From IMG/VR virus record IMGVR_UViG_3300042896_001133, positions 1-34,814 of that record: a stretch of 34,814 nucleotides of DNA. One strand, 5' to 3'. Below are positions 1 through 34,814 of this stretch, one piece after another. This stretch comes from a virus. Made by a program: the position numbers and the translations under genes. Every line of letters starts with the position of its first letter. Positions within the stretch are counted from its first letter, which is position 1. A model generated the notes under the pieces. That model had not been told where the DNA came from. It saw only the letters and a list, made by a program, of their open reading frames with translations, and searched no databases.

Positions 1-48
1 AAGCAGCGGTGATGCGCTGGTCCGAAGCTGAAAGTCCGGTAGGGAAGA

Positions 49-118
49 TGGCGCGCCCCCCTGGCGTGGTTCCTCCCGTGCCCGTTTCCTATACGGGGGG
101 GCTGAGCGCGCCACTTTT
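49..118. repeat. Long imperfect inverted repeat, terminator-like
   Basis: The arm TGGCGCGC (49-56) pairs with GCGCGCCA (105-112). Runs of C (57-61) and G (95-101) extend it, and a small inner hairpin CCCGT/ACGGG lies at 81-97. A short T-rich stretch follows at 114-119, as in a factor-independent terminator reading rightward, but the overall loop is long for one. It lies in the 258-bp stretch left of the insertion sequence, where I see no convincing gene. Confidence 0.4.
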
Positions 119-273
119 CTAGCGACTGGCTTTTTCACCGGGGAATCCACCTGGAAGCCACCCCGGCGGCCCTGCGGGAAATTGTGACTCAATATCAGAA
201 CCTTACCCGACAGCATCGGTGGCCAGGGTGGATTCCTTTTGGAAGCCAGGGAATCCATGTGTGGATGCCTCCC

Positions 274-538
274 GTTGTGCAAGGAAAATTTTGACCTTCT
301 TGGCATGTGATCGAGTGCGGTCATGTGTCAGGCCTCATTGTGCGGCTTTTCACATGCCGCGGGCCGGTATGGAGATGCGCGGATCAGGTCCAAATCACTT
401 TGACGCGCTCTGTTAACGGCGCCCTGGATTCCCCTGGTTTTCCTGATCCCGATCTGTTCGATCATTTGCCCATGCAGGTCTTCGCCTTCCTCACACCTCA
501 CACGCCCGGTCTGTCGCCCGAACGTGGTGTCTGCGTGG
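274..538 (-). ncRNA. Candidate bridge/seek RNA region of the IS
   Basis: This 265-bp stretch between the transposase stop and the downstream inverted repeat has no credible reading frame. In IS110-family elements a structured RNA encoded in the long non-coding end recognises the donor and target DNA; in IS1111 members it lies downstream of the transposase. Position and length fit that. I did not derive a secondary structure or guide loops, so the RNA is proposed from position only. Confidence 0.3.
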
Positions 539-1561
539 TCAGGCCATCTCTCGCCCCCTATAATCCTCGTTCTTCGTCAGCATCGCCCAGACGCCTCGGG
601 CCATCTTGTTGGCCAGCGCGATCGCCACCAGCATGCGCGGCTTCTTGGCCAGCATCCTCGCCAGCCAGGAGCCCTCGGGCGCGCCCTTTCGCAGGGTCCG
701 CTGCACCGTGGACATGGCGCCGATGATCAAGAGGCGCCGGATGTCACGCTGGCCCATCTTCGATGTCCGGCCAAGCCGCTGCTTGCCACCGGTCGAGTGC
801 TGCATCGGCACGAGCCCCAGCCAGGCGGCGAAGTCGCGCCCGCTGCGGAAGCTGTCCATCGCCGGGGCGAAGGTCTCCACCGCCAGCGCCGTGACCGGGC
901 CGACGCCCGGCATGGTCCTGAGACGCCGGGCCGTCTCGCCCTGCCCGGAAAGGCGGGCGATTTCCCGGTCCAGAACCCGCAGACGTTCGCCCAACTGCGC
1001 GATCTGCGCCAGAAGCTCGCGGCAACACAGCCGAACCGCCTCGGGCAGGCCGCTGTCCTCCGCGTCCACGATCTCGGCGAGCCGCTTGACCTGATGCACG
1101 CCAAGCGGGGCGATGTGGCCGAATTCATAAAGATGGGCGCGTAGCGCATTCACGGCGACGGTGCGGCTCTCGATGAACTGCGTGCGTGTGCGGAACAGGA
1201 CTGCGCGCCCCTGCTGCTCGTCCGTCTTGGGCTCGACGAAGCGCATGGTCGGCCGCAGGGCCGCCTCGACAATCGCTTCGGCATCGGCGCTGTCGTTCTT
1301 GTGGCGCTTCACGAACGGCTTGACGTAGCGGGGCGCGATCAATAGCGGCGTATGCCCCATGCCCTGCAGCGTGCGCGCCCAGTGATGAGCGCCGCCACAT
1401 GCCTCCATGGCAACTGTGCAAGCCGGTTGCGCGGCCATGAACCGCTCGAACTGCAGGCGCGACAGCTTCTTACGGAACACGACAGATCCATCCGCCGCCG
1501 ATCCGTGGAGTTGGAACACATTCTTTGCCAGATCCACCCCGATGATGCTAACTTCCTTCAT
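539..1561 (-). CDS. IS110-family transposase (DEDD recombinase)
   Basis: This 340-residue protein catalyses excision and insertion of the element. The N-terminal RuvC-like domain shows the acidic tetrad D10 (GVDLAKN), E53 (AMEACGG), D90 and D93 (KNDSADAEAI). The C-terminal domain shows the helix-hairpin-helix-like MPGVGPVTAL near residue 217 and the conserved serine S256 in HSTGGK. The length is normal for the family and no frameshift or stop interrupts it. I chose the ATG at 1561 because AAGGAGG lies six bases upstream and the family consensus begins at MKEVSIIGVDLAKN; an upstream in-frame ATG at 1609 has no such support. The ribosome-binding site lies inside an 11-bp inverted repeat, which could limit translation from outside transcripts. 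Confidence 0.95.
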   Translation of the reverse strand: MKEVSIIGVDLAKNVFQLHGSAADGSVVFRKKLSRLQFERFMAAQPACTVAMEACGGAHHWARTLQGMGHTPLLIAPRYVKPFVKRHKNDSADAEAIVEAALRPTMRFVEPKTDEQQGRAVLFRTRTQFIESRTVAVNALRAHLYEFGHIAPLGVHQVKRLAEIVDAEDSGLPEAVRLCCRELLAQIAQLGERLRVLDREIARLSGQGETARRLRTMPGVGPVTALAVETFAPAMDSFRSGRDFAAWLGLVPMQHSTGGKQRLGRTSKMGQRDIRRLLIIGAMSTVQRTLRKGAPEGSWLARMLAKKPRMLVAIALANKMARGVWAMLTKNEDYRGREMA

Positions 1562-1640
1562 GGATGCCTCCTTCCATTCGCTTGAACTGCAACATCTCAA
1601 GCTTGGCACATTGCGATGCCGTCAGGGAGGGAGGCATCCA
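1559..1640 (-). promoter_or_regulatory. Hairpin enclosing the transposase ribosome-binding site
   Basis: In the transposase mRNA sense, TGGATGCCTCC (1640 down to 1630) is followed 58 bases later by its exact complement GGAGGCATCCA (1571 down to 1561). The second arm contains the ribosome-binding site and the first base of the start codon. A transcript entering from outside the element would include both arms and could hide the start site. One starting inside would contain only the second arm. Pairing is seen directly; the regulatory role is inferred by analogy with other insertion sequences. Confidence 0.5.
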
Positions 1641-1787
1641 CTCCATCACTTGGTGGGTTCTTTTGGCCAGAAAAGCCACCTTCGGAAGCCACCCTCAGGC
1701 CAGATCGGCAGAACACCTTGATTCCACGCCACAAAATGGATTGACATTTCTAGCCCCCTTGACGTACCCCTTGATTGTCGAAGAGTT

Positions 1788-1819
1788 GCGCCCGGAGAAA
1801 ACCCCTCGCGGGCGCTTTT
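1788..1819 (+). terminator. Putative factor-independent terminator before the methyltransferases
   Basis: A 7-bp GC-rich stem GCGCCCG (1788-1794) with CGGGCGC (1809-1815) is followed directly by TTTT (1816-1819). It lies in the 264-bp gap between the insertion sequence and the first methyltransferase gene. A TTGACA hexamer at 1741-1746 could be a -35 element but has no good -10 partner. The rest of the gap shows nothing I recognise. Confidence 0.4.
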
Positions 1820-1911
1820 GCTTTCCCCCATCGCGGACCCTGACACAGCAACTGGCGTTTGCCGGGGCTTGCATTGGTCTGTCCGCCCTGCCCCGGATCC
1901 GAACCCCACCC

Positions 1912-3222
1912 ATGGACCTTGTCTTTGCGCCGAGCCAGATCGAGAGCTGGCCGATCGACCGGCTGCGCCCCTATGCCCGCAATGCCAAGATCCACGGCAC
2001 GGACCAAGTCGCCAAGATCGCGGCAAGCATGGCCAAGTTCGGCTGGACCGTGCCTTGCTTGGTGGCTGACGATGGCGATCTGATTGCGGGCCACGGTCGG
2101 GTGCTGGCCGCCATCATGCTGGGGCTGACCGAGGTGCCGGTGATCCGGCTCGGCCACCTCGACGAGGCCGAACGCCGGGCGTACCGGATCGCGGACAACA
2201 AATTGACCGAGTTGGGCGAATGGGACGAGGCGATGCTGCGCGACGAGATCGCGGGGCTGCTGGCCGAGGATTTTGACCTGTCGCTTCTCGGGATCACCGA
2301 CGAAGATCTGGACGCCCTGCTCCGCGATCCGGACGAGGCGGAAGGCGGCGCGGTCGAAGGAGAGGATGATATCCCCGAACCGCCGGTCTCGCCGGTGTCA
2401 GTGGCGGGTGACCTGTGGCAGCTTGGGTCGCACCGACTGATCTGCGGCGACAGCACATCCGCCGATGTGGTCGGGCGGCTGCTGGGTGATGTTCGCCCGC
2501 TGCTGATGGTGACTGATCCGCCCTATGGCGTGGAATACGATCCGTCCTGGCGCAACCAGGCGGGGGCAGCGAAGACCAAGAGAACCGGCAAGGTGCTGAA
2601 TGACGACCGGGCCGACTGGCGCGAAGTCTGGGCGCTGTTCCCTGGCGACGTGGCTTATGTCTGGCACGGCGCGCTGCACTCTTCGACCGTGGCCGAAAGC
2701 CTGGCTGCCGCGGGTTTCGCCGTCCGGTCGCAAATCATCTGGGCCAAGGACCGCCTCGTCCTCAGCCGCGGCGATTACCACTGGCAACATGAACCCTGCT
2801 GGTATGCCGTGAAAAAGACCGGCAAGGGGCACTGGGCTGGCGACCGTAAGCAGACCACACTCTGGCACATCTCCGGCAAGGATCAGGACGCTGCCACCGT
2901 GCATGGCACCCAAAAGCCGGTCGAATGCATGCGCCGCCCTATCCTGAACAACTCCAGCCCGGGTCAAGCGGTGTTCGAACCCTTCATGGGATCCGGCACC
3001 ACGCTGATCGCGGCGGAAACCACCGGGCGGGTGTGCTTCGGGATCGAGTTGAACCCGGCTTATGTCGATGTGGCCATCGAGCGCTGGCAGCAATTTACCG
3101 GCGCCAATGCCGTGCTGGCGGACTCCGGTGAAACCTTCGTCGACCTGAAGGCCAAGAGGCTGGCGGCAGGAATGCGCCCCCGCTGCCCGGCCGGATCGAA
3201 CACTGGCCCCTCGCCCGGCTGA
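1912..3222 (+). CDS. ParB-like domain / DNA methyltransferase fusion (DPPY type)
   Basis: This 436-residue protein probably methylates DNA bases, with the amino order of beta-class enzymes. Residues 1-130 form a ParB/sulfiredoxin-like domain (PYARNAKIHG, LIAGHGRVLAA, YRIADNKLTELGEWD). The catalytic motif TDPPYG is near residue 200 and the AdoMet-binding FEPFMGSGTT is near residue 360. DPPY is usual in N6-adenine enzymes, so adenine is the likely target; the recognition site cannot be read. The ATG at 1912 has no strong ribosome-binding site but places the ParB domain at the usual distance. Its last 90 bases overlap the open frame of the next gene in another phase, and one extra base there would fuse the two. 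Such enzymes are common in phages, where they protect against restriction. Confidence 0.88.
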   Translation: MDLVFAPSQIESWPIDRLRPYARNAKIHGTDQVAKIAASMAKFGWTVPCLVADDGDLIAGHGRVLAAIMLGLTEVPVIRLGHLDEAERRAYRIADNKLTELGEWDEAMLRDEIAGLLAEDFDLSLLGITDEDLDALLRDPDEAEGGAVEGEDDIPEPPVSPVSVAGDLWQLGSHRLICGDSTSADVVGRLLGDVRPLLMVTDPPYGVEYDPSWRNQAGAAKTKRTGKVLNDDRADWREVWALFPGDVAYVWHGALHSSTVAESLAAAGFAVRSQIIWAKDRLVLSRGDYHWQHEPCWYAVKKTGKGHWAGDRKQTTLWHISGKDQDAATVHGTQKPVECMRRPILNNSSPGQAVFEPFMGSGTTLIAAETTGRVCFGIELNPAYVDVAIERWQQFTGANAVLADSGETFVDLKAKRLAAGMRPRCPAGSNTGPSPG

Positions 3223-3263
3223 AGCCTTATGCCCGAAACGCCAAGACCCACGACGATGATCAG

Positions 3264-4532
3264 GTGGCGAAGATCGCCGCCAGCATTGCCGAGTTCGGAT
3301 GGACCGTGCCGGTGCTGGTGGCGGCCGACGGCGAGCTGATCGCGGGCCATGGCCGCATCCTCGCCGCCGTACACCTCGGGCTTTCCGAAGCCCCTGTGAT
3401 CGTGCTGGGCCACCTGACCGAAGCCCAGCGCCGCGCCTATCGGATTGCGGACAACAAGCTAACCGAACTGGGCGGGTGGGACGACGCCCTGCTGCTGCAA
3501 GAACTTCAGGCCCTCCTGGCCGAGGATTTCGACCTCGGGCTGATCGGGATCCCCGAGGATGAACTGGACGCGCTGCTCCTCAACACTGACGACCGCCCGG
3601 CGATTTCTGATGATGCTGCCGATACGATCCCGGCCCCGCCCGCTGATCCGATCACCAAGCCGGGGGACATCTGGGCGCTGGGCAAGCACCGGCTGTGCTG
3701 CGGCGACGCAACCGATCCCTCGGCCATCGCCAGGCTGATGCAGGGCGAACTGGCAAAGCTGATGTTCACTTCGCCGCCCTATGCCCAGCAGCGCGATTAC
3801 GGCGCGGCCAAGGAGAAGGTCGGCGATTGGGATGCGCTGATGCAGGGCGTGTTCGCCGCAGCCCCGGTCACCGCCGAGGCCCAGCTGCTGGTCAATCTCG
3901 GCCTGGTGCATCGCGACAGCGAATGGCAACCCTATTGGGAAGGATGGGTGGAATGGATGCGCGGCTCTGGCTGGCGACGGTTTGGGTGGTATGTGTGGGA
4001 TCAGGGGCCGGGATTGCCGGGCGATTGGAACGGCCGCTTGGCCCCGTCACACGAGTTCATTTTCCACTTCAACCGCGCACCGCGCAAACCCCACAAGACC
4101 GTCCCGTCCAAGCACGCGGGCGAAACCTTGGGCGGCGGTGGGCTGCGCGGGGCCGACGGCGCCGTGCACGCCAAAACCGGCACCGGCAACGCGATCCAAA
4201 GCCATCGTATCCCGGACAGCGTCTTGCGGATCATGCGCCACAAGGGCGGGCTGGGTGCCGCCGGATCACATCCAGCCGTGTTTCCGGTGGCGCTGGTCGA
4301 GGAAGTGCTGACAGCGTTCTCAGACCCGGGCGACCTGATCTACGAGCCGTTCTGCGGCTCCGGCACCCAGATCGTCGCCGCTGAACGAACTGGGCGGCGC
4401 TGCTTCGCCATGGAACTGGATCCCGTCTATTGCGACGTCGCGGTGCGGCGGTGGGAATTGGCGACGGGGCTAAAGGCGAAGTTGGAAAATCGCAACGAGA
4501 CCACCATTGGCAAGGAGACAAAACAGCAATGA
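3264..4532 (+). CDS. ParB-like domain / DNA methyltransferase fusion (SPPY type), start uncertain
   Basis: This is a second methyltransferase with the same plan: ParB-like domain, catalytic motif TSPPYA and AdoMet motif YEPFCGSGTQ. SPPY suggests N4-cytosine rather than N6-adenine methylation. The GTG at 3264 is the first standard start codon in this frame, yet homologous ParB sequence begins upstream: RIEHWPLARLKPYARNAKTH is encoded from 3192, and the frame is open from 3132 without ATG, GTG or TTG. The true protein therefore begins earlier, either at a non-standard codon or through frameshifting from the preceding gene. One extra base in the C run at 3177-3181 would join both genes into one frame of about 873 codons. 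The stop overlaps the next start (ATGA). Confidence 0.8.
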   Translation: MAKIAASIAEFGWTVPVLVAADGELIAGHGRILAAVHLGLSEAPVIVLGHLTEAQRRAYRIADNKLTELGGWDDALLLQELQALLAEDFDLGLIGIPEDELDALLLNTDDRPAISDDAADTIPAPPADPITKPGDIWALGKHRLCCGDATDPSAIARLMQGELAKLMFTSPPYAQQRDYGAAKEKVGDWDALMQGVFAAAPVTAEAQLLVNLGLVHRDSEWQPYWEGWVEWMRGSGWRRFGWYVWDQGPGLPGDWNGRLAPSHEFIFHFNRAPRKPHKTVPSKHAGETLGGGGLRGADGAVHAKTGTGNAIQSHRIPDSVLRIMRHKGGLGAAGSHPAVFPVALVEEVLTAFSDPGDLIYEPFCGSGTQIVAAERTGRRCFAMELDPVYCDVAVRRWELATGLKAKLENRNETTIGKETKQQ

Positions 4533-5038
4533 TCATCGACACCCCGATCTGGCGAAACGCCGACCTCATTCGGATCATTCCGATCACGCGCGCGGACCTG
4601 AATCAGGCCATATCCCGAAACGACTTTCGGCCTGAAAACACACCCAAGCCCGGTAAGGCGCGCTGGTACAGCTGGAGAGACGTGGTGTCGGTTGCTGCCG
4701 CACAGGATTTGCGCAAACTTGGCTTTGGTCCGTCCATCGCATTTGGGCTGGTGCAAAACCACCTGTCACCGTTTCTGCGGGGTAGCATAGACGCCCCGGA
4801 CGATTGCGCAGGAGTGCTTTGGCTTATCCGCCCAAGTGACGACCATCTCAACATTGAGACCCCGTGTGAGTTCCTGCGGCACACCGAATACGAGGAACTC
4901 CTTTTCACACCAGACGAGAGCGCTTGCATCATCGTGAATATCGGCCGCATTGCAGCACGCGTTCGCAATGACCTGCAGGCGACCGAGACTGCGAAGGTCA
5001 TTCGTGAGGAATTTCAGATCACAGGACCGTTGATGTGA
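4529..5038 (+). CDS. Small MerR-like HTH protein
   Basis: This 169-residue protein starts at the ATGA overlap with the methyltransferase stop, with AGGAG about 13 bases upstream, so the genes are probably translated together. Residues 18-72 (ITRADLNQAI, WYSWRDVV, LRKLGFGPSIAFGLV) look like a MerR-type winged helix-turn-helix that chooses between a recognition segment and a following helix. The C-terminal 90 residues resemble nothing I know. I infer a DNA-binding regulator, perhaps of the methyltransferase genes or of prophage functions. Base composition is lower in GC than in the methyltransferases. Confidence 0.6.
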   Translation: MIIDTPIWRNADLIRIIPITRADLNQAISRNDFRPENTPKPGKARWYSWRDVVSVAAAQDLRKLGFGPSIAFGLVQNHLSPFLRGSIDAPDDCAGVLWLIRPSDDHLNIETPCEFLRHTEYEELLFTPDESACIIVNIGRIAARVRNDLQATETAKVIREEFQITGPLM

Positions 5039-5052
5039 CCTAATCGCGCGGC

Positions 5053-5244
5053 ATGTTGCTGATCGAAGCCGCTACCAATGTCGCGGTGGGCTACGTGCTG
5101 GCTGTCGCAACACAGATCATCGTGTTTCCGTGGTTCAGCCTGCACCCCAGCATCGGCCAGAGCCTGGCGCTGGGCGGGGTCTTTGTCGGCATATCGCTCC
5201 TGCGCAGCTACGCGCTACGCAGGCTGTTCGAGCACTGGCGATAA
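5053..5244 (+). CDS. DUF7220-like small membrane protein
   Basis: This 63-residue protein has two hydrophobic segments (about residues 8-26 and 38-53) and the ending SLLRSYALRRLFEHWR. This matches a small membrane protein family (DUF7220) common in Rhodobacteraceae prophages; the N-terminal pattern NVAVGYVLAVATQIIVFPWF is characteristic. Its function is unknown. It starts 15 bases after the preceding gene without a clear ribosome-binding site, and converges with the leftward cassette that ends 10 bases further on. Confidence 0.7.
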   Translation: MLLIEAATNVAVGYVLAVATQIIVFPWFSLHPSIGQSLALGGVFVGISLLRSYALRRLFEHWR

Positions 5245-5254
5245 AAGCAGGGCA

Positions 5255-5836
5255 TCAGGCAGCCTCGAGTTTGTACACGGTCCCTCTGCCCGCAACCTTC
5301 TCCGAGGCAATCGGCAGGTTCAGCTTCTTCTTGAGACCGCCCGAAATCAGGCCTCTCGCCGAATGCGCCAACCAGCCCGTCGCTTCGACGATCTCGGCGA
5401 TGGATGCGCCCTCGGGTCGCTGAATGAGAGCTATGATCTCCGCCTGCTTGGTGCCAGCACGGATGGTGACCGGCTTCGGCGTGGAAGGGTTCGGGGAAGC
5501 TTTGGGCACATCCTTGGGCCCGGTGACCAGCTCCAGCTTTGCCTTGCGCGCGCTGGCGACGGCGCTGGCCACGACCGGCTCGATCCCGATGGCTTGCAGC
5601 CCGGCCTCAGTGGCGATCAGCGTGGTGCCATGGCCATCGCCGGTTTCGCGCCACATGGGCTCGCCGCGCCGCAGGTTGGCCTCGACTTCTTCCAGCCAGC
5701 CGCGGGTGATCATCGCGGTCACAGCCTTCTGTGCGGCGGCGCCATGCAGCCCCTCGGGCAGTGGCATGGCCAGAATGCCGGGGCGGGTCGCGGCGCGGCT
5801 GAGGACGATGATCTGGGTGTCAGTGAGTTTGGGCAT
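5255..5836 (-). CDS. DUF3489 domain protein
   Basis: This 193-residue protein is the last gene of the leftward cassette. The C-terminal part (about residues 125-190) carries the DUF3489 pattern: GTKQAEIIALIQRPEGAS, IVEATGW, SARGLISGGLKKKL and SEKVAGRGTVYKL. The predicted fold is a small winged-helix, often found in mobile DNA. Residues 1-85 contain a second winged-helix-like region (LTDTQIIVLSRAATRPG, MITRGWLEEV). A Pro/Thr/Ser-rich linker joins them. The start is supported by AGGAGG five bases before the ATG. A DNA-binding role is likely but not established. Confidence 0.8.
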   Translation of the reverse strand: MPKLTDTQIIVLSRAATRPGILAMPLPEGLHGAAAQKAVTAMITRGWLEEVEANLRRGEPMWRETGDGHGTTLIATEAGLQAIGIEPVVASAVASARKAKLELVTGPKDVPKASPNPSTPKPVTIRAGTKQAEIIALIQRPEGASIAEIVEATGWLAHSARGLISGGLKKKLNLPIASEKVAGRGTVYKLEAA

Positions 5837-5873
5837 CTTGGCCTCCTGTCATGGAATGGGGTGTCGGGGCTGA

Positions 5874-6272
5874 TCAGTCGCTCTCGGCCATCGCGGCCGC
5901 GACGGCGAAGTGCTGAACCCAGCCAGTCAGGTAGGGCAGCCCTGCGGGGATGCCTTCCTCGCGCTCAAGCTGGCGCGAGATGCGCCAGTCCTGCCATGTG
6001 CGGATCGAGGATTTGATCGCGGTTTCGCTGTCGATGTTGCAGCCGGTCATGTTGCCGACCACATCGTCGGCGAAATGGCGGCCCATGCGGCCGTCGAGAA
6101 AGTCGCGAATGCCAATCATCTCGTCCTCGCTGTTGGCGCGGATGGCGGTGGCGATCAGGGTTGAGGCCAGCACCCAGACCTCAACACTGCGGCGGTCGCG
6201 CTGCGGGCAAGTGGTCAGGGTGCCGAAGAAGCCGTGGTCAGGGTTGCGGCTGGGTAGGATGGGGTGCGTCAT
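5874..6272 (-). CDS. Hypothetical phage-associated protein
   Basis: This 132-residue protein is not assigned to a known function. I chose the ATG at 6272 because an AAGGGA-like site lies upstream and the next in-frame ATG further up lies inside the leader. The sequence is soluble, with an acidic middle (NSEDEMIGIRDFLDGRMG) and an aromatic stretch (WQDWRISRQLEREEG). It lies 37 bases upstream of the DUF3489 gene and has its own leader, which resembles that of the 7302-7514 gene. Confidence 0.65.
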   Translation of the reverse strand: MTHPILPSRNPDHGFFGTLTTCPQRDRRSVEVWVLASTLIATAIRANSEDEMIGIRDFLDGRMGRHFADDVVGNMTGCNIDSETAIKSSIRTWQDWRISRQLEREEGIPAGLPYLTGWVQHFAVAAAMAESD

Positions 6273-6273
6273 G

Positions 6274-6390
6274 GCGGTGGTCCCTTGGGGTGAGTTGCAT
6301 CGTTTTCCTGTGACAACCATCGCTCCGGTCGGGCGATTATCGTAGGCAATTCAAAGCAATATCATGGCTTTATGATCGCAACGCCTTGGC
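6274..6390 (-). promoter_or_regulatory. Leader and probable promoter of the 5874-6272 gene
   Basis: This gap separates two parts of the leftward cassette. It shares GCGGTGG (6274-6280) and CGTTTTCCTGT (6301-6311) with the leader at 7529-7566, with the same overall spacing of 38 bases. The stretch 6335-6385 is AT-richer than its surroundings. It contains TAATCG- and TTGCTT-like hexamers in the leftward sense but with poor spacing. A promoter is likely, but its exact boxes are not clear. Confidence 0.4.
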
Positions 6391-6747
6391 TCAGGCGATT
6401 CGATCCGGATCAGTCAGCGCCGCCTGTTCCGCCTCGTGGCGCTGGGCGGCGGCGGGCGGGTCGCGGCGGGCATTGACGATGGCGACGAACAGCGCGCGGG
6501 CGATGGTGGCGACCTCGTCTGCCCCGGCGCTGGTCAGGTTGGCGTCGTGGATCGCGATTGCCTCGCCCAGATCGGTCAGAACATAGAGCGTTGCAAACTC
6601 GGCCTCGGTCGGATCGCAGGTCTCGGTATCGAGATCATGTTCGGACACCGCCACGCTGCGGCAAAAGCGCAGATCAAACCCGATGGCGCATTCGCGGCGG
6701 GCCAGATCGGCGAGGGTTTCGCCTTCGGACAGGCAGTTGGGGATCAT
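6391..6747 (-). CDS. Hypothetical protein, small leftward cassette
   Basis: This 118-residue acidic soluble protein is unrecognised. The start at 6747 is supported by AAGGAG eight bases upstream, and it overlaps the stop of the preceding gene (ATGA), indicating translational coupling. The middle, LYVLTDLGEAIAIHDANLTSAGADEVATIARALFVAIV, is probably alpha-helical. The ending AEQAALTDPDRIA is polar. No catalytic motif or membrane segment is visible. Confidence 0.65.
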   Translation of the reverse strand: MIPNCLSEGETLADLARRECAIGFDLRFCRSVAVSEHDLDTETCDPTEAEFATLYVLTDLGEAIAIHDANLTSAGADEVATIARALFVAIVNARRDPPAAAQRHEAEQAALTDPDRIA

Positions 6748-7049
6748 GGGGTTGCTCCTTCGGGGGCGTGGGTTTCACGGTCGAGTTCGACCCAAGCGCC
6801 GTCCTGCCAGACATAAAGGTGGCAAAACTGACAGGTCGGGCGTGGCAGGATCACCGGATCGCGGGGCCTCTCGAACGCTTCGATCTCGTCGGCGCGGACC
6901 TGCCGGATTTCCCTCGCTGCGAGGATGTCCTCCGGCGTCCACGGGGCCAGCGCGGGCAGCATGTGCGACGGATAGCCGTCATAATGCACATAGGTGTGCG
7001 CCCATTCCTCGGGCCCGATCTGGATGGCGACTTGCGCGCGCGTGCTCAT
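6744..7049 (-). CDS. Small phage protein with HYDGYPSHM motif
   Basis: This 101-residue protein begins MSTRAQVAIQIGPEEW and contains YVHYDGYPSHMLPAL. That beginning followed by an H-[YW]-D-G-YP motif recurs in small proteins of unrelated phages and plasmids, whose role is unknown. The C-terminal half contains CQFCHLYVWQDGAWVELDRE, with a CxxC pair that might bind metal but has no partner pair. Both ends overlap neighbours by ATGA, so it is translated in a coupled series with them. Confidence 0.65.
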   Translation of the reverse strand: MSTRAQVAIQIGPEEWAHTYVHYDGYPSHMLPALAPWTPEDILAAREIRQVRADEIEAFERPRDPVILPRPTCQFCHLYVWQDGAWVELDRETHAPEGATP

Positions 7050-7267
7050 GATGCAGGCCTAAGTTCAGTTTCAGCACGGCCTGCGCGGTGTCCGGCCTCG
7101 AAGGCTTCCTCCAGCGCGGCGCGGATCGCCCAGACGGCGACATCGTGGAAATCGAGCCGGTCCCAGTTGCGGGTCTCCAGCGTCTCGAGGTGAAACTGGC
7201 GCTGGGCGATCTCCAGGATCAGGGCATCGCGCTGGGCGTTGGGGTCGGTTTTGGTGCAGCGTGGCAT
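7046..7267 (-). CDS. Hypothetical small protein
   Basis: This 73-residue protein is rich in charged helices (IAQRQFHLETLETRNWDRLDF, AALEEAFEAGHRAGRAE) and has no recognisable domain. AAGGAG lies eight bases before the ATG at 7267, and the stop overlaps the next start. It is the second gene of the leftward cassette. The helix ending EEAFEAGHRAGRAE is common in small phage proteins but carries no functional meaning on its own. Confidence 0.6.
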   Translation of the reverse strand: MPRCTKTDPNAQRDALILEIAQRQFHLETLETRNWDRLDFHDVAVWAIRAALEEAFEAGHRAGRAETELRPAS

Positions 7268-7301
7268 GGTTTTGCTCCTTGTGGCTTAGGGGCGCGCGGG
7301 C

Positions 7302-7514
7302 TCAGATCAGCCCGTGCTGCTTCAGGACCGGGACGACATCCGCCAGCTCGATGGTCAGGCAGTCGATTCCGACCCGGCCGGCCATCTCGAAGACCTCGGC
7401 ATTCAGGCTCTGGTCATTGAGGTGGCGCTGCAGCGTGGCGGTGCTCATGGCCTGAACGAAGCGTGCGCGGTCGATGAAGATGCGGGTCGTGTCGGAGGGG
7501 ATTGCGATGGCCAT
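7302..7514 (-). CDS. Hypothetical small protein, first gene of leftward cassette
   Basis: This 70-residue protein has a strong ribosome-binding site (AAGGAGA, seven bases before the ATG at 7514), as expected for the first gene of an operon. No family is recognised. The sequence suggests two short helical parts and a beta segment (VGIDCLTIELADVVPVL). It faces away from the terminase gene, so the 142-bp gap at 7515-7656 probably holds divergent promoters. Confidence 0.6.
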   Translation of the reverse strand: MAIAIPSDTTRIFIDRARFVQAMSTATLQRHLNDQSLNAEVFEMAGRVGIDCLTIELADVVPVLKQHGLI

Positions 7515-7656
7515 GGTCTTGTCTCCTTGCGGTGGCTTTGGGGATGCGATGCACCCGTTTTCCTGTCCACAGAGTCGCTCTTTCGGGAAGTGTAATCAAC
7601 TGAATAAGCAGAGTATTTCCGTTTAGTTCCAATGCCTTGAGGATAATCACAGCGCC
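7515..7656. promoter_or_regulatory. Divergent control region between the leftward cassette and the packaging operon
   Basis: This 142-bp gap lies between two divergently transcribed groups. The part 7590-7650 is clearly AT-richer than its surroundings. The leftward leader carries the GCGGTGG and CGTTTTCCTGT blocks (7529-7566) that recur at 6274-6311. In the leftward sense a TTGATT hexamer lies near 7592, but no convincing -10 follows at the right distance. Promoters are expected here; the boxes cannot be fixed by eye. Confidence 0.4.
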
Positions 7657-8226
7657 ATGGAAGGTCTATCTGAGCGCGCCTATTCCACCCATTCCGGCCT
7701 GTCGCGCGGGGCGGTGCAGAAGGCGCGCAAGAACGGTCGGCTGGTCCTGTTTGCAGATGGATCGATAAACGCAGCCGCCTCGGATGCGCGGCGTGGGATG
7801 ATGACAGATCCCGATCAGCAGCTGCGCTCGCGCGGCGGGTATGGCGCGGGTGGTGACGGTGCGGGGATTGGCGGCAGCGGCGTTTCCGGGCCCGGTGACA
7901 GCACCTCCTATCTGAAGGCCCGCACCGCGCTGACCGTCTACCAGGCGCAGGAACGGCAGCTGTCGATCCAGCGCAAGAAAGGCGTTCTGGTCGACCGCGC
8001 GCGGGCCGAAACGCTGGTGTTTCGCCTTGCGCGGCAAGAACGCGACACATGGGTCACCTGGCCCACCCGCGTGGCGGCGCTGATGACAGCGCAATTATCC
8101 GCAGAGATGGAGAAGGCATCGGGGGTGCCCGTGACAATCGAGACTGCGATCCTGCAAAGGGTGCTGGAAACCCATGTCCGAGAGCAGCTCGACGCCCTTG
8201 CCGACCTCCGGGTCTCGCTTGGATGA
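7657..8226 (+). CDS. Phage terminase small subunit-like protein
   Basis: This 189-residue protein lies directly upstream of, and overlaps by 53 bases, the large terminase. This is the usual position of the small subunit that recognises the packaging site. The N-terminal region (SERAYSTHSGLSRGAVQKARKNGRL) resembles a Nu1-type helix-turn-helix. A Gly-rich linker lies at residues 58-80, and the C-terminal helical region (ALTVYQAQERQLSIQRKKGVLV) is typical of oligomerisation parts in this family. The identification is by context and the HTH. The ribosome-binding site is weak (GAGGAT, distant). Confidence 0.75.
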   Translation: MEGLSERAYSTHSGLSRGAVQKARKNGRLVLFADGSINAAASDARRGMMTDPDQQLRSRGGYGAGGDGAGIGGSGVSGPGDSTSYLKARTALTVYQAQERQLSIQRKKGVLVDRARAETLVFRLARQERDTWVTWPTRVAALMTAQLSAEMEKASGVPVTIETAILQRVLETHVREQLDALADLRVSLG

Positions 8227-10207
8227 CAAGGAAGGTGGAAACGACCACGACCTGACCGAGGGTCTGGATCTCGGCTTTGACGGGGCCGAGGATGTGCTGC
8301 GCGCCTGGCGCCGGGGCATGCGGCCAGATGCTGATCTGACCGTTTCGGAATGGGCGGACGCGCATCGCTGGCTATCCTCCCGCGCAGCAGCTGAACCCGG
8401 GCGCTATCGCACGGCCCGCGCGCCCTACCTGCGCGCGATTATGGATGCACTCTCTCCCAGCCACCCGGCGCAGCGGATCAGCTTCATGAAAGCCGCACAG
8501 GTCGGCGCGACCGAGGCTGGCAACAACTGGATTGGCTTTGTCATCCACCACGCGCCGGGCCCGATGCTGGCGGTGCTGCCCACGGTCGAGATGGCCAAGC
8601 GCACGTCGCGGGGCCGGATCGACCCGCTGATCGAAGACAGTCCGGCGCTGAAAGAGCGCGTGAGCCCTGCCCGCTCGCGTGATGCTGGCAACTCGATGCT
8701 GTCCAAGGAATTCCCCGGCGGCATTCTGGTGCTGACCGGCGCGAACTCGGCCACTGGCCTGCGCTCGATGCCCGCCCGCTATGTGTTTCTGGATGAGGTC
8801 GATGCCTATCCGGCCTCTGCCGACGAAGAGGGCGACCCGGTTACGCTGGCCGAGGCAAGGACCACCACCTTCGCGCATCGGCGCAAGGTGTTCATGGTCT
8901 CGACGCCCACGGTGCGCGGGCTGTCCCGCATCGAGCGGGAGTTCGACGCCAGCGACCAGCGGCGGTATTTCGTGCCCTGCCCGCATTGTGGCCATCAGCA
9001 GTGGCTGCAGTTCGAGAGGCTGCGATGGGCGAAGGGGCGACCCGAGACGGCCGCGTACCATTGCCATGGGTGTGAGAAACCCATCGCGGAGCACCACAAG
9101 ACGCAGATGCTGGAACGGGGCGAATGGCGGGCAACGGCGGTTTCGGCCAATCCGAATGCGATCGGCTTCCACCTCTCGGCGCTCTATTCGCCGATCGGCT
9201 GGAAGAGCTGGGAGCAAATCGCGCGGGACTGGCTGGCGGCCCAAGGCTCGGACGAGATGCTGCGCGCGGCGCGAAACACACTGCTGGGCGAGACCTGGAT
9301 CGAAAGCGGCGAAGCGCCGGAATGGCAGCGGCTGGCGGATCGACGCTTTGCCTTCTCGGCGCAGATTCCCGCAGACGGGCTGTTCCTGACAGCCGGGGCC
9401 GATTTGCAGAAGGACCGGATCGAGGTCGATGTCTGGGCCTGGGGCCGGGGTGGAACAAGCTGGCTGGTCGATCACATCGTGATCCCGGGCGGGCCAGATG
9501 ACCCGGCGTGCTGGGACAGGCTGACCGCCCTTCTCGGCCAGACTTGGGTCCACGAGCATGGCGCGGTCATGACGCTGGCGAAGCTCGCCATCGACACCGG
9601 CTACGAGTCCGCCGCCGTCTACGCATGGGCGCGCAAGCAGGGCATCGCGCAGGTCGCACCTGTGAAGGGCATGGAGGGGTTCAACCGGGCAACGCCCGTG
9701 TCAGGGCCGACCTATGTCGATGCCACGGTGAACGGGCGCAAGCTGAAACGCGGGGCCCGGCTCTGGACCGTGGCCACGGCCACGTTCAAGGCCGAGACCT
9801 ATCGGCACCTGCGGATCGAGCGGCCGTCGGAACAGGACGCGCCCGTCCCTGCTGGTACGATCCACCTGCCCGACTGGGCCGACACCGAATGGCTCAAGCA
9901 GCTTGTGGCCGAGCAGCTGGTCACGATCCGCGACAAGCGTGGCTATGCCCGACAGGAATGGCAGAAGATGCGCGAGCGCAACGAAGCCCTCGACACAAGG
10001 GTCTATGCCCGTGCCGCAGCGTGGATCCTAGGCGCGGACCGCTTCGACGAACAGATGTGGCGGCAACTCGAGAAGCAGGCCGGGGTCGAGACGATCACTG
10101 CGGCGTCCAACCCCGAGCCTGAGAAACCAACAGCGCCGCAAGCCGGGCAACTGACAACGCCGAGGCGGCGCGGCTGGAAGATCAGCACGCCCAGATACAT
10201 GGAATGA
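8174..10207 (+). CDS. Phage terminase large subunit, GpA type
   Basis: This 677-residue packaging motor and nuclease belongs to the lambda gpA group. The ATPase domain shows an adenine-binding/Walker A region at 104-117 (FMKAAQVGATEAG), a Walker B at 204-210 (VFLDEVD) and a coupling motif at 240-246 (FMVSTPT). A zinc-binding pair follows (CPHC at 269-272, CHGC at 297-300). The C-terminal nuclease part contains GADLQKDRIEVDVWAWG and AIDTGYESAAVYAW, whose acidic residues are the expected metal ligands. It drives DNA into the prohead through the portal. The gene overlaps the small subunit gene and precedes the connector gene by three bases. Confidence 0.95.
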   Translation: MSESSSTPLPTSGSRLDDKEGGNDHDLTEGLDLGFDGAEDVLRAWRRGMRPDADLTVSEWADAHRWLSSRAAAEPGRYRTARAPYLRAIMDALSPSHPAQRISFMKAAQVGATEAGNNWIGFVIHHAPGPMLAVLPTVEMAKRTSRGRIDPLIEDSPALKERVSPARSRDAGNSMLSKEFPGGILVLTGANSATGLRSMPARYVFLDEVDAYPASADEEGDPVTLAEARTTTFAHRRKVFMVSTPTVRGLSRIEREFDASDQRRYFVPCPHCGHQQWLQFERLRWAKGRPETAAYHCHGCEKPIAEHHKTQMLERGEWRATAVSANPNAIGFHLSALYSPIGWKSWEQIARDWLAAQGSDEMLRAARNTLLGETWIESGEAPEWQRLADRRFAFSAQIPADGLFLTAGADLQKDRIEVDVWAWGRGGTSWLVDHIVIPGGPDDPACWDRLTALLGQTWVHEHGAVMTLAKLAIDTGYESAAVYAWARKQGIAQVAPVKGMEGFNRATPVSGPTYVDATVNGRKLKRGARLWTVATATFKAETYRHLRIERPSEQDAPVPAGTIHLPDWADTEWLKQLVAEQLVTIRDKRGYARQEWQKMRERNEALDTRVYARAAAWILGADRFDEQMWRQLEKQAGVETITAASNPEPEKPTAPQAGQLTTPRRRGWKISTPRYME

Positions 10208-10210
10208 TTG

Positions 10211-10420
10211 ATGACCCTCGACCAACTGAAATCCCGCCACAGCGCGCTGCTGGCCGCGCGCTACAGTGGCACGCGCTCGGTCAGCTATGACGGTAAGACC
10301 GTGAATTACGGCTCGGACGCGGAACTGGCCGCAGCAATCGGCGATATCGAGCGCCGAATCGCCAAGCTGGAACGTGGCGCTGGGCGGGTGCTGCGTCCGT
10401 TCGCTGTGAAGGATCTGTGA
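10211..10420 (+). CDS. gpW-like head-tail connector
   Basis: This 69-residue protein has the size, position between large terminase and portal, and pattern of gpW family proteins. The pattern includes a helix MTLDQLKSRHSALLAARYSG, the beta pair RSVSYDGKTVNYGS and a second helix LAAAIGDIERRIAKLE. In lambda the protein closes the filled head before tail joining. The ATG at 10211 is preferred over the TTG three bases upstream. Its stop overlaps the portal start (TGATG). Confidence 0.85.
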   Translation: MTLDQLKSRHSALLAARYSGTRSVSYDGKTVNYGSDAELAAAIGDIERRIAKLERGAGRVLRPFAVKDL

Positions 10421-11907
10421 TGAACTGGCGGCAGCGCCTCGGCGCCTTCATCGGCGGGTTCGACGCCGGCCAGCACCATCGCCGTCTGCGCGGCTTCCGC
10501 GCGACGCGCGCCCATGTCAACGCGCTGATTGCAGCCTCGGGCCCCGACATCACCGCCCGTGCCCGTTGGCTGGTGCGCAATAACGGGTATGCCGTGAACG
10601 CAGTGGAAAGCTGGGCCGCCAACACTGTGGGCGACGGGATCAAGCCAATCTCAAAGATTGGCGATGCCGCGCGCAAGGAAGAGTTGCAGCGCCTCTGGCT
10701 CGCCTGGACAGATGACGCCGATGCCGAAGGATTGACCGATTTCTATGGCCTCCAGCGCCGCGCCGCGCGTGAAGTGTTCATGGCGGGCGAGGTGTTCTTC
10801 CGCATCCGTATGCGCCGTGCGGGCGATGGACTCACTGTGCCGCTGCAGTTGCAGATGCTGCCGGCCGAGATGCTGCCGTTGGAACAGACCGGCATGTCCG
10901 CCAATGGCAATGCCATTCGCCAAGGCATCGAGTTCGACCGGATCGGGCGGCGTGTGGCCTATCACTTCCTACGCCGGCATCCGGGCGACAGCACCGATCC
11001 GGGGCTGGCAGGAGAGATCGTCCGCGTGCCAGCCGCGGAAGTGATCCACGTCATCGACCCGGTCGAAGGCGGCCAGCTGCGTGGGGTCTCGAAGCTGGCA
11101 CCGGCCATCGTCAAGCTGTTCCTGCTCGACCAGTACGATGATGCCGAGCTCGACCGTAAGAAGGTCGCGGCGATGTATGCGATGTTCGTGACCTCGCCCG
11201 CGCCAGAGAACCCTTTGGCCCCCGCCGAGGACGAGGATGTTCCAGCAGGCGTGGAGATCAGCCCCGGTCAGATCGTGCGGCTGGATCCGGGCGAGGATGT
11301 GACCGTGGGCCAACCCGCCGACAGCGGGGGCACCTATGAGCCGTTCCAGTACCGGACGCTGCTGCAGATATCTGCCGCGCTGGGCATTCCCTACCCCTAC
11401 ATCGCCAATGACATGGTGAAGGGCAATTTCTCGAATTCGCGCCTCGCGCTGATCGAATTCCGCCGCCGCGTCTCTGCCTGGCAGCATTCGGTGATGGTGT
11501 TCCAGCTCTGCCGGCCAGTCTATGCGCGCTGGATGGATGCGGCGGTGCTGTCCGGCGCTCTGGCCCTGCCCCGGTATGAAGCCAACCGGTCCCGCCTCCT
11601 GACCGCCGACTGGCTGCCCACCAAATGGGACTGGGTCGATCCCCTCAAAGATGCCAATGCCGAGATCGCCCAGATCGAGGCCGGGCTGAAATCCCGCACG
11701 CAGGCCATTGCCGAGCGGGGCTATGACGCCGAGCAGGTCGACCGAGAGATTGCGGCGGAGCGGACGCGCGAGCGTGCGCTGGGCCTCGATTTCCGCCGTC
11801 CGGGGTCGCCCGCGCAGGGCGTGACGGCGGTGCCGGAGAGCGACGACGACACCGACACAGAAGATGCGGCGGAAGATCGTCCGCGCCCAGACGAGGACCA
11901 GCCCTGA
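10420..11907 (+). CDS. Phage portal protein, lambda family
   Basis: This 495-residue portal subunit forms the dodecameric ring through which DNA enters and leaves the head. Family features are the beginning WRQRLGAFIGGFDAGQHHRR, ARWLVRNNGYAVNAVESWAANTVGDGIKP, the conserved middle EVIHVIDPVEGGQLRGVSKLAP and PYPYIANDMVKGNFSNSRL. The acidic C-terminus is typical. The ATG at 10420 overlaps the gpW stop, and the stop overlaps the protease start by TGATG, so expression is tightly coupled. Confidence 0.93.
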   Translation: MNWRQRLGAFIGGFDAGQHHRRLRGFRATRAHVNALIAASGPDITARARWLVRNNGYAVNAVESWAANTVGDGIKPISKIGDAARKEELQRLWLAWTDDADAEGLTDFYGLQRRAAREVFMAGEVFFRIRMRRAGDGLTVPLQLQMLPAEMLPLEQTGMSANGNAIRQGIEFDRIGRRVAYHFLRRHPGDSTDPGLAGEIVRVPAAEVIHVIDPVEGGQLRGVSKLAPAIVKLFLLDQYDDAELDRKKVAAMYAMFVTSPAPENPLAPAEDEDVPAGVEISPGQIVRLDPGEDVTVGQPADSGGTYEPFQYRTLLQISAALGIPYPYIANDMVKGNFSNSRLALIEFRRRVSAWQHSVMVFQLCRPVYARWMDAAVLSGALALPRYEANRSRLLTADWLPTKWDWVDPLKDANAEIAQIEAGLKSRTQAIAERGYDAEQVDREIAAERTRERALGLDFRRPGSPAQGVTAVPESDDDTDTEDAAEDRPRPDEDQP

Positions 11908-13355
11908 TGCTCCATGCCCGCATTGCCGCGCGCGCCTTTAATACGCCGCTGCTGGTTGAACCCTCCAAGGCCATGGCCTTTCTGTCCGGTCTTGGGCCGC
12001 GCATCCTTGGGCGTCGGGTCGAGATGGTGGACGGCAGCGAAACCGCAGATGGCACCATCGCCCTGCCCGCGCGCGCCAGCATTTTGGCCGGTGGTTTGAC
12101 CGAAAGCCTGCGCCATCATGGCGATGCACCCTATCCGGTGGTGGACGGGATTGCCGTGATCGAGATTTCTGGCGTGCTGATCCATCGCGGTGGCTGGATC
12201 GGCCAATCCTCAGGCCAGACCAGCTATGAGGGGATCGCCGCGCAGATCGAGGCGGCGGCTGATGACCCTGCTGTGCGCGGCCTCGCATTGGAAATCGACA
12301 GTTTCGGCGGTGAAGTGGCCGGGGTTTTTGATCTCGCAGATCGCATTCGTGCAATCCGCGCCAAGAAGCCCGTATGGGCTTTCGTCGCCGAACACGCCTT
12401 CTCGGCAGGCTATGCCCTCGCGTCCCAGGCCGATCGTATCCTGCTACCGCGCACCGGCGCGCTGGGCAGCATCGGCGTGGTGGTACTGCATGCCGACATG
12501 AGCGGCCAGTTGGATCAGGACGGGGTGCGCGTCACGCTGGTGCATTCAGGTCAGCACAAAGTCGATGGGAATCCCTACCAGCCCCTGCCCGAGGCCGTGC
12601 ACGACGACATCCAGCGCGAGATCGATGTGTTGCGGTTTCTCTTCGCGGAAACCGTGGCCGCCGGTCGCGCTGGGCGGCTTAGCCAGGAGGCAGCTCTGGC
12701 GACCGAGGCCGCGACCTATCGCGGGGTCGATGCCATGGCCGCTGGCCTTGCCGATGAAGTCACCGATCTAGCCCGGGGCTTTGCCGCCTTCCGGCAGATG
12801 CTGGCGCGCACTCCGATCCTTTCGCCCACGCGCAGCCAGCGCGTGGCGGCAACTCATTCCCGCAAATCAACCCAACCCAGACAGGAGGCAATCATGGCCA
12901 CCAAGAACGACCCCGACGACAGCCCGCAAGACACCGAGATCGGAGTGACCGATATTGACGACGGTGAAACCGATGCTGCCGATGACGTACCTGCTACTCC
13001 GGTCCCCGCCCCCACTGCACCTGACGCTCCCGCTGCTGTGGCACCTGCCCCAGCGCAGACCGCCTCGCAGCCCAGCAATCTGGCCGAGCTCTCGGCGCAG
13101 CTGCGCGAGGCGGCGGCGGAAATCACAGAGATCGCGGCACAGGCGGGCCGCCTTGGGATCACGATCGACGCGGCCAAAGCGCTGCGCGACGGCACCGCAC
13201 CCGAGGCGTTGCGCAGGCTGGTGCTGGAGCGCGCCAGCGCCGCTGCTGATGCCCGAGATATCGTCGCCGCACCGCCGTCGTTGGTCCTGCCGCTGGCAAA
13301 GGAAAGCCCGATCGTCGCAGCCGCGAAACGCGCAGCCGCTTCACCACGCGGTTGA
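11907..13355 (+). CDS. S49-family head maturation protease with C-terminal scaffold (gpC type)
   Basis: This 482-residue protein joins a ClpP/SppA-like serine protease to a scaffolding part. The nucleophile is S166 (HAFSAGYALAS) and the general base is K218 (SGQHKVDGNPYQPL), a Ser-Lys dyad. An oxyanion-type stretch DSFGGEVAG lies near residue 131. The C-terminal third is Ala/Pro/Asp-rich and then helical (LAELSAQLREAAAEITEIAAQAGRLG). That part can also be made alone from an internal start. During head assembly the protease removes the scaffold. Order and architecture match lambda gpC/Nu3. Confidence 0.93.
   Translation: MLHARIAARAFNTPLLVEPSKAMAFLSGLGPRILGRRVEMVDGSETADGTIALPARASILAGGLTESLRHHGDAPYPVVDGIAVIEISGVLIHRGGWIGQSSGQTSYEGIAAQIEAAADDPAVRGLALEIDSFGGEVAGVFDLADRIRAIRAKKPVWAFVAEHAFSAGYALASQADRILLPRTGALGSIGVVVLHADMSGQLDQDGVRVTLVHSGQHKVDGNPYQPLPEAVHDDIQREIDVLRFLFAETVAAGRAGRLSQEAALATEAATYRGVDAMAAGLADEVTDLARGFAAFRQMLARTPILSPTRSQRVAATHSRKSTQPRQEAIMATKNDPDDSPQDTEIGVTDIDDGETDAADDVPATPVPAPTAPDAPAAVAPAPAQTASQPSNLAELSAQLREAAAEITEIAAQAGRLGITIDAAKALRDGTAPEALRRLVLERASAAADARDIVAAPPSLVLPLAKESPIVAAAKRAAASPRG
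12894..13355 (+). CDS. Nested scaffold protein from internal start (Nu3-like)
   Basis: An in-frame ATG at 12894 (residue 330 of the protease) is preceded by AGGAGG at 12883-12888, the best ribosome-binding site in this part of the operon. It would give a 153-residue protein that begins MATKNDPDDSPQ. An acidic, Ala/Pro-rich part follows, then a helical segment (residues about 60-100). This equals the lambda arrangement in which Nu3 scaffold is translated from within gene C. The sequence signal is direct; that both products are made is inferred. Confidence 0.75.
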   Translation: MATKNDPDDSPQDTEIGVTDIDDGETDAADDVPATPVPAPTAPDAPAAVAPAPAQTASQPSNLAELSAQLREAAAEITEIAAQAGRLGITIDAAKALRDGTAPEALRRLVLERASAAADARDIVAAPPSLVLPLAKESPIVAAAKRAAASPRG

Positions 13356-13390
13356 TCCCCCTCTGACCGGCCAACCGACCTGCCCTTTCT

Positions 13391-13420
13391 CCCTCGCCGC
13401 ATCGGCGGGGGATTTCCTTT
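13391..13420 (+). terminator. Terminator-like hairpin between scaffold and decoration genes
   Basis: A 9-bp stem with one T-G pair (13391-13399 with 13403-13411) closes a three-base loop and is followed by a T-rich stretch (ATTTCCTTT). It lies within the structural operon, so it may reduce rather than end transcription, or protect an mRNA end. Confidence 0.5.
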
Positions 13421-13444
13421 GACCCCTGACACAGGAACCCCGCA

Positions 13445-13825
13445 ATGACCGTTCTTCATCAACCCGCCACAACGGGCGATGTCCTCAAATACGAGATCAA
13501 CCCGAACTTCACCCGCGAGACCGTCACATTGCTGGCCGGGACCGCCTATCCGGTCGGCGCTGTGCTGGGCAAAATCACTGTAAGTGGCAAATACAAGCTC
13601 GCCACTTCGGGTGGCTCGGACGGAGCCCAGACGGCAGCGGCCGTGCTGCTTTATGCCGTCGATGCCACACTCGCCGATGCCATCGGCATTGTCGTCGCAC
13701 GCGGCCCCTCGATCGTGTCGCGCGCGAGCCTTGCCTATGACGCCACCGTCGATGATGCGCCCAAGATCACCACCAAGCTGGGCCAACTGGCGACCCTTGG
13801 CATTATCGCGCGCGATACGGCCTGA
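13445..13825 (+). CDS. Head decoration protein (gpD-like)
   Basis: This 126-residue protein precedes the capsid gene, as gpD does in lambda. Family features are the start VLHQPATTGDVLKYEINPNFTRE, GTAYPVGAVLGKIT and the Ala-rich part AAAVLLYAVDAT. Trimers of this protein clamp capsid subunits after expansion. AGGAA lies about nine bases before the ATG. The gene is followed after 53 bases by the major capsid gene. Confidence 0.9.
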   Translation: MTVLHQPATTGDVLKYEINPNFTRETVTLLAGTAYPVGAVLGKITVSGKYKLATSGGSDGAQTAAAVLLYAVDATLADAIGIVVARGPSIVSRASLAYDATVDDAPKITTKLGQLATLGIIARDTA

Positions 13826-13878
13826 TCTGGTCGCGCGTTCTTCCGTCCTGCCCATCCCCTCTTTCCCCGGAGTTCCCC

Positions 13879-14901
13879 ATGACCATCACCCGCAACCCCT
13901 TTGACGCGGGCGGCTATTCGCTCGCTGACATGACGCAGGCCATCAACATCCTGCCCAACCTCTACACCCGGCTGGGCCAGATCGGCCTGTTTCGCTTTGA
14001 AGGCGTCAGCCAGCGTTCCATCGTGATCGAACAGCGCGAAGGCGTGCTCAGCCTCCTGCCCTCGGTCCCGCTGGGCGCCCCTGCCACCGTCGGCAATCGC
14101 GAGGCCCGCTCGATGCGCAGCTTTGCCCTGCCATGGATCCCGCATGACGACGTCATCCTGCCTGCCGACATTCAGGGCATGCCCGCGCTGGGCCTGTCCG
14201 ACGCCGCAGATCCGCTGGTCGAGGTGATGAACCGCAAGCTGACGCTGATGCGCCGCAAGCACGCCCAGACCCGCGAATATATGGAGATGAACGCGCTGCG
14301 GGGCATCGTGAAGGACGGCGCGGGCACCACGCTTTACAACTACTTCACCGAATTCGGGCTGGAGATGATCTCGGTCGACTTCGTCTTCGGCACGGCGGGC
14401 ACGAACATCCAGGGCAAGGTCCGCACCACGCTCCGCGCCATCGAAGACAACCTAAAGGGCGAGACCATGACCACCGCACATGCGCTGGTCAGCTCCGAAT
14501 TCTTCGACAAGCTGATCAGCCACCCCAAGACTGAGGATGCCTACAAGTTCTTCTCGGCCACCGGCGGCCAGCCCCTGCGCGAGGACATGCGCCGCGCCTT
14601 CCCCTTCGCGGGGATCCTGTTTGAGGAATACAACGGCTCGGTCACCCTGTCGAACGGCACCTCGGAACGGCTGATCCCCACCGGCGAGGGGATCGCGTTC
14701 CCTATGGGGACGTTCGACACCTTCACCACATATGGCGGGCCCGCGAACCTCTTGGAAACCGCCAATACCATCGGCCTGCCGCTTTATGCCAGGCAGATGA
14801 TGGACGCCAAGGGCCGCTGGATCGATCTCATGACCGAAGCCTCGATCCTGCCGGTCAACAAACGGCCCCGCCTCGCGATCCGCTTGCACAGCTCGAACTG
14901 A
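13879..14901 (+). CDS. Major capsid protein (gpE-like)
   Basis: This 340-residue protein has the length and pattern of the lambda gpE capsid family: the start NPFDAGGYSLADMTQAIN, RSFALPWIPHDDVILPADIQG, LRAIEDNLKGE, and the C-terminal FDTFTTYGGPANLLETANTIGLPLYARQ. It builds the icosahedral shell. The ATG at 13879 has CCGGAG upstream. Codon bias is strong toward C/G at third positions, as expected of a highly expressed gene. Confidence 0.95.
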   Translation: MTITRNPFDAGGYSLADMTQAINILPNLYTRLGQIGLFRFEGVSQRSIVIEQREGVLSLLPSVPLGAPATVGNREARSMRSFALPWIPHDDVILPADIQGMPALGLSDAADPLVEVMNRKLTLMRRKHAQTREYMEMNALRGIVKDGAGTTLYNYFTEFGLEMISVDFVFGTAGTNIQGKVRTTLRAIEDNLKGETMTTAHALVSSEFFDKLISHPKTEDAYKFFSATGGQPLREDMRRAFPFAGILFEEYNGSVTLSNGTSERLIPTGEGIAFPMGTFDTFTTYGGPANLLETANTIGLPLYARQMMDAKGRWIDLMTEASILPVNKRPRLAIRLHSSN

Positions 14902-14912
14902 CGGGCGCGCAC

Positions 14913-15224
14913 GTGTCAGTCTTTGCTGCCGCCATCGACAATCTGTTTGCTGATCCGAACATCGCCCGCGATGCAACCTACATCGCGGACGGTGGCGCAC
15001 CGAAACTCGTCCGCGTGGTCACGCGCCGCGCGGATGAGGTCACGGGCTTTGGCGAGGCGCGGATCTGGTCGGAAACCACCCGCATCGATCTGCGCGTGGC
15101 CGAAGTGCCAGCCCCGCGACCGGGAGACCGGATCGAGATCGACGGCGAAGGCTTCAACATTCAGGGCGAGCCAGTGCGCGACCGCGAGCGGCTGGTCTGG
15201 ACCGTCAATCTGAGGCCGGCATGA
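14913..15224 (+). CDS. Head-tail joining protein (gpFII-like)
   Basis: This 103-residue protein starts with GTG at 14913, the only start fitting the gap of 11 bases after the capsid stop. The pattern SVFAAAIDNLFADPNIARDATY and the C-terminal PGDRIEIDGEGFNIQGEPVRDRERLVWTVNL match head-tail joining proteins of the gpFII type. It would sit on the connector and receive the tail. Its stop overlaps the next start (ATGA). Confidence 0.85.
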   Translation: MSVFAAAIDNLFADPNIARDATYIADGGAPKLVRVVTRRADEVTGFGEARIWSETTRIDLRVAEVPAPRPGDRIEIDGEGFNIQGEPVRDRERLVWTVNLRPA

Positions 15225-15844
15225 AGCTGAAACTCGAATTCAACCCCGACCTCGTCGCCCTGATGCAGGCCGAAATCGCCGCTGGGGAAAAGGCGGTGAC
15301 CGCCGCCATGCGCGAAGCAGGCACTTCCCTGAAATCCGCCTGGCGCGGCCAGATCACCGGCGCGGGGCTTGGCACGAGGCTGGGCAACTCAATCCGCCTC
15401 GCCAGCTTCCCGAAATCCGGCGACAGCCTGAACGCGGCGGCATTAGTATGGTCGAACGCCCCGGTCATCATCGGCGCACATGACACCGGGCCGCTGATCC
15501 GGTCAAAGGACGGGTTCTGGCTGGCGATCCCCACGCCAGCGGCAGGCAAGAGCAGCAAAGGCGGGCGCATCACCCCCGGCGAATGGGAACGCCGCACGGG
15601 CCTGCGCCTGCGGTTCATCTATCGCCGTCGCGGGCCGAGCCTGCTTGTGGCCGAGGGGAGGCTGAATTCGAAAGGCCGCGCCGTGGCGTCTAGGTCGAAA
15701 ACCGGGCGTGGGATCGCGACCGTCCCGATCTTCCTGCTGGTGCCGCAGGTCAAACTACGCAAGCGCCTGGATCTGGCGCGGGACGCAGAACGGGCTGTGG
15801 ACGGTGTTCCGGGGTTGATCGTGGCGAACTGGATGGAGGGGTGA
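15221..15844 (+). CDS. DUF6441 family tail-completion protein
   Basis: This 207-residue protein lies where gpZ or gp10-like tail-completion proteins lie. The pattern includes MKLKLEFNPDLVALMQAEIA, TSLKSAWRGQI, GHD-like VIIGAHDTGPLIRS, IPTPAAGK and a basic stretch RLRFIYRRRGPSLLVAEGR. These are hallmarks of the DUF6441 family of phage proteins. A role in joining the tail to the head is inferred from position. It is the last gene before the leftward HTH insertion. Confidence 0.82.
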   Translation: MKLKLEFNPDLVALMQAEIAAGEKAVTAAMREAGTSLKSAWRGQITGAGLGTRLGNSIRLASFPKSGDSLNAAALVWSNAPVIIGAHDTGPLIRSKDGFWLAIPTPAAGKSSKGGRITPGEWERRTGLRLRFIYRRRGPSLLVAEGRLNSKGRAVASRSKTGRGIATVPIFLLVPQVKLRKRLDLARDAERAVDGVPGLIVANWMEG

Positions 15845-15941
15845 GATCTGACTGAAAGTCAATCTTGGTTACGCGAGGCACGCGGTTGATCCCCCGCAAA
15901 GTGCAAGTGGCGTCTCACCCCTCTATAATTCAGCCTTCAGA

Positions 15942-16628
15942 TTAGAGTGTTGGCCTGTCTTGGTCAGGAACCTCCCAAGGATCATCTAAATTCATAAGGG
16001 CGTAGCGATCGCCGTCATGCCCTGCTTTGGGCAAAAAGGTCATCAAGCCGACTTCAAAGATTAGCCCCTTGTCCTTGGCATGTTGCTGGCGGAAAAAGCC
16101 AAAGTGGGTAAGGTACCCCAGCCTTTCTAACTCTTGGCACAACTCAGCGATGTGAACTGAGTAATCTAGACGCTGGGTCTGTGTGCTGATTCCCCAGATT
16201 CCGTCCAAGTCACTGATCCAGTCGGAAATAGTCGTTGCCAGCCGCAATGAATCGTCTGCCTGAATGGCCGATGTATCAAAAACAAATGCATGCCATTCGC
16301 GGTTGCGGGAAAAGAAGTCGTTTGCAGTGCGAATAGGTGAGGTCGGAACCAACGTTGTCTTTCGCAATGATCGCGTAAGTTCCGCCTCGAGACGTTTTTC
16401 TTGCTCCGGGGTCGGCTTTGAAAAGACAGCTACGTCGAACCCGAGAGCACGCGCTAGACTTCGAAGAGTCTGCTCATTCGGAACATGGCGACCACTTTCT
16501 ACCTTCTCGACGGTACGAGTTGTCAGCCCCGCCGCATCAGCAAGGTTTTCTTGGGTCCATCCGAGAGTCTTACGGATGAACCTGCTCCGATCCGCGATGT
16601 ATTTTGCATCAATATCCATAGTCTCCAT
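15942..16628 (-). CDS. XRE-type HTH protein, leftward extra gene (moron)
   Basis: This 228-residue protein is encoded against the direction of the structural operon. Residues 11-66 form a XRE/Cro helix-turn-helix (FIRKTLGWTQENLADAAGL, TVEKVESGRHVPNEQTLRSLARAL). The remaining 160 residues include HAFVFDTSAIQADDSLRLAT and YLTHFGFFRQQHAKDKGLIF, which I do not recognise. The ATG at 16628 is chosen for GGAGT six bases upstream; a longer reading to 16742 lacks support. The gene and its flanks are clearly AT-richer than the neighbours, as expected for a transferred gene expressed independently in the lysogen. Its function could be regulatory, defensive or superinfection-related. Confidence 0.88.
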   Translation of the reverse strand: METMDIDAKYIADRSRFIRKTLGWTQENLADAAGLTTRTVEKVESGRHVPNEQTLRSLARALGFDVAVFSKPTPEQEKRLEAELTRSLRKTTLVPTSPIRTANDFFSRNREWHAFVFDTSAIQADDSLRLATTISDWISDLDGIWGISTQTQRLDYSVHIAELCQELERLGYLTHFGFFRQQHAKDKGLIFEVGLMTFLPKAGHDGDRYALMNLDDPWEVPDQDRPTL

Positions 16629-16703
16629 CAGATCACTCCTTTTTGCTGATGGGAAGACATTCGCACACCGCATGGAGTGCGTCCCCGAACGGTACCCGAA
16701 CAC

Positions 16704-17126
16704 ATGCCCACCACCCGCGAAACCCTCCTCGCCGCGCTTCAAGCGCGGCTGCAGCCGCTTGCCGCCGTCACCCTGCGCGATGAGGTCTTGCCAGAACGGA
16801 TCCCGGCGTCCGGGCTGATCATCCTGCGCGATGGCCAGCCGGGCGAACCAGAGGTGACGCTGTCACCCCTGCGCTACCACTACCAGCACCGCGCCGAGTT
16901 GGAGGTCGTCGTCCAGGCTGGCACCGGTCGGGCCAGCGCTTTCGACACCCTGATCGCTGCCATCGGCACCGCGCTGGAAACCGACCGCACGCTCGGCGGC
17001 CTCTGCGACTGGGTCGAACCCGAAGCACCGACCTCCGTCGACCTACCCATCGAGGGCGCGGCTGCGCTGAAGGCGGCGGTCATCATCGTCGTCCTGCACT
17101 ACACCACCATCGGCCCCCTGGCCTGA
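16704..17126 (+). CDS. Tail terminator-like protein
   Basis: This 140-residue protein lies between DUF6441 and the tail tube gene, the place of lambda gpU (tail terminator). It has MPTTRETLLAALQARLQPL, VTLSPLRYHYQHRAELEVVV and TDRTLGGLCDWVEPEAP, a pattern of small phage tail proteins that cap the tube. The call rests on position and pattern. The ATG at 16704 has no good ribosome-binding site, probably because the leftward HTH gene and its control region now lie directly upstream. Confidence 0.78.
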   Translation: MPTTRETLLAALQARLQPLAAVTLRDEVLPERIPASGLIILRDGQPGEPEVTLSPLRYHYQHRAELEVVVQAGTGRASAFDTLIAAIGTALETDRTLGGLCDWVEPEAPTSVDLPIEGAAALKAAVIIVVLHYTTIGPLA

Positions 17127-17151
17127 CACCCCCAACATCGAGGAGACCCCC

Positions 17152-18090
17152 ATGGCACGTGCGCAAGGCGCGCGGGCGCAGATGGCGCTTGCGTATGAGA
17201 CGGTTTATGGCACCCCGCCGGTGAGTGGGTTCCGGTTGATGCCCTTCGCCCGGACGACGCTCGGTTCAGAACAGCCGCTGCTGGAGTCCGAACTGCTGGG
17301 CTATGGCCGCGATCCCTTGGCCCCGATCAAGGATGCGGTCACAGCCGACGGCGAGGTGGTGATCCCCATCGACGTCGAGGCGTTCGGGTTCTGGCTGAAG
17401 GCCGCCTTTGGCCAGCCGACTACCACCGGCACGACGCCCAAGACCCACACTTTTCAGTCGGGCAATTGGGCGCTGCCGAGCATGGCCATCGAAACCGCCA
17501 TGCCGGAGGTGCCCCGCTTTGCAATGTACTCTGGCTGCGTGCTGGATCAACTGACCTGGCAGATGCAGCGGTCGGGTCTGTTGACTGCAACCGCGCGGCT
17601 GGTCGCCCAAGGCGAAACCATCGCCGCCGCCACAGCCGCTGGCACACCCTCGGCGCTGGGCCTGCAGCGCTTTGGCCATTTCAACGGCACGGTGAAGCGC
17701 AATGGCACCGCGTTGGGCAATGTGGTGTCGGCCGAGATCACCTATTCCAACAACCTCGACCGGATCGAGACCATCCGGGGCGATGGCCGCATCGATGGCG
17801 CGGATCCCACCATGGCGGCGCTGACCGGTCGGATCGAGGTGCGGTTTTCGGACAGCACACTTGTGACCCAAGCCATCGACGGCAGCCCGTGCGAGCTGGA
17901 GTTCGTTTACAGCCTCGGGGCCAATGCCAGCTTCACGTTCACGGCGCATGCCGTCTATCTGCCGATCCCCCGGATCGAGATCGCCGGGCCACAGGGCGTG
18001 CAGGCGAGCTTCGACTGGCAGGCCGCGAAGGCCGCCAGCCCCGCCCGCATGTGCACCGCCGTTCTCGTCAACACCCTTGCAGGATATTGA
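17152..18090 (+). CDS. Phage tail tube protein
   Basis: This 312-residue protein has the pattern of phage tail tube proteins of the siphovirus type: MARAQGARAQMALAYETVYG, the conserved core DVEAFGFWLKAAFG, and LDRIETIRGDGRIDGADP. It polymerises into the hollow tube. GAGGAG lies seven bases before the ATG. It precedes the tail chaperone genes, as in lambda (V before G/T). Confidence 0.9.
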   Translation: MARAQGARAQMALAYETVYGTPPVSGFRLMPFARTTLGSEQPLLESELLGYGRDPLAPIKDAVTADGEVVIPIDVEAFGFWLKAAFGQPTTTGTTPKTHTFQSGNWALPSMAIETAMPEVPRFAMYSGCVLDQLTWQMQRSGLLTATARLVAQGETIAAATAAGTPSALGLQRFGHFNGTVKRNGTALGNVVSAEITYSNNLDRIETIRGDGRIDGADPTMAALTGRIEVRFSDSTLVTQAIDGSPCELEFVYSLGANASFTFTAHAVYLPIPRIEIAGPQGVQASFDWQAAKAASPARMCTAVLVNTLAGY

Positions 18091-18092
18091 TC

Positions 18093-18530
18093 ATGATCCG
18101 ACTGAACCTCACCGCCACGCCCGAATGGCTGGACCTCGCCCCTGGCCTGCGCCTGCTGGTCGGACCCCTCACCACCGCGCTGATGGTCTCGGCCCGCGCC
18201 GATCTGGCTGTGGAAACGCTCCCCGAAGGTGCGACCCAAGAGGAAATGGCACTGGCCATGGCCAAATCCGTAGCACGGCGCGCGGTGCTGGATTGGGAGG
18301 GTGTCGGCGATGACGCGGGCAATATCATCCCCGTTTCGCCTGAGGGCATCGACGCCCTCCTGGAAATCTGGCCGGTCTTCGAGGCTTTCCAGACGCAGTA
18401 TGTCGCGCGCGGCTTGCTGCTGGACGCAGAAAAAAACGTCTCCGCGCCCTCGCCGACTGGTCCTTCGGCGGGGGCGACCGGTATTGCGCCGCCTGCGCGG
18501 GGCGCTGCCCCGACTGCCCCGCAAGGCTGA
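18093..18530 (+). CDS. Tail assembly chaperone, short form (gpG-like)
   Basis: This 145-residue zero-frame product lies between the tail tube and tape-measure genes, the place of lambda G. It begins MIRLNLTATPEWLDLAPGLR and contains LEIWPVFEAFQTQYVARGLLLDAE. AGGA precedes the ATG. At codons 113-115 (18431-18437) it crosses the slippery heptamer A AAA AAC; beyond that the zero frame encodes a low-complexity Pro/Ala tail (APPARGAAPTAPQG), unlike a folded domain. The protein should coat the tape measure during tail assembly. Confidence 0.85.
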   Translation: MIRLNLTATPEWLDLAPGLRLLVGPLTTALMVSARADLAVETLPEGATQEEMALAMAKSVARRAVLDWEGVGDDAGNIIPVSPEGIDALLEIWPVFEAFQTQYVARGLLLDAEKNVSAPSPTGPSAGATGIAPPARGAAPTAPQG

Positions 18531-18760
18531 ACCGGCCGCAAACGCAGGACGGCTGGCAGGTCTGGGATCTCGTCGGCCGCCTTGGTGGGCAATTGCGCGT
18601 CATCCCCGGCGCCGTGCTCGGCTGGGACATGGGCGCTGCCCTCGCGCTGGCGCAGGCGCTGGGCGTGAACACCCTGATCGCCGCCGAACTGCTGCCCGAG
18701 ATCGAGGCGGTGATGGTGCGCAAACTGAACGAACAGATGGAAGGGGGCCGCGATGGCTGA
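18093..18760 (+). CDS. Tail assembly chaperone, -1 frameshift form (gpGT-like)
   Basis: A -1 shift at 18431-18437 joins the first 115 residues of the G-like protein to an open frame running to the TGA at 18758-18760, giving about 222 residues. The extension reads RLRALADWSFGGGDRYCAAC, then CPDC, then DGWQVWDLVGRLGGQLRV and LGVNTLIAAELLPEIEAVM. This is a plausible folded T domain with two CxxC pairs that could bind zinc. It overlaps the tape-measure start by eight bases. The extension frame has no good start of its own, so frameshifting is the natural way to express it. In lambda the GT form recruits tube protein to the tape measure. Confidence 0.8.
18431..18474 (+). promoter_or_regulatory. 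Programmed -1 frameshift signal
   Basis: The heptamer A AAA AAC (18431-18437) is in the correct phase with the G-like gene. Nine bases later begins a stem of ten pairs (18447-18456 with 18465-18474, one T-G pair) closing an eight-base loop. Slippery heptamer, spacing and stem together form a textbook -1 frameshift signal. Confidence 0.85.
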
Positions 18761-21221
18761 GAGACGGGTCAGTGTGCGCCTCGTTGCCGAAGGCGGTCGC
18801 CAGGTTCGCGCCGAGTTGGAGGGCGTCGGCACCGCTGGCGCAAAGGGCCTTGGCCGCCTTTCGCGCGAGATGGAGCTGGCCAACACGCGGCTTGCCGGTT
18901 TTGCGCGCCGGGCTGGCATCGCCATGTCTGCCGCCGCTGCTGCTGCCACCGCTTCGCTTGGCCTGATCGTCCGCTCCACTGCCGAAAGCGCTGCCCAAAT
19001 CCGGCAGTTCGCACAGGTCGCCAATGCCACGCCCGAAGCTCTGCAACGCTGGTCTGCAGGCGCGCGCACAGTAGGGATCGAACAGGAAAAGCTCGCCGAC
19101 ATCCTGAAGGACGTGAACGACCGGGTCGGAGATTTCCTGCAAACCGGCGGCGGGCCGATGGCGGATTTCTTTGAACACGTGGCCCCGCGTGTTGGGGTCA
19201 CAGCCGATCAGTTTGCCCGCCTCTCCGGTCCGGAAGCCCTGCAATTCTATGTCGACACGCTGGAACGCGCCGGTCTCAGCCAGCAGGAAATGACCTTCCA
19301 TCTGGAAGCCATGGCTTCCGATGCCACGCGCCTCCTGCCGCTCCTGCGCAATGGCGGGACCGAGATGGCCCGGTTGGGCGACCAGGCCTCCGACCTCGGC
19401 GCGGTGCTGGACACCGACGCAATCGAGGCCCTGCGGCGCACCCAAGTCGCCCTTGGCACCATGTCGCTGGTATTCGAGGGCTTGCGCAACCGCATCGCCG
19501 TTGCCGTGGCACCTTCTGTCGAGGCGCTTGCCAATGCCTTCGTCGCGCTGGCGTCCGATGGTGGTATCCTGCGGACAGCCATCGACGCGCTGATCGGCAA
19601 CCTTGGACGCCTCGCCTCCTATGCTGCCACCTTCGCCGCTGTCATGGCCGGGCGCTGGGTGGCGGGCATGGCGGCGGCAGCACTGTCAGTGCGCGGCCTT
19701 GCCACGGCGCTGGTCTTTCTGCGCGGGGCGCTGATCCGCACTGGCATTGGCGCGCTGATCGTCGGCGCGGGGGAACTGGTCTATCAGTTCTCGCAACTTG
19801 TCGCCCGTGTCGGCGGCGTGGGCGAAGCCTTCCGCCTGTTGGGCGACCTTGCCAAAGAGGTCTGGTCCCGCATCGGCCTGTCACTCGACGCCGCCTTTGC
19901 CAATATGGCCGCTGGCTGGGAGCGGCTGAAAGCTGCCGGACTTTCGGCCCTCGAAGGCACCATTGCGGGAGTTGTCAGCTTCGGTGACCGGACGGCAGCA
20001 ATCTTCCAGGGAGCCTATGATGCGGCCGTCGCCATCTGGGGCAGTCTGCCAGGCGCCATCGGCGACTTTGCCTTCCAGGCAGCAAACGGGTTGATCTCGG
20101 GTGTCGAAGCGATGCTGAACGGCGTTGTCACGCGCATCAACAACTTCATCAACGGTCTGAATGCGGCGCTGGCCCTACTGCCCGAATGGGCCACTGGCGA
20201 AGGTGGGGTCCGGATCGGTACCCTAGACGCGGTGGAGCTGAGCCGGATCGGAAACCCGTTCGAGGGGGCCGCAACAGCTGCTGGCGCAGCCGCCGCCGAT
20301 GCCTTCTCGGCGGCACTGTCGCGCACCTATCTGGAACCACCCGACCTCGGCCTCGGCACGATGGCAGACGATGCGCGCGCCCGTGCCGATGGCTACCGCG
20401 AGGCCGCTGGCATGCTTGCCGATGCCGCCGGTCGTCCGCTGGCCAGCTGGCAGGCGCTGAAGGATGCGATGACCGGTGCCGGTGCCGAGGCCGAAGCGGC
20501 GCTGGCGGATGCTGCCGGGTCAGCCGACGCCCTTGCGGCAGGGCTGAACAACACCGCGACCGCAGCGGATGGCGCAGGCGGTGCAGCGCGCAACGTCGGG
20601 GCGGCGGCGGCAACGGGCGCGGAAACGGCACTCACCGGCTGGCAAGCCGTCACGGCTGCGCTCGCCGATTATGCCGCGAAAGCCCGCGATATCGGCGGCG
20701 ACATCGGAAGCACGCTGGTCAGCGCCTTCACCTCGGCCGAAAACGCAGTGGCCGACTTCGTGAAAACCGGCAAGCTCGACTTCCGCGATCTCGTCACCTC
20801 GATGATCGCCGATCTGGCACGACTGGCGGCGCGGCGGTTCATTCTGGGCCCCATCGCCAATGCGCTGTCGGGCGCGCTGGGCGGTGCGGGTGGCATCTTC
20901 GCCAATATCCTGCACGCCGGTGGCATGGTCGGCGCGCCGGGCCCGGGCCGCATGGTCCCGGCACTCGCCTTCGCCAATGCGCCACGGATGCACGCGGGCG
21001 GATGGGCCGGGATCAAGCCCGACGAGGTGCCCGCGATCCTGCAGCGGGGAGAACGGGTTCTGTCGCGCCGCGAGGCCGCTGGTTATGGCCAGGGACAGTC
21101 CTCTGCGCCCTCTGTCAATGTGACGATCATGGCCCGTGACGCCGAAAGCTTCCGGCAATCGCGCACGCAGGTCGCAACCGATATCGCCCGGGCCGTGTCC
21201 CTCGGCCGGAGGGGCATGTGA
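18753..21221 (+). CDS. Tail tape-measure protein
   Basis: This 822-residue protein sets tail length. The N-terminus (RRVSVRLVAEGGRQVRAELEGV) and the long helical region resemble the lambda gpH/TP901 group. Hydrophobic segments lie near residues 57-72 and 285-325. A Gly/Ala-rich middle follows. The C-terminal part FTSAENAVADFVKTGKLDFRDLVTSMIADLARLAARRFI is the typical lambda tape-measure C-terminal domain, followed by a Gly-rich tail with the phage motif HAGGMVGAPGPGRMVPA. It overlaps the chaperone frame upstream. Confidence 0.94.
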   Translation: MAERRVSVRLVAEGGRQVRAELEGVGTAGAKGLGRLSREMELANTRLAGFARRAGIAMSAAAAAATASLGLIVRSTAESAAQIRQFAQVANATPEALQRWSAGARTVGIEQEKLADILKDVNDRVGDFLQTGGGPMADFFEHVAPRVGVTADQFARLSGPEALQFYVDTLERAGLSQQEMTFHLEAMASDATRLLPLLRNGGTEMARLGDQASDLGAVLDTDAIEALRRTQVALGTMSLVFEGLRNRIAVAVAPSVEALANAFVALASDGGILRTAIDALIGNLGRLASYAATFAAVMAGRWVAGMAAAALSVRGLATALVFLRGALIRTGIGALIVGAGELVYQFSQLVARVGGVGEAFRLLGDLAKEVWSRIGLSLDAAFANMAAGWERLKAAGLSALEGTIAGVVSFGDRTAAIFQGAYDAAVAIWGSLPGAIGDFAFQAANGLISGVEAMLNGVVTRINNFINGLNAALALLPEWATGEGGVRIGTLDAVELSRIGNPFEGAATAAGAAAADAFSAALSRTYLEPPDLGLGTMADDARARADGYREAAGMLADAAGRPLASWQALKDAMTGAGAEAEAALADAAGSADALAAGLNNTATAADGAGGAARNVGAAAATGAETALTGWQAVTAALADYAAKARDIGGDIGSTLVSAFTSAENAVADFVKTGKLDFRDLVTSMIADLARLAARRFILGPIANALSGALGGAGGIFANILHAGGMVGAPGPGRMVPALAFANAPRMHAGGWAGIKPDEVPAILQRGERVLSRREAAGYGQGQSSAPSVNVTIMARDAESFRQSRTQVATDIARAVSLGRRGM

Positions 21222-21847
21222 TGGCATTCCATGAAGTGCGCTTCCCCGACAATATCAGCCGCGGGGCGCGGGGCGGACCAGAACGGCGCACGCAAGTTGT
21301 GGAGCTGGCGAGCGGCGATGAAGAACGCAACGCCAGCTGGGCCGACAGTCGCCGTCGCTATGATGTGGCCTATGGCATCCGCCGTGCCGATGATCTCGCA
21401 GCGGTGGTTGCCTTCTTCGAGGCCCGCAACGGCCGCCTGCACGGGTTTCGCTACAAGGACTGGGCCGACTACAAATCTGCCCTGCCTTCTCATGCGATCA
21501 CCGCGACGGACCATCAGATCGGCACCGGGACCGGTAGCCTGCAAGCCTTCCAACTGGCGAAACGCTACACCTCCGGTGCGCAGACATGGGTGCGGACCAT
21601 CGCCAAGCCGGTGGCCGGGACCATCCGCGTCGCGCTGGGCATGGTTGAGCAGATGTCGGGCTGGACCGTAGACACGACGACTGGCGTCGTCACCTTCACC
21701 GCCGCCCCTGCTGGCGGCGTCATCGTCCGCGCTGGCTTCGAATTCGATGTGCCGGTGCGCTTCGACAGCGACACCCTCGACGTGACTCTCGATTTTGAAC
21801 GGCTGGGATCAATCACCGCCATACCGCTGCTGGAGATCCGCAGATGA
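21221..21847 (+). CDS. Distal tail protein, DUF2460 (GTA gp12-like)
   Basis: This 208-residue protein has the DUF2460 pattern: FHEVRFPDNISRGARGGPER, RRRYDVAYGIR, VVAFFEARNGRLHGFRYKDWADY, and the C-terminal FDSDTLDVTLDFERLGSITAIPL. The family forms the distal tail ring and is orthologous in position to ORF12 of the Rhodobacter gene transfer agent. The ATG at 21221 overlaps the tape-measure stop. The stop overlaps the next start. Confidence 0.92.
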   Translation: MAFHEVRFPDNISRGARGGPERRTQVVELASGDEERNASWADSRRRYDVAYGIRRADDLAAVVAFFEARNGRLHGFRYKDWADYKSALPSHAITATDHQIGTGTGSLQAFQLAKRYTSGAQTWVRTIAKPVAGTIRVALGMVEQMSGWTVDTTTGVVTFTAAPAGGVIVRAGFEFDVPVRFDSDTLDVTLDFERLGSITAIPLLEIRR

Positions 21848-22728
21848 AAAACCTCTCGCCCGCGCTGCAGTCTCATCTTGATGATGGCACCACCACCTTG
21901 TCCTGGTGCTGGCGGATTTCGCGTTCGGATGGCGTCGCACTTGGTTTTACCGATCATGACCGCGCGCTGGCCTTCGATGGCACCGCGTTTGAGCCGGAAA
22001 GCGGGTTTGCCGCCTCGGAAATCCGCGCTGGCTCCGATCTGGCCGTCGACGCGCAGGATGCGACCGGCGTGTTGACCTCGGATCGGATCACCGAAACGGA
22101 CATCCTCGACGGGCGATGGGACAACGCAGCAGTGGAGTTGTGGCGGGTCAACTGGGCCGACACCAGCCAGCGCGTGTTGCTACGCCGAGGCGCGGTGGGC
22201 CAAATTCGGCGCGGGCGCATGGCGTTTGTCGCCGAAGTCCGGTCGTTGGCACATGTGCTGGGCCAGACGGTGGGGCGGACGTTTCAGGCGGGGTGTGATG
22301 CAAGGTTGGGCGATGCGCGCTGCAGCATCGACCTAGAGGACGCCATCTACAGGGGCACGGGCATCGTCACCGATCTCTTGCGCGACCGGGCCTTCATGGC
22401 CTCGGGTCTGTCCGAGTTTGACGCGGGCTGGTTCACCTCCGGCACCCTGACCTGGACCAGCGGTGCCAATGTGGGTCGCATCACCGAGGTGCTGTCGCAT
22501 GGGCTGGATGGGAGCATCGCCACCCTGACCTTGCTGGAACCGCCAGTGCGCCCCATCGCTGAAGGCGACAGCTTTCTTGCGCGGGCGGGCTGCGACAAGC
22601 GGATCGCGACCTGCAGCGCCAAGTTCGCGAATGTCGCCAACTTCCGGGGCTTTCCCAACATCCCCGGCCAAGATGCAGTGCTGCGTTATGCCAGCCAGGA
22701 CGGCGGCCATGAAGGAAACGTGCTGTGA
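21844..22728 (+). CDS. Distal tail hub protein, DUF2163 (GTA gp13-like)
   Basis: This 294-residue protein has the DUF2163 pattern: LDDGTTTLSWCWRISRSDGVALGFTDHDRAL, FEPESGFAASEIRAGSDLAVD and a C-terminal BR0599-like domain with four cysteines (CDARLGDARC, CDKRIATC). In the gene transfer agent structure this protein forms the hub, and the cysteines hold a metal or iron-sulfur site. The start overlaps DUF2460 by ATGA and the stop overlaps the peptidase start. Confidence 0.92.
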   Translation: MKNLSPALQSHLDDGTTTLSWCWRISRSDGVALGFTDHDRALAFDGTAFEPESGFAASEIRAGSDLAVDAQDATGVLTSDRITETDILDGRWDNAAVELWRVNWADTSQRVLLRRGAVGQIRRGRMAFVAEVRSLAHVLGQTVGRTFQAGCDARLGDARCSIDLEDAIYRGTGIVTDLLRDRAFMASGLSEFDAGWFTSGTLTWTSGANVGRITEVLSHGLDGSIATLTLLEPPVRPIAEGDSFLARAGCDKRIATCSAKFANVANFRGFPNIPGQDAVLRYASQDGGHEGNVL

Positions 22729-23219
22729 AAACCGCCAATCCCGCCTTGGTCATCGCCACCGCCCGCAGCTGGCTCGGCACGCCTTACCATGATCAGGCCA
22801 GTCTGCGCGGGGTCGGCTGCGACTGCCTTGGACTGGCGCGTGGCGTCTGGCGAGAGGTTGTCGGGGATGAGCCTTTCCCGATCCCTCCCTACAGCCGTGA
22901 CTGGGGCGAGACCGGCCCCAGCGAAGTGCTGGCCGAGGGTGCACGGGCGATGATGCCAGAAATCATGCCCTCTGACGCCGGTTCCGGCACGCTGGTCTTG
23001 TTCCGCATGGCCCCACGCGCCATCGCCAAGCATGTCGGGATCCTGACGGAGCCTGACCGTTTCATCCACGCCTATGAACGGCTGGGCGTCGTCGAGGAAA
23101 CCCTGACCCCGGCATGGGCGCGCAAGATCGCCTTCGTTTTCCTGTTTCCCAACAATGCCGCCTCTCAGGGTAGCGGCATTCCATCCGACCAAGCCAGTGC
23201 CGGGCCAGTGAGAAAATAG
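22725..23219 (+). CDS. NlpC/P60 tail peptidase (GTA gp14-like), altered C-terminus
   Basis: This 164-residue cysteine peptidase probably cleaves peptidoglycan during infection. The catalytic cysteine is C34 (GCDCLGLARGVW), the histidine H103 (AKHVGIL) and the third polar residue H115 (FIHAYE). The normal fold ends at about FVFLFPNN. The last 20 residues (ASQGSGIPSDQASAGPVRK) are low-complexity and read over the 3' end of the opposite flavin-binding gene. This suggests that insertion of that gene removed the original stop. Confidence 0.92.
   Translation: MKTANPALVIATARSWLGTPYHDQASLRGVGCDCLGLARGVWREVVGDEPFPIPPYSRDWGETGPSEVLAEGARAMMPEIMPSDAGSGTLVLFRMAPRAIAKHVGILTEPDRFIHAYERLGVVEETLTPAWARKIAFVFLFPNNAASQGSGIPSDQASAGPVRK
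23154..23180. repeat. Inverted repeat at the NlpC/PNPOx convergent end
   Basis: AATGCCGC (23154-23161) and GCGGCATT (23173-23180) form an eight-pair perfect stem with an 11-base loop, covering the stop of the leftward flavin-binding gene. There is no T-run on either side, so it is only possibly a terminator; it also marks the junction of the inserted gene. Confidence 0.35.
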
Positions 23220-23641
23220 GAAACGTTGTTGGTGTAGAACGTCTCTGGATCCAATCGGATCAACCGGCCTGATAGATCATCAACACGGGCAACTTCTTCG
23301 ATGAACCAGGCGGACCATTGCGAACGATCCGCGCCCAGATACTTGTCGAGAAGCCTCTCGAACAGCCGTGGATCCATCGGTGTAATCGTTGCTGAGCCGC
23401 GCATTCCAAGATGCAGGAGGTGGCCTTCCGTACGGTTGAAGTGCACGAGCTCAACCGCGCAACGGGGGTCGGCCTTCAGTCGTTTGACGGAACTGCCACC
23501 CTTGTCACCGAGCATCCAGATGACTCCGTCTTCCCAGAGAAACCAGACCGGCGAATTCCGCGGCCCCTCGGCGCAGATCGTCGCGAGGTTCGCCATCAGC
23601 GGCAATTGCAAGAGTACTTGAGGATCGAATGCGTGGCCCAT
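23165..23641 (-). CDS. PNPOx-like flavin-binding protein, leftward extra gene (moron)
   Basis: This 158-residue protein has the split-barrel pyridoxamine 5'-phosphate oxidase-like pattern: LLQLPLMANLATICAEGPRNSPVWFLWEDG, IWMLGDKGGSSVKRLKADPRCAVELV, then LLHLGMRGSATI. Such proteins bind FMN or F420 and reduce diverse substrates or bind haem. This one cannot be assigned a substrate. It is transcribed against the tail operon and overlaps the end of the NlpC/P60 gene by 55 bases. The start at 23641 has no clear ribosome-binding site. It is unlike any structural tail gene, so I treat it as an acquired cargo gene. Confidence 0.8.
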   Translation of the reverse strand: MGHAFDPQVLLQLPLMANLATICAEGPRNSPVWFLWEDGVIWMLGDKGGSSVKRLKADPRCAVELVHFNRTEGHLLHLGMRGSATITPMDPRLFERLLDKYLGADRSQWSAWFIEEVARVDDLSGRLIRLDPETFYTNNVSYFLTGPALAWSDGMPLP

Positions 23642-23723
23642 TGCAAAAGGCTACAGCCAAGACCCCACCCAATCAACCTCGCGGCGGTTCGCCCGTCAAT
23701 CCCCAACTTCATGGAAGCTAACT

Positions 23724-26700
23724 ATGGCAACTTTGGTTCTCGGCGCCGTCGGCTCCGCGATTGGCGGCGCATTTGGCGGGGCCATCCTCGGCTTTTCCGG
23801 GGCCGCTATCGGTGGCTTCATCGGCTCGACCATCGGGTCGGTGGTCGACAACTGGATCGTCTCGTCACTTGCCCCGGCCCAACGCATCGAGGGCGCGCGG
23901 CTCGACAGCCTGCGCATCACCTCATCCACTGAAGGGGCCGTGATCCCGCGCCTGTTCGGCCGGATGCGGATCGGTGGCAATATCATCTGGGCCACGGATT
24001 TCCGCGAGGAGGTCAACACTACCCGTCAAGGCGGCGGCAAAGGCAGCGGGCCGAAGGTCACCACCACCGAATACCTCTATTATGCCAGCTTCGCAGTCGC
24101 GCTGTGCGAAGGCGAGATAACCGGCATTGGCCGCATCTGGGCCGACGGCAAGGCCATGGACATGACCGACGTGACCTGGCGCTGGTATCCGGGCAATGAG
24201 GTGCAGGCGCCCGATCCGTTCATTTCGGCCAAGATGGGCGCGGCCAGCACGCCCGCCTATCGTGGCACCGCCTATGTCGTCTTCGAGGAGTTGAACCTCA
24301 GCGCCTTCGGCAACCGCCTGCCGCAGATCAGCTTCGAAGTGTTTCGGCCCCTCTCGGATCCCGACACTGCTGAGTGCTTGGTGCGCGCCGTAACGATGAT
24401 CCCGGCCTCGGGCGAATTCGCCTATGCCACCGTGCCGGTCAAGAAATCCAGCGGCTCCGGCAGCGCCACCGTAGCCGAAAACCTGAACGCCATTCCCGAG
24501 ACGCCGGACATGGTCGTGGCGCTGGACCGTCTGCAATCCTTGGCACCGGCGGTGGAAAGCGTGTCGCTGGTGGTGGCGTGGTTCGGTGATGATCTGCGCG
24601 CCGGAAACTGCAAGGTGCGGCCGGGCGTTGAGGTGGACACCAAGACAACGACGCCCTCGCCTTGGGTTGTGAATGGTGTCGCACGCGCGGATGCGTTTCT
24701 GGTTAGCCGGGATGTTGAGGACCGTCCAGTTTACGGCGGCACGCCTGCAGATTTCGCAGTCGTTCAGGCCATCCAGGAGATGAAGGCGCGCGGGTTGCGG
24801 GTGACTTTCTATCCCTTCCTGCTGCTGGACGTGCCACCCGGAAACACCAAGCCCAATCCCTACAGCGCCAATGCCGCCACCTCGGGCCAGCCGACATTCC
24901 CTTGGCGTGGCCGGATTACCTGTTCCCCAGCAGCAGGTGTTGCCGGATCGGTCGACAAGACTGCTACCGCCGCGACACAGGTTGCAGCCCTGTTCGGGAC
25001 GGCGACACCCGCCAACTTCAGCGTGTCAGGCACCACTGTCAGCTGGACCGGCCCTGTCGGGGAATGGTCGCTGCGCCGGATGATCCTGCACTATGCGCAT
25101 CTCTGCAAAGCGGCAGGCGGCGTCGATGCCTTCCTGATCGGCTCGGAAATGCCCGGCCTGACGACCATCCGCTCAGGCGCCAGCACCTATCCTGCCGTTG
25201 CTGCCTTCAAGACTCTCGCCGCCGATGTCCGTGCAATCCTCGGCCCTGGGCCCAAGATCGGCTATGCCGCTGACTGGTCAGAATATTTCGGTCACCACCC
25301 TGCCGACGGCAGCGGCGATGTGTTCTTCCATCTCGATCCGCTCTGGTCGGACGCCAACATCAACTTCATCGGCATCGATAACTACATGCCACTATCGGAC
25401 TGGCGCGACGGCTTCGATCATGCCGATGCAGCGCTGGCCCCGGCAATCTATGACCGCGACTATCTGCAATCGAACATCACCGGCGGCGAAGGGTTCGACT
25501 GGTTTTATTCCAACGCCCTTGATCGGACCGAGCAAAACCGCACACCAATCACCGATGGTGCGGCGGCCAAACCATGGGTGTTCCGCTTCAAGGATTTGCG
25601 CGCCTGGTGGCAAAACCCACACTTCAACCGACCCAGCGGGGTGGAAAGCGGCACGCCCACGGCATGGGTACCGCAATCGAAACCGATCTGGTTCACCGAA
25701 CTCGGTTGCCCAGCTATCGACCGCGGCACTAACCAGCCCAACGTGTTCTTCGACCCGAAATCGTCGGAAAGCTTTACGCCCTACTTCTCGCGCGGCTGGC
25801 GCGACGATGCGATCCAACGCGCTTATCTGGAGGCGACCTATCTGTTCTGGGGTGCTGCGGCGAACAACCCGCTGTCCTTGGTCTATGGCAACCGCATGGT
25901 CCAAGTCACCGAATGCGCCGCCTGGACCTGGGATGCTCGCCCCTATCCGTTTTTCCCCGAACTGACCGATGTCTGGACCGATGGCCCGAATTGGCGGCTG
26001 GGGCATTGGCTGACCGGTCGGCTGGGTGCGGTATCGCTGGCAGCGCTGGTGCGCCACCTCTGCATACGCGCAGGCTTGCCAGAGGAATTGATCGACGTCT
26101 CCGGCCTCTGGGGTGCCGTCGAGGGCTATGTGATTTCAGCACTGGAGGCCCCACGTGCATCGATTTCCACGCTGGCGCGGCATTTCGGTTTCGATGCTGT
26201 GGAGAGCGACGGCCGCATCCGCTTCCTGATGCGCGGCCGCATTGCCGGTCTGACCATCACGCCCGACAGCATGGTCGCGCCCGCCTCCGCACAGGGCGAC
26301 GTGATGGAACTGACCCGGGCGCAGGAAACCGAACTGCCGCAAGCCCTGAAATGGCAGGTTGCCCGCGCCGACGAGGATTATGACGCGGCGCAGGTCGAAG
26401 CCCGGCGCATCACCGTCGACACAACCCGGATCGCATCCGAGGCCTTCCCGATGGCGATCCCGCCCGAGGAGGCAGAACGCCGCTGCCGCCGCGCGCTAAT
26501 GGAGGCATGGGTGGGCCGCGAAACTGCCGTCTTTCGTTTGCCGCCGTCGCGTCTGGCGCTGGATCCCTGCGATGTTATCCTGCTCGACCACGATGGCCGC
26601 CTGACCGAAATGCGGCTGGTCTCCATCGCCGACTCCGACCTGCGCAGCATCGATGCTGTCCGCCAGGACCGGGCCGTCTACGACCTCCCGCCCGGAGAGC

Positions 26701-27695
26701 CTCGACCGGCGTCCTTGTCGACCCCGACCGTGTTCGGCGCACCAGACATCGTGCTAATGGACTTGCCGCAGCTGCGCGAGGATCAGCCTGCGCACCGACC
26801 CATGGTTGCGGCCCATGCCAAACCATGGCCGGGTGAGATCGCGGTCTACCGAAGCGCCGCGACAGATGGATTTGCCCTGCTGACCACCTTCAGCTCGCGA
26901 GCGCGCATGGGCGTGTTGGCGGCCGACTTCTTTGCCGGGCCGGTGTCGCGGTTCGATCTGGGCAATGCGCTGGTGGTCGATCTGTTCTCGGGCACGCTGG
27001 AAAGCGTCACGGACATCACCTTGCTGGGCGGAGCGAACGCGCTGGCCGTGGAAACCGGCGCTGGGCAGTGGGAGATCGTCCAGGCGGGATCGGCTGAGTT
27101 GATCGCACCCGGCCGATATCGCCTGTCCCGCCTCCTGCGCGGGCAGCGTGGAACCGAAGGGGCGATGGTCAGCATTTTGCCGACCGGCGCGCGGGTCGTT
27201 GTGCTCGACACGGCGCTTGCATCGCTGCCAATCAGCGAGGCCGACCTCGGCTTGCCATGGAACTGGCGCAGTGGCCCAGCCTCGCGTCCGGTCAGCGATG
27301 AAACCTTTGTTGCCACCAGTTTCACCCCCGAGGGCGCTGGGCTGCGGCCCTTCTCGGTCAGCCATGTCGAGCAGCCTTGGCGTACCGCCCGCAGCCCCGG
27401 CGATCTGGCGATCCGCTGGACGCGCCGGTCGCGATCGCTGGCCGCCGACACCTGGGGTGCGGGCGATGTGCCGTTGGCCGAGGACAGTGAAGCCTACGAG
27501 GTGGAAATTCTCGACGGGGTAACTCGTAAGCGAACCTTACAAGTTGCGACCAGCGCAGCGCTCTACACCGCCGCACAGCAGACCGCCGATTGGGGCGCAC
27601 CCCTCGGGCCCGGCCAATCCGTTGCCATCCGCATCTACCAGCTCTCGGCCCTGATCGGTCGGGGCGCTGGGCGATCCGTCACCCTTACCTTCTGA
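23724..27695 (+). CDS. Host-specificity tail protein with GTA TIM-barrel domain (gp15-like)
   Basis: This 1323-residue protein is the tail tip of the gene transfer agent type. A Gly/Ala-rich membrane-active N-terminus (GAVGSAIGGAFGGAILGFSGAAIGG) is followed by the conserved beta domain (VIPRLFGRMRIGGNIIWATDF). The TIM-barrel domain lies at about residues 420-720 (FLIGSEMPGLTTIR, IGYAADWSEYFGH, FIGIDNYMPLSDWRDG, PIWFTELGCPAIDRGTNQPN). Tail-tip beta domains complete the protein. The barrel looks like a glycoside hydrolase fold; the WFTELGC glutamate and the IDNYMPLSDW part are candidates for the active site. The gene has GGAAG upstream. Length and order match the gp15 family. Confidence 0.94.
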   Translation: MATLVLGAVGSAIGGAFGGAILGFSGAAIGGFIGSTIGSVVDNWIVSSLAPAQRIEGARLDSLRITSSTEGAVIPRLFGRMRIGGNIIWATDFREEVNTTRQGGGKGSGPKVTTTEYLYYASFAVALCEGEITGIGRIWADGKAMDMTDVTWRWYPGNEVQAPDPFISAKMGAASTPAYRGTAYVVFEELNLSAFGNRLPQISFEVFRPLSDPDTAECLVRAVTMIPASGEFAYATVPVKKSSGSGSATVAENLNAIPETPDMVVALDRLQSLAPAVESVSLVVAWFGDDLRAGNCKVRPGVEVDTKTTTPSPWVVNGVARADAFLVSRDVEDRPVYGGTPADFAVVQAIQEMKARGLRVTFYPFLLLDVPPGNTKPNPYSANAATSGQPTFPWRGRITCSPAAGVAGSVDKTATAATQVAALFGTATPANFSVSGTTVSWTGPVGEWSLRRMILHYAHLCKAAGGVDAFLIGSEMPGLTTIRSGASTYPAVAAFKTLAADVRAILGPGPKIGYAADWSEYFGHHPADGSGDVFFHLDPLWSDANINFIGIDNYMPLSDWRDGFDHADAALAPAIYDRDYLQSNITGGEGFDWFYSNALDRTEQNRTPITDGAAAKPWVFRFKDLRAWWQNPHFNRPSGVESGTPTAWVPQSKPIWFTELGCPAIDRGTNQPNVFFDPKSSESFTPYFSRGWRDDAIQRAYLEATYLFWGAAANNPLSLVYGNRMVQVTECAAWTWDARPYPFFPELTDVWTDGPNWRLGHWLTGRLGAVSLAALVRHLCIRAGLPEELIDVSGLWGAVEGYVISALEAPRASISTLARHFGFDAVESDGRIRFLMRGRIAGLTITPDSMVAPASAQGDVMELTRAQETELPQALKWQVARADEDYDAAQVEARRITVDTTRIASEAFPMAIPPEEAERRCRRALMEAWVGRETAVFRLPPSRLALDPCDVILLDHDGRLTEMRLVSIADSDLRSIDAVRQDRAVYDLPPGEPRPASLSTPTVFGAPDIVLMDLPQLREDQPAHRPMVAAHAKPWPGEIAVYRSAATDGFALLTTFSSRARMGVLAADFFAGPVSRFDLGNALVVDLFSGTLESVTDITLLGGANALAVETGAGQWEIVQAGSAELIAPGRYRLSRLLRGQRGTEGAMVSILPTGARVVVLDTALASLPISEADLGLPWNWRSGPASRPVSDETFVATSFTPEGAGLRPFSVSHVEQPWRTARSPGDLAIRWTRRSRSLAADTWGAGDVPLAEDSEAYEVEILDGVTRKRTLQVATSAALYTAAQQTADWGAPLGPGQSVAIRIYQLSALIGRGAGRSVTLTF

Positions 27696-27705
27696 AAGCA
27701 GGATC

Positions 27706-29631
27706 ATGTCCGACATCACCACCCACCTGCTACTGCCCTACATCCTGGCATCGCAGGCGCAAAAGCATGTCACACACAACGAGGCGCTGCGGCTGCTGGA
27801 TGCTATGGTTCAGCTGTCAGTGCTGGACCGCACGCGCACCGCCCCATCTACCAGCCCGACCGACGGCGACCGGCATATTGTGGCGTCTGGGGCGACAGGT
27901 CTGTGGGCTGGCTGGGACTTGAACGTGGCCTTCTGGGTCGATGGCGTCTGGATGCAGCTGGTGCCGCGCCCGGGCTGGCTGGCATGGATCGCGGCAGAAC
28001 AGATGTTTCTGGTCTGGAACGGCAGCGCCTGGGATCCGGTTGGCGAACCGGTGGATGTTCCTGACAGCGTCTTCAGCCTCGTAAACACCGCCGATCCGAC
28101 AAAGCGGGCGACATTCTCGCTGTCGGGGATCAGCACCGGGACAACCCGCACCTTCACGCTGCCGAACACCTCGTCGGAACTGGCAATTCTCGCGGGCACG
28201 CAAACCTTCACCGGCAACAAGACCTTCTCCGGTTCGTTGACCGCCTCGGGCACCGTCACGGTTTCGGCGGCGGCAGCAAGCATCGGGACGGCCACGACTA
28301 CAGCCACCTACGGTGTGGGCACTGGGGCTACGACCACAGGCGTCACCAAGACGCTGAACTTCGGCACCGGCGGGGCCTCCGGATCGACCACGGTCGTGAA
28401 CATCGGCTCGGCCACCGCAGGTGCCGTCGGGACCACGGTGGTGAACACGCCCACGGTCACTTTTGCCAATGCCGTCACCCAGGTCGACATGCCTCAGGCC
28501 AACCTGACCGCGCAGCTTCTTGGCCTCGGCGGGGCAGCAGCGGACAGCTACAACCGCCTCTCCATGAACACGCCCGCCGTGCTGCTGAACAACGCCGGTG
28601 CCGGGATCGAGGCGACGGTCAACAAGGCGGCGGCCGGAAACGATGCGGCCTTCGCCTTCAAGACAGGGTTCTCCGCCCGTGCGCTGATCGGGCTTCTCGG
28701 CAATGACGACTTCAGCTTCAAGGTCAGCCCAAACGGATCGGCCTTCTTTGACGCGATCCGGATCGACCGTGCTTCCGGCCGGGTCGAACTGCCCGAACCG
28801 TTCGTGCTGCCTGCCCTGGCCGCTGCGCCCGATCCGCCGCCCGCTGGCAAGCTGGCCGTCTATGCCCGCGACCGCGCCGGGGCCGGATGGCTCGATGTGC
28901 AGCGCCCCTCGGGCCGGTTCTTTCCGTTGCAGCCGCATTTCGGGGTCAACCGGATCGCCACTTGGGCGCCGTCCACCAGCACGACGGTCAACACAAACGG
29001 TATGCCGCGCACGGCTGTCGGCACTGTGGCGACGCCGACGCTGACCACCACAGGCCTGGCCGACAGCATGCGGCGCTGGCGGGTGACCAGTGCGGCCGCA
29101 GCCAGTGCGGTGGCCGAAGAACGCTCCGCAGGCTGGGTCTGCTGGCGCGGCAATGCCGATGGCCTCGGCGGCTGGAACTACGTCAACCGCCTGTCGCTGA
29201 CCACGGTGCAGGCAACGGGCATGGGGTTTTTCGGGCTGTATGGTTCGGTTGCGGCGCTGGCGACCACCCTGACGCTGGCCACGGTGCTGAACTGCATCGG
29301 CATCGGCTTCCAGCGCGGTACCCATACCAGCTGGCAGCTGGTGCACAATGACGGCGCGGGCGCGCCGACGCTGATCGACCTCGGCGCCGGTTTCCCGGTG
29401 GCCAGCATGACGAATGTGCTGACGCTCTACATCGCCGCTGCGCCGAACGGGTCGGATATCGGCGTGCGGGTGGTCGAGGAAGTGAGCGGCGCAGCGGTCG
29501 AGTTCACCATCACCACCGACATGCCCGCCGCCACCCAACTGCTCAGCCCGCGCAACTACATGAACAACGGCGCGACGGCGGCAGTCGTCGCCTACGACTG
29601 CGCGGGCGTCTACGTCGAGACAGATTATTGA
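27706..29631 (+). CDS. Tail fibre protein with DUF2793 N-terminus
   Basis: This 641-residue protein begins with the DUF2793 domain (LLLPYILASQAQKHVTHNEALRLLDAMVQL, TDGDRHIVASGATGLWAGWD), which attaches fibres to the tail tip in Rhodobacteraceae phages. Residues 110-300 are Thr/Ser/Gly-rich beta-repeats (FTGNKTFSGSLTASGTVTV, ATTTATYGVGTGATTTG), typical of trimeric fibre shafts. The C-terminal 250 residues include WDLVQ-like WQLVHNDGAGAPTLIDLG and are probably the receptor-binding head. It starts 10 bases after the host-specificity gene. Confidence 0.9.
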   Translation: MSDITTHLLLPYILASQAQKHVTHNEALRLLDAMVQLSVLDRTRTAPSTSPTDGDRHIVASGATGLWAGWDLNVAFWVDGVWMQLVPRPGWLAWIAAEQMFLVWNGSAWDPVGEPVDVPDSVFSLVNTADPTKRATFSLSGISTGTTRTFTLPNTSSELAILAGTQTFTGNKTFSGSLTASGTVTVSAAAASIGTATTTATYGVGTGATTTGVTKTLNFGTGGASGSTTVVNIGSATAGAVGTTVVNTPTVTFANAVTQVDMPQANLTAQLLGLGGAAADSYNRLSMNTPAVLLNNAGAGIEATVNKAAAGNDAAFAFKTGFSARALIGLLGNDDFSFKVSPNGSAFFDAIRIDRASGRVELPEPFVLPALAAAPDPPPAGKLAVYARDRAGAGWLDVQRPSGRFFPLQPHFGVNRIATWAPSTSTTVNTNGMPRTAVGTVATPTLTTTGLADSMRRWRVTSAAAASAVAEERSAGWVCWRGNADGLGGWNYVNRLSLTTVQATGMGFFGLYGSVAALATTLTLATVLNCIGIGFQRGTHTSWQLVHNDGAGAPTLIDLGAGFPVASMTNVLTLYIAAAPNGSDIGVRVVEEVSGAAVEFTITTDMPAATQLLSPRNYMNNGATAAVVAYDCAGVYVETDY

Positions 29632-29642
29632 GGAATATCAAC

Positions 29643-29951
29643 ATGACTGAACGAACATCGCTCCTGCAGGAGGTCGGCCAGGCCTTCCGCGACAACGGCC
29701 TGACCGCCGCCATCACCGCGCTGGTCGGCGGTTGCCTTGCCGTGGCCGCCACCGTCACCCGCAAAGCCTTTACCAACGAGGCGATGCTGGAACGCCTCGA
29801 CCGCGAGCTGTACCTCGAACGGGAGCGAACCGACAAGCAGCGCGCCGATGACCGCAAGGCCGATGCTGACCGGCTGGAACGGATTGAGACGGACATCCGC
29901 GCCATGCGGGATGTGATGTTCGAAGCGTTCCAGCGCGGCCGCACCGACTGA
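29643..29951 (+). CDS. Membrane-anchored coiled-coil protein, holin-like position
   Basis: This 102-residue protein has one hydrophobic segment (about residues 20-39, TAAITALVGGCLAVAATVT). A long charged coiled coil follows (ELYLERERTDKQRADDRKADADRLERIETDIRAM). The ATG at 29643 follows GAGGA. It lies directly before the endolysin gene. Position and topology suggest a holin or antiholin-like lysis accessory, but proteins of this kind are also structural in some phages; the assignment is by context only. Confidence 0.65.
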   Translation: MTERTSLLQEVGQAFRDNGLTAAITALVGGCLAVAATVTRKAFTNEAMLERLDRELYLERERTDKQRADDRKADADRLERIETDIRAMRDVMFEAFQRGRTD

Positions 29952-29983
29952 CAATCACCACGCCACACTTCCGACCCACACCA

Positions 29984-30004
29984 CCCGCCCCCGAGGCGGG
30001 TTTT
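29984..30004 (+). terminator. Hairpin with T run before the endolysin gene
   Basis: CCCGCC (29984-29989) pairs with GGCGGG (29995-30000) over a five-base loop and is followed by TTTT. It is a factor-independent terminator. It probably ends or lowers the structural transcript before the lysis genes, or allows partial read-through. Confidence 0.7.
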
Positions 30005-30023
30005 GCATTTCTGGAGACCCACC

Positions 30024-30698
30024 ATGCCGACGACGACCTATGCCCACTTCCGCGACGTGCCTGAATCTGCCTGGCGCTGGCCCAGCTTTTCCCCGGCCGA
30101 GATTGCCTGCCGCGGCACCGGAGCGATCAAGATCAACACCGAGGCGATGGACAAGCTACAATCCCTGCGTAACCGCCTCGGCAAGCCGCTGATCATCCGC
30201 TCAGGCTATCGGAGCCCCGGCCACAACCGGGCCGTAGGCGGGGCCCCGGCGTCCAAGCACATGCTGGGGACGGCGTTTGATATTGCCATGTCGAACCACG
30301 ATCCGGTGGCCTTCATGGCGGCCGCCCGCGCGGTTGGTTTCCTTGGCTTTGGGACCTATCCCCGCTCGGGCTTCATGCACATCGACCTCGGGCCAGCGCG
30401 CAGTTGGGGCGAGCCGTTTCCAGTCCGCGCGGTTCCGTTTGTGGCTGAGACGCGCCCAGCGCGCGAGGCGCTTGCCGAGAGCCGCACCCTGCGCGGCACC
30501 GGGGCCGCGGGCGTGGCAACTGTGGGCGCAGCCGGCGTCGAGGTCGCGCAGGAGGTGCTGGCCGAGGCGCAGGGCGCGGTTTTGCCGCTGCTTCCCTATC
30601 TCGACACGATCCGCTGGCTGTTCATCGCACTGGCGCTGGGCGGGATCGCGGTCGCCGTCTGGGCGCGGGTCGATGACTGGAAGAAGGGCCTGCGCTGA
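30024..30698 (+). CDS. Zinc peptidase M15 endolysin with C-terminal membrane segment
   Basis: This 224-residue endolysin is of the D-Ala-D-Ala carboxypeptidase type. Zinc ligands are H79 (ASKHMLGTAFDIA), D86 and H119 (FMHIDLG). An N-terminal cell-wall-like part (SFSPAEIACRGTG, MDKLQSLRNRLGKPLIIRSGYRSPGHN) is typical. The C-terminus has a hydrophobic segment at about residues 196-215 (IRWLFIALALGGIAVAVWA), which would anchor the enzyme in the membrane. A signal-anchor or pinholin-dependent release is a possible inference. AGAC-type spacing and GGAG precede the ATG at 30024. Confidence 0.9.
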   Translation: MPTTTYAHFRDVPESAWRWPSFSPAEIACRGTGAIKINTEAMDKLQSLRNRLGKPLIIRSGYRSPGHNRAVGGAPASKHMLGTAFDIAMSNHDPVAFMAAARAVGFLGFGTYPRSGFMHIDLGPARSWGEPFPVRAVPFVAETRPAREALAESRTLRGTGAAGVATVGAAGVEVAQEVLAEAQGAVLPLLPYLDTIRWLFIALALGGIAVAVWARVDDWKKGLR

Positions 30699-30955
30699 TG
30701 TGGGGCTCTCTGCTGATCGGAGCCCTCGCCCGGCCATGGGCGCGGCAAGCGATGGGGTTTGTTCTCGCAGCCCTCACCCTCACCCTGTTCATCCTCAACC
30801 TTCGCCGTACGGCCGAGCGCGCTGGCCGCGCCGCCGAGCGGATCGACCAACTGGAGCGCCACGATGCCATTCACCGCCAGATGTTGGATGCAGCCGCGCG
30901 CCGCCCTCGCAGCCGCGACGATCTTCTTGAGCGCCTGCGCAGGGGGGAGTTCTGA
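30698..30955 (+). CDS. Inner-membrane spanin (Rz-like)
   Basis: This 85-residue protein has one N-terminal membrane segment (about residues 16-36, ARQAMGFVLAALTLTLFILNL) and a charged periplasmic coiled coil (TAERAGRAAERIDQLERHDAIHRQML). This is the topology of i-spanins. It overlaps the endolysin stop by one base. A lipoprotein frame overlaps its 3' half, the classic Rz/Rz1 nesting, which supports the call although sequences are poorly conserved. Confidence 0.75.
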   Translation: MWGSLLIGALARPWARQAMGFVLAALTLTLFILNLRRTAERAGRAAERIDQLERHDAIHRQMLDAAARRPRSRDDLLERLRRGEF

Positions 30956-31118
30956 CAACGCGCGCAGGGCCTGCCCACCCGTGGTGGAATACAGCCGGGC
31001 TGAGCAGGTGCGCGTCGCAGAGGAAGTGGCCACGCTGCCCGAAGGGGCCGTGATTGCTGAATGGCTGGCGGATTATGCGGTGCTGCGCGCGCAGACGCTG
31101 GCGTGCCAGACACCATGA
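30864..31118 (+). CDS. Outer-membrane spanin lipoprotein (Rz1-like)
   Basis: This frame of 84 residues overlaps the end of the i-spanin gene. A short positive segment (MQPRAALAAATIFLSAC) is a lipoprotein signal with lipobox LSAC. The mature part is Glu-rich and short (VVEYSRAEQVRVAEEVATLPEG). GGAG lies seven bases before the ATG at 30864; a second start at 30888 gives the minimal signal peptide. Together with the i-spanin it would fuse the inner and outer membranes at lysis. The overlap in a different phase and the lipobox are direct evidence. Confidence 0.75.
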   Translation: MPFTARCWMQPRAALAAATIFLSACAGGSSDNARRACPPVVEYSRAEQVRVAEEVATLPEGAVIAEWLADYAVLRAQTLACQTP

Positions 31119-31176
31119 ACCCCGACACATCAAAATCGTCTTGGCCGGAAAGCCCAGCGCGCATTAAGCTGGTCAC

Positions 31177-31548
31177 ATGAACCACGACGACGAGAAGCGC
31201 ATTGCGGCAAAGCTGGCCAAGATCATGGCCATGCTTTGCGTGCGCAACACGCAGCTGGAAGCGCTGCATGCCGGCCTGACCCCCATCACCCGGACCGGCG
31301 ACTATTCGGACGTCTTTGTTCTGGATGCCGATGGCCGCCGCATCCCCTGGACCGAAGTCTCGCGCTTCGATGAAGATGAAATGCGCGCGCTGATGCGTGA
31401 CATCGTCAACCGCCTTTATACGTTTCACCTGCATGCGGACGAACCCAAGCTCCAAGCGACGATCGAACGTTGGATGGGCGTTGCGGACACGTGGGATGCG
31501 CCGGAGATCGACCCAAAGATGATCAGCAGCAGCGCGAAGCCTCTATAA
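31177..31548 (+). CDS. Hypothetical protein at right end of phage operon
   Basis: This 123-residue acidic soluble protein is not recognised. It starts MNHDDEKRIAAKLAKIMAMLC and contains DVFVLDADGRRIPWTEVSRFDEDEMRALM. It may be a small adaptor or regulatory protein. A 58-base gap separates it from the spanin, and 54 bases from the convergent mcrC stop. The gap 31549-31602 holds short palindromic pieces (around 31556-31583) but no clear terminator. This is the last rightward gene of the phage group. Confidence 0.65.
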   Translation: MNHDDEKRIAAKLAKIMAMLCVRNTQLEALHAGLTPITRTGDYSDVFVLDADGRRIPWTEVSRFDEDEMRALMRDIVNRLYTFHLHADEPKLQATIERWMGVADTWDAPEIDPKMISSSAKPL

Positions 31549-31602
31549 GGCGCGATGAACCCTGCAAGTGCGGGTGTTCATGGCAGGACGGCCGGGCATG
31601 GG

Positions 31603-32910
31603 TCACGCGGGCATGAATTGGGAAAGGCATAGCTCCGTCAATCGCTTCATATCCTTCACATGTTTTCTCGGCGGGCCGGTCACGTTCAATGTCGCCACGG
31701 ACAGGATCGCCTCGGAATCTTTTGCCCCGATTGCATAGCGCGTGCAGATCGGATGGGGCGGTAGCTCACCATGGTGCGGATAAAGCAGCATGACATTCGG
31801 GCAATTGTAGAGCTGGCTGTAGGCCATCAGCTGATAGACATCCCCTTGGCTGACACCCTGTTTCGGATCGTCGATCTGCGGGGTCATCCGCTTCCATTTG
31901 GTGTCGATAACCATCACGACCCGCTCACCCTGCCGGATGATCACATCGGGCTTTGTCCGAAATCGGCCTGCCTCTCCTTCGAACAGACAGTCGCGATGGC
32001 CGCCTTGTGCTACGACCCGCAGACCACTTCCGGCCAAGGCGCGGGGCAACAGACGGGCGACATAATTTTCGAACAGGGTGTTCATCTCGAAGAGCAGCGC
32101 GTGACCATCGACCGATCCCGCGCTGGTCTGCTGATGCCGGTCCGACAGGAACAGCCGTGCGAAGGACACAAGATCGCGCCAGCGTTGGTTGGTTCGATCA
32201 AGCGTGATCAGGTCCCAGCGCAAAGCCTTGACCGGCACATCGGTAACATCGGCATAGGCGAAGCTCAGCTCGCGCAGTATCCGCTGATTGTCTGGTGCCT
32301 GAGCTAGGCGCTGCAGGCGTGTGATGGCAGCGCGCATCACTCGGTTCAGTGCGATATCAGGGGACAGGTCATCGAAACGGCAAGCTAGCTTTTGGGGCGC
32401 AACGGCGTGTCGCGAGAATTGCCGCGTGACGTCCAGCCGCCCGCGCAGCGAAGGCAGGTCATCTTCATGCTCCAGATAGCGCCGGGGCATGCCTTGGCGC
32501 ACAGCATCCGCAAGCCGTCTACAGAACAGCCGGATCAGCAATTCCAATACGGTGTCCCGTTGCCAGCCAAGCTGCGCCATGGACCCCGCATCGATGGGCA
32601 GGTCGTGCACGACCCCCAGCATGTGGATCAGCCGTGTGCGCAGGTCGGTGTCATGGGGTTTGCGTTCACCAGGCCCTTCGATCTTCGGCAAAATCTCGAG
32701 CTGGCACCCCTGCGCTGCGATGACACCCACCACGCCACGGGCACGCAGGCTCTTGCGGCCGTGCTCAAGCACGCCTTCACCTCCACGGCCCGCGAAGGCG
32801 GACCGCTGCGCGATGGTCGCGATCCTGTCGGCCAGCACCTCGGGGATCGAATCCTCACCATCCTCCCCGTAGCAGATGCGCTGCCATTCACGCAGGGTGC
32901 GGCGGATCAT
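31603..32910 (-). CDS. mcrC: McrC-like restriction endonuclease subunit
   Basis: This 435-residue protein is the nuclease partner of McrB. The N-terminal part contains the RLIHMLGVVHDLP region that contacts McrB, and the middle has LPSLRGRLDVTRQF. The C-terminal PD-(D/E)xK nuclease domain shows KPDVIIRQGERVVMVIDTKWK, with the acidic residue of KPD and the D and K of DTK as metal ligands. The ATG at 32910 overlaps the McrB stop by ATGA, so the pair is coupled. McrBC cuts DNA at modified cytosines. The reading from 32964 is longer but unsupported. Confidence 0.92.
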   Translation of the reverse strand: MIRRTLREWQRICYGEDGEDSIPEVLADRIATIAQRSAFAGRGGEGVLEHGRKSLRARGVVGVIAAQGCQLEILPKIEGPGERKPHDTDLRTRLIHMLGVVHDLPIDAGSMAQLGWQRDTVLELLIRLFCRRLADAVRQGMPRRYLEHEDDLPSLRGRLDVTRQFSRHAVAPQKLACRFDDLSPDIALNRVMRAAITRLQRLAQAPDNQRILRELSFAYADVTDVPVKALRWDLITLDRTNQRWRDLVSFARLFLSDRHQQTSAGSVDGHALLFEMNTLFENYVARLLPRALAGSGLRVVAQGGHRDCLFEGEAGRFRTKPDVIIRQGERVVMVIDTKWKRMTPQIDDPKQGVSQGDVYQLMAYSQLYNCPNVMLLYPHHGELPPHPICTRYAIGAKDSEAILSVATLNVTGPPRKHVKDMKRLTELCLSQFMPA

Positions 32911-34814
32911 GGGGCCAGCAGCCGCGCATAATCGAAACCCTGCTCCACGCTGCGAACCGACCAACGAAACCGGGGCAGAGCCTCACCATTATCGAGCCCC
33001 GGCGGTGCTTTGAGCGCCGAGCGGTTCAGAAACCCGCCGCTGATGTCGTGGTCATGCGTTTCCAGATCGCCCAGCACAGCAGCGATCTTGGCCCAATCCT
33101 CGAAGAAATATTCGGCCAGAAGCGGGATCACCTTGTGGCGCATGACCTCGTCGACATCGGCGGGTGTTGTGCAGCCGGTGAAATAGGCGTGCCCGATCTG
33201 GTGCTCGCGGTCATAGAGGTACTCTATGCGATCATTAATCGTGTTCAGCAGCCGGGGCAGGTTTATCCCGGTGCGCTCCGCCGCATCATCGAGAACGGAC
33301 GGGTCAGGCATCAATTCGCGGAACATAAAGCGCCGCCGCAGCGCCGTATCTAGCAGCGCAATCGAGCGGTCGGCTGTGTTCATCGTGCCGAGGATGTGCA
33401 GGTTCGATGGAACCCCGAATTCATCACCGGAATACGGCAAACGCACCTTGATCTGGTTCGGCTGGCCGAGTCGCTTGTCGGGTTCCAGCAACGTGATCAA
33501 CTCCCCGAAGACCTTCGAGATATTGGCACGGTTGATCTCGTCGATGATCAGAACGAAGGGTTCCGGGTCTGCTGGTCCTTCGACGTGCTGGCTGTTCATA
33601 TAGCGTTCGAGAGCTGGCACGTTCAGTTCGCTGTCATAGAGCAGATAGATCGATTGCTGCATGAACCGGCGCGAGTAGATTTCATCGACGGGAACGCCCT
33701 CGCGATCCACCCAGAGCCATTGGACCGCGCGACGATGGGCATAGTCACCTTCCGGTCGTGGGGCGAACTCGTATTCGCCGGTGAACAGGCCAATCGCACG
33801 AAACCTAGAATTGCCCTTCGACACTATGACGACGTCGCCTGTGCGGATCCAGTTGCGAAACCGAAACGGCATATTAACTGCGCCGGAACGGCCATCGATC
33901 TCACCGCTCTGCGCGCTCTTCGCCTTGCAAGCCTCAAGAATGGCATCCCGGCTGGCATATTTATCATCGCTCCAGTCGATGTCCTCAAATCCGAGAACCG
34001 CGTATCCGCCCTTGATCGCATCCTCGAACAGATGGGCATCCTCTGGCTTGTTCGCTTCGCCGATCGACATCTTGAACACCTGCCGTCCGGCGATCTGGAC
34101 ACTATCTGCGGTTGATGCGCGCCCTCGGCTGGTCTCAGCCCGCTTTGCGATACGTCGAAATGTTCCCGGCACGGTTTCGAGCCTGAACCCGGCTGAAGCC
34201 GTGCTCTCTCCGTCGTCGGCCCCGGTCATGGGCTGCCGACCCTCGACAAAATCTTCATAGGCCATTGACTGGTGAAAGGTCACAAACTCGATCCTCCCCG
34301 CCGCCAACAGTCGCTGATACACATCCATCAACGCGCCGCGGTCAGCTGGCACCGGCTCACCACACAAGCGGACGGCTTCGGCTGTCGTGCTGTAGGTTTT
34401 TCCAGTGCCGGGCGGGCCATAGAGAATGAGATTTTGTGCCATAGCTGCGCCAACCCTATCTGTTGTCTCGATCTCCGTCTCGGCCGGTTCGGCCGCTTCC
34501 CATAGGCGTGCCAAAGCTCGGGCCGCAGCAGATTTGATCAGGATACCCGAGGATTGCGGGCTCCAGTCCTGACCCGCGATCTTACTGGTCAACATGTCGA
34601 AAGGCACGAAGGCATCCAGCGCTGGATCTCGGATATCCTCGAATTCGACATCGATGAATTCAGCAGTTTCGCCAGCTTCCGCGCGCGCCTTGTCCCAATG
34701 GGTGTCGCGGTAAGGTGCCTTGGCCACCCTGCCGCGGGCAATCACCCCACGTGGATCCTGCCCTGTTCGGAGGAGGTATACCCGGTCGTCAACCTTCGGT
34801 TTCTTCGAGCTGGT
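32907..34814 (-). CDS. mcrB: McrB-like AAA+ GTPase with two EVE/PUA-like segments, 5' end outside window
   Basis: The frame is open to the right edge, so the protein is partial at its N-terminus. The visible start TSSKKPKVDDRVYLLRTGQD, followed by PRGVIARGRV, resembles an EVE/PUA-like modified-base reader. Numbered from a GTG at 34745, the Walker A GPPGTGKT is at 110-117, the Walker B region VLIIDEINRANISKVFGEL at 398-416 and the McrB signature NTADRSIALLD at 456-466. Between them lies an insert of about 180 residues containing VFKMSIGEANKP, YAVLGFEDIDWSD and RTGDVVIVSKGNSRFRAIG, again EVE-like. The AAA+ ring would drive McrC cutting after recognition of modified DNA. The GTG at 34745 is not the true start because the conserved sequence continues upstream. 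Confidence 0.92.
   Translation of the reverse strand, partial: TSSKKPKVDDRVYLLRTGQDPRGVIARGRVAKAPYRDTHWDKARAEAGETAEFIDVEFEDIRDPALDAFVPFDMLTSKIAGQDWSPQSSGILIKSAAARALARLWEAAEPAETEIETTDRVGAAMAQNLILYGPPGTGKTYSTTAEAVRLCGEPVPADRGALMDVYQRLLAAGRIEFVTFHQSMAYEDFVEGRQPMTGADDGESTASAGFRLETVPGTFRRIAKRAETSRGRASTADSVQIAGRQVFKMSIGEANKPEDAHLFEDAIKGGYAVLGFEDIDWSDDKYASRDAILEACKAKSAQSGEIDGRSGAVNMPFRFRNWIRTGDVVIVSKGNSRFRAIGLFTGEYEFAPRPEGDYAHRRAVQWLWVDREGVPVDEIYSRRFMQQSIYLLYDSELNVPALERYMNSQHVEGPADPEPFVLIIDEINRANISKVFGELITLLEPDKRLGQPNQIKVRLPYSGDEFGVPSNLHILGTMNTADRSIALLDTALRRRFMFRELMPDPSVLDDAAERTGINLPRLLNTINDRIEYLYDREHQIGHAYFTGCTTPADVDEVMRHKVIPLLAEYFFEDWAKIAAVLGDLETHDHDISGGFLNRSALKAPPGLDNGEALPRFRWSVRSVEQGFDYARLLAP

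What the first reader, a model, noticed from the sequence alone, without database searches (positions are those of the whole stretch)
32907..34814. McrB with two EVE/PUA-like reader segments
One PUA/EVE-like segment precedes the AAA+ domain (DDRVYLLRTGQDPRGVIARG). A second of about 180 residues is inserted between Walker A and Walker B (VFKMSIGEANKP, TGDVVIVSKGNSRFRAIG). Two readers in one subunit could let the system test two modifications, or two positions, before McrC cuts. The protein continues beyond the window.
Basis: partly seen in the sequence, partly recalled or inferred. Interest (0 to 1): 0.5.

Follow-up and report, generated by a model that had tools for sequence, protein, structure and literature searches.

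The report
Dual-reader McrB with a swappable insert
A restriction motor at the end of a phage sequence appears to carry two modified-DNA reader domains, one in front of and one buried inside its GTPase, and relatives indicate that both readers are exchanged like cartridges while much of the motor stays the same.

Summary
The window ends inside an mcrB gene (minus strand, 32907-34814) overlapping mcrC by 4 bases. By sequence the insert is homologous to the N-terminal domain of Mrr-type nucleases (hhalign 99.5%). New here: both readers are exchanged between similar McrBs. Actibacterium and Thiosulfatihalobacter McrB agree at 97 of 97 fourfold sites after the insert, but 10 of 38 within it. Of 115 pairs with core identity at least 85%, the insert is below 60% in 51, at least 75% in 62; three control stretches show 0/66, 0/130, 1/124 below 60%. 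N-terminal readers fail to match in 102 of 180 close pairs. GTPase insertions were already reported in general terms (PMC11090510); my searches found no report of this insert's identity or exchange. Which modifications are read, and by what logic, cannot be told. Verdict: real; a new variant of McrBC.

The parts
34494..34814 (-). Reader 1: C-terminal part of an EVE-like domain (residues 1-107); its first ~36 residues lie beyond the window
   Evidence: 95% identical to L008 over 107 aa; model of the complete L008 domain matches EVE-type structures 2ar1 Z 10.7, 2gbs 10.2, 1zce 10.0, 5j3e 9.9, 2eve 9.7; hhalign against canonical EVE 65%
34395..34418 (-). Walker A, GPPGTGKT, residues 133-140
   Evidence: all but P134 invariant in the 84 rows of A3, P134 nearly so
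34131..34259 (-). Helix 2 with beta-hairpin (residues 186-228), part of the McrB core
   Evidence: model secondary structure; helix-2 hairpin described for TgMcrB (passage)
33579..34088 (-). Reader 2: insert (residues 243-412), PUA/EVE superfamily, closest folds YTH and PH1033-type; exchangeable cassette
   Evidence: pLDDT mostly about 90; Z 9.8 to 1wmm, 9.7 to 6wea, 9.6 to 4rdo; hhalign 99.5% to Mrr N-terminal domains; exchange evidence
33717..33719 (-). W366 of the insert, candidate pocket residue
   Evidence: Trp in 84 of 84 rows; pocket role inferred
33987..33989 (-). F276 of the insert, candidate pocket residue
   Evidence: F/W/Y in 79 of 84 rows; pocket role inferred
33531..33551 (-). 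Walker B, LIIDEIN, residues 422-428
33369..33380 (-). NxxD GTPase signature (NTAD), residues 479-482
32907..34814 (-). mcrB, 5' end missing (635 aa in the window)
   Evidence: VIA Z 25.5 to T. gammatolerans McrB 6ut5
31603..32910 (-). mcrC (435 aa), ATG overlaps the mcrB stop in ATGA; PD...DTK nuclease motif present
   Evidence: Pfam McrBC PF10117 E 2e-71; overlap and motif positions
23724..30698 (+). Phage genes next to the system: tail protein (23724-27695), an ORF of a phage family without known function (27706-29631) and a peptidase/endolysin (30003-30698)
   Evidence: PHROGs hits

Best explanation
This is an McrBC (Type IV) restriction system, carried at the end of a phage sequence, whose McrB subunit has two readers of the PUA/EVE superfamily: an EVE-like one before the GTPase, and a YTH/EVE-like one inserted between helix 2 and the Walker B strand. 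In a McrB hexamer this would place a second ring of readers on the motor itself. Most likely each reader flips and binds a modified base in foreign DNA; binding at one or both loads or licenses the GTPase, and McrC cuts. Shown: the gene pair, the motor motifs, the predicted folds, homology of the insert to Mrr N-terminal domains, and exchange of both readers between McrBs with similar motors. Inferred: that the insert binds modified DNA, which bases are read (the nearest structures suggest 5mC/5hmC for reader 1 and N6-methyladenine for reader 2), and how binding is coupled to GTP hydrolysis.
For: McrB and McrC families and motifs. Folds of both readers. Insert homologous to N-terminal domains of Mrr_cat nucleases: hhalign 99.5%; the 7 scanned of 8 such proteins all carry Mrr_cat; PADLOC PDC-S02 E 9.5e-12. 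Exchange of the insert: L013/L023 fourfold sites 97/97 in residues 415-600 against 10/38 in residues 243-400; 115 pairs with core >=85%: insert under 60% in 51, between in 2, at 75% or more in 62, against 0/66, 0/130 and 1/124 under 60% for three core stretches; insert data reject two core groups, AU p 0.004 and 1e-81, on 44 of 84 rows; reciprocal case L059/L083, insert 92.3% with core 76.2%. Exchange of the N-terminal reader: no match of 50 residues or more in the proximal 150 aa in 102 of 180 pairs with core >=85% (BLAST), insert matched in 180 of 180. The same reader type sits on insert-free McrBs in Sinorhizobium plasmids and in viral contig L113. mcrC adjacent in 90 of 95.
Against: No binding or restriction data. 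Reader 1 scores below Pfam's EVE cut-off (17.8 and 14.7 against 23 bits), its model is only moderately confident (pLDDT blocks 50-83) and the window copy is truncated. At E <= 0.1 the 48 insert rows matched only weak, scattered Pfam families (best E 0.024), EVE in one row at 0.028, YTH in none; insert against EVE by hhalign only 12.5%. Z values near 10 are only moderately above the background of 7-8 that the tool states. The pairs counted are not independent. In L013/L023 the left flank (residues 140-200) is also diverged, 18/31 fourfold sites and 82% DNA, so near-identity is on the right side only; residues 200-242 are intermediate, 18 of 116 pairs under 60%.
Confidence: 0.65

Rival explanations
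1. The insert has the PUA-like fold but does not sense modified DNA: it binds another trigger (a phage protein, RNA, or unmodified DNA) or is a regulatory brake, and is exchanged because phages counter it.
For: Exchange without known ligand fits any target under arms-race selection. A PUA-superfamily domain that appears not to sense modification is reported for HHPV4I (passage).
Against: The same domain type sits at the N-terminus of Mrr_cat nucleases, a usual place for a modification reader; an invariant Trp and a nearly invariant aromatic fit a base pocket.
Confidence: 0.2
2. Only the insert reads DNA in this group; the EVE-like N-terminal part is an accessory or position-setting module.
For: The insert is matched in all 180 close pairs while the N-terminal proximal region is not in 102 of them.
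Against: The same N-terminal region serves an insert-free McrB in Sinorhizobium, where it would be the obvious candidate reader.
Confidence: 0.12
3. The readers recognise modified RNA rather than DNA, as proposed for CoCoNuTs.
For: [quoted passage not shown] YTH-like domains occur in CoCoNuT McrB homologues predicted to target RNA (PMC11090510, passages).
Against: NxxD and not NxD motif, and mcrC with an apparently intact PD-DxK motif. Coiled coils were not tested.
Confidence: 0.06
4. The insert is a rapidly drifting, functionally neutral expansion of the GTPase.
For: Insert identity is low between many close relatives.
Against: Near-identical silent sites next to saturated ones point to replacement, not drift; W366 is Trp in 84 of 84 rows; the distribution is bimodal.
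Confidence: 0.03

Closest known systems
Thermococcus gammatolerans McrB (YTH-McrB; PDB 6ut3-6ut7)
   Same: McrB GTPase core, Z 25.5, 41% identity over 313 aligned residues; a YTH-type reader in the subunit; McrC partner
   Different: Its YTH reader is N-terminal (passage); here the YTH-like domain is inside the GTPase and a second, EVE-like reader is N-terminal
E. coli K-12 McrB
   Same: GTPase core Z 19.9, McrC partner
   Different: N-terminal DUF3578 reader (passages); no comparable insert in the aligned chain of 288 residues
EVE-McrB fusions and McrB with GTPase insertions (Bell et al. 2020, PMC7641849; 2024, PMC11090510)
   Same: EVE-superfamily readers fused to McrB; insertions in GTPase domains 'likely encoding specificity domains' reported in general
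   Different: The passages and sections I read do not identify this insert, its Mrr kinship or its exchange; the 2020 paper's figure 7 legend says EVE can occur in either drawn position 'but not both' (passage)
PcdA of Staphylococcus aureus (PMC10602043)
   Same: McrB-family protein with two EVE domains (passages)
   Different: Both EVE domains are N-terminal, NTPase motifs partly degraded, works in cell division
Mrr-type nucleases with the PDC-S02 N-terminal domain
   Same: N-terminal domain homologous to the insert
   Different: Nuclease of 324-340 residues in the seven scanned, without a GTPase match
VcaM4I (EVE-HNH, PDB 6yex; PMC7897488)
   Same: PUA-superfamily reader; 6yex matches the insert at Z 9.2
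   Different: HNH nuclease with one EVE domain (abstract and passages); no motor

Membership tests
McrB GTPase family | Walker A, Walker B and NxxD motifs in an AAA+ fold like solved McrB | tested here: met
McrBC (Type IV restriction) | mcrC with a PD-(D/E)xK nuclease next to mcrB | tested here: met
   PF10117 E 2e-71, 4-base overlap and PD...DTK; within 400 bases in 90 of 95 relatives
McrBC (Type IV restriction) | GTP-dependent cleavage of modified DNA | not testable with these tools
   needs biochemistry
EVE domain (reader 1) | Sequence score over the curated PF01878 cut-off (23 bits) | tested here: not met
   17.8 bits in P0001, 14.7 in L008; hence 'EVE-like'
EVE domain (reader 1) | EVE/PUA fold | tested here: met
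   Z 9.7-10.7 to EVE-type structures, model range 1-146, moderate pLDDT; hhalign 65%
YTH domain (insert) | Match to a YTH Pfam model | tested here: not met
   no YTH family among matches at E <= 0.1 for 48 rows; hence 'YTH-like fold'
YTH domain (insert) | YTH/PUA fold | tested here: met
   Z 9.2-9.7 to YTHDC1/YTHDF2, 9.8 to PH1033, confident model
YTH domain (insert) | Binding of N6-methyladenine | not testable with these tools
   needs binding assay
Mrr N-terminal reader (PDC-S02) | Profile homology | tested here: met
   hhalign probability 99.5%, E 5.6e-23
CoCoNuT | NxD instead of NxxD motif | tested here: not met
   NTAD at 479-482; definition from PMC11090510 section 7

The most novel reading that the evidence does not exclude
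McrB has two independent reader sockets on one GTPase motor: an outer one filled by unrelated domains, and an inner one, in the AAA+ fold next to Walker B, filled by alleles of one YTH/EVE-like domain. Recombination reassorts them, much as target-recognition domains are shuffled in Type I systems (recalled), giving a combinatorial detector (for example of 5mC/5hmC and N6-methyladenine) in which occupancy of the inner reader directly gates GTP hydrolysis and McrC cutting.
Probability: 0.3. Interest if true: 0.75.

Novelty: new variant of a known kind. Interest (0 to 1): 0.52.

Why it matters
McrBC specificity is normally credited to one N-terminal reader. A second reader inside the motor, exchanged by recombination while the adjoining motor half stays almost identical even at silent sites, would mean that Type IV systems diversify their targets in two places at once. 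It also offers natural pairs (similar motor, different insert) with which to test what each reader sees and how reading is coupled to GTP hydrolysis.

Tried and rejected
Sequence search of the insert and of reader 1 against solved structures gave no credible match (best E 0.1 and 0.017), and Pfam gave nothing firm for the insert; the folds rest on predicted models. Fold search with the whole window model was filled by AAA+ chains; one EVE-type structure, 1zce, appeared at rank 40 with E 3e-3, and the 50 VIA rows shown were AAA+ proteins. I therefore modelled an unchanged stretch of the L008 protein that ends before Walker B. Reader 1 and the insert are not detectably homologous to each other by profile (hhalign 1.3%), so a recent internal duplication is not supported. 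No close relative of the whole protein was found in named phage records: none of the 21 records hit covers 80% of the query, and reader 1 had no match; AcaML1 phage McrB lacks a large insert. A profile search for reader 1 in viral contigs returned only the contig already known as L113. An alignment with L113 included was dropped because that row aligned badly (replaced). No tRNA was found in the window. I looked for published accounts of an identified insert or of reader exchange (listings); the closest is the general statement in PMC11090510 (sections 6 and 7 read whole; otherwise passages). The Hosford paper on the T. gammatolerans YTH reader is not held, so statements on it come from other papers' passages. 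The CoCoNuT reading was rejected on the NxxD motif.
Full report
What is there. The window is a virus record of 34,814 bases with phage genes for terminase, portal, head, tail and peptidase/endolysin on the plus strand. At its right end, on the minus strand, lie mcrC (31603-32910) and an mcrB that runs off the end (32907-34814), overlapping in ATGA. McrC has Pfam McrBC at E 2e-71. McrB has Walker A, Walker B and NxxD, and its model matches solved McrB at Z 25.5 (T. gammatolerans, 6ut5) and 19.9 (E. coli, 6ut6). The finding's motifs are present.

Two readers. In 128 McrB-like proteins (127 loci, near-copies included, and the window), the Walker A to Walker B distance is 265-305 residues in 96 (window 290), 75-124 in 17, 130-240 in 10, 240-262 in 3 and above 305 in 2. 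In the window model the extra residues, about 243-412, follow helix 2 and precede the Walker B strand; they form beta-alpha-beta, further helices and then beta strands, mostly at pLDDT about 90. A second model used an unchanged stretch of a 93% identical relative (L008, Rhodobacteraceae MAG) spanning the complete N-terminal reader and the insert but ending before Walker B. VIA-align gave: model residues 1-146 to EVE-type structures 2ar1 (Z 10.7, rmsd 3.9, 132 aligned), 2gbs (10.2, 3.4, 125), 1zce (10.0, 3.4, 124), THYN1 5j3e (9.9, 3.9, 135) and 2eve (9.7, 3.9, 126); and model residues about 270-448 to PH1033 1wmm (9.8, 2.7, 115), YTHDC1 6wea (9.7, 3.0, 129), YTHDF2 4rdo (9.6, 3.0, 125), MJECL36 2p5d (9.6, 3.3, 116) and VcaM4I 6yex (9.2, 3.9, 126). 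The tool warns that models without a clear match often reach Z 7-8, so the support is good rather than overwhelming; reader 1 has only moderate pLDDT (blocks of 50-83). That 2ar1, 2gbs, 1zce and 2eve belong to the EVE group is partly recalled; the listing names them as structural-genomics entries.

Sequence kinship. Reader 1 aligns with canonical EVE profiles from its first residues (WNP..W.W against SEP..W.W), hhalign 65%, but stays under Pfam's EVE cut-off. The insert is firmly related to the N-terminal domain of Mrr-type nucleases: hhalign 99.5%, E 5.6e-23; seven of the eight such proteins found were scanned, and all seven carry Mrr_cat behind it. That domain in turn aligns with EVE at 73%, the insert itself only at 12.5%. 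In 84 aligned inserts one Trp (366) is invariant and position 276 is aromatic in 79. Their resemblance to the aromatic pocket of YTH domains is my inference, with the YTH pocket recalled.

Distribution. With the insert profile, 16 of 240 genomes drawn from the class of L008 match, L008's own genome included. Eight matches are strong (E 1.2e-37 or better): six in long frames that hold Walker A, Walker B and MNTADR with a spacing of 284-295, one in an interrupted gene with Walker B and MNTADR, one in a 199-residue frame without these motifs. Eight are weaker, in frames of 334-386 residues. Of 398 genomes from the phylum, again with L008's own, 28 match: 16 in frames of 647-1226 residues at E 8e-23 or better, and 12 weaker, 11 of them in frames of 330-415 residues and one of 803; those frames were not checked for motifs. 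Plasmids of Klebsiella, Sinorhizobium and Sphingomonas carry the form too.

Exchange of the outer reader. Among 94 of 96 insert-bearing McrBs (the two with under 100 residues of N-terminus dropped), the 150 residues before the GTPase show no BLASTP match of 50 residues or more at E 1e-3 in 102 of 180 pairs whose GTPase core is at least 85% identical by BLAST, while the insert is matched in all 180. The window's own N-terminal region is shared with L002, L008, L009, L010 and L029 and with the fragment L026, but its type also occurs on insert-free McrBs of Sinorhizobium plasmids (spacing about 80-85, read off the sequence) and, in part, of viral contig L113 (53% over 76 residues, spacing 80).

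Exchange of the inner reader. In L009/L024 and L023/L012, protein identity falls from about 95% to 28-70% across the insert and returns to about 95%. In L013 (Actibacterium) against L023 (Thiosulfatihalobacter), residues 415-600 agree at 182 of 186 residues and 97 of 97 fourfold sites, while residues 243-400 agree at 76 of 158 residues and 10 of 38 fourfold sites. The left flank is less clean: residues 140-200 agree at 57 of 61 residues but 18 of 31 fourfold sites. L013, L023 and L024 form a mosaic: L013/L023 share the N-terminus (90.7% over the proximal 150 residues) but not the insert; L023/L024 share the insert (99-100% DNA) but their N-terminal DNA is at about 50%, with a single 35-residue protein match; L013/L024 share mcrC (97-99% DNA) but neither reader. 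Of 3,486 pairs, 115 have core identity of at least 85%: insert under 60% in 51, 60-75% in 2, at least 75% in 62. The same test on core stretches gives 0 of 66, 0 of 130 and 1 of 124 under 60%; the 43 residues just before the insert are intermediate (18 of 116), so a left breakpoint probably lies there. Two groups defined on the core (13 and 7 rows) each form one side of a branch in the core tree (support 90, not starred, and 98, starred), but are rejected as such by insert data, AU p 0.004 and 1e-81; these are quick trees on 44 of the 84 rows, and the second figure involves long branches, which the tool warns about. Nine of 3,486 pairs show the reverse, insert closer than core by 6 points or more, for example L059/L083 with 92.3% against 76.2%; there the left core part (88.3%) goes with the insert and the right part (70.9%) does not. 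The pairs are not independent. The genome loci were the best 80 hits to the window protein including its insert, a bias that should hide rather than create insert divergence.

Setting. In L008 the same phage tail region and mcrBC are collinear with the window over 7.9 kb at 85%. In L092, L053, L094, L095 and L073, homology to the phage ends at window 31106-31107 and a different mcrBC follows; in L061 and L093 the order is the same but homology ends earlier. Those five lie in one core group of seven (with L061 and L096) that holds five insert types. Of the best 80 of 192 related phage loci found by the peptidase gene, 2 (L265, L271) carry mcrBC; L271 is the same contig as L092. About 34 of the 80 hold 2.5 kb or more beyond that gene, four of them counted by hand. 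Ten proteins beyond it, chosen by me from ten loci, gave GmrSD, a Type I HsdR-like protein, a reverse transcriptase, two UvrD-type helicases and one other helicase, a histidine-kinase-type ATPase, a subtilase, DUF2326 and one without a match. Some may be host DNA, as the prophage ends are unknown; for the same reason the mcrBC of the window may be phage cargo or the adjoining host.

Mechanism and judgement. The best-supported reading is a Type IV McrBC with two exchangeable readers per subunit, most likely sensing modified bases. The step from fold and exchange to modified-DNA sensing is inference, though it follows what is known of the PUA superfamily (VcaM4I abstract and passages; passages). 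AND, OR or positional logic cannot be told. GTPase insertions in McrB were reported in general terms (PMC11090510, section 6), so the architecture is not categorically new; the insert's identity and its cassette exchange are, as far as my searches show (open-licence papers only).

Noticed in passing
window 1564-3222 and 3264-4532: Two neighbouring ORFs both match the same ParB-nuclease/DNA-methyltransferase phage family (phrog_498): apparent tandem paralogues at the other end of a phage sequence that carries a modification-dependent restriction system.
   Followed up: no
window about 31107-34814; L219, L226, L229, L230, L242, L261, L269, L275, L279, L282: The stretch after the phage peptidase looks like a cargo slot: related phage contigs hold GmrSD, an HsdR-like protein, a reverse transcriptase, helicases and other genes there instead of mcrBC.
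   Followed up: partly
L008:3-5053: Upstream of the 93% identical mcrB lie an Eco57I-type methylase gene, apparently interrupted by a DDE_3 transposase, and an HNH endonuclease gene, suggesting a larger defence island.
   Followed up: partly
L069:5932-7920: An McrB 74% identical in its best segment has an insert enlarged by about 130 residues in its middle (Walker spacing 422).
   Followed up: no
L109, L134, L137: Viral-contig McrBs with Walker spacings of 192-198 residues carry extra segments that, by eye, do not resemble the EVE/YTH-like insert.
   Followed up: no
L144:4284-6440, L146:3113-5440: Sinorhizobium plasmid McrBs carry the window's N-terminal reader type on a GTPase without the insert.
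   Followed up: yes
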